Shown piece after piece: positions 1 to 64,000 of a stretch of DNA of 64,000 nt. The stretch spans positions 34,337,631-34,401,630 of the forward strand of contig JAGTTD010000013.1 in the NCBI GenBank assembly GCA_018398585.1. Reading direction: 5' to 3'. The notes under the pieces are model-generated. The model was given only the letters and a program-made list of their open reading frames with translations, did no database searches and was not told where the DNA came from. The DNA comes from Simmondsia chinensis (taxonomy: Eukaryota > Streptophyta > Magnoliopsida > Caryophyllales > Simmondsiaceae). Each line of letters opens with the position of its first letter. The stretch's first letter is position 1. A program made the translations under genes and the position numbers.

Positions 1-89
1 ATCAAGTAAAGTTTGAGTTACGAATTTTAATTAAATTTGAGACATTTTATCTAATAACTTCGACCCCGATGATATTTTATCATTAGCAA

Positions 90-3000
90 CTAGTCTCTTC
101 CTTCTTCGAGAGTACGACTAACTGGTGAAGCAGTTGGAACTATGATGGCCGACTCCTGCAATCCTCCGAATTGAATGCCCGATTTAACGTCTTCTTGGAT
201 CCCAACTTCCGTCTGGGTCGGGTTCTCGGTCTCGGGTTTCTTGCCCCATAAGAACAAGTACAGCCCCAGTATTACGAGAGTCATGCCTAGCAAGCTGCAA
301 TAATTTAAGACATCCAAACTATAGTCATGTACTTTGTCTTTTTTCTTTTGATAATTAATGGCATAGCCGACGTACAAGCAGGTAACTCGACAGAGCGATC
401 CCTGAGCCACCCCGTAAACAGAGTGGGTACAAAAAGACAAAAAACGAAAACAAACAAGGAGAAACAAAACACAACTGGAAACGGCACACAAACACCAAAA
501 GACCGGGAAAACATCAACAAACAAGCAGAGACCCAACACAAGCAAGGCAGCAGATGAAGCCGGAGCAGATACACACTTTGAAACACCTCACAGAAGACGG
601 AAAACGAAGACCTGGAAAAGGGTGGAGGACAGGATGGGGAAACCCTCCCTCCCCCACGAAGCTGGCAAGGTACCCGGCAGGATGGGACCAGACAGGAGGG
701 GTACTGAGCCAACATCACAAGGAAGGGGAGAGAAAGCCCGGGTTGGCGGATGAAAGACAACAGGTCGTACTTTGTCTATTATATCAATTTAGTCGTTATA
801 TATTTAATTATATCGACTTAGTCTATATATAATTTCAATCATGTTAGTTTAGTTCTAGAGTACAATTGATATTGAGTTGATAAACCTTGTCAACTGATTG
901 GCTTATATCGGGTTACTTTCTTTTGACATGATCATGCTGTTAAAATTATATTATTAACTTTCCTTCATTGTCGTCATAAGACTGAATTAACACTATATAA
1001 AGTATATATATAGATTAAATTAATATAATTAAAAGTAAAAAAGTATAAATTGACACAGTACATATATGTACCTTCCAAGAGCGAGGTCTTGAGAAAGAAA
1101 AAAGAACTCGAGAAGGGCTACAAAGATAAGGCAAAGAGGGCTGAACATAGCGGGATACGTTGGACCCTTTTTCGCCACTGCCAATGATATCAGATAAAAT
1201 GACATTCCCGAGACCAGTGCTCCCTGCATGCGAGATTCACGTATAAGTTTAAAATAATTGTTAATTTGAAATTAACTGATAATAAATTTATTAGATAATT
1301 AAGTTTATATGTTCACAAACTATGTATATGAAATTCATGTGTAAGTTTAAAACAACTTTTAATTTGAAATTAATTGATAATAAATTTAGTAGATAATTGA
1401 GTTAATATGTTCACAAAATATATAACTAAGTAGACATTCGTACCATCGGCTCTTCGATTGACCACATTTCTTTTAATCATGTTTATAAAAAAGTAAATCG
1501 GTTAGTTGATTGGCTAGCAAATGCCGATAACAAGAGCTTGGGCGTCACCATTTGAGACCAGACTCCCTTTCGCGCTCTCCTCCCCATCCCTCGGGCTGAA
1601 ACCTTGGGATTTCCTCTCCAAGAGGACGTCCGTAAGGTGCTACAACCCTGTCCTTACCTTTATTTAAAAAAATGTTGACAAAATACCGAGTAAAAAATGG
1701 TGAGCAGTTGCAAGTTCCATCCTAACTTCCACGATGACTTGCGTCTGTCAATACATAATCCAACGACTGCTGATTGAATGGCAGCCGCCACACACATTAA
1801 CATCGTTGCCCAGTACTTTGATTGAAATTCCTTTAGCAACTTCACCTACAAACAATGACAAAGCCACGTACAAGTGTAGTGGAAAATTACTCACACTGAA
1901 ATACTAAAATATATTTAATTGTGTTATATAGTTACAAATAATACAATAGATAAATGCTAGTCGTACACTGGAGTACTAAAATAATAGTTCCTATTATAAT
2001 TAACCCACCGGCTTTAGGTCCTAGCTCGAACACCGCCTGCAAATTGGTCCATCTCTTTGTAAGATTTTGTGTACTTATGTTGTGTATATAGAACGTTTTT
2101 CTTTATTTATATGTAGGATCGGTCTTTCCATCACATAAATTCAGTACTAGTAAAATAAATTGGTTGTATAACGTGTTTGATCAAATAAGTGGATATGTCA
2201 ATCAGTTTTAGAAAGAAACTCCTTTGATATGTATTGGCAAAGAAATCAAACAAGTGGGTCTTAGTTATGTTACTGATCGATAAGCTCAACCCAATATAAC
2301 TAGGCCCGACAACCATATACATTATCTATTAGCTTACAGAAAAGTAATTACTTAATATCATTTTGTTGATCCGATAACATTTTCACACATTATTAAGTCC
2401 CTAAATTGAAAATACAGTAATTTGCAGTAAGTATATGTTCCTCCTGGGAAGTCCGAAATTAAGCGTGCTTGGACGAGAGTAGTATTAGGATGGGTGACCT
2501 CCTGGGAAGTTCTCACCCTCAGGTTGGGGCACTGGAAAACAGCCTCTCTTCAGGTTAACACCCTGAAGAGAGAAGGCTGCGTACATCCGCCCCCTCAGGA
2601 CCCTGCGCAGACGGGAGCCCTTGAGGCACTGGGTATGTTCCTTGCAGTAAGTATATGATGCTTACCTGCACAATGAACCACGTGGCATAGGAAAAACAGC
2701 TCGCAACGAGAAAGCAAGTGCCACGTGTCCAATCGGGATCGGTCTCTTTGGCATGTACATCTTTGTGCTGAAATTTGTGGGGGCCAATGTGAAACGATAT
2801 GCCTTTGTAGAGCGAGATCACGAGTGCACCTCCCACGCATATTACTGCACCTGCGACCTTCACCTTGCCCCTTAGCGTGCTCAACCGTAGTTTCTCCATT
2901 CTGCATTCGTTCTATGTCATTTTCTCAAATTAGGACGATTTTTCGTATCGGTACAATATGTCGATTACCAAGAAGACATACGACATTAGTAAAACGATCA

Positions 3001-6000
3001 GGGTCACGCATACATTCGTTAACACGGAATGCAAATAACATACGTAGGGCTGCAAATGAGCCGAGCCGAGTCGAGTCGAGCCACAGCTTGGTCGGCTTGG
3101 CTGGTTAACTAAATGAGACCGGCTCGGTATCAGTATCATTTATCTAGCCGAGCCGTACATCTGTGTTCGGCTTGGCTCGTTTACTAAATGAGACTGGCCT
3201 GTTAACTAAATGATACCGGCTCGGTATTAGTGTCATTTATGCTTGATTATTTGGCAAGCTGTCTCGTTGAGCTTTGTTAGCTCATTAGGCTCATTTATTA
3301 AGTTTGTTAGACTCATTTATGATTATTGTTACTTGGATTGCTAGAAAGAAGTAATAAAATAAATCACGTATGGAATTTAAAAATTAAAATTATATACGTT
3401 ATTCAATTTCGCAATCCAAACATGTGAGCCAATAATCGAGCCGGCTCGTGAGCCTTTCCAGCAGAGTCAGCCTCAGTTTGATTTGGCTCGTTTATTTAAA
3501 CGAGCCGCCTTAAACCAGCCAAGCTGGCTTAAACGAACACGAGCTGAGCCCTTAACGAACCGAGTCAAACCAGCTCGGGAGTCGACTTGGCTCATTTGCA
3601 GCCCTAAACATACGTACCCGAGAATGGTAGAGAAGAAAAAGGTAACAATAGGAATCAAATTAAGGAAGTTGGTAGCATAGGTTGCATTCGTGTCCCGCAT
3701 GCCATAATAGAACATCCCCATTCCCATCGTTATCCTGTAGACGAAGATGTGATTTAAAGTCATCAAATCGAAAGTACTTTTTTCAGTTGTCAACCGAATG
3801 TTAATTTGATCCAAAATATACAATACGACAGCAACAACAAGAATGATCACAGTGCCTCAAGGGCTCCCGAGTACTTAGGGTCTGGGAGGTGTGGGATGTA
3901 CGCAGCCTTATCCCCTCAGGGTGAGACCCTAACGAGAGGCTGTTTCCAAGGACCCCTAACCTGATAGTTGATCCAAAATATACAATACAATTAAAGATAT
4001 TTTCAATAAAATAAAGAGTTATTTACATTTTACTATCCTGACCTTTTTGGTAATTATAAAAAGAACACTGACGTTTTAAAATTATTAAAAAGGTCCTCGA
4101 GGTTATATCGTATTAATAAAAAAGGACTCTCTTCGGCCATCTGATGTCATTTTGAAAGGTTTTTTGGACCATCTGGTTTATTTCAATTCGATCTGAATTT
4201 GCATGATAATTATTGTGAAGGTTTTTGGGCCACTCAGAATCATGATTTTCCTTATTTTGAAAGGGAAGTCATTTTCCCTTGTTTGCCGGAGAGGGTCCTT
4301 TTTATTAATACGATAAAATTTCGGGGTCCTTTTTAATAATTCCAAAACTTCAGGGTCCTTTTTATAATTATTAAAAAGATCAGGGTAGTAAAATATAAAT
4401 AATTCTAAAATAAAAAATGAATAATTTTATTTTGTCAGTTACTTAATTTTGCCTAATGTGCCAATTTAGTATTTTTTTAAAAAATTCCTATATTGACACA
4501 ATATTTCCTTAAAAGTCTAGTCACTTATTTAATGTCAATTTCACTATAATCATGTACTATTTTTTTTTTTTTGAACAGAAGAAAGCCCAAAGACGAGACT
4601 AACTTTAAGCTAAATCCTTCAAAATAAGCGACATAAGGCCAAGAGGAGGGCTTGACCACGATCATGGTTACAGAAATTTCCAAGATGGTGTCGAGTATAT
4701 TACTACCGTTCAAATTGTCCAACTATATAACACAAATAAAAGTTTCATGTACCAAAAATTGGGATAATAAGTAAATGGGTTATCTACACCATATATCTAT
4801 GTACTTTTCTTATTGTATAAATTGAATACTTGTACTTTTAATTTTATCAATTTAATTTCTCTATTTTTTTTATCACCGTCCTCTATTATTTACATTGTGT
4901 CATTTTTAACTTTTCGTCAAATTCAAGTTAAGTTATTGACGTCACTACGAATCCTCTTAATTACTCAATTTAATCCAATCCACAGATGAACCATTAAAAA
5001 TTTAATTAACTTATTATATAAATTTTATTCTAAGGACTAAATTGACCCAATTAAAAGTAAAGGATCATACCCAGTGCCTCAAGGGCTCCCACCTACGCAG
5101 AGTCCGGGGGGCGGATGTACGCAGCCTTCTCCCTTCAGGGTGTTAACGTGAAGAGAGGCTATTTTTCAGTGCCCCCAATTAAAAGTATAAAACTAAATTA
5201 ATATAATGAATAAAGTAGCATTAATTTTAGGAATAAAGTACCAAAAAAAAAAAAGGTAAATAACACAAACTAATTGATCTTTAGTAACATGAGAGTTAAT
5301 AGACATGGACAAAAGATACCGTCCTCAAGTCCCAAAAAAAAAAAAATTCAAAATTCAAAATTTATGCATTTTTGTTTTTGGTTATTTACTCTAAAAGTCT
5401 CTATATTTTGCTCATTATGTCAATTCAGTTCTTGTATTTTCAATTATATCAATAGTCCTTGTATAATTCAAAATGTTTTAATTTAACTCTTTGGTCAAAT
5501 TTGAGTTAAGTTAATAATGTATTTTTGAACAAAAAATTATTTTAGATGCCAGTAACTCATTATAAATTCATTTATTTACTCAATTTAATCTAATTCATGA
5601 CCGAACCATTAAAAATTTTATTAAAAACTTAACATACAATTTTCTCTAAAAACAAAATTGACACATTTTAAATTATACAGGGACTAAAAATACACAATTG
5701 AAAATACAAGAACTAAATTGATAAAGTATACGACCTTTGGCGTAAATAAACCTTTTTTTTAATATATGAAAAACTAAACACATGGGATAATTCCTAATAA
5801 TTTATATGAATTTCACTATATATCACAAAGGTGCCCAACAAAATAGAGGAAATAAAAAAAAATATAGAAATCCTTCATTCAAACGTCTATTCAGCTTAAA
5901 GTATGGATATTATACAGACTCATCGTATATTTTGTACTTAAATTATTTTAATATTAATATTAAAAGTGGGTTTGTTAGGATTTCAACTCATGACATCTTG

Positions 6001-9000
6001 GTTAACAAGGTTTTTGTCTTATACTATGTCAAGAAACTAACTGTTGCAAATGCTTATGATAATGAGTGAAGGTCCAGATTGATTTTAATTCGTTCGTTTT
6101 GAAAAAATAAACTAGTTTTTGAAAACTATTTTTTTTGAATTCTTATTTTTTTTTTTTGTAATTTTTTCTTAGTTAGAGTATGAACTAAAAATAGAAATCT
6201 AAAATAATAAAAATTTATTTTTAAAGTCTAGTTATAATTTATCAAAAATCAAAAACTATACATAAACAACAGTAATAAACTCACGCTTAGGCGTCATTTG
6301 TTTTTAAAAGTAAACCTCTTCTGCCTCGTTTTTATTGTTTCTTTACATAAATTCTCGATAACCAATACATGAAATGTTTTCTTCTATTGAGAGGAAATTG
6401 AATTCCACTTAATAAAAGGAAAAAAAATATTTTCGATTATAATTTCATGAAAAACAGTTCATTCTAATCTCAACTTGACTAAGTATGAAACTCATATAAA
6501 TTTATATAATTAAACTATTTTCTTTAATTTATAAGACAAAAATTTAAAGAAAATCATTTTTTTTCCTAACGAGGAACCTGGTTACGGGTAAACCTTTGCC
6601 CATGCGACGGCCCACACACCATAAGAGCCAATTAAGTCAAGGATTTCTCAGGAAGAGGTTCAAGTGGGAAATCGAATTCTAGACCTTTTGGCCTAAAGCA
6701 ACACTTTATCCCCTCACTTGTTTCCTATAATTTTTAATTGGAAGTATTTTACAAAAAAAATTATTTAGGTTATTTATGTTAAAGGTCCCTATACTTTACT
6801 CATTATGTCAATTTAATATTCATTCCTTTGATTGTGTTAATTTAGTCTTGGTATCAATGATATTATATCAACTTGGTCCTTAGAGTAAATTTTATGTTAA
6901 GTTGTTGACGAAAATTTTAATGGTTTAGCTGTAGATTAGGTTCAATTGAGTGAATTGGTGCATTTTTTGTGATTAAACCGTCAAAAATTACGTCATTAAC
7001 TTAATTTAAATTTGATAACATCACTATATTAAAACAATTTAAATTGTAAACAAAATAAATTAATACAATTAAAAGTATAAGGATTAAACTGATACAATAA
7101 ATAAAGTATAAACACCCTTAATATAAAGGATTATTAGTACCCTGATATTTTTAGAAATAATAAAAAGGACCCTAACCTTTTGGAATTAATAAAGAGGCTC
7201 CTAATTTTTTGTCGTATTAATGAAAATGCCCCTCTCCAGTGTGATTACGTCATTTTTTATTGACAGTGCTGACGTGGCAACTACTTTTTTATAAATGCTA
7301 CAGCTTAATGATGAAAGAACCCTTCAATACTCTTATTCTTACATTATTAGCACAATATTTGAGATGTTGAAATATGTAGAAACTATCTATTTTCGCTTAA
7401 TTTATTTAAAAATATAGTTATTGAAGGGTATTTTTATCCTTTTACTATAACATTAATAAAAAGTAGTAGCCACTTCGGCTCCATCAACAGAAAATAACGT
7501 TATTGCTCCAGAGAGTAGATTTTTTATTAATATAATAAAAACTTATAGTCCTTTTTATTAATATGATAAAAATTTAAAGGCATTTTTATTAATTCAAGAA
7601 ATTTAAAATCCCTTTTATTATTTTCATAAATATTAATTTATTAAAATATAAATAATTTTAATATAAATAAGTAAAAATATTTTCCAGAAATTATACCCGG
7701 TTAAAGCGCCGAGGAAGATCCAAATGCATGCCAAAGGAGTCACCCTCTTTCCGTCCCTCCTGCAAACACGTCATTTCCCCTTATTAATTTCACCTACTCA
7801 CATTTTAATTTCATTTTTTTTATTAAAATAAACTTACTATATTTGTTGTTAATTAATTAATAATAAATTAAATTTCGTTAAAAAAGAAATTACATAAAAT
7901 AATAAGGAAATAATGTATAAAATAAGAATTGGCCTGTTAGCCCATTAATGTCCGGTTGATTCACCAACTTTATGTTTTGTGCCATTGAAGTCGGTTTACA
8001 TGGCAATTTTTTAGGAAAGAAAAAGAGGAACTGTAGGTAAGTCACGCTCTATTAGCGTATTGATTTCTGGAGAAGTTGTCGCTTTGGTAGGCTCGTGTTC
8101 TGACACCGGGATTTTTTTTGGGAGGATTGGCTGTTGGGGTGAAGTGGTGCTATTTTTGTGTAGGCATTTTTGGCGATGAGGTGTTTTGGTGTGGCATTTT
8201 GTATGGTGTCTGTTTGTACTTGCTATTGTAACGGGTGTTGATCTATATTCTGTGATGTGACGGTAGGTAGATCTTGCTTGTTTTTGATTTTTTGTTCTAT
8301 TTTTGCTTTGATCTCTACCCATTTATGTGTGGTCTCGGGTTCTGCCATCGTGGAATGCCAGTTTTTGTATCGCGATTTTATCTCTAATTATCGGGAAAAA
8401 AATGTATATAATTGGAACATGGTTCATGTACTAGAATTTAAGTGTGTAATTATATTAAAGTGAGTTTTGTTAGTCAAAATATCTAGGATTTGGGTTCAAT
8501 TTATATACTGAAACAAAATCTGAAAAAAACCAAACAAGAAGAAAAGAGAGAAAGAGAAATGAAGACACGAGGGGGGAAAACCACGAGCGTAGATAGAGAA
8601 CTTCACTAACTAGATTAAAATGGAGTATTACAAAATTTTCACTGACTTTTTTTCACTCTTGCTCTCTGTATATTCTGTCTAACACTGTATGGGAAGATAT
8701 CTAACAAGGAGTATTTATAGCATCACAAGTAAGAGAAACACTAGAAAGAAACAGGTATAACAATCGGCCCTGAAAAATAGAACAAGTTTAAGGCACAGAC
8801 CTCTACTTGGAATCTAGACAAAAAATTTAAGACACAGCACAACAAGTTTTACTAGTCATATAATTACTAGAAAAATTATCGTTTTCGGAAACAGAACAAA
8901 AGGGGAGACCCAAAATGGTAGAACATTATCATGGTAAAGATGAAAGTGTTGTTAGAAAGTATGAATTCATGGGAAGTTAGTAAAATACGAGAAATAAAAA

Positions 9001-10596
9001 TTGCTTAGTAATTTTTATTTCATTTAAAATACAGGAAGTAACTCACCTAGTCCTCTTGATAAGTTCTAATTCCTTTATTTTTAACTAGCTTACAAAAAAG
9101 TTGATACAAAAATTGGATTACTGGAAAATTTCTCATAGGAACTCAATTTCTGTGGCAACTAAACAAGGGCTTAAGAGTTACTCTCGTCAAATACATAAGT
9201 ATGTATAAATTATCTTTTATAAGTAGTTGATTTTCGATATACGGATTTTGTACGTAAAGCGAGTTTAACGAATTTCTATCAAGAAAGAAAACATATAAGG
9301 AGAAATGCATAGAGCAGCAATGACATAACGGTAAAATAGCAAAGATGAAAGTGTCATCACTTAGAATCACCCTCGAGAAAATTTAAGGTTAACGACACGT
9401 AGAAAATATAAAAAAGAAAGGAGGAAAGATTCAAATTAAAAAATGGTTCATGTACAGAATTTAAACACCTAAAAATGTACAAATTATTTTCCATAAATAG
9501 TCAATTTTTCAACGTATATACTCTATATTTAAAGAAAGTTACAGTTAGCATCAAAACATTACTTTTCAACAAAGAAATCAAAAAGAGAAATACGAGAGCG
9601 ACAACATGACAATACGTCATCACAATTGTCAAAATTTAAAGTTAAAAAGAAAAAAGAAACAAGAAATAGAAAGAAAAAAAAATGAAAGATTGAAATTGAA
9701 GCCCGATTCATGTACAGAATTTAATCATGTAAGTATATACAAAAATATTTCCTAAACCATCGATTTTTCGACATATAATTTACACATAAAGCAAGTTATC
9801 AATCGCATTAAAAAATTACTTCTCGAGAAAGAAAATGACGGGAGAAATACTGAGAGCGGCGATTACATAGCAATACGTCATGAAAGCAAAGACGTAAGCA
9901 CTTAGAATCACTGTTGACAAAAGATACAAAGGGAAAGTAGGAAAGATCGAAATCGAAACATGATTTACATACAGAATTAAACAGTTAAGTACATACAAAT
10001 TATCTTTCATAAATAGTCGATTTTTCAACTTATGTACTCTACCATGACACGACCTATGCCATTAGAACAAAGATAAAGGTGCCGATACATAAAAAATAGA
10101 AATACAAACGGAGAGAAAGAAGGAAAGATTGACACAAAAATTTTAGTACATAATTGTATAAAATATTATACTTCATAAATAGTCGATTTTTCAACACATA
10201 TAATTGACAGATAAAGCGAGTTATTAACAGCATTAGAAAAGTTACCTTTCAAGAAAGAAAACACACGGAGAAATATAGAGAGCAGTGATAACACGATAAT
10301 ACATCACAAAACCAATATATAAAACAAGACCCTTCAAGAATCGAAACTCAATTCACCCACAAAATTATACACATAAACAGTCGATATTTCAACAATCAAA
10401 AGTACCTTTCAAGAAAGAAAATGAAGGGGAAGATACAAACAGCAGCGATGATATGACGGTACGTCATAAAAGCAAAGATAAATACACCATCATCTAGAAT
10501 GATCTTCGACAAAATTTGCAGTCCCGTAGCGATGAATTGCACTAACAACATGCTCAAAAATGCACCTGACCCCTTCAAACATTTTCTAACATCCAT
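90..10596 (-). CDS. WAT1-related (UMAMIT/EamA) membrane transporter, 7 exons
   Basis: Exons in coding order: 10406-10596, 7697-7759, 3618-3734, 2666-2900, 1687-1845, 1072-1223, 90-294. All joints are GT-AG with matching phase and give 1,122 nt, or 373 aa plus stop, normal for plant WAT1-related (nodulin MtN21-like) proteins. These are ten-helix carriers of the drug/metabolite transporter superfamily, and characterised members move amino acids or auxin across plasma or vacuolar membranes. The start MDVRKCLKGSGAF leads into the family-typical VQF...SKIILDDG (residues about 19-37), FMTYRHIIAA, the loop FFLER, then YYGMRDTNATYATNFLNLIP (about 94-113), MEKLRLSTLRGKVKVAG, CVGGALV, and the second repeat YWATMLMCVAAAIQSAVVG, KKGPTYPAMFSPL and LLGMTLVILGLYLFLWGK before a hydrophilic tail. 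The tiny 63-nt exon 2 (reading RDGKRVTPLACIWIFLGALT) was found by phase and splice sites. The substrate cannot be told from sequence. Introns are heavily loaded with transposons, but no exon is broken. Confidence 0.9.
340..766 (-). mobile_element. 5'-truncated LINE 3' end in WAT1 intron 6
   Basis: The insertion lies between two exact 11-bp copies of gtactttgtct (329-339 and 767-777). On the minus strand it ends in TTAATTATC followed by an A-rich tail, the same kind of 3' end carried by several other LINE pieces in this window. The target-site duplication plus A-rich end supports target-primed insertion. No reverse transcriptase is encoded, so this is a short 3' fragment. The long open frames inside it are chance. 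Confidence 0.75.
2438..2641 (+). mobile_element. 5S-headed Au-type SINE in WAT1 intron 4
   Basis: The head matches 5S rRNA from aattaagcgtgcttgg through gatgggtgacctcctgggaa, followed by the Au-like body aaggctgcgtacatccgccc and an ending gcactgggtatgtt. It is flanked by the exact 16-bp duplication ttgcagtaagtatatg (2422-2437, 2642-2657). The 5' part of the head is missing. The insertion lies only 8 nt inside the intron from the splice donor of the 2666-2900 exon. Confidence 0.85.
3045..3606. mobile_element. hAT-type MITE in WAT1 intron 3
   Basis: A 562-bp element with terminal inverted repeats TAGGGCTGCAAATGAGCC / GGCTCATTTGCAGCCCTA and an exact 8-bp target duplication aacatacg (3037-3044, 3607-3614), diagnostic of the hAT superfamily. 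The interior is rich in GAGCCG/CGGCTC motifs and has no transposase. It landed three bases inside the intron: the donor GTA of the 3618-3734 exon is followed directly by the duplicated target. Confidence 0.93.
3826..3967 (-). mobile_element. Au-type SINE, 5'-truncated
   Basis: Minus-strand copy with (TTG)-like tail at 3826-3840 and body aaggctgcgtacatc in degenerate form. It is flanked by the exact 20-bp duplication ttgatccaaaatatacaata (3806-3825, 3968-3987). No 5S head remains. It sits in WAT1 intron 2 about 90 nt upstream of the 3618-3734 exon. Confidence 0.88.
4015..4405. repeat. Fold-back element, family F1
   Basis: The left arm (ttatttacattttactatcctga, then ...aaaaaggtcct) is the inverted complement of the right arm (...aggtcctttttataattatt, then agggtagtaaaatataaata). 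The arms are over 100 bp long and AT-rich, with no coding content. Related copies lie at 7128-7668 and 16437-16980. It lies in WAT1 intron 2. Confidence 0.65.
4757..5245. repeat. Fold-back element, family F2, with a nested SINE
   Basis: The left arm carries gtacttttaattttatcaattta and the right arm its complement aaattgacccaattaaaagta. The Au-type SINE at 5060-5174 is inserted in the right arm and duplicated ccaattaaaagta (5047-5059, 5175-5187), so the SINE is younger than this element. Confidence 0.55.
5060..5174 (-). mobile_element. Au-type SINE, 5'-truncated
   Basis: Reverse-strand copy showing cagtgcctcaagggctccc and gtacgcagccttctcccttc, flanked by the 13-bp duplication ccaattaaaagta. 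No 5S head is present. Confidence 0.8.
5378..5752. repeat. Fold-back element, family F2
   Basis: The arms read ggttatttactctaaaagtc ... gtcaattcag and ...ctaaattgataaagtatacg ... gcgtaaataaacc, inverted complements of each other. It is AT-rich and non-coding, in WAT1 intron 2. Confidence 0.55.
6767..7125. repeat. Fold-back element, family F2
   Basis: Left arm ggttatttatgttaaaggtc...tactttactcattatgtcaa; right arm ...aaactgatacaataaataaa gtataaacaccc. The arms are complementary with AT-rich interior and no genes. Confidence 0.55.
7128..7668. repeat. Fold-back element, family F1
   Basis: Arms of roughly 150 bp carry repeated blocks of the type aataataaaaaggaccctaa on the left and cctttttattaatatgataaa on the right, with tgacgtggcaac/agccacttcggc near the loop. 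It ends just before WAT1 exon 2 (7697-7759). Confidence 0.6.
8020..8402 (+). mobile_element. LINE-like 3' end fragment
   Basis: T/G-rich 3'-UTR-like sequence ending ctctaattatcgggaaaaaaa. A second, clearly related copy with the same order of motifs (tgtgagtgtaggtagatct, ttttgttctatttttgc, tgtggtc-cgggt-ctgcc, ttttgtatcacaatt) lies at 17030-17340. No coding region is preserved. It lies in WAT1 intron 1. Confidence 0.6.
8515..8830 (-). mobile_element. Possible Copia-type LTR remnant
   Basis: Read on the minus strand, this stretch has a TATA-like gatgctataaatactcc, then a leader with tagtgaagttctctatctac and gctcgtggttttcccc followed by a T/C-rich stretch. That order is typical of the promoter and downstream end of plant Copia LTRs. 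The boundaries and a partner LTR were not identified, so this is a tentative call. Confidence 0.35.
8890..10405 (-). repeat. Decayed tandem copies of WAT1 exon 1 and its flank
   Basis: Repeated blocks carry tttcataaatagtcgatttt, then ...caagaaagaaaa..., ggagaaatac-gagagc, caatacgtcatgaaagcaaa and tcacttagaatcac. These correspond to the 3' half of exon 1 (10406-10596) and the first part of intron 1. Copies of the coding part are recognisable near 8920-8957, 9282-9370, 9574-9640, 9824-9920, 10251-10310 and the intact exon. Spacing varies from about 160 to 430 bp. Translated, some copies still read like the exon (for example FAFMTYCYVIAALSISP at 9840-9890), but with stops and indels. Confidence 0.75.
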
Positions 10597-10605
10597 TAAA
10601 TTTTT

Positions 10606-10626
10606 TCTCTCTCTCTCTCTCTCTCT
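10606..10626. repeat. (CT)n tract in the WAT1 leader
   Basis: About ten CT units end 10 nt upstream of the WAT1 start codon (ATG at 10594-10596 on the minus strand), giving a (GA)n leader in the transcript. Similar tracts precede RPL9 and both DUF599 genes. Confidence 0.8.
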
Positions 10627-10826
10627 GTGTTTTTTTGGTTAATTTTTGGAGTGAGCCATAAAACAATATATATAGTGGTGACTGGGGGCTTAGGCGCGTG
10701 GGCAAAGAAAGCTGCTTATCATAACAAACTCAGTATTATTATTTACCCTAAAGATTTATGTATTTTTTATTATATCAGTTTAATTATTTTATTTTTAATT
10801 GTATTAATTTATAAGGATCGTAATTG

Positions 10827-11055
10827 GGGTGTATTATACACTGCTAGTTTAACGCGATGTCCTAAACTGATGCTTTGTGGCTTCCTTGGTCTCCAGGTTA
10901 CAATGTTCTCATGATGGCTCGATCTTCAGGATGGGGGTCATTGGAAACAGCCTCTCTTCCACTCGGAAGGGGGAAGGCTGGGTACATCCACTCCCCCAGA
11001 CCCTGCTTCGTGCGGGAGCCCCTGTGGCACTAGGACTGTCGTTGTTGTTGTTGTT
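10827..11055 (+). mobile_element. Au-type SINE with a non-5S head, full length
   Basis: The copy is delimited by the exact 16-bp duplication ataaggatcgtaattg (10811-10826, 11056-11071). The 3' half is the shared Au-like body (ggaaacagcctctctt, aaggctgggtacatccac, gcgggagcccctgtggcact) and a (GTT)n tail. The first 100 bp do not match 5S rRNA; ggctcgatcttc near 10916 resembles a tRNA B box, but the head is unassigned. Confidence 0.82.
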
Positions 11056-11282
11056 ATAAGGATCGTAATTGTCAGAGCAAAATTGATATTGATAGAGTCA
11101 GATCGTAGTTTTTAAGACAATTTCGTGGCTTTCATCGCTTGGGAGTCACATCATTGCTTGTTAGCAATTTTTGCTTGGAGGATAACTCCTTAATTTAGTG
11201 TTGTATAATTTTAATTTTTGTCAATTTATAGTCATTCGGTGGTATTAACTTAGGAATGAAACTTTTGTTGTTTGTGTCATGA

Positions 11283-11523
11283 CAACAACAACAACAATAA
11301 CAACAGTCACAATGTCTTAAGGGCTCCCGCCTAAGCGGGGTTTGGGGGGTGGATGTATGCAGCCTTACCCCTTGAGGGTGTAACCCTGCCGAGAGGCTGT
11401 TTTCGAGGACTCCCAACCTTATAAAGTTGGCAACAGAGGACTTCCCAGGATGTAACCCATCATAGTACTATTCTTGCTTAAGCACGCTTAACTTCAAAGT
11501 TCTAATGGGATCTGGTACATTAA
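11283..11523 (-). mobile_element. 5S-headed Au-type SINE
   Basis: A minus-strand copy of about 241 bp has a 5S-like head starting near the internal GCACCGGATCCC region and including aagttaagcgtgctt, then the junction ttgccaactttataaggttg, the Au-like body and a (TTG)n tail. It is flanked by tgtttgtgtcatga / tgtttgtgtcacga (11269-11282, 11524-11537), with one mismatch. Confidence 0.85.
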
Positions 11524-12119
11524 TGTTTGTGTCACGAGTGGGTTGAAATTGGGACATTGAGTGAGTTTATATTGGTTTATTTGCTTCTGATATATGATCA
11601 AATTATTGAAAATTAAGTATATGGCTAATTTAACTTCAAGTTTCATCAAATAACAAAATTGACATAATGTATATTGTCAGGGTCGGACATAACCCCAAGC
11701 AACCCAAGCTCCCGTTTGGTGCCCCAAAAATTTAATGGCCCCAAATTTTAGTTAACTCTATTTAATGAACTAAAAAATTTAAATATAAGGTTCATAGATA
11801 AAAATATTCACTAAATATCGGGATAATAAAATATATAGTTAACTCTAAATATATATCTCTAATTTACGATGGTGATGTTGTAAGAGAAGGCAAATGTGGT
11901 ATATAAAGTTACTTAATATGACAAAATAAATAGTATATTTGTTTAAAATAAATGCATCGGATCGTTGTCCATAAATGCGTCTTATTGTGTTGTATTTATG
12001 CCATACGTGAGCGTTTGCAAGAGTATTGACTAAAACTCGACCTACTAAATGGGGCACAAATTTTCAACTCTTATTATATCTGGTTACCATGAGTGACTCT
12101 TTTTGTTACATGTTAGTTA

Positions 12120-12793
12120 TGACCTGTTTGGGATTGCTTATTTCAGGTAATTAAAAAAGTACTTTTTCCTGAAAAAAGTACTTTTATGAGATTTGATAGG
12201 GTTTGGCAACTGTAAAAAAGCGCTTTTCATTAAAAATAGAAGCTGTTTTTCTACTTTTAAGTAGAAACAGAAATTTGATGCTTCTCCTTTTAAATAGAAG
12301 CAGAAGCAAAAACTAAATAATTGAGAAAGTTTATTTCAAATACCCTAAAATTTGTTAATATATTTAAAAAATAATTTATATATTTTAAAATATATATTAA
12401 ATATGAAAAAATATTTTAATAATTAATAATATATTTATGATATTTAGAAAATATTTTAAATATTTAAAAAATATATTTTAATTATTTGAAAATATTTTAT
12501 AAAAAATTAAATATTTTAAATATTTAAAAAATATATTAAATATGCTTTGCTTTTGCTTTATTTAGAATGGTTCATGGATGATTTTTTTCAACTATAAAAG
12601 ACTTCTATTAGTGTCCTTTATGGTAATTTTATAAAAAAAAGCACTTTTACACTCATGATACTAACATAAGCACTTATTTACTGGTTGGCCAAACACAAAC
12701 TACTTATTTTAAACAACACTTTTTACAAAAGTGCTTTTACAAGAAGTACTTCTGAAAAAAATAATTTTTTTTACAGCAATCTCAAACAGGCTC
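12120..12793. mobile_element. PIF/Harbinger (Tourist-like) MITE
   Basis: Terminal inverted repeats TGACCTGTTTGGGATTGCT and AGCAATCTCAAACAGGCTC, with a 3-bp TTA duplication at 12117-12119 and 12794-12796. CCTGTTTGG termini with TTA targets are typical of Tourist-type elements. The interior (12340-12560) is extremely AT-rich, built of aaatattttaaatatt-like motifs. A related copy is at 29615-30395. Confidence 0.82.
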
Positions 12794-13192
12794 TTAGGCA
12801 ACTTATAAACATGATAGAATATGTCATTGACACTAGCAATGAATATTAACATATTTATAATTATTAATATTAATTATCATATTAAGATTTTTCCGACATA
12901 TTATCAAATTTAAATGACCAAATTAAACTGACATAAACTTTGAAACAACAATTAATCTAAAAATAACCTAACTATACGTCGATATTCTTAAAAATAACCC
13001 AACTCTATTTTCTAACTAAAAAATAACCCAATTCTAACTTTTCTACCAAAATATAACCCAACTCTAAATTTTTTACCAAAAAATAATCCAACTCTAAAAA
13101 TTTGATTTAGAAAATACTGAATTGTGGTGCGTAGTATGATGCTCTGACAATATATTTTTCTTCTACGTATTTTTAGTTTGGCTTGTTCTCTG

Positions 13193-13822
13193 TAAGGCTG
13201 CAAGTGAACCAGGTTGGCTTGCACGCCGGCTCGACTTGGCTCGTTAAGGACTCGGCTTGGGTTCGTCTAAGTCGACTCGAAAGCCTGCCCAACTCGTTTA
13301 AGGGTAGCTTATTTAAATAAATGAGCCAAATTAAATCAAGGCGGACTCAGCTTGAAAGGCTCACAAGCCGGCTCGTAAGGCTCACGAGTCAGCACGTTTA
13401 TGGGCTCATAAGCCGGCTCGATTATTGACTCGCATGTCTACATTGCGAAATTGAGTTACCTTTATGTATTTTTATTTTCAATTTTCATACATATGATTTA
13501 CTTTATCACGCTTTTTTAAAAATTCAAGTGATAATAATAATAAATGAGTATAATAAGCCTAATAATTGAGTTTAATGAGCCTGATAAATGAGCACAATTA
13601 GTCGACAAAACTCAACGAGCCAGCTAGCAAAATACTCAAAAGCCCAAATGATACCAATATTGAGTCGGTCTCATTTAGTAAACGAGCTGAGCCGACCACA
13701 TATATGCAGCTCGGTTAGATAAATAATACTGATACCGAGCTGGTCTCATTTAGTTAACGAGCTGAGCCGAGCTGAGCAAGCTCTGGTTCGGCTCAGCTTG
13801 GCTCGGCTCATTTGCAGCCTTA
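13193..13822. mobile_element. hAT-type MITE, same family as 3045-3606
   Basis: Termini TAAGGCTGCAAGTGAACC and GGCTCATTTGCAGCCTTA, flanked by gttctctg / gttttttg (13185-13192, 13823-13830), an 8-bp duplication with two mismatches. The interior has the same GAGCCG-rich composition as the copy in the WAT1 intron. It appears to split an older LINE 3' end that ends at about 13895 in actcaattatcgaaaaaac. Confidence 0.85.
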
Positions 13823-14424
13823 GTTTTTTGGTTGTTTTACTTGTTCTATGCCTCGTGATATTGCTCTTTTATGAGATTGTACTCAATTATCGAAAAAACA
13901 TACTTTTAGTTAGGTTAAGTGGGAAAAGAAATCAAGCCAAACCAAAAATACATAGAAGAAAAATATATTGTTGAAGCATCATACCACACGTCATACTTAA
14001 CTATCAATTCAGTATTTTTGTAAATTAATTTTAGATTTTGGTTATTTTTTTGTACGAAAATTAGAGTTGTGTTATTTTTTGGAAGAAAAGTTAGAGTTTG
14101 GTTATTTTCTGGTTAGAAAACACAGTTAGGTTATTTTTTGGTATATTAATATATAATTAGGTTATTTATAGCTTAATTGTTGGACTAAAAAATATATATG
14201 ATCGTAGTAGTATATAGCACAAATAACATAATGTAACTACGTAAACGGGTTAAATGTATTAAAAGCAATTTGACCCATCGCAAACTCAAATTCAACGAAA
14301 TTAATTAAACAAGATAAGTACAGCCCTTCTCTAAAAACCTGACCTCGACTTGTTAAATGTGCTGAAAACACCTTAACTCAACACAAAGCTGAATTCAACC
14401 CTGTTAATCAAAAGGGTTAAACAT

Positions 14425-14660
14425 CAACAACAACAGACCCAATGCCTCAATGGCTCTTGCTTAAGCGGGGCCCGTGGGATGGATGTATGCAGCCTTACCC
14501 ATTCAGGATGTAACCCTGCCGAGAGGCTGTTTTCGAGGACTCCCAACCTTATAGGGTTGGCAATACGAGAACTTCCCAGGAGGTTACCCATTCTAGTACT
14601 ACTCTCGCCCAATCACACTTAACTTCGGAGTTCTAATGGGATCCGGTGCCTTATTACCTT
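14425..14660 (-). mobile_element. 5S-headed Au-type SINE
   Basis: The reverse complement reads gcaccggatcccattagaac, ccgaagttaagtgtg, gagagtagtactag, cctcctgggaag, then caaccctataaggttggga, the Au-like body and a (TTG)n tail. Flanks are aaaagggttaaacat / aaaaaggttaaacat (14410-14424, 14661-14675). The head lacks about the first 20 bases of 5S. Confidence 0.88.
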
Positions 14661-15044
14661 AAAAAGGTTAAACATTTCAACCCAACTGTTAAAAACACGA
14701 TCCAAACCCGTTCTCTTTATTTTATATTCATGTCGTGTTAGATTTTACAAAAATAAAAAATATGAGTTGGCAGTGGGGTTACTCTTACTATGAATTTGTG
14801 TATGAGTGATTGTGACTAATAATAACGGATTTTATTTATTATTATTAGTATTTTTTTTGGCACTGCTTTGTTTAGTAGGTTATCCTTCCTTTTAGCTTAC
14901 CTAATTGTATTTTTTTTAAGGTTATTTATGCCACAAATTTTGGGCAATAAAATTTTATTATTATTATTCACTATAAATTATAATATTGTTCGAATAATGA
15001 TATTTTTTATTCTGATAATAACTCTAAATTAATTTTTGGATTAT

Positions 15045-15185
15045 TAATACCAAAGATCTATATGTTTTGTTCATTGTGTTAATCTAGTCCTTATATTTTC
15101 AGTTATGTCAATTTAGTCCATATATAAGTGACATTAGTTGATGTTAAGTTGTTAATGAAAATTTTAATGGTTCAACCATAGATTG
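15045..15185. repeat. Partial fold-back element, family F2
   Basis: Only one arm is visible (attgtgttaatctagtcctt, tcagttatgtcaatttagtc), followed by the LINE ORF2 remnant. Probably truncated by the LINE insertion. Confidence 0.45.
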
Positions 15186-15560
15186 GGCATTATTTGCGAT
15201 ATCGAGGGTTGATGCCCGCTTTGTGAGGGCTAAGTGGAAGGAATCAATCACTGGTTTATTTATTGGTTGCAGGACCTGTGGAGTATTTGGTGCATATGTC
15301 CGGAATGGCGTGGCGTTCCTTGGGTTGCTCTAACTTCTAATAAGGAACTTCTTGATTATTGACTCTCGTGTTATGCGCCGGGTTAGTTTCAAAAAAAGGC
15401 TTGGATTATGACGTTCTTTGCCGTCATTTGGCCTATATGGAATTTCAGAAATAAGATTGTGATTGATGAAGGTCGTTGGGTCGAGGATGATGTCTTTTGG
15501 AATATCAATACGAGGACTTGTCTTTAACTAAAAGTATGGTGCCGGTAATTCCCCTATATT
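15186..15560 (+). pseudogene. L1-type LINE ORF2 C-terminal remnant
   Basis: Translating around 15407-15470 gives MTFFAVIWPIWNFRNKIV. This matches the zinc-binding C-terminal part of plant L1 reverse transcriptases (zf-RVT region, with its ..W.IW..RN.. signature). Upstream pieces contain tggcctggcg-like W/P codons, and frames are broken by stops and indels. The plus-strand LINE 3' tail at 15805-15938 probably belongs to the same insertion. Confidence 0.6.
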
Positions 15561-15635
15561 CTTGAGGAAATTGCACAAAACATTGATTGTATCAAATTTT
15601 GGCCGAGGTCTTCGCCAATGTATTAGTTGGTGGGC

Positions 15636-15800
15636 TTTTCTTCATAATTAGCGACAAAAGTCGCAGTACAAAAATAGGCATACTCGTAAACGCAAGATCT
15701 GAGCCAACTCGCAAAAAAGAGAGTATCAAAAAAGACAAAATAGAATAGTAATACAACCCCAGAAAACAGGATTGCAAGGAAATTAACACTAGTGCTCCAA
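15636..15800 (-). mobile_element. LINE 3' end fragment nested in an older LINE
   Basis: Minus-strand 3' terminus shown by ataattagcgacaaaagtcg followed by C/A-rich sequence. The same terminal motif recurs near 29300, 31060, 33260, 34880 and 38130. It separates the ORF2 remnant from the plus-strand tail at 15805-15938. Confidence 0.55.
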
Positions 15801-15804
15801 GGCA

Positions 15805-15938
15805 TTCGATGTTTTGGTCCTCTAATTTGCCACTATTTCTCGTTTTTGTGTAAGTCTCGCTTCTTTTTCTCTTGGGTCCCCCTTTTGCGAGTGCACCCTT
15901 TATTGTATTATGAGTTTTCTCGCTAATTAACGGAAAAA
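15805..15938 (+). mobile_element. LINE 3' tail
   Basis: 3'-UTR-like sequence ending ctcgctaattaacggaaaaa, immediately before a TRIM-like element. Likely the tail of the LINE whose ORF2 end lies at 15186-15560. Confidence 0.5.
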
Positions 15939-15944
15939 AACATG

Positions 15945-16241
15945 TGCTAGAGTATAAAATTATTCTTGGAGCCTTCATTCATCAGCCTAAGCTTTTGGAA
16001 TAATTGGTTCATTGACATGGTATTAAAGCGTTCTTGACTAAGAAGTCATGAGTATGAATCCCAATAGCCCCCACTTTTAATATTAATATAATTTAAGCAC
16101 GAGGTATGAGGTGGGCTTATGCAATATCCACGCTTCAAGCTCAATCGACATTTGCATGAGAAGGGATGTTAGAGTATAAAACCAATCTTGGGCCTGCACT
16201 CATCAGCTTAACATTTTGAGATAGTTAGTTCCTCGATAACA
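15945..16241 (+). mobile_element. TRIM-like retroelement with LTRs of about 73 bp
   Basis: Two direct terminal repeats (15945-16017 and 16167-16241) start TG(T/C)TAGAGTATAAAA and end near TGACA/ATAACA. The first is followed by tggtattaaagcg, a degenerate form of the plant initiator-Met-tRNA primer site TGGTATCAGAGC. The internal part is only about 150 bp and non-coding. A better-preserved relative is at 46526-46816. Confidence 0.65.
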
Positions 16242-16436
16242 CGAAACCAACCCGATATCGAAATAGGGCTAGCTTGAGTATAAAGAAATGCCAAAAAAGA
16301 TGACTCTATATACCCTAAATCAAGATTAGTGTTTGATTTATACAGAAAAATGCGTGTATTTATATGATTTTACTATATAGTAAAAAGAAACAAAAATAAG
16401 GTGACTAGGCCATATTGTATACATATGTATAATATT

Positions 16437-16980
16437 TAGGATTATTTACATTTTAGTATCATAACGTTTTTAAAAAATAATAAAAAGGATCCTAGTCTTT
16501 TTGAATTATTAAAAGGACTCCTAAGTTTTTGTCATATTAATAAAAAGACCCATAAGTTTTTGTAGCATTAATAAAAAGGTCCATCTTCGACATAATAATG
16601 TCATTTTTAGTCGATAAAGCTTGCGTAACAGACGCAGTTTTATTAATATTACAGTGAAATGATAAAATTACTCTATAATAACCATATTTTGAAAGAAATT
16701 AAGTAAACACTGACAGCTTCTACATAATATAGCATCTCGAATTTCGTGCTTATAAAGTAAGAATAAAGGTGTTGAAGCGTACTTTAGGTTATTGTTTTTG
16801 TAGTATTAATAAAAAGCAATTGCCACGTCAGCTCTATCGATGAACACAGACGTTATCACATCTGCGAGGGGCCTTTTTATTAATACGATAAAAACTTATG
16901 AGCTTTTTTAATAATTCAAAGAATTATGGTCCTTTTTATTATTTTTAAAAATATCGGAGTACCAAAAAGTAAATAACCCT
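16437..16980. repeat. Fold-back element, family F1
   Basis: Left arm ggattatttacattttagta...aataataaaaaggatcctag; right arm ...cctttttattatttttaaaa ... agtaccaaaaagtaaataac. Long complementary arms, with a short unique centre containing ttgccacgtcagctc. Confidence 0.6.
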
Positions 16981-17029
16981 AATATTTATGGTCCTCGAAA
17001 AGAAATCCCAACAACCATTAAGAGAGTGA

Positions 17030-17340
17030 GCTTCAACCATCTCGGGTTGACGGGCTAGGTTGTCGTTTGGGTGGGTACGTGTTCCGACACTGGGAGTTTT
17101 TTCCGAGATAATTGGCGTTGGGGTGGAATGTTGCTAACTTCGTGAAGGCATCTTTGGTGATGAGGTCGTTCAATGTGGCGAGTTGATATGTATTATAAGA
17201 TGTGAGTGTAGGTAGATCTGGCCTTTTTGATTTTTGTTCTATTTTTGCCTTAATCTCTGCCACTCGGGTGTGGTCACGGGTCTGCCTTCACGAGATGTTA
17301 GTTTTTGTATCACAATTATTTCGCTAATTATCGAAAAAAA
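17030..17340 (+). mobile_element. LINE-like 3' end fragment
   Basis: Second copy of the element at 8020-8402, ending tcgctaattatcgaaaaaaa. It shares ordered motifs with that copy but no intact reading frame. Confidence 0.6.
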
Positions 17341-18289
17341 TTGACAAGACTAAAAATGTAATTGATAGAGTAATGATGTAATTTGTAATAAATAATAACC
17401 TCAACTTTTTATAAAGTTGGTTTTTTTTTTTGCCAAAAGGCAAGCACGATTATTTTTCATTATTCAGTCAAAATATATTTACAAGCGTACCCACCACAAA
17501 GCCAACACAACAAAACCAACAATGTATCGGCTCAAAAATAAGACATTAAAAAGCACCCCGACCCATTTGAAAAGCAAATTAGACTAGAAAGTCGAACAAA
17601 TCAATAACAAGACAGTTGATCCTACACCGAACTATAGTGTTCAGATCCTTAGTCAGAGAAGCGAGACAAGCTCTTTTAAACCTTGAATCATTATGAAAAT
17701 GTCAAATAAAATATTTTCAAGGACTCCATATTTTAATAATAGTAAAAATTCAATATTTGAATTGTGAAAGTGAGAGACCGAGATTAAAAACCCAATGTGT
17801 GAAATACGGTTAAAATTTCACCAGGCTTGAAGCCTATCCTGTTAAATTTCACTGAGCCTTTATGCTCGACCCATCTAGTTGAAACATTAGAGGTCCACAT
17901 ATAAGCCCAAGTGGAGTTCTATTTTAAAATTAATTAGCATTAGGTGGAGTAACAACAACTAGACTTATATATTGATCTCTTTTTACTTAGAAGTCCAACG
18001 TGGGACTCCGTAAGACTCACATGTGAAGTCTTCAACTTAACCTACGAAGTTGACATATATGAGATTTACATATAAGATTAAGTGTTAAAATTAATACTAA
18101 TATTATTTTTTATTTAATTTAATAAGGCATTGAATTAAGTGTTAAAATTATGAACATGATATAATTGTGAGTGAGTCCACAACAACCCAAAGCACAGCCA
18201 TGATCTTTATATTTTACGTATTCAAACACCATGTGATTATAATGCATGTTGCTGCTGGAGAATTTTCCAAAATACCGGGAGCCAGGTAA

Positions 18290-18835
18290 CCAAAAGATCT
18301 CAGGTTGGTGAAGCTATGTAATCATTTTCCTTAAGGCTTATTTCGGTATACGAAATATCCTCGGGGATACAACAACAACCAAATATGAAGAAGAGAATAT
18401 GTAAAGGGAGAGACATAGTGAGATGAATGAGAACGACCTTTTCCAAGAATTTCTCAACACTTTTATATGAATTTTTCAAGTGTTACTTGCAATTGTATTT
18501 CATAATTTCATTTCTCAAAACATGAGGAAAGAATTCTCTTTTCTTTCCCTTTGAAATGAACCCCCCCAAAGGGCTATTTATAGTTTTTTAAGTGTCTCTT
18601 CAAAAAGGGACACATCCCTTCATGAAGGGTCACTTCCCTCTTTAATATTTTACAATTCTTGCAAGTAAACACATTTCATATGTGTTCTCTTAAATAATAG
18701 GGAAAAATAATATAAGAAAATAAGGTTCAAAAGACGTCTCAAATTTATCAAAACGTTATTGTACTTCTGTAAGATCTGTGTGTCGACGCACGGGCCCTAT
18801 GTGTCGACATACAAATGGTTCTGTTGGGGAGATAA
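18290..18835 (-). mobile_element. Possible LTR remnant
   Basis: On the minus strand a TATA-like ctataaatagccc (near 18580) is followed by an A/T-rich leader. At its right edge is a palindrome-like pair tgtgtcgacgcacg / tgtgtcgacatac. This composition resembles the promoter half of a plant LTR. No partner LTR, primer site or duplication was found. Confidence 0.3.
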
Positions 18836-18966
18836 CAACCAACAACAATAACAACCAACCCAGTGCCTCGAGGGCTCCTGCATAAGCAAGGTTGGGGAGA
18901 TATACACAGCCTTACTCCTTTAGGATGCTGCCCCCTAAAGGGAGGCTATTTTTGAGGACTCCAAAC
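18836..18966 (-). mobile_element. Au-type SINE, 5'-truncated
   Basis: Minus-strand tail and body only: cagtgcctcgagggctcctg, cacagccttactcctttagg, ggaggctatttttgaggact. The tail contains several ttgttgttattg units. No 5S head. Confidence 0.65.
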
Positions 18967-19247
18967 CTGAGAAGTATAAAAATATAACAACCTTCAAACT
19001 AATCTATAATATTTATAAATTTATTCAACTTAATACCTAATTTCTTTTTATTTAAAATAATTCCTAATTTTTTCTTTAATAATAAAATTAGTTCTTTATC
19101 TTTTAAACTTTTACCTGATTTTGGTTAACAAACAAGGACTAGTTTGTCGTAAAATAAAATATTAATGACCATTTTCAATATAAGACAGATATGAGACTAA
19201 CTTGAATAAATCTACCAATAGTAGGATCAATTTTAAATAAAAAATAA

Positions 19248-19622
19248 GGGTTATTTAAGCCAAATGTTTCTATACTTGACCCATTATATCAATTTGGTCT
19301 TTGTACTTTTAATTGTGTCAATTTTGTTTCTAAACAATTCAATATGTGTCAATAGTCCTTTGGTCAAATTTAAAATAAGTTAATGTCATAATTTTAAATG
19401 ACAAAAATTATATTAGATGTAAGAAACTTATTATAAATTCATATGTTTATTCAATTTAACTCAATTTGTGGCCAAACCAACAAAAAATTATTTAAAAACT
19501 TAACATAAATTTCTTCTAAGTCCCAAATTGACATATTTTGAATTATACAATGACTAAATTAACATAATTAAAAATATAAAGACTAAATTGAAACAATGTA
19601 CAAAGTACAAGAACTTTTAATA
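19248..19622. repeat. Fold-back element, family F2
   Basis: Left arm gggttatttaagccaaatgt...tttgtacttttaattgtgtc; right arm ...taattaaaaatataaagact...acaaagtacaagaactttta. Complementary arms surround a short AT-rich core. Ends about 330 bp before the RPL9 start codon. Confidence 0.55.
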
Positions 19623-19690
19623 TATAACAACGATAACAATAACAGTTCCAGTGTCACAAGGGCTTCCGCATACGCAGGATCCGGGAACTT
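19623..19690 (-). mobile_element. Au-type SINE 3' fragment
   Basis: Only the last 60 bases of the element remain: a (TTG)-type tail and cagtgtcacaagggcttccg...cgcaggatccggg on the minus strand. Confidence 0.5.
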
Positions 19691-19769
19691 GAGAGACCAA
19701 TGTAAATAACTCTAATAATCAAATAAGAGGGACAAACAACAAAGTTTTCAAATATTGCTCTATTGATAA

Positions 19770-19858
19770 GCCCATGGGCCTGTGGCCCACATTACTCACA
19801 ATCCCGGCCCATTTACACATCAAAACTAGGGTTTTAGCATCTTCACCCTTATATATAA
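19770..19858 (+). promoter_or_regulatory. RPL9 promoter: site II motifs, telobox, TATA-like
   Basis: Three site II motifs (TGGGCC/GGCCCA) lie at 19775-19780, 19784-19789 and 19806-19811, a telobox TAGGGTTTT is at 19827-19835, and a TATA-like tatataa at 19852-19858. Site II plus telobox is the established arrangement in plant ribosomal protein promoters and links expression to cell proliferation. The order and distance to the ATG at 19955 fit a start of transcription near 19885. Confidence 0.75.
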
Positions 19859-19897
19859 GTACCCCATTTCCAGCCCTAGGGCTCCTGGTCGCCTCCT

Positions 19898-19900
<3 letters not shown>

Positions 19901-19934
<34 letters not shown>
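19901..19934 (+). repeat. (GA)17 tract in the RPL9 5' leader
   Basis: Perfect dinucleotide run 20 nt upstream of the RPL9 start codon. It creates spurious open frames on both strands. Confidence 0.9.
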
Positions 19935-19936
<2 letters not shown>

Positions 19937-19954
19937 CACCGGTGAGCAGCGAAG

Positions 19955-22900
19955 ATGAAGACCATACTATCATCAGAAACAATGGACATCCCCGACGGCG
20001 TATCAATCAAAATTAACGCCAAAATCATCGAAGTGGAAGGTCCTAGGGGCAAATTGACTCGCAATTTCAAGCATTTGAACCTCGATTTTCAGTTGATTGA
20101 CGGTGAAGATGGCAACAGGAAGCTAAAGGTTGAATCTTGGTTCGGATCAAGGAAAACCACGGCTGCGATTCGAACCGCGCTGAGCCATGTGAATAATTTG
20201 ATCACTGGTGTTACGAAAGGGTATCGGTATAAGATGCGTATGGTGTATGCACATTTTCCGATTAATGCTAGTATCACTAATGCGAATAAGGGCATTGAGA
20301 TTAGGAACTTCCTTGGTGAAAAGAGGGTATATTTCTATTTCCCCCTTTTTATTTTTTTGTTGGTTTGATTTCGATCTCTGTTAGTAAAACACGGTATAGA
20401 AATTGAATGCGATTTAATTTGTACGCGTATGATTTGGTTTATATACATTGAAACTTTGGTCAATAGTTTGTTGACTTAGAAAAGTAAGAATAATCTAAAT
20501 CTCACATAGCGGTAGTGGAAGGATAAGACATAGTAAATGATATAGTACACTCAACAAGATGAGAATTAAAGTGATAATATGTGTATTATATGGATAATGT
20601 AAAGAGAATGGGTATTGGTATAAGATGCGTATGGTGTATGTGCATTTCCCGATTAATGCTAGTATAAGGGGTTTGAGATTAGGAACTTCTTTGGTGAAAA
20701 GAGGGTATGTTTTTTATTTTACTTTTTGATTTTGTTGTTGGGTTATTTATACTGTTGATCGCTCGTTCGTTTAAATTTGTATTTCATCTTTTCCTTATTG
20801 AAAATGGATCCTAATGTTTTGAGTATTGCCTTTTAATAAATATTGTTCTTTTTTGAGTATAGGGTAGACCCATTTAGGAGTAAAGATGCGTACATCTTAA
20901 TACGTACTTGTATTCTTCGGTCATATACACGAAAACCTTTGTCAAAAGTTCGTTGGCTTATAAAAATAAAGATTAGATATATAATTTAGCTATACATCTT
21001 GATTATTTTCAATTTAAATGGGAAAATGACAGATACATGCTATAATACGTGTATTATACGAATAACATCAATGCGTATGATTTATGCGTATTTCCCGATT
21101 AATGCTAGTATTACCAACGAGAATAACGGGATTGAGATTAGGAACTTTCTTGGTGAAAAGAAGGTATATTTTCGATCTTCCCTTTTTTTATTTTGATGGT
21201 GGTTTAATTGGGAGTTGAATTTTGCATGTTTTGACGTGAATTGAAGCTATCTAGTTTAGGGTTAGGGGCCCTTGGGAAACAGCCTTTGGGGTAAGCTGGG
21301 TACTCCTCAGACTCTACTTGGTGATAGCCTTTTGAGGCACTGGGTTTGTTGTTGTTCTTGTTGATGATGATGTCTATTTAGATAATATTTTCCTCTCGGA
21401 ATATTTCTTATCTGGGTATCTTCATTGATAAATGTTGTTTTCTCATAAGTTTTAGTTTGTTCATTTACGAAAAATAATTTCATTACTTATATGTTTATGT
21501 GAGATTTGTGCTTGATCAAATTTAGGTTGAAGTAAGATATAAGACACGACATCGGGATGGAAAACATTTTACGTTCCATGAAGGAAAATGCCATTTTTTC
21601 TTCTTGAGGGGAAGTTTACTTCCTCTTTATGGAGGAAAACATTTTCTGTCAAACAAGAATTGCTACTTATTTGTACTATGAAACTATAAAAATGTGACGG
21701 AAAAGCTTTTCCGTCAAAACAAACTGAGCCGTAGTGACTATTTTCCCTTGAACGATACTTTGCTGACTTGATTTTATTGTATCGAAATTATTATTATTAT
21801 TATTATTTTTTCTTTTTTTTGCTTTTGTTGATGTTTCAAGCGAAGGTGATGTTCCTCCCTAGGTTATTGCAGTGTCTTGCTCGTTGAAGAAAAACAATGT
21901 TGCTTTTTGTTTTGTTGTATCCTCGTTCTCTTTCGAATTTGCTTTCAAAATCTTTGTCCACTAAGTGTGCTAGCTTTTTCCTTTTTTAGATGTAGTAGTT
22001 GATTGCATATTGATCTATTTTTACGATATGCAGTTTTAAGTTACAAATCGTTTGATGCTCATAATTATTTTGCTTTTTTTTGGGGGGGTAGAATACTGGA
22101 ATTTACGTGGTTTAGTTGAAACCTATGTCTTAGAGGTGAGCATGCCAACTTCACTATTTTAGTATAGTACAAGAGATATTTTCAGATGTTTCACACAACC
22201 TAATATGTATTTATATACACGGGTCTAACCAAATTGGCCTAATCCTCTATATAATATACAAGGCCCGTTAAAATCAAGCTTCAACCGTAGGCGTAACATG
22301 AAGATAGTCAAATTCTCGATTTTTTTTGTGATAGCTTGAAACTGATTGCAGTTTTACTTGATGTGCACCCATGGTCATTTTCTGATTGTATTCTCTATCT
22401 TCTTACCTCGAGTTTTTCCTGGATATATATCCTTGTTGTATACCTCTCCATTGTTGGATGAATTGGTTGTATAAATTTATGCCCCGACTTTGATGATACT
22501 ACTATGTCTTTTGGAAACTTTAATCACGTTTCAATGTGTGGCTCTTTTTAGAGGATCTGTTGAATTCGTCTCTTGAGTTAAATGATTAGCGATGTGTCAT
22601 CCATGGTTCTAGTGTTCATGAATAATAACACCCTACAGTGTAATATGGGGTTCTGTGGTCCCTTTCGGCAGATAAAAGATAAAAATGTTCTAGCACTTGT
22701 TGGCTCAGAGCTCGTAGTGTTATTTATCCATGGTTATGCTATGTTTGAGTTCGTATTTTCATCTCTCTGGAGAAATTCGTTTTATTGGCTTTAAATATGG
22801 GGTTTTTGTATAAGATTTTAATTAATATATCGTATTCCATTATGCACCACTCTATTATGTAACCGATTCTAATGTATATGTTTGCAATGACAAGAATAGC

Positions 22901-23241
22901 TGGAGTTTGCATATAATATGCACATTTATTTGTTATTACCAGGTCAGGAAAGTTGACATGCTTGAGGGAGTGTCAATTTTGAGGTCAGAGAAGGTGAAGG
23001 ACGAGCTTGTCTTGGATGGAAATGACATTGAGCTTGTTTCTCGATCTGCTGCCTTGATCAATCAGGTATATATATTGGTTTTATTGGGTACAATTTTGAC
23101 CGTTTCCAAACCAAATTTACCAACAAATTCGCTCGTTCTTTTGTGTTGAAACAGAAATGCCATGTGAAGAAAAAGGATATTCGGAAGTTCCTTGATGGTA
23201 TCTATGTGAGCGAGAAAGGAAGAGTCGAGGAGGAAGAATAA
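19955..23241 (+). CDS. RPL9: 60S ribosomal protein L9 (uL6)
   Basis: Exons 19955-20326, 22943-23065 and 23155-23241, all phase-0 GT-AG joints, encode 193 aa, the usual length of plant RPL9. The protein is a component of the large cytosolic ribosomal subunit near the sarcin-ricin loop and GTPase centre. Recognisable blocks are the start [26 protein letters not shown] (27-36), [19 protein letters not shown] (61-79), [17 protein letters not shown] (90-106), [10 protein letters not shown] (114-123), [18 protein letters not shown] and [20 protein letters not shown] near the C-terminus. The start codon is the first ATG after the (GA)17 leader; a second in-frame ATG nine codons later is within the conserved region. 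Intron 1 (2.6 kb) carries duplicated exon-1 fragments and a SINE. No disabling changes are seen. Confidence 0.97.
20610..20708 (+). pseudogene. Duplicate 1 of the RPL9 exon 1 3' end (in intron 1)
   Basis: It repeats exon positions of about 20219-20329, including the splice donor (gaaaagagggtatg), but a 13-bp deletion around 20661 breaks the frame. Intron sequence downstream of the donor is also partly repeated, so exon end plus intron start were duplicated together. Confidence 0.85.
21071..21163 (+). pseudogene. Duplicate 2 of the RPL9 exon 1 3' end, frame intact
   Basis: This 93-nt segment encodes a 31-residue version of exon 1's end ([13 protein letters not shown], then the NFLGEKK end) with an intact phase-0 splice donor (aagaag|gtatatt). 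I found no plausible acceptor at its 5' edge that would keep frame: the nearest AG, at 21031-21032, leaves 38 nt with a stop. It is therefore most likely a non-functional duplicate, despite the unbroken frame. Confidence 0.8.
21255..21372 (+). mobile_element. Degraded Au-type SINE in RPL9 intron 1
   Basis: Degenerate body (gggaaacagccttt, aagctgggtactcctcag, ttttgaggcactgggtttg) and a (TTG)n tail. Internal deletions, no 5S head. Confidence 0.65.
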
Positions 23242-23465
23242 GAAGTGTACTAGATTTATGTCGTCTTGGATTTTGTGGTTTTTCCCTCTCTGGTTACTGC
23301 TTAGATGAAGTTATTTTTTGTGCCCTTTTGGTTTCAGCAGACAATGTAATTTTTTCGAGTTGAGTCTATTACGATTGTGTTTGGGAGATGCTTAAATCGG
23401 AAGGATATGTTTAGTTTTCCCCCTTTTTCCGATCTTTCTTCGTTAGTTTTGTGATCATGTTGATT

Positions 23466-23791
23466 ATGGATGTAAATGAGCTGAGTGGAGTAGAAACTCA
23501 TCAAAATTGAGGCTTAGTTTAGAAGCATGTTCTTTTGCTCGAGCTTAGTTCTTTTCGAGCTCATAGGGTTTTTGAGCTTGAACCCAGTATGCTATTCAGC
23601 TCATTTAAGAGGGTCAATCTAGGTTCATCTGGAGTCATTAAGTCTCAAGCTTGGCTCATTTGTGCTTGGACGAGTTCGATCAGATGCATTTTGAATTAGA
23701 ATGTTTGTGATTCACTCGTTTTGGGCATTTTTCGTGCAAGCTTGAGTTGAGCTCGCCTTTGTCGAGCTGCTTGGCTCATTTACTCCTGCAA
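23466..23791. mobile_element. Possible degraded hAT-type MITE
   Basis: The left end atggatgtaaatgagctgag and right end ttggctcatttactcctgca are imperfect inverted repeats of the window's hAT family. The interior is rich in gagctc/gagcttgg. No clear 8-bp duplication. It follows the RPL9 3' UTR. Confidence 0.45.
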
Positions 23792-24692
23792 TGGTGATTG
23801 AAACCCAGTGCTAGTTTTTAACGTGTTTTTGCTTTATTGTTGACAATTTGTCATTAGCTTTTGCGAAGATGTGAACTTCGTTATAGGCAGTCATTTGTTA
23901 TATCTAGGGAGATCAGTTCTTAATTTATCATTTAGGTACTTACATATAAGAATCGGTGTATCGTGATTCAAAAAATTTGTCGATTAGGTACAACAAAATT
24001 TTAAAATTTTGCCAATCAAATGTCTTGTTCCAAATTTACTGTGACAATGTACATAAGTATCCTTACTACATTTTTGTGATTTTTGCCAAAAAATATTGGC
24101 ATGATTTCTCATTTTAACAAAATATAGGTAATTTATATCGAGGCTTGATAGATTTTTACAGTATTTAGCTAATTTTTTTTTTTGCTAAACACATAAATAT
24201 GAAATTATATTCCAAATTTGTAATTACACTTCTTCATTTCTTGTAAACAATTGGTTTTTCTTAGAAAAACTAATCAAATTTTGATATTAGATATCTATAT
24301 GATAAATATTCAAATTTTAGAGTAAATTTATTATATATGTATTCAAATATCTACAAAATAAATGTTAAATCTCATACTAAGTTATAATTTCCTTTTACTA
24401 TTATCACGACCATTTGTTCCTTCACGCATTAGCTCTTCATTTCCTCTGGTTTGTATCGGCTCGAACATACGGGATGCATTCATATTAAAATCGAACTGCT
24501 GCCATTTTTAATATTGACATAAGCTTCAAATCTAAAATGTCACATCGTCACACACAAACCTAGCAGTCTGAAGGCTTTGCCATTTGTATTCAGATAAGTA
24601 AAAATTCAAGTTGTTTTGAGTTCTCATATTTCTTACTAAGACATTTAGGTTGGAATTAAAATTATGCAATTGATACTGATAATAAATATTAG

Positions 24693-25052
24693 GATTATTT
24701 ACATCAAATATCCCTGTACTTTGGTCATTATATCAATTTAGTCTTTATACTTTTAATTGTATCAATTTAGTTCATAAACAATTCAAAATGTGTCAATTTA
24801 ATCCTTTGGTCAAATTTAAATTATGTTAATGACGTAAATTTGAACGGTAAAATTATATTAGATTTAAGTAGATTATTATTAATTCATCTATTTACTCACT
24901 TTAATCCAATTCGCAGCTTAACTATTAAAAATTTCATTAAAAACATAACATAATTTTTTTTTCGAAGGACCAAATTAACACAGTTTAAATTGTACAGGGA
25001 CTAAATTAACACAATGATCAAAGTACAAGAACCTTTGACATAAACAACCCAC
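24693..25052. repeat. Fold-back element, family F2
   Basis: Left arm ggattatttacatcaaatat...atatcaatttagtctttata; right arm ...aaattaacacaatgatcaaa gtacaagaacctttgacata. Well-preserved complementary arms around a core containing ttaatccaattcgcagc. Confidence 0.6.
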
Positions 25053-25679
25053 ATTAATAGCAATAACATGATTAGAGTGAATAATCAACAAAATTTTATA
25101 AAATTGCTCCTACGTTAATACTTTTACCCTGATAACAACATTATCTTTTGCTGTATGCACAAGTTTGGTCGCCAGTACACCAACCAATGATGGTATAGCT
25201 TGAAGTCTTGGACTCCATTTGTTTTCACTGGAAACAATCCGGATGAGAAGTCATTCTTCTCTTAAAGAGAGGAAATTAGCTTCCCCTAGAGGAAAGTAGA
25301 AGAGATTTTCCTTCATATAACATAATATTTATTTGTTGTAATCTCGCATTATATATCTCACTTCAACGTGAACTTGATAGAGCACTAATATCATATTAAT
25401 ATAAATGAAGTTCTTTTCTTTACCTAAACAAACAAAAAAGGTTAACAAAAGAACATTCTCAATAAAAACTTTCTGAGATAGAAAAATTCGCAAACGAAAA
25501 TGTTTTCCCTTCAACCAAACAGACCCTTGGAGCCTTCGGTTCAAATGTTTCAACCCGACTTACATAGTAGTCAGATCGATCACCAGCATATACCAACTTA
25601 TTTACTTTGAATCTTAATTAGGTGTTAGATTTGAGTTTACAGAGTGAAATTTCAATCTATCCTCAAGCCATTAATATGG

Positions 25680-26370
25680 AAAAACAGATGAAGAATGAGC
25701 CCGGTGAGCTTCGTTTTGCCTCTAATTGGGACTGTTAGAGCTTTGTTGGCTAAACAATTACAAGTTCGAATCAGAATAGCCCCTACTTAGTATTAACACT
25801 AATATATAATTTCAATACAAGATATGAACATAACTTATGAACTATTCTCGGTTCAAGCCAAATGGGCACTAGCACGCTAGGGCATGTCAAACTATAAAAT
25901 AAATTTCAAAATCTTTACCCGTTAATTTAAGCTTTCAAATCGTTGATTCGTTGAACTGATATCTAAGCATTGCTAATTATAAGGTCAGGAGTTTGAAAAC
26001 TAATAAGTGTCAAAGAACCAATTGTCCCAAAGTCGCAAGCTGATGCATAAAGGTTTATGAATAGTTTTACGCTCTAACCAACCCTCCTATTCCTTGTGCT
26101 TGAAATATGTCGATATTTAATGTGGGGACTGTTGAGATTCGAACTCATGACCTCTTGGTAAACAAGGCTTTATACCACATCAAAGAACCAACTATTCCAG
26201 ACGTTTAAGGTGAAACCACTTTAACTATTAATATAATTCTAACACAACATATGAGTTAAACCTATGAACTATCCACACTTCAAGTCCAATGAACATTCAC
26301 ATACGGATTCATGTTAAGAGTATAAAATCATTCCCGATCTTGCACCGATCAGCTCAATCTTTTAGAATAA
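25680..26370 (-). mobile_element. Nested TRIM-like remnants
   Basis: Several TRIM pieces are interleaved: agagtataaaatcattcccg near 26317, cgaactcatgacctcttggt near 26137, and accacatcaaagaaccaact near 26175. The latter two correspond to the internal region and LTR start of the element at 48635-48927. Boundaries cannot be set. Confidence 0.4.
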
Positions 26371-26604
26371 TTGATTGACTATCACTAGAAATAGTATTCC
26401 ATTTACACCAACACAAATCAAAGAATATCATATCATCAAATATTCCAATGTCTCAAATTCACAAAAAAATACCTCGTACCTCATACAATCATCATCATCA
26501 GTAACCAAAGAATATCATCAAATCTTGAAAACAACACAATCACCCTATTAAAATCCTCTCTTCTAACATACAAAATAGCCTGAATAAAAATCAAATCTTG
26601 AAAA

Positions 26605-27009
26605 TCAGAGCAATCCGAAGAGCACAGAGACTCCTACCACAATCAGCCACACAATGTGAACTAATAACAAAGCTTGACCCGACAACGGACCCGACCCGCC
26701 GTTTCCAACCTCACAAAACCCTAATTTCGCGACACGTGTCCCTGAGCAGTGCGCGTCGGCACAGCCACACCAGTACGTGACGCCGTCAGCGCCGCAAACC
26801 GGGTCGGGTCGGAAACACTTAATCGGACACGAATCGAACCGGGTTGGGTTGGGACATACCTGTGAGTCATTTGGGTCTCCAAGATTGAACGCTTCGCTGG
26901 GTAATCGGATCTCCGAGACGGAATTAGAGTCCGATTTGATCGGTTTAGAGAGGAGGAGAAGGAGGAGAGAGAAAATGAAGAGGGTTGAGGGGGACCTGGA
27001 CACGGACAT
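26605..27009 (-). CDS. Kazal-type serine protease inhibitor family protein
   Basis: Single exon, 134 aa. Residues 1 to about 26 form a signal peptide (SPSTLFIFSLLLLLL core). Residues 52-99 hold the Kazal-like domain, with eight cysteines at 52, 61, 65, 72, 81, 83, 88 and 99 and the plant-typical stretch DPVCGADGVTYWCGCADAHC. A glycine-rich linker leads to a hydrophobic C-terminal segment (about 113-134) that would act as a membrane anchor or GPI signal. Plants have a few such genes, and their protease targets are largely unstudied; inhibition is inferred from the fold. The ATG chosen starts directly before the signal peptide. Upstream lies the 42-bp repeat array at 27013-27370, probably within the promoter or leader. 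Confidence 0.9.
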   Translation of the reverse strand: MSVSRSPSTLFIFSLLLLLLSKPIKSDSNSVSEIRLPSEAFNLGDPNDSQVCPNPTRFDSCPIKCFRPDPVCGADGVTYWCGCADAHCSGTRVAKLGFCEVGNGGSGPLSGQALLLVHIVWLIVVGVSVLFGLL

Positions 27010-27012
27010 GAT

Positions 27013-27370
27013 GGAAATTGGGGGAATTTGGAGAAAATTCCCCGAAACCCTAATTCAAATTGTGAAAAATTGGCCTGAATTCGCTGAAGCCCTAATCCAA
27101 ATTGCGGAAATTGGCCTGAATCCACGGAACCCTAATTCAAATTGGAGAAATTTGGCCCGAAACCCTATTTCAAATTGAGAAAATTTGGGCTAAATTCCCC
27201 GAAACCCTAATTCAAATTGGAGAAATTTGCCCCGAATTCCCCGAACCCCAACTTCAAATTGCTGAAATTTGCACTGAATTCCCGGAAACCCTAATCCAAA
27301 CTGGGGGAATTTCCCGGAATTCCCCGAAACCCTAATCCAAATTGGAGGAATCTGGCCTGAATCCCCAGAA
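27013..27370. repeat. 42-bp minisatellite upstream of the Kazal gene
   Basis: About eight copies of a unit like gaaaccctaattcaaattgg + agaaatttggcctgaattcc. The gaaaccctaa core recurs at about 27044, 27086, 27126, 27159, 27201, 27243, 27285 and 27326, a period of 42 with one 33-bp step. Each unit carries a telobox-like aaccctaa. The array starts four bases upstream of the Kazal ATG. Confidence 0.85.
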
Positions 27371-27627
27371 CTCCTAAAATTAGGGTTTAAAATCTGGATG
27401 AGAAATTCAAATTAGGGATTGAATTGCAGTTTAGATTTCGTAATGTAGAGATCGAAATTGGAAAGCAAAAGCGGAGGAGAAAGAAAGAGGTGGGTGGGGT
27501 TTTGTTGTAACGGCTCTACCTGGAATCGCCTGGAATTTTCCTCTTTTTTTCCTTTTTATTCTTTTCTTCGTTTACTAATATAAGAGTTCATTTATCAGGT
27601 ATTAATACACCGAATTTTATTAAAATT

Positions 27628-27841
27628 GTAAAGTTAAACATGCTTAGGCAAAAGTAGTACCAGGATGGGTGACCTCCTGAGACGTCCTCATGTTGCCAAC
27701 TCTATAAAGTTGGGGATCCTCGTAAACAACCTCTCAGTAGGGTTACAACCTGAAGGGGGTAAGCTGCGTACATCCACCCTCCTCAGACCCTGCTTAAACG
27801 GGAGCCCTTGAGACACTGGTTCTGTTATTGCTGTTGTTGTT
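27628..27841 (+). mobile_element. 5S-headed Au-type SINE
   Basis: The head includes aagttaaacatgcttaggc, agtagtaccaggatgggtga and cctcctgagacgtcctcatg. It continues into ttgccaactctataaagttg, the Au-like body and a (TTG)n tail ending near 27841. The first third of the 5S sequence is missing and no clean duplication was found. Confidence 0.78.
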
Positions 27842-29295
27842 CCTATACTAGTATAAATAACCTACATTAAAAAATTAGTAAGTTATTATTATCATGATAA
27901 AAATTATTAGAATATTTTATTGAAAATCACCTATATTTTAGGTAAAGTATCTAAAAATTACCAAAATTTTCTAATTTTTTAAAGTCACAACAAAACTTTT
28001 TAAGCAATTTTTAATGATACACATAATGCTGATACCATTAACTTTCTGTTAAATGAAATGCCACGCTTTGTGTGTATAAATGCATCTAAGCACCAAGTTT
28101 AACCTAATTTAGTTAAATTATATTAAATAATATATTTTATAAATGACGAAATTGTCCTTTATTTTGAATTTGTAAAATTGTTAAGGGTTGACGCGCTGTT
28201 ATAGGTCTTTGTCACAAAAAAAAAATTAGAAGTATTTTTTATTTGTAAACTTATTTATTTATTTATTTTTTGAATTGATGTAAACTTATTTATAATTTAT
28301 TGATAAAAAACAAGTTTTATTGAGGATATTTAGGTAATTTTGTTTTTTTTTAACCGAAAGTTAACAGTGTCGGCATTATATCTAACATTGAAATTTTTTT
28401 AAAAAGTTTAGGTGTGACTTTGAAAAATAAAAAAAAACTTGGTGATAACTCTCCTAAAATTTAGGTGATTTTCAGTTAAAAAAAGACTCAAATTATTATT
28501 GTCAAAATAATAGTGTGATTAATGAGAGCTTCAACATTGTCTTAAAAACTACATTATTGCTAGAGATGGCAATTGGTCGGGATTGGGTCGGGTTTGCCTT
28601 CATCGAGATTCAACCTAGAAAAAAAATCCGAACCAACCTAAATCCAACAAAAAAACACATTTATTCCATAAAAATATAATTCAAATCGAATTCCGTCAAG
28701 TCAGGTTTGAATTGAGTTTGATGTCATCGAAATCTGACCCGACCCAAAATTCATTTATCAACATCCAAATATAAATTCATTTAAAACCCTTTTTTTTCTG
28801 TTAAAAAAAACCCCCCATTTTTTGCATCCAAATTCATAAATGGATCAGGTTGGATGAACATCCAATGGATTCGGATCCAATTGTCATGCCTGCATTAACA
28901 ATATTGCCCTGATAATAATATTACCCTAAAAATTTAAAAATTAAGGAAATTTTATTTAATTAAACACGTTTATGAACTTATTGTAAAAAATGCATATAAT
29001 ACATATTTTACAAAAATATCTTTGCATTCGCATTTAAAAACATCGTTTATATATAATTGCTAATGATACAATAAAATATACATTTTCTCGATGTTATCCG
29101 TATAATTTATAACATATTTCTATATTTTTTTTATTGAAAAATAAACAATAATTGAAAAATTATGAATACTTACACCTAAACTAAATATCCAAATTTTCTA
29201 TTTTGCTAAAACAGTATAACTTTAACTCTTAAATTATTGATTGTACTGTATTATACACTACATTTTACACTTCCGCTACTATTATTATAACTATT
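27842..29295. other. AT-rich intergenic sequence
   Basis: No gene. A possible hAT-like MITE occupies 28564-28893. The rest (27842-28560, 28900-29295) is AT-rich sequence without recognisable content. Confidence 0.5.
28564..28893. mobile_element. Possible hAT-type MITE
   Basis: Inverted ends agagatggcaattggtcggg and ggatccaattgtcatgcctg resemble the TAGGGGTGGCAAT family at 30465-30988. Interior rich in gggtcggg/gacccgac. The duplication is not convincing. Confidence 0.5.
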
Positions 29296-29490
29296 TTTTT
29301 GATAATTAGCGACATAAGTCGCAATATTAAACCAGACACACCACTAAGAGAGCAACGCCTAAGCGAACACACATAAAAACGTGTAGAAAAAAAATAAAAA
29401 TAAAGGGACACTATAAACCAAAACAAAATAATGTGGAAATCAAAGGACGCTCTAAGACTTTATATCACTGGAGCGGACACAGCAACAAAC
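29296..29490 (-). mobile_element. LINE 3' end fragment
   Basis: Terminal signature ttttttgataattagcgaca plus taagtcgcaatattaaacc on the plus strand, meaning a minus-strand LINE 3' end with an A-tail. Non-coding. Confidence 0.5.
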
Positions 29491-29614
29491 TTTTACTGAC
29501 ATTATGTTTTATTTTTATAAGTTAACAAACTTTTGACTAAAATTTTCATATATAAAATCGAATAACACACCTACATACTAGTTCATGTTTAGTTTACTTT
29601 ACTAACGAGATTTA

Positions 29615-30395
29615 GGGTCTGTTTGGGATTACTTATTTCGGGGAAAAAAATATTTTTTTTCTAAAAAAAGCACTTTTCTGATATTTAAGTTTGTTTAACA
29701 ACTATAAAAAAACACTTTTTATTACAAGCAAAAGTTGTTTTTCTGCTTTTAAGCAGAAGCAGAAATTTGGTGCTTCTCTTTTTAAGCAGAAGCAGAAACA
29801 AAAAATAAACAATTAAGAAAGTTTACTTTAGGTACCCTAAATTTTGTTAATATATTTGAAAATTAATTTATATATTTCATAAATAGTTTATATATTTTAA
29901 AATATATATTATATATGAAAATATTTTAATAATTAATAATATATTTATGATATTTAGAAAATATTTTAAATATTTGAAAATATATTATTTTTTAAATTAA
30001 ATATTTTAAAAATATTGAGAAGATATTTTATAAATATTAAAATTGTTTTAAATATATAAGAAACATTTTATATATTTAGAAAATATTTTAAAAAATAAAA
30101 ATTATTTTAAACAATAAAAATTATTTTAAATATTTAAAAATATATTAAATATTTAGAATGGTTCATGGGGGGTTTTTCAACTATAAAAGACTTCTATTAG
30201 TGTCTTTTCTGATAATTTTATAGAAAAAAGTACTTTTTTAATATTGACCAAACATTCATAATACCATCATAAGCGCTTCTTTACCAGTTGGCCAAAGACA
30301 AACTACTTATTTTAAACAACACTTTTTAAAAAAGTACTTTTATAAGAAGTGCTTTTATAAAAAGCAATTTTTTCACATTAATTCCAAATTGGCCC
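29615..30395. mobile_element. PIF/Harbinger (Tourist-like) MITE
   Basis: Termini GGGTCTGTTTGGGATTA and TAATTCCAAATTGGCCC with TTA duplications at 29612-29614 and 30396-30398. The interior is homologous to 12120-12793, including the aagcagaagcagaaa block and the highly AT-rich core. Confidence 0.82.
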
Positions 30396-30464
30396 TTAGT
30401 GTGACGAGGTAACGAGTTCGTGCTTTACTAAATTCAAGCTAAAAATAATAATCACCCCCACAAC

Positions 30465-30988
30465 TAGGGGTGGCAATGGGTCGGGGCGGGTACAGGGGGT
30501 GACTCCTCCATACCCGTACACACCACCCAAATTTTGTACCCGTACCCGCCTTATTACCCACCACGGGTATGAAGTAGATACCCATACCCGCCCCGACGGG
30601 TACAAACTCATACCCCTACCCGCCTCATTACCCACGGGTATCCAACGGATATTCATTACCCGCCGCGTACCCACTCTAATATGCGTAGAAAACGATTATC
30701 TATACCGGATCATATTAGTTATTTAATACTATTTTTAAAAATTCAATTATATTTTTTAATAACATTGATAAACAATTTGAATTATTGAATTTAAAGGCGT
30801 ATTTTTTTAATTTGAAGGTTAATTATATACAAAATAAAGCGGGTATGGCGGGTTTGAGGTGGAGCGGGGCGGGGCGGGGCGGGTACAAAACTATACCCGT
30901 ACTCGCCCCATACCCGTGACGGGTACACCGAACCCGTACCCACTACCCGCCCCAAACGGGGCGGGTACCCTCCCTATTGCCATCCCTA
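30465..30988. mobile_element. hAT-type MITE with GGGGCGGGTA-rich ends
   Basis: Termini TAGGGGTGGCAATGGG / CCCTATTGCCATCCCTA and 8-bp duplication cccacaac / cctacaac (30457-30464, 30989-30996; one mismatch). The subterminal regions are GC-rich repeats of acccgtacccgcc type. No transposase. Confidence 0.88.
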
Positions 30989-31045
30989 CCTACAACATGC
31001 GTTGTACAAAATCATTGTTGTCCATGTGAATAGCCACAAATTGGA

Positions 31046-31225
31046 TTACTTTTTTTTCGGTTATTAGCGACAAATTTGTGATCCGACAAACATTTTACTG
31101 AAACGAGACTCGATTCAACACGTAGCAAAATGGGGAACATAACAAAGACAAAAAAAAAATACCACATACTAGAAAAACAGGATTACGGACAAAATACAGG
31201 CAAATAACCAATAGGGACTAAAAGA
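31046..31225 (-). mobile_element. LINE 3' end fragment
   Basis: Plus strand starts ttttttttcggttattagcg and continues with acaaatttgtgatcc and A-rich sequence, the complement of a LINE 3' end. No coding content. About 280 bp upstream of the MGGC gene. Confidence 0.5.
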
Positions 31226-31369
31226 TTATGACCACGAATTGGATTGCTAATAATAAGAAGAGAATTAAGCCACAAGTTGGATTGCTAATAATAAGAAGAG
31301 ATTTAAATACCGTAAATAAAATTCTTCCTTATTTTTTGGTTGTTAAAATTATCCTATAGTTAGACAATT

Positions 31370-31383
31370 CCAGTATATATATA
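31370..31383 (+). promoter_or_regulatory. TATA-like box of the MGGC gene
   Basis: The stretch agtatatatataac lies about 130 nt upstream of the ATG at 31511, a usual TATA position for a leader of about 100 nt. Confidence 0.5.
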
Positions 31384-31510
31384 ACAACACCGATTTTTTC
31401 TTTTCAATTCAACCTACCCTTTCAGTCTAATAATATAGCTTCCCATCTAGCTCGTCCACCTCAAAAAAATCTCTCATTAGTAAATTTTAGGTAGCGAAGA
31501 ATAAGAGAGA

Positions 31511-32419
31511 ATGGGTGGATGTGCCAGCAGACCCAAGGACTTGGACCTGACTGAGCCTGTCCCAATTGAGGCCCCTACATCCACTGACAATGTTGTGGGC
31601 GAATCTGAAGTTGTTCCACAGGTAACTCCTTGTTATGATGTATTTAGAAGTCATCTTTAGCAGGGAAAATGGATGTAGTGTTGGGTTTATGGGTTTGTCT
31701 GTCAATGAAAACTGAATTCAAATTGAGTTGAACTGGATGAAAAATTGATAAAGGTCCAAACATTAGATTGTGACTAATTATTACCTGCAAAAGGGTTGCT
31801 GTCGCGCCATCAGCTGCCTTGGTTGTTTTGTCCTCTTGTGTCCTTGTTGGGTTTGCGTAATCAAGGTAGGCCTTCTCGGATGTGTCCTTGGGATGGGATG
31901 GCTCATTTCTGGTTTTCTTTATTATGTTTTCCCTTGTAATCTAGTGCATTTTGTAGGGTTTTGCTGATTATCGGAAAAAAAGTGCAAAAAGTCAAAAAAC
32001 GGTTGCATATTTCAGAAAAAGACCAAGAAGGACATAGCTTTATCAATAATTTTTTTGGTCACCCGATATGTCATCTTTTGGATCTTTTTTCGAATGGTCA
32101 TGTCATCATTTCAGTACTAATTAATAATATAACTAATAATGCCCTATGTGATCTTTCAAAATATGTTGCCCTTCTTGTGTAAATAGTAACATAACGCCCT
32201 TTTACGTTTCTTTCCAAACATTATGTTCGTTTGAAGTATTTTTGTCACCGAAAAATGCAGGAGAACGAGGGAATAGGGGAGGAGAACAAAGAAGACCCTT
32301 CCTTGATAGACGTTGTTAACTCAGAGGAATCTGCAAAGAAATCTGATCATCTAGAACAAGAATCTCCAAAGGATTCTAATCGTCGGACCTCAACTGATGC
32401 ACCTCTCGTTACTCTTTGA
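31511..32419 (+). CDS. Small MGGC-type putative acylated protein, 2 exons
   Basis: Exons 31511-31621 and 32261-32419 join in phase 0 (GT-AG) and give 89 aa. The N-terminus MGGCASRPKDLD has Gly2 for N-myristoylation and Cys4 for palmitoylation, so membrane attachment is expected. The rest is hydrophilic and acidic (ENEGIGEENKEDPS, SEESAKK, LEQESPKDSNRRTS), with no fold evident and probably disordered. Small plant proteins starting MGGCxSxP are known, but most are uncharacterised, and I cannot assign a function. The intron carries a LINE 3' fragment at 31785-31985. Continuity of frame, splice sites and typical start context make it a credible gene. Confidence 0.75.
31785..31985 (+). mobile_element. 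LINE 3' end fragment in the MGGC gene intron
   Basis: T/G-rich sequence ending ttgctgattatcggaaaaaa, the plus-strand version of the LINE 3' terminus seen across the window. Non-coding. Confidence 0.55.
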
Positions 32420-32591
32420 TAATCGCCCGACATAAATATAAAAACAAGATCAATAATACCCAAATGGGTGGGTGAAAAAGAAAGGAAAAATTTTCTAATT
32501 TCATTGGGTTTGTGTTTTGTTTTTTGATGGCAATTTGTATTTTTGCTATGTTATAAAAGTTTCTTGATGATATTATGTGTCAATATGCAGT

Positions 32592-33135
32592 AGTAGTGTA
32601 AAAGAGTCGAGTTGAGCTTATCGCTCTTTTGCTCGAGTTCAGGCTTGATAAAGCTTCGAGCCAAGCTCTTGGCATGCTTTCAAACCTTTCTTCAAGCTCA
32701 GTTCGAGAAAGTTTAACTGTTCTTTATATTTGGCCCAAGTCGGCTTGGCTTAATCCTTTAGCTTAATCAAGCTGATTCGAGCTCGTTATCGAACGAGACC
32801 AAGCTTATAACCGAGTTACCGAGCTGAGCTTGCTATAGGATCGAGCTGGCTGCCAAGCTGGGCTATTCCAATTAGTATCGAGCTTATGGAACCATTTTTT
32901 GAGCTAATACCAACTATTAACAAGCCTTTAATGAGCCCTTATGAAGCCCTTAACACGCCTTTATTAAATTAGTCGTGAACATTAACTACCAGATTACCCT
33001 CCCTTTTTGAACTCGCTTTGTCAAGCTTATCAAGCATATGCTCGATATGCTACCAAGCTCCCATAACGAATATAAACAAGCCATAATTGATTTCAAATAT
33101 GAGTAGTTATCAATTCGATTACACCCCATATATAT
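32592..33135. mobile_element. Possible hAT-type MITE
   Basis: A stretch dominated by gagctcgagcttggct-like motifs between gtgtaaaagagtcgag and attcgattacacccc, which are imperfect inverted ends. No reliable duplication. Confidence 0.4.
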
Positions 33136-33910
33136 GGTGAGTAAAGAGGAAGCATAAGACAAAGTTTTGTACATTCATCTACGCCACCAGAAAAAACAAA
33201 AAACAACTACAATACATAAGCTTCGAACCAAAGATTTTATGCTTGACCCTTTTTTCCGTTAATTAACGACAAAGTTGCAGTACAAGAAATGCAACTCATA
33301 CAAGCAAGTCCTTAGTGAACCATATAAAAGAGGGAACTAGAAACAAAAAGCAACAGACACCAAAAAAACAAGAATACGGGACCAAAAGGATCAAACAGGC
33401 ACTCTACAGCTATATCACCACTTGATGGATAACAAAACCATTACAGCAAACCCAACACTTTGACTAACATTCTCTACCGACCCTTTTTTTGAAATCGATA
33501 AAAGAAAAGATAGAAATGCCCACAAATGTCAAATTTGACATACAAAAAAGTACATATGGTGCATTTTTCATAGGGAATGTTCCCATTTACTTTTATTATT
33601 CCATTCATATACAACTTTACAACTACTATAAGCTATGAAAATCTAAAAATATTAACCAAAAAAGAGTATATATTCTATATTGTGTTATTTTTTTTATTCT
33701 ATGCTTTGCTTATCCCAACAAAATAAAATATTTACGTGCAATGTGCCAACCTAAAGATACAACATATCACTGATCTGGCACTAGCATCTGCCAGCACTCT
33801 CTATACATGCGAATATAACAGAATTTGAACTCGAGAATTTCATTATTCAAATAGACTTGCACACTTGTCACTTAAAACAGATTTCGAGTACTGGGTCTGG
33901 ATAGTTTGAA
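33136..33910. other. Intergenic sequence with a LINE 3' fragment
   Basis: A minus-strand LINE 3' end lies at 33248-33460 (cttttttccgttaattaacg, gacaaagttgcagtac). The remaining 33460-33910 is AT-rich with no recognisable content. Confidence 0.5.
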
Positions 33911-34159
33911 GGGTTCATTTACCAGGAACTAAGGCACCGGATCCCATTAGAACTACAAAGTTAAGCGTGCTTGGGCGAGAGTAGTACCAGGCGGTAAGTC
34001 CTCGTGTTGCCAACCATATAAGGTTGGGAGTCCTCGGAAACAGCCTCTCGGCAGGGTTATACCCTGAAGGGGTAAGGCTGCGTATATCCACCCCTCCCAG
34101 ACCTCGCTTATGCGGGAGCCCTTGAGGCACTGGGTCTATTATTGTCGTTGTAGTTGTTG
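33911..34159 (+). mobile_element. 5S-headed Au-type SINE, full length (type copy)
   Basis: The copy is delimited by gtctggatagtttgaa / gtctagatagtttgaa (33895-33910, 34160-34175). Head 33911 to about 34012 aligns with plant 5S rRNA from its first base: gggttcatttaccaggaact, aaggcaccggatcccattag, aagttaagcgtgcttgggcg (box A), agagtagtaccagg, then a deletion removes most of box C before aagtcctcgtgttgcc. The body then reads aaccatataaggttgggagt, cctcggaaacagcctctc, aaggctgcgtatatcc, gcgggagcccttgaggcact, and a TTG-type tail. The body and tail are those of Au-type SINEs. Confidence 0.9.
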
Positions 34160-34484
34160 GTCTAGATAGTTTGAAAATTTTTCAAATTTTGAGTATTCGA
34201 TCGCATAGTCTATACTTGTTAACTTGCATATCGTGGGTCTACCTTAGATGTAAAATTGGCTTAAAATTATATTATCTAGATTCGGGTAAGTTTCAAACTG
34301 GGCTTTTCATGTCCCCGAATTAGACCAATAAATATATTGATGCATGTACCCAAGTATAACACACGAAAAGGGTTATTCATGTTTTAGTATCCTGATATTT
34401 TTGGAAATAACAAAAAAGATTCTAACTTTTTTAAACTAATAAAAAGACCCCTTGTATTCGAGCTTGTCTCGGTAATTATCGAAA

Positions 34485-34850
34485 ACATCCTCGCCAATGT
34501 GCCCTCAAAAAAAATGACATCCCTCTTCTTGACAATTGAGTATGTCGTGAAATGAAGAGGCTACTCTTGGTCGCTCGATTTAAGAGCTTTCTACTTCTCG
34601 TTCTTTTGTTATATTTCCTAGGTTTTACTATCAAGTTTTGAGTTATGGGTTATAGTGATAATTCTGCGATCAGTAATGGGTTAAAAGCCTAGGCTTATTC
34701 GGTGATTTCAGTTGGGATGATTACAGTTTTATTTGTGTGCACATATATAAACCCTATTCAGGGTTCGAAAGAGCGTTGTGCAATCATAAAAGCTCTCTGT
34801 AAAACTTTTAAGCAATAAACATCCCCGCAACTCCTTTGACATTGGCATTT
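34485..34850 (+). pseudogene. DUF599 pseudogene D (exon 3 fragment, inverted)
   Basis: Plus-strand sequence catcctcgccaatgtgccctc through ttactatcaagttttgagtt corresponds to exon 3 of the DUF599 genes but has a stop (gtatgtcgtgaaatgaag), an insertion in the KKM codons and a deletion of the middle LWIFGP...VGLVLL part. Downstream sequence (gggttaaaagcc, ttacagttttatttgtg...) is shared with pseudogene C at 41870-42260, including the same internal deletion. Confidence 0.8.
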
Positions 34851-34865
34851 TAGGTCGAACCATAT

Positions 34866-35097
34866 TTTTTTTCGATAATCAGTGACAAAGTCACTAAACA
34901 GGCAACTTGAACAAGCGAGTCCTGAATCAACCCATAAAAGGACGAGGTCAAAACAATAGAAATAGTACAAACAAGAATACAAGCAAAAACAGGCAAACAC
35001 TAAGAGCCTCAAACACCACTAGGGAGGACCCGAAAACAGGACAAAACAAAAGACAGGAAAAAAGGATAGTCAACCCACAAATCTATCGAAACGATAG
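34866..35097 (-). mobile_element. LINE 3' end fragment
   Basis: Plus strand starts ttttttttcgataatcagtg with acaaagtcactaaacagg, the complement of a LINE 3' terminus, followed by C/A-rich 3'-UTR-like sequence. Lies between pseudogene D and the 3' flank of DUF599 gene A. Confidence 0.5.
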
Positions 35098-35424
35098 CAA
35101 TACGCCCTAGAACACAAAGAGTTGTGTAAACAGCATGTATAACCGGCTAAAAGAGGAGTTACATAACAAGAAATAAATTTCAGCGACTCATTTCAACTTA
35201 GATTGAATTTCTTATAGATCGACAAATATTACAATGAGGATCAAAACGATAAGCTTTGAACATAAAACTTTCACTCTGGAATTTGGATAGCTTGACTACT
35301 ACACTAACACGTGCTCTGCTGTGAATCCGAATTACTTCATATACTAATATACACAAAAATGTTCCTATCTTCGTATATTCTCCTATATATTATTGATCAT
35401 CCAAGACCCTTAAAACAAAATCAT

Positions 35425-38400
35425 CTATCTACCTAGTTCTTCGTCACCAATACTGCACGCACAATTACCACCATCACCGATAGCTTGAAACTCGGCAGTG
35501 AAGTCGAGAAAATAGAACAAAAGAACAAGACCAACGCAGCTACAGAACATCGGAATGGGGCCGAAGATCCACAAGAACAACGGGAACGAGAAGTAGAAGG
35601 CTCTTAACCCGAGTGACCAAAAGTAGCCTCCGCGATTCACGATACAGCTTATGTACTCGGATGTCAAGAAAGGGGATGCCATTTTCTTGAAGGGCACATT
35701 GACAAGGATGCTAGCATGACTGTAATACCTGTCGCGTAAAACCCTTAGTTAGCAAAAAAAACATGTATAATACGCATATTTGTGAACCATTTCGAGGTGT
35801 TTATTCTTTTGCAGCGTTTCAGGTTTTCGTACCATTCTGGTGGGGTTTTTTTCCCCTTATTTCATGCTTTTGTGGTGGGTGTCTTTTATTCGAATAAATT
35901 ACCAAAGTGGCATATTTTGCAAAAAAAATTACCAAAATGGCACACTTTACTGCAGCGTCAATAAGAAACGCCGTTTGAAACGGCGTTCGTTGAGCGGTCG
36001 GAGACGTTACCTGTCGGACGCATATTTGTGAACCATTTCAAGGTGTTTATTCTTTTGCAGTGTTTTAGGTTTTCGTACCATTCTGGTGGGGTTTTTTTCC
36101 CCTTATTTCATGCTTTTGTGGTGGGTGTCTTTTATTCTCATTTGGTTCCAGTGTTTTATGGATAGTTGTGCTTTTGCGCTTTGGGTTCTTTTAACCCTTC
36201 TTTGTCTTGAAAAGTCTGTGCAATTAGGATTGCTCCTGTCATTTTTTATCGTTTGCACTCTTGTGCATTTTGTCCCACTTAATACAAATTATCCAAAAAA
36301 GGGTATTCGACACGTATTTGTATTGTCTTGTTTAAAAGGGGCATCTACGTGTAATTATAAATAAAAGCAACATTCCCAGTACCCTAAGGGCTCCCGCTTA
36401 AGCATGGTATTTTGGGGGAGGAGGGCGGATGTACGCAACTTTCCTCTTTCAGAGGTTGTTTCCAAGAACCCCCAACCTGAAAGGTGCAACACGAGGACTT
36501 CCCAGGAGGTCACCCATATTAGTACTACTCTTGCCCAAGCATACTTAATTTCTGAGTTCTAATGGAATCATGTGTAATTGTAAATACTACGCTAATTTTT
36601 GTGAGAAAAGTCAATCATTTGCGATCGGAATTGCAGTGACAAATATATCAATTATATGCCAATAAATTTATTATGCGAAAATGTGGTCTTTTCAGGAACC
36701 TCTCCACCAGAGCTTTGGAGATTTCACTGATATAGCGTGAGCAGATACGTAGACGGATTAGAAGGCTTTATATTACTGATTCTTGGTTTTTAAATGACAT
36801 CTTATCCTTAACTTTTTGTACATTTATTTTCAAACTAATATTATTTCTTTTTCGATTCAAAAAGTTTCCAATAGGTGAAAGAAGAAATCGAGCCAAGTAC
36901 CTAATGGACTGAACAATTAAGAGGAACGCCAAGAGAAAGCAGACAAGTATGCTGAAGAACTTTATGGAAAAGCCTATGGCACTCCGATCCCCAAGGACAA
37001 ACCCTAGCTCACCGAACCCAACTCGGCTCGTCATTATGATTGCGATGACCGAGCTTAGCATGATGGCTGTAGATGCTAGTAGGGTTGATGCCATTATGTT
37101 GTTCCTCAAGGTCTGAACAGCTAGCACGCCGGTTTTCGGTGAGTCCTGTACGTTATTCACATTTTTAGTTCATACGAGAGTTAAAAAGGGTGAAAGAAAT
37201 GCGCATGATACGAATCTACAATTGGAAATAGATAGAAAATAAATCAAAAGCGGTAAAATACTGGAATTAAAGATAAAAGAGAGAAAATATATAAAATTGA
37301 TATCATTTCATTTGTAACTTAGTTAATACAATCTAACTCCATTTCTAGATCGGCCTATTTTACTTCCTCTTAGGCCGACCTATTTCTCCCAAACTGTATA
37401 TTTATTTTGGGCATGCGTTAGTGTATGGGGAAACGAGAGAGGGATCCAACTCAATTATTGATTCGGTTTCTATTAGGCAAAATACCCAAAAATTGTATTG
37501 GATATAGATGTCAAATAGCATATAGAAAACTTACGGGATATTCAATTTGAATGGGCTTAACTCACAGAAGAATTCATTTCAATATATATAATGGGATACC
37601 CTATGGTTTGAATATTTTATCACTTAGATACACTATCAAGGAATTTCATGAATTTTTGAGAGAATTTGATAAATTTTATACCAAAAATGTTGATATAATA
37701 CAAAATACGGTAATATATATAAGCTACTGCTATTGTTTTCATAAAAAATTCAACTAATTGTAAAAATATTCATCGAATGTTGATGTAAACCACCTAAAAA
37801 TTACCATAATTATGACATTTTCACATTATTCGGCAAAAAGTTATCAAATTCTAATGAAAAATATTGTTGAATTCATGTTCAATTCTAGTATTTTCGAACA
37901 AAAATTTATCGAATATTTGACAAAAGGGTACCGGATTGATAAAATTTTAAAACTTCAAGGTATTTAAGTGATAAAAACGTCTAAAACTCAAAATATCTTA
38001 TTGTATATATTGAAATGTTATGGTACCTAAGTAATAAATGCTGAAACTTTAGGGTAACTAAGTGATAAATTTCCTTCATTTTTTTGTCTTAAAAGAAATT
38101 GAAATGCATGCATGCATTTTTTTTTTTTTTAATAATTACCGACAAAGCTACAATACAAAACAAACAACTCGTACAAACGAGCCTTAAGTCAATTCATATA
38201 TAAATGGGGATAAAAAACGACAAGTACAGTACAATATCCCAAACCGAGAAAATAGGATTACAAACAAAAATAGGATTGCATACATTCATATAAATCAATA
38301 AAATAGAATAAATCCTCCTACTTCGCCTTCAATTACTAATTGCATGTTTTGTCACGTTTGGGTTTTTGAAAAATTAAAAATTAAATTTTAAAAATACTTT

Positions 38401-39025
38401 TTTCTTATTTTTGATTTTTAGTTTTCACTGAAATTTAAAAAAATATATATGAAAACAAAATATATTTAGAGTATGTAAGTGAGAAACTTTGAAACTTTTG
38501 ATATATCATTATATATATATATTAAAATGTTGGGATACTCAAATGAAACATAAGAGAAGATGAAATTTCACGTAAATAATAAATGAATAAAAATGGAATA
38601 AAAAGGAGAATGAATTAGAAAACAGAAAGGAATAATACAAAGGGCGTGTAAAGTGATACACACGAAACCCACATATAAACCCCAAGTAGGGTTTCATCCT
38701 AAAACCAATTGACAACAGACATACGGAATAACAACTTATATATTAATGGATTCTTATACTAACTCACACGTAGAGTCTCCAGCATAGTGTGAACCCATAA
38801 ACCGCAGTTAAACTGTACAACGACTAAATTAACACAACAGACAAACTACACGAATACCTCCAACATGGCGTGAACCCAAAAGCGGCGATTAATGGAATGG
38901 ATACCGACGAGGGTTTTAGTGGGATGTTTGATGATGTTATGAAGAAGCCATACGTGATAACCAATCATTATCACGAGCCCTACTGGTACCAACACGTAAT
39001 CCAGCACCTCCTCGTTTATCCTCAT
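35425..39025 (-). CDS. DUF599 family membrane protein, gene A
   Basis: Exons 38858-39025, 36901-37145 and 35425-35728 (GT-AG, consistent phases) give 238 aa, the normal size for plant DUF599 proteins. Exon 1 encodes a first membrane helix, YVLVPVGLVIMIGYHVWLLH, and the conserved GIHSINRRFWVHAML. Exon 2 has the signature VLAVQTLRNNIMASTLLAST, a second helix and a third around FFSILVCFLLAFLL. Exon 3 begins YYSHASILVNVPF and contains a fourth helix, PLFLWIFGPIPMFCSCVGLV, then LDF and an acidic tail. The family is plant-specific with four predicted helices and unknown biochemical role. Intron 2 holds a SINE (36364-36570), a LINE 3' tail and a 120-bp duplication; these do not disturb the exons. 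Gene B at 43189-48322 is its tandem duplicate. Confidence 0.92.
35772..36137. repeat. 120-bp direct repeat around a 126-bp filler (gene A intron 2)
   Basis: The segment starting acgcatatttgtgaaccatt is present at 35772-35891 and again at 36018-36137, nearly identical. The 126 bp between them (35892-36017) include attaccaaagtggcatattt, a near repeat of it, and the palindrome acgccgtttgaaacggcgt at 35968-35986. Gene B and pseudogene C have the segment once and lack the filler. Confidence 0.85.
36150..36297 (+). mobile_element. LINE 3' tail in DUF599 gene A intron 2
   Basis: Sequence ending cttaatacaaattatccaaaaaa. The same tail sits at the equivalent place in gene B intron 2 (about 43640-43808) and, inverted, in pseudogene C (about 41396-41590). 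It was therefore present before the duplications. Confidence 0.6.
36364..36570 (-). mobile_element. 5S-headed Au-type SINE in DUF599 gene A intron 2
   Basis: Minus-strand copy with 5S-like head (reverse complement contains gaaattaagtatgcttgggc, agagtagtactaatatgggt, cctcctgggaagtcctcgtg) and Au-like body. Flanks cgtgtaattataaata / tgtgtaattgtaaata (36348-36363, 36571-36586). Absent from gene B and pseudogene C, hence younger than the duplication. Confidence 0.85.
37775..38095. repeat. Fold-back-like element, family F3
   Basis: Contains motifs ggtacctaagtaataaatgc, tatattgaaatgttatggta and ttatcgaatatttgac shared with 39268-39808 and 49418-49700. AT-rich, non-coding, in gene A intron 1. Confidence 0.45.
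38118..38290 (-). mobile_element. LINE 3' end fragment in gene A intron 1
   Basis: Plus strand tttttttttttttaataatt, then accgacaaagctacaatac, the complement of the recurrent LINE 3' terminus with poly-A. Confidence 0.55.
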
Positions 39026-39074
39026 TATTATCGATTTCTTTGAAAGACGGAACTTCTAATTAATATATAAATTT

Positions 39075-39095
39075 AGAGAGAGAGAGAGAGAGAGA
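39075..39095. repeat. (GA)n tract in the DUF599 gene A leader
   Basis: About ten GA units 50 nt upstream of the gene A ATG. Gene B has a similar tract at 48418-48439. A TATA-like cttataaatataaatag lies upstream of each (near 39140-39156 and 48492-48506 on the minus strand). Confidence 0.75.
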
Positions 39096-39267
39096 TAAGA
39101 AGAAAGGAAGCGATTTAAGTGTGAGGAATCAAGGGAGATCTATTTATATTTATAAGCGCCCTTGGGTTGTTTGATAAACGTGTTCAGCTATGCTCGGAAT
39201 TTAAACGCAATTTAATATGTTTGTGTATTATTTGATTCTATATATTAAAATTTTATTGTTTTATATT

Positions 39268-39808
39268 TAATAATTAGAGAATTTATCACTTAGGTACTCC
39301 GGGGTTTCATAATTTATCACTTAAGAACCCTGACGTTTTAATATATACAATGATATCACCCAGGTACCCTGAAATTTAAAAAGTTTATCAATTAAGTACC
39401 ATTTTTTAAAGTTAGATGATTTTTTATTAAAAGTTGCTAACATAGGACATAATTGCAATAATATATAGACGTCCTGTATTATGGTGTAATGATTTTTTAT
39501 CATAAAACGCTAATATAACATGTTATTTTACTAATATACAGATAACTTATGTCATAATTCATCATAATTCAGTGACTTGTTTTTTCCATAATCAGTGGAT
39601 TAATGTTAAAATATTTGATATAGCGCATATATATTATTATAATCATGTATTACATCAATTTATTACGGTATAAAATGTTTGAATTTTCACAAAAATTCGC
39701 CAAATTCTCGCATGGGATACTGAAGTGATAAAATTTTGAAACCTCAGGGTACGTCATTGTATATATTAAAATGTTAAGGTACTTAGGTAATAATTTTTCT
39801 AAGAATTA
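39268..39808. repeat. Fold-back element, family F3
   Basis: Left arm gagaatttatcacttaggta...gacgttttaatatatacaat; right arm ...cattgtatatattaaaatgt taaggtacttaggtaataat. The arms are inverted complements around an AT-rich centre. Non-coding. Confidence 0.6.
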
Positions 39809-39812
39809 TTTA

Positions 39813-40140
39813 CATTAAAGGTCTATGTATTTTACTTATTATGTCAATTTAATCCTTCTATTCTGAACCGTGCTAATTTAGTATATGTATAATTGATATT
39901 ATGTCAAATTTATTCTTAGAATAAATTTGTGTTAAGTTGTTAATAAAATTTTTAATGATTCGGCTATTGGTTGAGTTAAATCGAGTCAACGAATGGATTT
40001 TTAGTGGATTACTTACTTCTAACGCGCGTTGTTAAAAATTACATCAAAACTCAAAGGACTATATTGACAAAATATATATTGCAAAAGCGACTCAATTGAC
40101 ATAATAAGAACAATATAAGGATCTTCTGTGTAAATAACCC
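39813..40140. repeat. Fold-back element, family F2
   Basis: Left arm ttatttacattaaaggtcta...attatgtcaatttaatcctt; right arm ...ctcaattgacataataagaa caatataaggatcttctgtg. Non-coding, between the DUF599 blocks. Confidence 0.55.
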
Positions 40141-40914
40141 AACGATTTGTATATAATTATATTTATATTTATAACAATTTCATCTAAAATATTTTTCTAA
40201 TGGAAATGAATGTCATTATATAAATTTTGGCTTCTATGTAATGGTGTTATCTATAATAACAGTAATAAGAAGTACGATACATAGTTTAAAATATTACATA
40301 AATTAATAGTTTGAGAGTTAAAATAATAACTTTTATAAAATATAACATATACGTATTTAATTTAGGGGCCCTAAAATTAAATATATTATAATTTAAGAGC
40401 CCCTAAAATTTGGAGGTCCTAAACAACTGTAATTATTAGCCTACGAGCTTAAATTTCACTTGGTTCAACTCAAACTTGAAATAAGCTAGACCTTTAAAGT
40501 TTACGACAAGTCGACTTGACTCATTTACATTGTCACGAGTAAGCTATTACTATTCAGTGACAGGAGAAAAAGGATTAAACCGAATGTGATATATATAGCA
40601 AAAATGGGTGGATTTGTTGGGTCAAAAGAATTTATTTATTTTAAAAATATATAAAATTATATAATCTAACAAGCATATATTCTTTTCCAGTCTGAGTTTT
40701 GCTCACGTTTCGAATGAATTTAAGGACATATTCAAAGAATCAGCATAAATTAGAACACTAACACAAAATTTATTTGATTTAAAGTACAGATAATATGACA
40801 TGTATTTAATCGCTATAATCTATTTGAAATAGAAAATATTTTTGCGCTAAATCTGAGTTTTAAAATGTCAAGAAACTATTTGTCTCAAAAATTTTAAGAA
40901 TGACTTGCTAGATG
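40141..40914. other. Intergenic part of the DUF599 duplicated unit
   Basis: No gene. Parts of this stretch (aaattaatagtttgagagtt, tttaggggccctaaaa, gtgatatatatagcaaaaat, gggtggatttgttgggtc) recur in the same order at 49030-49400, showing that the duplicated unit extends beyond the gene's 5' end. Confidence 0.7.
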
Positions 40915-42260
40915 TCGGGACCTCGAGGAACAACATAATGGGATCAACCCTACTAGCATCGACAACCATCACACTAAGCTCGGTCATCGCGGTTCTAATG
41001 ACGAGCCGAGCTGTGACGGTGCGCTAGGGTTTGTCTTTGGGGACCCGAGTGACATGAGCTTTTCCATAAAAAAAGAAATAATATTAGGTGAAAAAGAATG
41101 TACAAAAAGTTAAGGATATGATGTTATCTAAAAACAAAGAACTAGTAACGTAAAGTCCTCTAATCTCTCTGCATATTTGCTAACTATAGAATCGAAACAT
41201 CCAAAGCTCTAGTCAGGAGAACTCCTGAAAAGATCATATTTTCGTATGATAAGTTTGCTTGCGTATAATTGTTGTATTTGTCACGTCAACTTCCAGTCCC
41301 AAATGATTGACTGTTCTCATAAGAAATTGAAGTAGTATCGGTAGTTACACATAGATGCCCTTTTTAAATAGGAAAATACAAATACATGTTGAATACCCCT
41401 TGTTTTTGGGTAATTTCTACAAAACCTGATAAAAAAGCGCAAGAGTGCAAGACGAGACAAACAAACAAACAAAACTAGATCAAAAATGACGAGCAACCCC
41501 AACGGACAAACTTGACAAGACAAAGAGGGGCCAAAACAACCCACAGTGTAACGAAAAATTATCCATAAGATACTCTAGAACCAAATCAAAACAAAAGACA
41601 CCCATCTCAAAGCATATGAATATAACGAAAGAACCCCGTCAGAATCGTAAGAAAACAGGAATCACCAGGACAAAAGGATAAATACCCTAAAAGGTTTCAC
41701 AAATACACGCTATACCCATTTTTTCCTGTTAAGATTTTTACTCAACATGTATTATAGCCATGTTACTTCAGGGTAGCCCCCTGAAGGGGGAAGGCTGCGT
41801 ACATCTACCCTCCCCAGACCCTGCTTTTGGCGGGAGTCCTTGGTGGCACTGGGTTTGTTGTTGTTGTTGTTGTAGGTATTATAGCCTTGTTAGCATCCTT
41901 GTCAATGTGCACTTAAAGAAAATGCCATTCCTCTTCTTGACATCTGAGTACGTAAGCCGTATCATAAACCGAGAAGGCTACCTTTGGTTGCTCGAGGTTA
42001 AAGCCTTCTACTTCTCATGTCCATTGTTCTATTTCCTCCATTTTACTATCGAGTTTTGAGTTATGAGTAATAGTGACAATTTTGCATTAATTAGTGGGTT
42101 AAAAGTCCTGACTCATTTGATGATTACAGCTTCTTTCGCATGCACCTATATAAACCATGTTTAGGATTTGAAAGAGTGATGAAATCAGAAGAACTCTTTG
42201 TAAAACTTTCAAGTAATAAAATATCCCTACAATTCCATAGACTAGGCATTTTAACAGTTG
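40915..42260 (+). pseudogene. DUF599 pseudogene C (exons 2 and 3, inverted)
   Basis: Plus strand, opposite to genes A and B. Exon 2 remnant 40919 to about 41060 (gaggaacaacataatggg, ctaagctcggtcatcgcggt, ctagggtttgtctttgggga) has lost its start and frame. The intron keeps the inverted LINE tail seen in genes A and B. The exon 3 remnant 41876 to about 42060 starts at the equivalent acceptor, reads aatgtgcacttaaagaaaat, and lacks the middle of the exon just as pseudogene D does. A SINE (41766-41875) has inserted exactly at the exon 3 acceptor. No exon 1 was seen. Confidence 0.85.
41766..41875 (+). mobile_element. Au-type SINE in pseudogene C
   Basis: 5'-truncated copy (gggtagccccctgaaggggg, aaggctgcgtacatctaccc, gtggcactgggtttg, then TTG units) flanked by gtattatagccatgtta / gtattatagccttgtta (41749-41765, 41876-41892). 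The duplicated target is the start of DUF599 exon 3. Confidence 0.88.
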
Positions 42261-42659
42261 CTTTTCTCGATAAGTTAAGTATAGTTTCCCTGTAATGTTT
42301 CATCGAAGGCATTCCCATAAAAATCTCATGCAATATTTGACAAAACATTAAGACCGGTTTAATATCATTCTCTGTTTACAATTTTTGAGTGTTTATGACA
42401 GTATTTCCAGTTTCTTAATTTGACACAAAACCAAAAATAGATGTTAGAAAAGAACTTTTCTCGGTTTAGTAGTTTTTTTTCTAATCCAAAAATAGATACT
42501 TGCCTATGTATCTTTATCTTTGTCTCTATCCTTATCTCTATCTTATCTTCTGATTTCTGATTGATATGGCTTGCTTTGAGTTTATTGTTTTGCTCGCCGT
42601 ATGTTTTGCCCTACTCATGGTCTGATACTCTCCTGCTGCCATGTCCCATGCTCTATGCG

Positions 42660-42804
42660 GCGGACCTACTTCTCAGGTTGGGGGTCCTCGGAAACAGCCT
42701 CTCTTCAGGGGAGCCCCCTAAAGGGGGAAGGTTGCGTTCATCTACCCCCCCAGACCCTGCTTAAGCGGAAGCCTTTGGAGGCACTGGGTTTGTTGTTGTT
42801 GTAG
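42660..42804 (+). mobile_element. Au-type SINE
   Basis: Body ggttgggggtcctcggaaac, agcctctcttcagg, aaggttgcgttcatctaccc, ttggaggcactgggtttg and (TTG)n tail. The head upstream (from about 42540) does not resemble 5S and is unassigned. A possible duplication (tttttttctaat near 42476 and 42809) would make the element about 320 bp. Confidence 0.7.
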
Positions 42805-43188
42805 TTCCTTTTTTTCTAATTTGTGGAAAAATCCTAGTTTTAGTTTTTCGAAAACCAGCTACAACTCGAAACGACAGCAAATACGCCCTAGAACAGAAAG
42901 AGTTGTGTAAGCAGCACGTATAGCCAAGCTAAAAGAGATGCAATATAACAAGAATCAAATCAACTTGGATTGAATTTCTTATAGATCGATAAAGATTACA
43001 ACGAGAATCAGAAAGATGAGCTACATAAAACTTCTACTTTGGAATTTGGATAGCTTTACAGCTATACTAGCACTCCAACAGCTCTGCAGTGAATCCGAAT
43101 TACTGCATATAGTGATATACATAAAATTGTCCCTATCTTCCTACACTCTCCTATTATTGATCGTCCAAAGCTCATAAAACAAAATCAT

Positions 43189-46100
43189 CTATCTACCTCG
43201 TTCCTCATCACGATTATTGCAAGCAAAATTATCACCATCACCGATAGCTAGAAACTCGACAGTGAAATCGAGGAAATAGAACAAAAGAACGAGACCAACA
43301 CAGCTACAGAACATCGGAATGGGCCCGAAGATCCACAAGAACAATGGGAACGAGAAGTAGAAGGCTCTTAACCCAAGTGACCAAAAGTAGCCTCCTCGAT
43401 TCACAATACGGCTTATGTACTCGGATGTCAAGAAAGGGGATGCCATTTTCTTGAAGGGCACATTGACAAGGATGCTAGCATGGCTGTAATACCTGTTGCA
43501 TAAAATCCTTAGTCAGCAAAAAACATGTATAATACGCGTATTATGAACCCTTTCAAGGTGTTTATCCTTTTGTAGTGATTCACGTTCTCTTACAATCCCG
43601 GTGGGATTCTTTCGTTATCCTGACGCTTTTGGATAGCTGTCTTTCGTTCTAATTTGTTTCCAATGTTTTATGGATAGTTTTGTTTTCGCGCTTTGGGTTC
43701 TATTAACCCTTCTTTGTCTTGTCAAGTCTGTGTAATTGAGATTGCTCCTGTAATTTTTTATACTCTTGTGCATTTAGTCGGACTTAATAACAATTATCCA
43801 AAAAAGGGGTAACACGTATTTGTATTTTCCTGTTGCCAATACTACGTTAATTTTTATGAGAAAAGTCAATCATTTGGGACTAGGAGTTATACTGACAACT
43901 ATAGCAATTATACGCCAGTAAATTTATTCTGGGAAAATGCGTTCTTTTTAGGAGTTCTCGCCACTAGAGTTCTGGAGGTTTCGTTGATATAACGTGAGCA
44001 GATATGCAGAGGGATTAGAAGGCTTTATGTTACTAGTTCTTAGTTTTAGATGACATCTTATTCCTAACTTTTTGTACGTTTCTTATCACCTCATATAATA
44101 TTTCTTTTTCGATCCAAAAAGTTTCGAATGGAAAAAAAAAAAAAAAAAAAAACCCAAATCAAGCCAAGTACCTGATGGACTGAACATTCAAGAGGAACGC
44201 CAAGAGAAAGCAGACAAGTATGCTGAAGAACTTCACGGAAAAGCTAAAGTCACTCCGGTCCCCAAAGACAAACCCTAGCGCACCGCCCCCAGCTTGACTC
44301 GTCATTAGGACCGCGATGACCGAGCTTAGCATGATGGCTGTAGATGCTAGGAGGGTTGATGCCATTATGTTGTTCCTCAAGGTCTGGACAGCTAGCACGC
44401 CATTCTTTGGTGCGTCCTGTATGTTATTTACGTTTCAAGTTCATATTAGAGTTGAAAACGGGTGCAAGAAATGTGCACAATACAATCTATAATTGGAAAT
44501 AGATAGAAAATAAATCAAAAGCGGTAAAATACTAAAATTAAAGATAGAAGAGAGAATATAGAAACGATATTGATTTCCTTCGTAACTTAGCAATATAATC
44601 TAACTCTACGAGTTCGTCCTCCTCCCTAGATTGGCCTGTTTTACTGCCTATTCGGCTATCCTATTACTCCCAACCGATATACTTATATGGGCAAGCATCA
44701 GTATATGAAGAAACAAGAGAGGGACCCAATTCAATTCCTGACTTCGTTTTTATTAGACAAATACCCAAGAATTGCATCCTATATAGATGTCGAATAGCAT
44801 ATACGAAACTAATAGGATATTCAATTTGAATAAGCTGATAACATTAGAGATCAGTAGAGTAAATAACTCACAGAAGAACTGTTACTGGGTAAAAAAAAGT
44901 CCAAACATCGAAAGATTCCATTTTTTTTTCTAAAAATAATTTCCCATTGAATGCATGCATATAGATCAACAAAATAGAATAATTCCATCCACTTATCCTC
45001 CAAATACTAATTGTATGTTCTTTCACGTTTTTTTTATTTTTGAGAAATCAAAAAATAGGTCGGGGATCCTCGGAAACAGCCTCTCTTCAGGGTAGCACCT
45101 TAAAGGGGAAAGGCTGCGTACATCCACCCTCCACCCCGACCCTGCTTTTGCGGGAGCCTTCATGACACTAGAACTGTTGTTGCTATTGTAGAAATCAAAA
45201 AACAAATTTTGAAAATATCTTTTTTTTGTTCTTTATTCCAGTTTTCTCTCAAATTAAAAAAAAAAAACGAAAACAAAAAAGATTTCTTGTCAAACTTCTG
45301 CTTGTAAGACCAATTGAGATTTCATCTTAAAACTAACATTACATGGAGTAACACATTAGGCTTATATATTGAATTCTTTTCCTCAACAACCTACGTGCCT
45401 CGAAGAGGCTCCTGCCAACGCAAAATCTGGAGAGAGTAAATTGTATATAACTTTATCTCTACAAATACTATACGTGGAGTCCTTCACATTTCTAAGACAT
45501 AATATTTTAATTTCCTAAAAATAAAAAAAAATTATAAACAGAAAATCATACTTCTATATTAGAGAGAATCCTACACCAAAATGTGAACCTAATTCATCAT
45601 AAAAATGACTAGATATTCCCACAAATCATGGTTCATATTTTTCCCAAAAAAATTGGAAAAAGGGTAAATAAAACTCTTATAAAATTGACCCAACTCGACC
45701 CTACCTACCTTGTTGGTGGGTTGACCCAGATCGACCCGTCTACTATAGCTGGTCAGGTCACGGACAAATTCTAAAACCCGGACTCGGCCCGACCCGTGCG
45801 AGTAACATGGGTCTGACCCATGTCACCCCAATAATGAACTTATGTTTTATTAATAGAATTATAATGTGACCGTATAAATTCTAATGTCATATCCTGTATC
45901 TTATGTTTTATTAATAAAATTATAATTTTACAGTGTATGTTTTATATTTAGGTGTCTGTTTTGTATTTTTTGTATTTTTTCATGTTCAGATTGGACATGG
46001 ATCTGACCCAGATTTGACCGCCAAATCATGATCCATGTCAAACTCGTGACCTGGCTAGACTCAACCCGCCCCTGAACTGTTTCACAGGTCCAACCGGGTC

Positions 46101-48322
46101 TGCAATCTGCCCCCTCCCTGACCCGTTGTACGGACAGGTCTGACCCGTGTCGACCCGTCCGTACGCATGTGACCTGCAAGTTGGCTCAGGAGTTGATCCG
46201 AATCGACCCATTGTCCACCTCTATATGAATCACTATGCCTTATACAACAACAATCCAATGCCTTACAGAGAGGCTGTTTTTATCAAAAAAAAAAAAAAAG
46301 AAAAAAGAAAAAAAAATTACCCAAAAAGCAAGAATTCCCTCTTTTTGTTAAAAGGGAAGCTAGAATAAATTATAGAAAAGAAATGGGAATTAATCCAATA
46401 TAAAAATACATTCAAGATTAAGACCCTTAAGTATTACATTAAATCTGGGACACCCATATAAATTCAGTAAGAAATTCCAAATTAAAATTATCAGAATGAA
46501 GAGATTATCATATAAGTTCTCCGGATGTTAGAGTATAAAACCAATCTTAGGCTTTTACCCATCAGGTTAAGCTTTTAAAAAAGATGGTTTCTTAATGTGG
46601 TATCAGAGCCAAGTTGACCAGGATGTCACTAGTTTAAATCCCAACAACCCACTTTCAATATGAATATAATTTAAACACAAGGTGTGAGGTGAGCCCATGC
46701 AATATTTACGCTTCAAGCTTAATGAGCATTTGCGTGAGGGAGCATGTTAGAGTATAAAACCAATATTGGGCCTTCACGTATCAGCTTAAACTTTTGGGAC
46801 AGATGATTCCTTGACACTGAGTTATCCCACTTCATGTCAATTGATTTCAGAATCCCCTTTCGGGCTTACCCGTGAGCCTCACATTTGCCAACTTCATAAA
46901 CGGGAGAATTAATGGCAAACAGATATGAATAAACGTATCTGGATACTTCATGTGAGTCTGGTGAGAAATCCGTGAGAATGACAAGATCAGCATATAAGTC
47001 CAATAGTTCGTTTTAAAATAAAATCTATGTTGGGCTAACATATAGACCTCGTATATGTTAATTTCATAGGTTTAGCATAAGACCCGATGAAATTTCGCAA
47101 AAGAATATGAATGTACATGCTTGATTTTCTATTTGAGTTTGGTCAGAAATTTCACATCAACATCAAAATACAAAGTATAAAAAGTTATTTTACAGCTAAT
47201 TATAATTAATTTTAGAATAAAACTTCATTTACGCTTTAATGTGAACTTCTCATAAGCCAACTGTAAACCTAAGCCCGATGAAATTTCAAATACATTGTTA
47301 AATTTTACCGAGCCTTTAGACCAGACCCATAAAGTTGACATACATAAGATCTGTATATAAGTCTGAGTGAGATTCCATCATCAAACCTATTGACATTAGA
47401 TGAAGTAATATACTGAAATCACGTGCAGAGTCTTTTAACATATATAAAATAAAAATGGAATTATAAAAGAAATAATTAATTAATAAACTAAAAGCAAAGT
47501 TTCCTGTTTTGTCTTTAACTTCTTTGTATTTACATCTTGATCCCCGCTTTTATGCAGGTAGACTTAGCGGTGGCCAACGGGCCGGGTCAGCCCGAAACCC
47601 GGCCCAGCCTAGGCCCGGGCCCGGGAGTCCTCCTAATTTAAAAAAAAAAAAAATTTATATTACTTTTACTTTGTATTTTTTGATAAATAAATTTGTACTT
47701 TTAAATATTAGGCTCCAACTGCATTGTATTTGTACATGTTACGTTATTTATTTATCATTATTTACTATTATTTATTATATATTTTATTTTATTACATATA
47801 TTTAGCATTATTAGTGTTTGGGATAAAATGTATTTATATCTCATATTATTTATTAATAAATTATAATAATTTTAGTACAAAACGAGTTTATATTTTTTAA
47901 ATTATGCTTTTTTTTTTAATGCTGTAAAAAAAGCGGGCCGGGCCACTACAGTGCCAGGCCGGCAGGGCCTGGGCCCGGCCCGTGGCTTCAACGACTATAG
48001 CCTCATTTATATGAGTTGTCGTTCTGTATTGCGACCGTGTTACTAACTATCGAAAAAAGTTGAAGAGATATGAAAGACTCTATCCTGAACCCAGAAGCAA
48101 CAATTAAACCGTACGAGAACTAAATTAACACAATAAACAAAGTAGAGATACCTCCAACATGGCGTGAACCCAGAAGCGGCGATTAATAGAATGGATGCCG
48201 ATTAGGGTTTTAGTGGGATGCTTGATGATGTTATGAAGAAGCCATACGTGATAACCCATCATAATCGTCATCCCTGCTGGTACCAACACGTAATCCAGTA
48301 CCTCCATCTTCATCTTCATCAT
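43189..48322 (-). CDS. DUF599 family membrane protein, gene B
   Basis: Exons 48152-48322, 44172-44416 and 43189-43492 give 239 aa with all splice sites and phases identical to gene A; exons 2 and 3 have exactly the same lengths. The first of four in-frame ATGs within 16 nt is taken as start (MMKMKMEVLDYVLVP); any of them leaves the helices intact. Most differences from gene A lie in the exon 2 loop (TSQAGGGALGFVFGDRSDFS against TSRVGFGELGFVLGDRSAIG) and the acidic tail. Four predicted membrane helices, function unknown. Intron 1 is 3.7 kb against 1.7 kb in gene A, enlarged by a SINE, a TRIM and MITE-like repeats. No disabling mutation is seen. Confidence 0.92.
45056..45189 (+). mobile_element. 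Au-type SINE in DUF599 gene B intron 1
   Basis: 5'-truncated copy (ggatcctcggaaacagcctc, aaggctgcgtacatccaccc, gcgggagccttcatgacact, TTG-type tail) with exact 13-bp duplication agaaatcaaaaaa (45043-45055, 45190-45202). Confidence 0.87.
45384..45470 (-). mobile_element. Degraded Au-type SINE fragment
   Basis: Minus-strand relic: caacaacctacgtgcctcga, agaggctcctgccaacgc, then sequence that loses similarity. Confidence 0.45.
45690..46226. mobile_element. Possible hAT-type MITE rich in GACCCG
   Basis: Dense gacccgacccgtg/tgggtctgaccc motifs. The right end, gaatcgacccattgtccacc+tcta, reads in reverse as TAGAGGTGGACAATGGG, a typical hAT MITE start. The left end is not defined. Confidence 0.4.
46236..46285 (-). 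mobile_element. Au-type SINE 3' fragment
   Basis: Short minus-strand relic: acaacaacaatccaatgcct and gagaggctgttttta, with most of the body deleted. Confidence 0.4.
46526..46816 (+). mobile_element. TRIM-like retroelement with 72-bp LTRs
   Basis: LTRs 46526-46597 and 46745-46816 both begin TGTTAGAGTATAAAACCAAT, continue with atcag-ttaa-cttttgg and end near cttaatg/ttgaca. The first is followed directly by tggtatcagagcc (46598-46610), a perfect initiator-Met-tRNA primer site. The internal region is about 147 bp with no coding capacity and ends in gtgagggagca, a purine-rich tract before the second LTR. In gene B intron 1. Confidence 0.78.
47565..47995. mobile_element. Possible hAT-type MITE rich in GGGCCGGG
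   Basis: Ends agcggtggccaacgggccgg and gggcccggcccgtggcttca are imperfect inverted repeats enclosing AT-rich sequence. Such GGCCAACGGGCC ends are seen in plant hAT MITEs. No clear duplication. Confidence 0.5.
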
Positions 48323-48417
48323 CTTTTCTACCTTCAATTAACAGCAAATCAATCAATCGGGATATCTAAGCTGTAATCTCGATTTGCTAACTCTTCAGTG
48401 ATGATCTAATTTGGGGG

Positions 48418-48439
48418 GAGAGAGAGAGAGAGAGAGAGA
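48418..48439. repeat. (GA)n tract in the DUF599 gene B leader
   Basis: Eleven GA units about 95 nt upstream of the gene B start codon. Confidence 0.75.
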
Positions 48440-48634
48440 AGAGAAGAAAGAGTAAAATTGGGGAAGCGATTTAGTGTGCGGAATCAGGGGAGATCTATTT
48501 ATAGTTATATGTATATATGAGCTCCCCTTATACGTAAGAGAAATTGGGTTGTTGTGGTGACGTGTTCAGCTATGCTCGTAATTTAAACGAAATTTAATAT
48601 GTTTGTGTATTATTTTACTTTATATATTAAAATT

Positions 48635-48927
48635 TATCAAAGAATTATTTATTCCAACAGCTTAAGCTGATGGGTGAAGGTCCAGGATTGGTTTTATACT
48701 CTAACATACCCCCTCACCCAAATGCCGGTTTGGGCTTGAAGCGTGGATAATGTACAGACCTACCTCTTACTTTGTGCTTAATTGTTTTAATATTGAAAGT
48801 GAGGGCTGTTGAAATTCGAACTCCTGACCTCTTGGTCATCAAGGCTCTGATACCATGTCAAAGAACCATCTATCCCAAAAGCTTAAGCCGATGGGTAAAG
48901 GTCCAGGATTGGTTTTATACTCTAACA
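48635..48927 (-). mobile_element. TRIM-like retroelement with 72-bp LTRs
   Basis: Minus-strand element. LTRs 48635-48706 and 48856-48927 carry cttaagc-gatggg-aaggtc and gattggttttatactctaac. The primer site ggctctgatacca (48843-48855) is the exact complement of TGGTATCAGAGCC and abuts the LTR at 48856. The internal region is about 149 bp and non-coding. Lies about 150 bp upstream of the gene B TATA-like box. Confidence 0.8.
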
Positions 48928-49029
48928 AGATTGTTGAAGGAATCTACAGAAAGTTGTACTACCTATGAATTCACTTTTCTTATCAACTTTCTACGAAGTA
49001 GTATAAAAGTATTTGGTTGTCTATAAAAT

Positions 49030-50045
49030 AATGTATAGTTTAAAATAATACATAAATTAATAGTTTGAGAGTTAAAATGATAATTTTTTGTAAAATATAA
49101 AATATACATATTTAACTTAGGGGCCCTAAAAAAAGGAAAAGATTATAATTTTAAGAGCCTCTGAAAATTGGAGGTCCCAAATAACTGTATTTGTTAGCCT
49201 ACGAGCTTGAATTTCACTTGGTTCAGCCCAAACTTGAAATAATCTGGACCTTTGAACAAGTCGACTTGACTCGTTTACATTGTTACGAGTAAACTATTAC
49301 TACTCAGTGACAGGAGAAAAAGGATTGAACCGAATGTGATATATATAGCAAAAATGGGTGGATTTGATGGGTCAAAAGGAATTTATTTATTTATATATTT
49401 TAAAAAATAAATAAAATAGTTAAATTATCGCTTAGGTACCCTGAGTTATGACTATTTATTACCTAGATACTTTAATATTTTAATATATATAATGTGGTAT
49501 CATTAGGTTTAAACATTTTATCACTCGGGTAGTCTGAAGTGTTAAAATTTTATCAATCAGCACTCTTTTGTTAAAATTTGATAGATTTTCATTGAAAAAT
49601 GCTAAAATGTAACGTGATTCTGACCATATATTGATATCTTAATTAGAATTTAATTATTTTTTTACCAAAAATACTAATATGACACATGATTTCAATAATT
49701 TTTAAGTAGTTTACATTAGTACTTGTATATATTATCATAATTATAAATAATATTACTATTTTATGTATAAAATTGGTGAAGTAATATAACAAACATATAC
49801 TTCAGCCCCAAGAAATAGAATCAGCCCCATAAATGAGAATTTAATTATTATAGTATATTTAAAATAAGTTAATGATATTATTAGGATATTTTTTATTAAT
49901 ATCAGGATAATAATAAAAAATTTTGTAATTTTATTGTGTTAAAATTGCCCTGATAATATCACTACCCTTAAAATAAAAAATATTTTTGGCCTAACTCCGA
50001 GTTTTAAGAGGTTAAGAAACTATCTTATTTAAAAGTTTAAGCCAA
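49030..50045. other. 5' flank of gene B; end of the duplicated unit
   Basis: 49030-49400 and about 49980-50045 repeat sequences found at 40270-40640 and 40840-40900. Between them lies a family F3 fold-back fragment (49418-49700) absent from that place in the other unit. No gene. Confidence 0.65.
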
Positions 50046-50721
50046 CGTGTTAAAGTTCAAGATTGATTTTATATTCTAATTTGTCCCTATTATTTTTCTA
50101 AAAGTTTAAGCTGATATATTACAAAATTAATTTTATACCCTTTTTTATTAAATGTTTTTTTTTTTTTACTCTAATACAAGACCTTATTTTTTATTAAAAT
50201 TCTAATAATATGCTATTCTCCATATTAATAATATAAAGTAAATCATAATTTATATGATTATGATTAGTGTGGGTGGTTGGCTCAAGAAATTCTTCAACTC
50301 TATTAAAAAACTAAAGAAGAAAAGGTACAACATTTACCAAGTGCACATAAATTATTTCTCTGATTTTTTTACTGAAAATAATCTCAATTTTAAATGTAAT
50401 TTTAAAAAAATTACTTAATTTTTTTAATTTTACAAGGTCATATATGGGCCTTTTAAAAATTTTTAATGTTATATATTGATTTGACACTATTAATATCTAT
50501 TAATTTTTTATGACGTGTTATTCTGAAAAAAAAAAATTTAACTAGAATCTATATTTATAAAATTTTAAAGTATTTTAAATATCCAAAAAGTTCATAAATA
50601 ATTAGAAATAAATTATATATTCTAAATTTTTTTTTTAAATTCTATGTCAATAAAAACTTACATATACTAATAGCATCACATTAAGGTATGATATTGACAA
50701 ATTGTTTAAAGTTTTGGTATA

Positions 50722-50785
50722 CAACAACAACAGTAAAAGACTCAGTGCCTCAAGAGCTCCCGCATAAGCAGTGCAAAGTTTGGAT
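50722..50785 (-). mobile_element. Au-type SINE 3' fragment
   Basis: Tail and first part only: acaacaacaacagtaaaaga, cagtgcctcaagagctcccg, ataagcagtgc. Confidence 0.5.
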
Positions 50786-50974
50786 ATAACATTAAAAAAT
50801 TAAAATTTAGGAAATTTTTGATAAAAAGACCTTATTTCTTTTTTTATAATAACAAATTCAGAATACTAGTATTACTTTTTGAAGTATATGTAATATCTTT
50901 CATATTTTATAATAATATTAATATCGAAATATGAGGTATTGGGTGCAAAATTAATCTCCCCTCTCAGGATGTTA

Positions 50975-51446
50975 GGGGCTGTTTGGTATGAAAAAATGGA
51001 CAAGCGGGAGTGGGAATGAGCATCTTACTCCCGACTTTTGGCTGTTTGGTACAGGGGAGTGGGAATGAAAGCCATTCCCGTTTCCACGTTTTTAATACCC
51101 AAGGGCCTTGAGTTTGGAAACATGGAAATAGAATTAAAATTAAAATATTATTATTATTATTGTTGTTATTTTTTTGTTCTTATTATTATTGTTGTTGTTG
51201 TTGTTGTTATAGTTATTTTTATTATTACTATATTAAATTTTATTGGAGAGTATTTTGGCAAACTATGTTGTTTATACCCATTCTCGCTAGTTCATACCGA
51301 ACACGAGAATGATTATTTTAACTCATTGCATCTTCATTCTACACATATACGAAACGGAGGAATGGGAATGACTAGATTATTCCCACTCCTGAAAACCCGT
51401 CCCATTTCCACTCCCACAAATTCATTCTCTCATACCAAACGGCCGC
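50975..51446. mobile_element. PIF/Harbinger (Tourist-like) MITE
   Basis: Termini GGGGCTGTTTGGTATGA and TCATACCAAACGGCCGC with TTA duplications at 50972-50974 and 51447-51449. The interior has gagtgggaatga repeats, a (TTG)n/(TTA)n run near 51140-51220, and no transposase. The 187-residue frame through it is not a gene. Confidence 0.85.
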
Positions 51447-52038
51447 TTAGTGTTTTTATTGGAGTATCGTTTCAATTGTATTGGATTCTTCGAAGAGACA
51501 ATCTTATTGAAGTGTTAGACCTTCTTACCACGAAAAAAACAAAAAAAGCCAACGATGTGTTATATTTTTCAAAACTATGCATTTTAAAAAATAAAAAGTA
51601 GGTCATCCCTTATAAAAATTACCAACGGAATATGACAAGATTAAGGAAAACAACCTCGCATAAAATATTCGAAACAGATGGAGAAAGCGATGAGTTTTTT
51701 TGACAAGTGAGTGTAACAATTGAGCAGACAAAACCGTACAAGCTTTCTTGCCTGAAAATGTGATTATCAAATATTTAAAAAAAAAATCAAATTGTACAAA
51801 TCATTTCCGATACAAAAATTGTAGTTATTTGAAATTTGATCATCATCTGTGCATCGTACGGGGCAGGGCAGGTCTTGATATTCTCGGGACTTAAGCAAAA
51901 TTTTTAAATGGGGTCTTCATGTATAATAATATTTCTTTTAAAACTTATTAATATGAAAAATTGTTACTTCAAAAACCGTAATTCTTAAAATTCGAGGCCT
52001 CAAGCGATTTTTTGGGTTACTTGGAATTATGTCCGACC

Positions 52039-52301
52039 CTACGACGACGACGACAACAACAACAGACTTAGTGCCTCAATGGCTCCCGCCTAAGCGGGGT
52101 CGGGGGATAGATATACGCAGTCTTACCCCTTCAGGGTGTAACCCTGACGAGAGGCTATTTCCGAGGATTCCGAATCTTATAGGGTTGGCAACACAAAAAC
52201 TTCCCAGGAGGTTACCTATCCTTGTACTACTCTCGCCCAAGCACACTTAACTTTAGAGTTCTAATTGGATCTAATACATTAGTACCTAGTAAATTAACCA
52301 T
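52039..52301 (-). mobile_element. 5S-headed Au-type SINE, near full length
   Basis: 263-bp minus-strand copy. The reverse complement begins near ggttaatttactaggtacta (the 5' end of 5S), then ttagatccaattagaactct, aagttaagtgtgcttgggcg, agagtagtacaaggataggt, cctcctgggaag, the junction ttgccaaccctataag, the Au-like body and a (TTG/TCG)n tail. Flanks ttatgtccgacc / ttatgtccggcc (52027-52038, 52302-52313). Box C is retained, unlike in 33911-34159. Confidence 0.88.
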
Positions 52302-54013
52302 TTATGTCCGGCCGTGCAATAAAAAGAAAAGGCCAAAAAGAAAAGCTATAATGCAAATTTTTTTTTTGGACGTTAACTTTAATGGGTTGGTAGAATCTTT
52401 TTTTTTTTAATTATTATTATTATTATTAAATATATTGATTTACATGGCCTGCCAATATTGACATCATGAATATTTTTCTTGTTGATTCCAAAGTAAAATT
52501 GTAAGAGTTTATTCTTAGAATCAAACTTTTACGAGTCACGAATAAATCACGTGCCATATTGTATTGTATTTATAGTGTCTATTTTTACCTCTTTGACAAC
52601 GTGTTAAGAGTTTAAATTTGTTGTAAAAATATAAATATTAATTTAGGTTATTTACTTTTTATTACTTCGAATATATGAAAATAACAAAAAAAAGTCACTG
52701 ACTTTTTTAATTTATTTTTTTAGTACCTTAGTTTTATATATATTTATAGTGTTAGATGCTTTCATGGGAAATATCGCAAACTTGAAACAAAATTGTCTGT
52801 GATAAAAGTGGCGTTGTATTGAGATATGATGACTCGAAGAAGATAACGAGTTAATTTACTTGGGATTTGAAAAAGGTAAAGAAAAGAGACTTTTTTAAAA
52901 TTTATCCAAAGGGCTGACATTTTGTTGGAAAGTGCTTTAAACGGTGTGTTTTGTTCTCTTTAAGAACACAATAATATCTTGCATGGCACCAAACTTTAGT
53001 CTGGGGCTTCAAAACAATGTCGTTTTTGTCGTGGGCAATTTTATCTTTTCAGGTTTCTTATATTGGGTTTCGCCAAAAAATTGATTACAAATGGGACCCC
53101 AACTATTGTAAATTTTACAAAATGCATACCACAAAACATTAGAAAATTATCACAAAACATTAAAAAATAATATAATTCGACTATCCCATCAGAGCGAATG
53201 TGTAGCCAAATGACGACATCAAAAAAGAGAATTCAAATCGGGTAATGTGGGAACTTTTGAATACCCATTAAAGATGATTTAAAAGCATCTCCAACGAAAA
53301 GCTTTCATCTCACCCATTTTTAATATCACGGCTGTCCATCCATTCCAGTACGGTAACCAAATTTTACTACTTAATAATGTCTTGTGATACATTTTTAGTG
53401 TTTTATAATCTTAAATATTTAATTTTTTTATGCTCATCTAATTCAATAATAATTAAAAACATCAATAAATATTGTACATGAAAAGTAATCATTTATGTTA
53501 TTATTATTTAATTGCAATAAAAAAGTAACAAAACAATAATAAAATCAAAGAAAGAGATAATCATTAGGAAAAAAAAATGAATTATTATAAAACCTAATAT
53601 TTAAATTCATCTTACTTGACATTTAAATATCGAATAAATTTATTTACAAAATATTCAAATATTTAATTTATCATTCAGTGAAATTTTTTGCATACTCCAT
53701 TAAAAATACATTAAAATAATTTAAATTTTCAGATCTTAAATATTTAAATAATAATAAAAATAAAGTTCCTAAGATAAATAAATTCAGGGTGGGGTGACAA
53801 TTAATGGCACCATGTAAAAGTCACTTTCAAAAATTGTAATTAATACTTTGCATTAAAAGGGTCCGAATTCCTATGACTTTTTATGGTAAATATAAATCTT
53901 AATTAATTTTTATCATAAATTATAATTAAAGACATATATTAAAGTATATTAATTGTATGTTTGATTGAATTAAATACAAATATAATATTAATTAGTTTTT
54001 TAATCATTAGATA

Positions 54014-54113
54014 CAACAATAACGGTCCCAGTGCCACAAGGGCTCCCACTTGCGCAGGATCCGAAGGTAGGATGTACGCAGGCTTATCCCGTCACGGTGA
54101 GACCCTGACAAGA
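54014..54113 (-). mobile_element. Au-type SINE, 5'-truncated
   Basis: Minus-strand copy (cagtgccacaagggctccca, gtacgcaggcttatcccgtc) flanked by the duplication tttttaatcattagata (ending 54013; 54115-54131). Confidence 0.85.
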
Positions 54114-54194
54114 TTTTTTAATCATTAGATAATTAAGTAAAAAAGTAAAAAAATATAAGTATAGTTAATACACTTTAATATAAGTTAAAAAAAT

Positions 54195-54545
54195 GAGTTA
54201 TTCACACCGTTAGTCCTTTATGTTTCTAGTTTTGCTCAAATTAGTCCTTTATATTTTATTTTGTTCAATTTGATCCTTCATCTTTCCTTTTGTTCAAAAT
54301 AATCCCTTATCTTTTTAATTTTTACTTAATTTTGATCACAATATGGGAACTAGTTTTATTATAAAACCAAATATGAGAGATTATTTTGAACCAAAAAAAA
54401 ATAAGAGACTAATTTAAATAAACTTAAAAAATTAATGCACCAATTTAAATAAAATTATAAAAATAAGAAACTAATTTAAATAAAATAAAATATAAAAAAT
54501 TAATTTAAATAAATTTAAAAAGTTAAGGAATCAATCGTGTAAATG
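54195..54545. repeat. Fold-back-like element, F2 variant
   Basis: Left part gagttattcacaccgttagt ccttta...; right part ...aagttaaggaatcaatcgtg taaatgactc. Several internal complementary blocks (caaattagtccttta / taagagactaatttaaat). Non-coding. Confidence 0.45.
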
Positions 54546-54729
54546 ACTCGTTGAAAAATCTCTTTGAAAAACAGCAATTTGGAACTTCAACTGTGAGACT
54601 TGTGCGTGTATTGTCAGAACCCATTTAATAAGTGACATCTTACACGTCCCATTTCTCTTCTAAACGAGTTTAAACGAACCCGAACAAGGCGAGTCTAGAT
54701 TAAAGCTCAGTAAGTTGTGTTCAAGCCGT

Positions 54730-56640
54730 AAATGATAATGACTCTATTATCTTCAGGGTATGAGTTCCTGCTGGATTTCGAACCTCCCGACTTACTGAGG
54801 CCCCTTTTGAGTTGTATTTCAACTCCTAGAGGTTTAAGCTGTACCATTACAGCTAGTAGGGGTGTTCATCGATCCAAACCTGGACCGGACCGGACCGGAT
54901 CGGACCGGATCGAAGACCGAAATTTGTCAAGTTTGGAGACTGAAGACCAGACCGAATTTAATCGGTCCGGTCCAGGACCGGACCGGACCGGACCGATTTG
55001 GACCAATTAGCATTTTCTATTTTTTTTACTACAAATTTAATTTAGCATATGTTGTCAATTTCGGGAAAATATTAAAGGAAACTAATAGAAAAAATATAAC
55101 AATTCAATAACATATAATATGGCTATGACTCAAAAACTACTCATAATTTTATATGTCCTTCACACGGAAATCAAATTGCAAAAAGAAAAATGATAATTGT
55201 CAACATTGATGCAACATTATCAACTGAATAATGATTGAAGTGTTATCAAGAATATACTCTTAAGTGTTATCAAGAAAAATTGAGAGGAACCAATTTTGTC
55301 TTAAAATAAAATATTAGGCACCACTGTAAACAAAAGAAAAGTTGAGAGACTAAAATTCAAATGGGTATACTTAGATAAACAAGTAAAACTTTTTTGCACA
55401 AAAATTAAAAATTAAATAAAGCAAAACAAAACCAACCAAGCTTAAAATAAACAAAATGTAAATTAAAATAATTACCCAAATAACTGAATAATATACTAGA
55501 AGAATAAAAAATTAAACAAAAATTAGGAATTTACTCTAAAAGAAAATGATTTATCGGTCAGTGGCGTGGATGGCGGTAGTCGGTCGGTCGCGTGGTGTGG
55601 TGGCTGGTGGTAGTCGGTTGCAGTAAGTTAGGGTTAAGGGGAAGGGAAAGGTAGTGCAGGTGGGGTGCGGTGGGTGAGTGAGGAAGGGAAAGGTGAGGAG
55701 GAGAGAGAAAATGGGTATGGGTTGAGGGTTTAATTTAAGTATTAATATTATTATAATTTTTTTTAAAATATTAATATTAATAAATATTATAATTTATATC
55801 GGGTTTCGGTCCGGTTCCGGTTTTTTCGGGTTTGGACCTGACCGGACTGAAACCCGAAATACCGCCACTTTATGGACCGAGGACCAGACCGATATTTAAT
55901 CGGTCCGGTCCGGTCCGGTCCGGTCCGGTCGAGTTTTTCGGTCCGGACCGGTATTTGAACACCCCTAACAGCTAGGGTGGATGTTCACTACGATGATGAG
56001 TGTTCCTCTAGGGTTATTCTAGTGTCGCACATGGAGGAGTTGAGTAAGGCAGGTGAAAGAAGAGTTAAGATGTCGGGCTTCTAACATTGTCCCATCCAAG
56101 GCAAAAAAAAAAAGAGCAAGTAAAGCGGACCGTGCAAGATTTTTAAAGGATGTGACACCCGAGAGTAGCAAGAAGAGGGCCGTTGAGTCCTTGAGTACCC
56201 AAAGGAGGACAGTTTTGGGAAAGAGAGGTAAAAATGTTAAAGACGCTGAAAATCTTCTTGCTGCACAGCAAGTGTGAAACTTGGACTAAGGGTTGATGGT
56301 GATAAATTAGTTGTGTGAAGCAGCTTGCAATGACGGAGTAGAGATATGGTCAGCCTGCATTCCTATTGGTGCTCGTTTTCTCTCCTTCCCCTGTTTTAAT
56401 ACATTGGCTCATCTCCTTATTGCTCTTGGTCCTCGCTAATTTTTTCCAGTGGAGGTATAGTCTTATAACACATCGTAACATCGTCTGTAATTTCTTTATA
56501 ATCCTAGTTTCTCGGACTGCATTACTATTCTATTTTTTCTCTTTTTGATGTGTGTTGTCATGCACGATAGCTCAAGATTCGCTTTTGCAAGTGTGTCTAT
56601 TTTATATTACGACTAATGTCATAATTTATTGAAAAAAAAG
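54730..56640 (+). other. Unassigned, possibly LINE-derived sequence split by an hAT element
   Basis: Sequence on both sides of the hAT insertion (54730-54856 and 55976-56640) is more GC-balanced than its surroundings and ends at 56630 in cataatttattgaaaaaaaa, like a LINE 3' end. Upstream it reads YEFLLDFEPPDLLRPLL. The basic stretch KKKRASKADRARFLKD lies at 56105-56150. I do not recognise a domain; stops interrupt every frame. A gag/ORF1 remnant is a guess. Confidence 0.3.
54857..55967. mobile_element. hAT-type element, 1.1 kb, with CGGACC-rich ends
   Basis: Termini TAGGGGTGTTCA / TGAACACCCCTA with an exact 8-bp duplication acagctag (54849-54856, 55968-55975). Subterminal arrays of ggaccggacc on both sides form long near-palindromic ends. 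The interior is AT-rich, with a G-rich island at 55555-55735. No transposase is evident. Confidence 0.92.
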
Positions 56641-56888
56641 CAGAAAATTAACTACACTTCTAATTAGAAGTATTTTTTTCTTTCCAAGCCAAACATCCTC
56701 GAATTTTAGTAAAAATATTTTCCTCAAACACTTTCTTTCAGACCTTTTTTCCGAAAAAAAAAAGTTCGGCCAAGTATGCTCTAACTCCTTTATTTGTCCT
56801 CTAGCAATTTCCTGTATTTTCCTATTTCCTCATCTATTTCATCTTCTATTCTCTCCTCGATTTTGTACTCACGAGGAAATCTCTCATT

Positions 56889-56978
56889 ACAACAATAACA
56901 ACAGACCCAGTGCCATAAGAGCTCCCGCACAAGCAGAGTCTAAGAGGGGTAGGATATACGCATCCTTATCGTTTAAAG
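56889..56978 (-). mobile_element. Au-type SINE, 5'-truncated
   Basis: Tail and body: acaacaataacaacagaccc, cagtgccataagagctcccg, aggatatacgcatccttatc. Imperfect flanks aaatctctcatta / aaatctcctatta. Confidence 0.65.
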
Positions 56979-57424
56979 TAAATCTCCTATTAATTAAAAA
57001 ATAAAAAATAAAAAATAATGGACATGTGATACATGTAAATTAGAATCATAGAATCAAGTATCACAACTACTTTGTTCAGCAACTTCATCAAACTACACTT
57101 GCATTCTATATTGTCCCCCGTTATAAAAGATGTCATTATCAATGAAAAATTATTAATATTAAAATAATAATATAAATTTACTATGAATATTACTTACATA
57201 TTTTCATAAAGTTACTATGACATTAATTTTTTTGTCCAAACATTAATATTTTTACTCTAATAATAACATTACTGTAAAAAGAAAAAAAAAGAAAAGAAAA
57301 GAAAAGCGGTATCTTAGAGCCAATGCTAATATTCTCTCCCTACTACTAGTATAGAATTAGTATCCTAGTAGCTTAAAATATAAAAAATATAGACATCGAC
57401 GGAGTTACACATATATAAGTAACT

Positions 57425-57585
57425 AGGAATACCCTGAGTTACTTACGGGTTCTTCAAAAATAACCTCTCTAGGATAGCATCTTATAAGAATAAGATTACG
57501 TATATCTTAACTTCCCATACTGTGCCTTAGCGGAAGCTTCTTTGAGGCACTTCGTGGTTTGTTGTTGTTGTTGTTGCTGCTGGAG
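57425..57585 (+). mobile_element. Degraded Au-type SINE
   Basis: Weak body similarity (caaaaataacctctctagga, agattacgtatatcttaact, tttgaggcact) with a clear (TTG)n tail at 57560-57582. Confidence 0.55.
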
Positions 57586-58185
57586 TCGTTATATGTCTGT
57601 AGTTTTTGGGTTTCGAAAGTAAAACTCGTGTTTTGGAAGCGAAAATTGAATAGAAAACCAAAAACTAAAAATCTTGTTTTTACAAACTAGTTTTTAATTT
57701 TTCCAAAAACTAAAAATTTCAAACAAAAGAAGTACGTGTACTCAAAACAACAGACATGATACTTTCGACACTCTTACTTTTTTTTAAAATAAGAATTACA
57801 ATATATTTGGCCAAGTTATGAAAAAAACTATTTCTTTTATAAGAACACTTTCTTTACAGGAACATTTTTGTCTGAAATTTTTTTTTCCTTTTACTTACAT
57901 TCTTAGTTTAAAAATTTTATTCCGAAACACTTTTCTTACTAAGCCAAAGCCCTAAAAATCTTGGGGAAAAATAGTCCTCTTTTTTTTTTCCAGAAAGGAA
58001 ACTTAACCAAACAAGCCTTTAGAGATTGTGTATCACGCTATGAAAAAGACTTCGATCCGTGCCGCCAACCCCGTAAGGGTAGGTGAAGAAGCAGAAGCAC
58101 AAAGTACCTGAGAATCTTGTTCCAAGATGAAAGTCATCTTATCACAAAAGTACCATAGCATAATTCTTGTCAAGATTTTACCATA

Positions 58186-58315
58186 CAACAACAAAACAAA
58201 AACCGAGTGACTCGAGAAGGTCTAAAAAAGGTGAGATATACGCAATCGTACCCCTACAGGGTGCTACATAGGGAGGTTGTTTCCGAATGACTCCTAATCC
58301 TAAGAATAAGTTCTA
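58186..58315 (-). mobile_element. Degraded Au-type SINE
   Basis: Minus-strand relic: acaacaacaaaacaaaaacc, gtgactcgagaaggtct, gagatatacgcaatcgtacc, ggttgtttccgaatgactcc. Confidence 0.55.
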
Positions 58316-58984
58316 GATTACATAATTGTTATCCGCCTATCGTCACTTAAAGCCAAATTGGGGTTGAAGATTGAATTACTTACCTCTTAATCTCCTTATA
58401 ATTATGCCAAAAAAAAAAGTGATTTGTGATGATTTTTTGGATCCTACGCTAGCAAAGAGAGACGGCGAAAGAAGAAAGGGAAAGCATAGTTGCGCAAAGC
58501 AGAAGCAGAAACAGAAGCAAAAACGAGGGAGCGGGTAATTATCAAAAAAGCTTCTAAAGGTTGGAAGCGTAGAGAAAACATTTTATATTACTATATATAT
58601 CAGAGTATACAATAAATATTAATGATATGTCATTAGTGGAACCGTAAAGCATAAGATACAAAACAAATTCAATTATAAGCAAACATGAAGCAAATTGAGT
58701 CTTTTAATGAAGACGATCAAGAAAGTTGACTCCAACATACCCACATGATTCCAATCATTCTTTGAATCGAGAGATATGATTAGCCAACAAATCAATTGAT
58801 TAGTATCTTCTTATCAAAACGATTCCGCAATTGTTTGAATAGTGCTTTCCATTGAGCTTGATACGCGTTTAAAACGTGACCTAACTTTGAAATGCCGAAT
58901 TGCATCTTTAAGCATGAATTGCGAGCATTTTTGTGTTTACCTGGGATTAGCTTTTTCCGTTGCAGTTCGTTTAAGATGGAAATT

Positions 58985-61900
58985 CTAATGCTCCAGCACT
59001 TTGATCTTCTCAATGCAGTTCTGCATTTGCTGATTCAACACATCTGAGACATTATCTCCTGCTACCAGCTTATATTGCTCGAATTTCGCTTGCTCACACT
59101 TCAACGCCGCGTTCTTGCATGCTCTGATACTTCCTACATGAGAAAGAGATAAGAATAGTATCTATGTAGTTCAATCACAAGAGAAAATAAGCAACAAATT
59201 TGCAAGTGTAAAAGCCGGTTTAGTATCGGTTTTTGTTTGTAGTTTCGGTTCTCCAAAAACTAAAAACTATGTTCTGAAAATGATTTTTCTTGTTTTCGGT
59301 TTTCAATTTCTTTCTAGTTTGAGTGAAATCTGAAAACAAAAAGAACCAAAAACAAGAAAACATCATTTTCAAAACTAGGGTTTTAGTTTCTTAAAACCCA
59401 CAAATTGTAGACAGAAAATGTTACTAAATAGGCACTAAATGACTAACCGATTGTGAAATATCTAGCTTATAAGAACAATACATTGAGTTTTCTCCTTTAA
59501 CTAGTACTACAGTAATGCGGGTGTCCGGGCCAACTTACACACACCTCGACTAGACCTTGAGTTGCATGCATTGTTCACTCGGATGTTTTCCTAAGTGCAA
59601 CAAAGTAAGTTGGGACTCAACGAATTATTTACACTCATTGGGAGGACTTGGAACCAGACCTTATGCTCCATATGGTGCTAAGTCAAGTGCTTTACCACTT
59701 GAACCAACCTCTCGGGTTCACTAGTACCGAACCATTATTTAATAATGATGCAAGTTATGCATTGCAGATAGAAGCCATAGACTCAAACCAGCCAACAAAA
59801 GGCAATTGGACAAACACATCTAACTTGCTAAGCATAATGGCACTGTTACAATAGATTAGGAAGATTCAATACACGTTTTCATCATGCCATGTGGGTATAT
59901 TAGAGTCAACGAACCAACAATCACAAAAGCTCAAGTTGATGATTGAAGGCCCAAGAATGGTTTCATACTATAATATTGCCTCTCACGCAAATGCCTATTG
60001 GGCTGAAAGCGTGAATAGTGCACAAACTCATCTCATACCTTGTGCTTTACTTATGTTACTATTGAAAGTGGGGGTTGTTGGATTCAAACTCGTGAAACCT
60101 TGATTAACAGCTCTAATACTTTGTGGAGGAACCAACAATCCCAAAGGCTTAAGCTGATAAGTAAAGGTCCAGGTATGCATTTATACTTTGACAATTAGTA
60201 ATAACTGAGGAACTTCTCATAAATATCGTTGCAAAAGAACATATTACTTCGCCAGTTAAAGGCCCAGTTTTTCTGGTTTTTTTTGTTTTTCAAAGAATTC
60301 CACTTAGGAAAGCTTTCATTGATTTAGGAAAGCTTTCATTGATCACAACAGATTAGCATGCAGAACAAACAAAATATGCATATATCTACTAACGACATAG
60401 ATGCTATGCCCTTGGCAGATTAAGGACATATGATTGGGGGTCCTTAGAAAAAGCCTCCCGTCAGGGTTACACCCTAAAGGGGTACGGCTACGTACATCCC
60501 ACCCCTCCCAGACCCTGCTTATGCGAGAGCCCTTAAGGCACCGGGTCTGTTGTTGTATTAAAGACATATGAGAGATGCTCACTAAGCTCGACACGCTTAG
60601 TGATGCTGTTCGGGTTCCCCATATTTTTAGAGAAGGCAATCATGTTACAGATCTAGTGGCTACTATAGGTCATCTCTGCCAGGGCCAAGGAAGAGTAGAG
60701 GGAGAATCTCTACAGAATCTTAAAACAGTTGAATCCGTCGATGCACAAGACCAAAGCTATATCAAATAGCATGTCTGGTGTTCTCCTTAACAAATTCAGT
60801 AGACAAGGTCAGACTCACCACTTAAATCGAGTAAGTTAAATGAAACAGGGCACGTTACGATGCTCTTAACCATGGTGATTGCACACCAGACTTTTTGGTA
60901 CTCCTCCCTCGAAGCTCTGATGATGCACACCTTTGTTATTGGATTCACATATTTAACTGTAAATACAGAAATCTTTTTAATTCAATGAAATATAAAGATA
61001 GTATAAATGATAATTCAAACTATCTCAATTGGACAACAACAACATAGACAGATACAAAAGCCAGAATACTCAGTCATGAGGAACATACACTCTTTCCTTT
61101 CTATAGTAATTAGAGTGTTCGGACCAACTTACATGCATCTCAACTAATCCCAAGGTTACACACATCGTCTGCTTGAAAGTTTCTATATATGCAATAACGG
61201 TAATTTGGGGCCCACAAACCCAATGGGTGGTCTCAAGAAATTGTCTGTACTTAATGGCAATATTCGAACGCCAAACATGATGCTTCAAGACGTCTAGGGG
61301 TGTAAACAAACCAAACCTTGAACGAACTGCTCGTATTCGAAATCGATTAAGTCTCGTCCATAATCATTTTGAGCCCTTGATAGCTTATGGACCTAAGTTT
61401 AAGTAGGCTCGATTAGCTTAAAAAGCCCAGCTTGAACATAAGATGTTCGACTTGTTAACGTTTACAAAGAATTTGATAATGGCTTGTAATGTGCTTGTTA
61501 AAAACTCGCTAAAGGCTCATTTACGACTCGATAGTAACTTGAGCTGCTAGGCTTAGTTGCGAGCCCAACTCTATAGCAAGCTCAATACAGTTATAAACTC
61601 GAATCAGCTCAATAACGAGCTCAGTCTGGATCAATAAGACTAACAAGCCGATTCGGGTCAAGTATCGAACACACTAATATTTTATGGAACCAAATCTGAA
61701 CAAAGGTTTAATAGCTCTAGTGAACTCGAGCCCTATAAGACTTATTAAGCTCAAGTTTAAACAAAGGGTATTCTGCTCGACTTACACCGCTATTACGACA
61801 TCATGCCCAAGTTAGGAACTTATACACTCACCTTGGAATGACCCAAGTGAAGAAGCCAGACCACATTCCCCAAAGTTAACAAGGATGCTGTCTTTTATCG

Positions 61901-62009
61901 CTTCCGACAAATTCCGCTGGGTAACTATAATAGGATCAGCCACAGCGAGATCCTTGTTTGGATCTAGGAAAATTTCCATCACCATATACCTATTTTTAAA
62001 TCCCACCAT
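58985..62009 (-). CDS. POP5: RNase P/MRP protein subunit POP5
   Basis: Exons 61832-62009, 60819-60956 and 58985-59133 (GT-AG, phase 1 at both joints) encode 154 aa, the size of plant POP5. The protein is a core subunit of RNase P and RNase MRP, which trim the 5' leader of pre-tRNAs and process pre-rRNA in the nucleus or nucleolus. Conserved blocks are MVGFKNRYMVMEIFLDPNKD (1-20), LSEAIKDSILVNFGECGLAS (34-53), KYVNPITKVCIIRASREEY (61-79), VWCAITMVKSI, FNLLDLSGSIRACKNAALKC (about 99-118) and a C-terminal helix ending in NQQMQNCIEKIKVLEH. In Arabidopsis the orthologue is an embryo-lethal (EMB) locus, so a single intact gene is expected to be essential. Intron 2 contains a SINE (60434-60556) and TRIM-like sequence. 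A possible far-upstream leader with telobox lies at 62655-62708. Confidence 0.95.
59903..60195 (-). mobile_element. TRIM-like retroelement, degraded
   Basis: Two related ends (gaaccaacaatcacaaaagc...gaatggtttcatactataat and gaaccaacaatcccaaaggc...gtatgcatttatactttgac) flank an internal region resembling that of 48635-48927 (gcaaatgcctattgggctga, ttgtgctttacttatgttac, gtgggggttgttggattcaa). The primer-site position is degenerate (agctctaatactt). In POP5 intron 2. Confidence 0.6.
60434..60556 (+). mobile_element. Au-type SINE in POP5 intron 2
   Basis: 5'-truncated copy (ttgggggtccttagaaaaag, tacggctacgtacatcccac, gcgagagcccttaaggcacc, TTG-type tail) with flanks attaaggacatatga / attaaagacatatga (60419-60433, 60557-60571). 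Confidence 0.87.
61299..61793. mobile_element. Probable hAT-type MITE in POP5 intron 1
   Basis: Starts taggggtgtaaacaaacc and ends cgacttacaccgcta, imperfect inverted ends. Interior rich in gctcgatt/gagctcag motifs. No convincing 8-bp duplication. Confidence 0.5.
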
Positions 62010-62654
62010 GATTCTTCAAATGTACAGATGTAGTAATAGGCTCACACCGCAGACTAACCTGCATCCGTTAACGCTAACGTCAGACAAGACAATGCATCTC
62101 AAGACAATGTAAAATTTCACTAGGGCCGAGGCTCGGCGTAAGCCTAAGTAAAGTGCCATCCTAAACCGATTGATATTAAGTGGAATAGTCCACTAGGCTT
62201 ACAAGTTGATCTCTTTTCCCTTACAATTCCAATGAGAGATATTGTAACTATATTTAAACGTGAAATTCTCAATCGATAACATGCAATAGCGATATGTAAA
62301 GCAAGGGGAGAAACAAGAACAATGCCTAGATATACATATATCAATAGAAATCATATTTAAACTACATCATCGTTGAAACTAGTACTGCACAACAATTGTA
62401 CTTCACGTTTCGCGGGAAAACATTTTCCTTTTTCCATTATAACATCGCGTCATATGCTTTAATTCAACCTCAAATTGACCAAACTTAAACCTTGTGCAAA
62501 TGTATAGAATAAAACAATTTTCTAGCTAAAAAGACAAACTTTTTTTCCAAATTAAAAATATTTCGTGAAAAAATTTTCTATTAAACCAAATTAGAATACA
62601 ACTCTATTGCAATTGAACCAATTTGCCCCAAACTAGCGAATTGGAAGGCCACAC

Positions 62655-62708
62655 GAAAAACCCTAACCCTAAAATTCGACCGCATAACTTTCACTCTCTC
62701 TCTCTCTC
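62655..62708 (-). promoter_or_regulatory. Double telobox and (GA)n, possible POP5 promoter/leader
   Basis: aaaaaccctaaccctaaaa (two overlapping AACCCTAA units) followed by a (CT)n run at 62692-62708. On the minus strand these read (GA)n then TTAGGGTTAGGG. Teloboxes mark many plant translation and ribosome-biogenesis genes, which suits POP5. The distance to the ATG (about 650 nt) would require a leader intron or an upstream start, so the link is inferred. Confidence 0.4.
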
Positions 62709-62725
62709 AAATTAAAATCAAATAC

Positions 62726-64000
62726 TGATACGTACCCAAATTAGGTATTTGAGTCTATAGTATTAGGGTTTATAATATTAGGGTAATCTAATAGGTAATA
62801 TAATGGGTCCCACCTAAGGAAGGTTTATTATATAAATAGAAGGGGGGCATTGTATTCACAATCATCCAATCAATGAAATGAATGTCATCTTTATCTTTCT
62901 CTCTATTTCTTATGCTTTCCTTTAGTTTATAATATACTTTAGTTTAGATTCGTAACATTGGGATTAGAGCTTGTCGGTTCTCGGACCGTGGCTATAATGT
63001 ATACCTGGAGCTGGACTCAAGTGGACCCACCGTGGGGCCACCAAAGCGGACCACCAGGACAGGCGGCAGCCGCCCTTCTACCACCAGACAACCGGCACCA
63101 ACAGACCCCCAAACCCACCACCTCTACCCACACCCTTCTCCACGCATCAACACCACCACCTTCACCCACACCCACCACACCACTACCCATGTCTCTACCC
63201 ACCCCACCACAACCCACCGCACCTCTACCACCACCTCCCACCCGACCCCACCACCACCCACACCACTCTCAGCCACTACACCCCCAACCACCACATCTAC
63301 ACAAACATCACTACCCACCACCCCCCTCCAACCCAAACCCACTCGGTAGCAACTAATCAGCAAGTAATTGCCGCCGAGATTCAAAATCCGTTAGCAAAAC
63401 TTTTACAAAAACTCGATGACCTTCAAGAAGGGTTCAAAAATCAAGGTCAATCGGTGCAACAAACCTCAGCGAGAGGAGTGGTGGTTTCCGGTGAGGTGTT
63501 ACCGGAATCCGATGTGCAGCCGCTACTGTCACCACAACACCGGCACCACCAGCACAGACCAAAACCGAGACTTCGCCGCCGACAACAACGGAAGCTGAAG
63601 AAGAAAGCACGAAGAACAATGAAGACTTACCAGAATCGGACAATGGTGATCGGACCTTCGCAAAGGTGCCGGAACCACCACCACGAGCCGGAAATCGGAG
63701 CCCCTTGGTGCTGAATGGCGAGGCCGAGGTGACAGCCTCAGAAACGACGCCGTTCGAGGGGCGGAGGTCGGCGAGGATCCCAACGGAGACTATGGATGAA
63801 CATCGAAGGACAATCCCGACAGCCACGAAAAAGACGACCACCACAGCCGACGCTAGGCGTCACCACCACCACCGAGACCTCACTTCGTCGAAGAAGAAGA
63901 CGACACTGCCGTCGTCGATGTCCAGGGTGCGATGGCCGAGAGAGTGGCAACGCAAGCGTTGGAGTAGGGCCAGGATGTTGCCGGTGGTGTTGCGCCTCCT
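62726..64000 (+). mobile_element. Probable LTR retrotransposon, 5' end, cut by window edge
   Basis: A putative LTR of about 232 bp (62726-62957) begins tgatacgtacc, contains a TATA-like tatataaatag (62832-62842) and ends cgtaaca. It is followed by ttgggattagagc (62958-62970), a near match to the plant initiator-Met-tRNA primer site. Downstream is GC-rich sequence unlike the rest of the window. One frame stays open from about 62999 to 63714: a Pro/His/Thr-rich stretch, then NQQVIAAEIQNPLAKLLQKL, a helical segment that could be part of a gag protein. The 3' LTR and pol would lie outside the window. Confidence 0.5.

Follow-up and report, generated by a model that had tools for sequence, protein, structure and literature searches.

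Animal SINE3 elements (zebrafish SINE3, AmnSINE1, the fruit bat element, HaSE3 and PxSE4/5) are described as combining a 5S rRNA head and its A/IE/C promoter with a LINE-related 3′ end and target site duplications (TSDs) of variable length. The heads of the tobacco TS SINE and of the Au SINE are tRNA-derived, and BovB belongs to the RTE clade. Springhare Ped-1 joins a 5S head to a BovB tail, and the 3′-terminal 100 nt or so of the TS SINE, together with its (TTG)n tail, are shared with its partner LINE, RTE-1_STu (PMC3747384). According to the same source, TTG-type repeats form the ends of RTE LINEs in flowering plants, including the one that partners the TS SINE, and the Au SINE ends in a short T run (T2-5) and has no known partner LINE (PMC3747384). 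The TRIM Cassandra is also a plant retroelement with a 5S promoter, but it is an LTR element and carries the 5S sequence inside the LTR; in a 2024 paper on plant retroelements that contain 5S, animals are cited as known hosts of SINEs with such a promoter (PMC10853983). Outside animals, a 5S-related SINE is described from Aspergillus, namely AfuSINE3, with five copies of 50-65% similarity to 5S. Among the matches listed from an open library of 5.39 million papers, 5S-headed SINEs came from vertebrates, insects and Aspergillus, and none was from a plant. Here, we describe a dispersed family in Simmondsia chinensis that belongs by its architecture to the SINE3 kind.

Results

Copies in the window

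The window, the whole stretch of 64,000 nt analyzed here (C30:34337631-34401630, from a genome of 831 Mb in 35 contigs), contains a focal element on the + strand whose first base, 33911, is directly abutted by a 17-nt left TSD (33894..33910, +) with one mismatch to the right TSD (34159..34175, +). The element starts at the first base of a 5S-like sequence, as the preliminary description had stated. Its 5S rRNA-derived head (33911..34017, +) corresponds to nt 1-120 of the consensus but has lost 13 nt in the box C region. A 3-nt ATA linker (34018..34020, +) separates this head from the LINE part and is followed by a body that corresponds to an RTE-like LINE 3′ end (34021..34137, +; LINE homology from consensus nt 124) and a degenerate (TTG)n tail (34138..34159, +). 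The focal head had been called complete, which was incorrect in view of the missing 13 nt and of a score below the Rfam 5S_rRNA cut-off. Because it lacks this part of the box C region, the focal copy is probably a dead copy.

Six further 5S-headed copies had been named beforehand, and all seven proved to be real: each matched the family profile, from whose building set six of the seven were absent, and each carried a TSD, 11-17 bp long and with at most one mismatch. The same profile gave no match in 21 reversed sequences. The six copies lie at 52039..52301 (-, 12-bp TSD), 14425..14660 (-, slightly 5′ truncated, 15-bp TSD), 11283..11523 (-, slightly 5′ truncated, 14-bp TSD), 36364..36571 (-, 5′ truncated, 15-bp TSD), 27584..27841 (+, 11-bp TSD) and 2438..2641 (+, rearranged 5′ end, perfect 16-bp TSD). 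Their boundaries had been placed well, except for the start of the copy given as 27628-27841, which is really at about 27584, some 44 nt earlier; the TSD of this copy (window 27586) can be read as 20 nt with four mismatches or, alternatively, as 11 nt with one.

In the copy at 2438-2641 (+), a piece of the 5S 3′ half precedes the box A stretch and the perfect 16-bp TSD abuts this odd start, which looks like the outcome of a template jump within 5S during insertion. At 10827-11055 (+), a copy of the tail is enclosed, together with a 5′ part of approximately 75-100 nt, by a perfect 18-bp TSD; neither 5S nor a tRNA-like B box was seen in this 5′ part, which may be a diverged LINE 3′ UTR or a chimeric head of another kind. 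Two open reading frames, at about 2555-3856 (-) and at 19946-20368 (+), resemble what we take to be a WAT1-type transporter and, presumably, ribosomal protein L9/uL6, respectively.

Family consensus and 5S rRNA head

Consensus building from copies, which the preliminary description had suggested, was carried out with 28 aligned copies (27 fetched loci and the focal copy) and yielded 259 nt with a per-site agreement mostly above 80%; these copies were picked by likeness to the focal copy, and the consensus consequently leans toward the focal subfamily. It consists of a 120-nt 5S rRNA, the linker ATA, a body of approximately 115 nt and (TTG)n. The LINE-derived part begins at nt 124 (AGGTTGGGGG) after the 3-nt linker, and the junction of 5S end, ATA and LINE part is common to all 28 aligned copies. 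One locus (L028:301-610) holds a tandem pair, in which a 5S-headed copy was apparently inserted into the TTG tail of an older copy.

The Rfam 5S_rRNA model was found by cmscan in all 13 near-consensus loci searched, which were drawn from the 27 fetched loci, with 48-78.6 bits against a cut-off of 38, and it passed the gathering score in four of the seven window copies. Over nt 12-112, the consensus head was identical to an angiosperm 5S rRNA in 98 of 102 columns (approximately 96%), the reference being a general angiosperm sequence rather than the native 5S genes of the host; the first eleven and the last few bases of the head differed from this reference. The 5S likeness of the head, on which the preliminary description depended, was thus upheld by both comparisons, and judged by its sequence the consensus head is a complete 5S rRNA.

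When the consensus head was folded in silico, GGGUU (nt 1-5) and AACCC (nt 115-119) paired as helix I, and the two other 5S arms also formed. The preliminary description had put the junction at ttgcc|aacc, which has to be moved, since AACCC is the 3′ strand of helix I in this fold and the LINE part starts only at nt 124. The head folded modestly better than its shuffles (z -1.7; 10 of 200 shuffles folded as well) and the body no better than its own (z -0.45). Covariation in the 3′ hairpin was not clear in a test whose pair register was off. Compared with the angiosperm 5S reference, helix I appears "rewritten"; some of the differing bases may, however, be present in the native genes of the host as well.

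The consensus keeps boxes A, IE and C of a type 1 Pol III promoter. Among 41 copies, the box regions showed change rates of 4.9-7.2% and the other parts of the head after nt 11 rates of 5.4-8.3%, so that the promoter boxes were not markedly slower-changing than the remaining head. The SINE consensus contains no run of four T, and the Pol III stop therefore presumably sits in flanking DNA.

LINE-derived body

The body had been assigned to the Au type, but it matches the 3′ end of an RTE-like LINE of the same genome, with its (TTG)n end. The most informative locus, L049 (C34), shows the end of an RTE-like ORF, a stop, a 3′ UTR of approximately 230 nt, the SINE-matching stretch and TTG repeats. 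Its ORF end was 63% identical over 102 aa to the C-terminus of a plant RTE protein (E 4.6e-43). Its tail agreed with the SINE consensus at 103 of 116 columns, and this match begins precisely at SINE nt 124. The ORF piece of L049 had 25 protein relatives, of which the five named ones came from Nicotiana and Cuscuta, and the 102-aa LINE piece gave no Pfam match. The LINE of L049 (C34:11857900-11859200) is 5′ truncated and, by eye, has a near-matching end duplication, GATGAAGA.CC.

Two other loci gave corresponding results. In L039, the end of an RTE-like ORF is followed by the 3′ UTR and then by the body, the order being as in L049; the ORF end, which contains an internal stop, was 51% identical to an RTE C-terminus over 67 aa (E 4e-17), and the tail matched the SINE in 85 of 109 columns from nt 130. 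The tail of L032, which also retains a short remnant of an ORF end, matched in 100 of 116 columns from nt 124. L032 additionally encodes a BAH/agenet protein; its best match was 63% identical, and the named matches, among them Liquidambar formosana (59%) and Bertholletia excelsa (57%), point to a eudicot host. L032 and the first copy in L039 share upstream 3′ UTR sequence (z 9.4), and when the upstream regions of 10 body-only copies were compared, L032/L039 was the only one of 45 pairs above z 4.

No LINE copy with a reverse transcriptase was seen; in the sequences probed for this domain, partial matches were limited to two, from L030 and L029, and these look L1-like to us. By the tail alignments, the body of the SINE derives from an RTE-like LINE, whose 3′ end it represents. 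The partner is labeled RTE-like from the C-terminal part of its ORF, the only part observed, and the label stems from the similarity to the plant RTE protein and from tail logic, that is, the TTG-type ends of flowering-plant RTE LINEs and of the TS SINE partner.

Retroposition, dispersal and copy number

With flanks anchored at the element start and a score of at least 8, TSDs of 9-23 bp were detected in 21 of 33 full-length copies and in 0 of 33 mismatched-flank controls, in which the left flank was paired with the right flank of another copy and which covered full-length copies only. In each of these 21 cases, among which is window copy 27586 with its 20-nt reading, one TSD pair encloses both head and tail; the other 12 full-length copies had no clear TSD. 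Together with the Rfam result (5S in 13/13 loci), these TSDs confirm what had been proposed, namely a SINE family that is dispersed, carries a 5S head and ends in (TTG)n.

Several body-only copies had a TSD at their 5′ end, for example a perfect one of 18 bp at 54013-54116, and others had none; such TSDs are expected from 5′ truncated LINE-type insertion. Among the 15 body-only matches in the window are those at 60428..60556 (+, TSD at the 5′ end), at 3828..3967 (-, perfect 21-bp TSD at the 5′ end) and at 42670..42806 (+), whose upstream sequence did not significantly match that of any other body-only copy compared.

Profile matches were counted in the 64-kb window and in a 200-kb sample (264 kb in all). 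The sample comprised twenty 10-kb stretches whose positions were fixed before looking (5 Mb on 16 contigs and 15 Mb on four); the 16 contigs already had family matches, which introduces a mild bias. Of the 38 profile matches, 15 start at nt 1-49, none at nt 50-98 and 23 later, one of these at nt 99 and 11 of the remaining 22 at nt 114-124; the body therefore also occurs headless, and the border between the two parts is sharp. All but one of the 15 head-bearing matches extend to profile nt 235 or beyond. The 15 head-bearing copies, a set that omits the window match at 10903 (it begins only at profile nt 99 and lacks a proper head), were 82.5-94.7% identical to the consensus, and by this divergence the 5S-headed family is, on average, not very recent.

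The sample contained 8 head-bearing and 8 body-only matches and the window 7 and 15, respectively. Eight head-bearing copies in 200 kb correspond to 40 per Mb (Poisson 95% 17-79), the window being denser, and extrapolate to roughly 14,000-66,000 head-bearing copies per genome; they cover 1798 of the 200,000 sampled bases. For comparison, between approximately 500 and 20,000 SINE copies are given for Arabidopsis, rice and pepper, and a plant genome usually consists of SINEs to approximately 1% (PMC8825457). A genome search with the focal element gave at least 41 matches, 40 of 6055 first-look candidates being scored; besides the focal copy itself and one 50-bp fragment, the matches had 85-89% identity and covered most or all of the query. 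A 62-aa antisense reading across the junction had 32 matches among predicted proteins, and in the two that were aligned, including the best one, from Phaseolus vulgaris, only the 5S part matched well, which makes this a weak test of spread.

Discussion

Overall, we conclude, with a probability of roughly 92%, that the family is a plant 5S rRNA-derived SINE of the SINE3 class, in which a whole 5S rRNA was joined to the 3′ end of an RTE-like LINE and which is presumably mobilized by LINE machinery. As a putative mechanism, Pol III would transcribe the element from its internal 5S promoter and read through the tail. The LINE reverse transcriptase would recognize the 3′ end that the SINE RNA shares with it, and insertion by target-primed reverse transcription would generate TSDs of 9-23 bp and, occasionally, 5′ truncated copies. 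The family may have been born in a single fusion between a mature full-length 5S RNA and a LINE RNA, with either template switching or RNA joining as the process; we favor the direct joining of the two RNAs because the 5S part runs to both of its natural ends. For mammalian LINE-1, small RNAs are on record as being joined to the LINE through template switching or RNA ligation; 5S pieces in such joins are as a rule truncated and in antisense orientation, in contrast to the whole 5S found here, and the same source credits to Kojima 2018 the joining of RTE LINEs to tRNA or 5S rRNA as a source of SINEs (PMC13174262).

A different birth can be imagined, in which a tRNA-headed SINE of the TS or Au type had its head swapped for 5S by recombination between SINEs. 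This has been proposed for the moth element HaSE3, whose body and tail recur in a tRNA-headed SINE and which was interpreted as such a chimera (PMC3272025), and the TS SINE has a similar RTE tail (PMC3747384). However, no B-box candidate with under three mismatches in nine positions turned up among the 23 body-only copies in the window and the 200-kb sample, in a scan in which 209 of 500 random stretches reached three mismatches or fewer, and ARAGORN, which may miss decayed tRNAs, found none in the window or in 21 loci. Tail-sharing relatives with a tRNA head may be ancient or lost, and a head swap gives a present-day element identical to that of a direct fusion. On balance, we regard a head swap as unlikely.

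An element of the Cassandra type, or a solo LTR with a 5S insert, would also bring a 5S sequence into a plant retroelement, Cassandra being the known carrier of this kind (PMC10853983). In our full-length copies, however, the 5S part begins at the first base of the element, whereas the 5S region of Cassandra is reported never to be at the LTR ends (PMC10853983). The TSDs of 9-23 bp and the LINE-derived tail also argue against such an origin, and the surroundings of the focal copy yielded no LTR pair: within approximately 1 kb of it, the only direct repeat of at least 25 nt was a 31-nt pair of 74% identity. We therefore consider an LTR element, which the preliminary description had named as a reading that would overturn its own, very improbable. 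Independent adjacent insertions of 5S pseudogenes and LINE tails, for which the commonness of headless tails (8 in 200 kb and 15 in the window) might speak, are hardly credible given a junction common to 28 aligned copies, a single TSD pair around head and tail in 21 of 33 and the extension of 14 of 15 head-bearing matches to profile nt 235 or beyond.

Returning to the fusion of a 5S RNA with a LINE RNA, a more far-reaching version can be put forward. Alu uses SRP proteins, and by analogy the RNA of the present family may use TFIIIA and uL5/uL18, the partners of 5S, to reach the ribosomes that make the LINE protein. Helix I (GGGUU/AACCC) would then have been rewritten while the 5S fold was kept, and the family, as the first 5S-headed one in plants, with a birth separate from those in animals and fungi, would for this reason rank among the more numerous plant SINE families. 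We offer this combination as a speculation that is quite doubtful as a whole.

With probably tens of thousands of copies in a plant, the family would extend the class of 5S-headed SINEs to a third kingdom. It would also illustrate cleanly how a SINE is born: both parts, 5S-type head and LINE tail, are traceable, and the LINE is in the same genome. One tool for plant SINEs discards candidates that are nearly identical to Rfam RNAs, with a default E of 1e-15 (PMC8825457), so that young 5S-headed SINEs may be thrown out as rRNA. In potato, nine unclassified repeat families match non-coding RNAs, 5S rRNA among them (PMC4524691), and such a family could be an unrecognized relative. Given these potato repeats and the limited literature scope, we treat "first in plants" as a lead and not as a finding.

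Among the described systems, the Au SINE was considered for the identity of the family and set aside by description, its tRNA-derived head and T2-5 end contrasting with the 5S head and the (TTG)n tail found here; a more distant relationship of the body to Au may nonetheless exist, as far as description goes. In the literature, the body motifs led to two listed papers, both unrelated. The tobacco TS SINE and its partner RTE-1_STu, likened to our family by description, have a comparable shared 3′ end with a (TTG)n tail, but the TS head is derived from tRNA. The animal SINE3 elements have the same general plan; here the host is a plant, and only 3 nt separate the head from the LINE tail. PxSE4/5 share approximately 63% with 5S, compared with a whole 5S at approximately 96% over nt 12-112 (against the angiosperm 5S reference) in our consensus. 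The closest architectural match, again by description, is springhare Ped-1, from a mammal, and the present family would be another instance in which a 5S promoter and an RTE tail together made a successful SINE.
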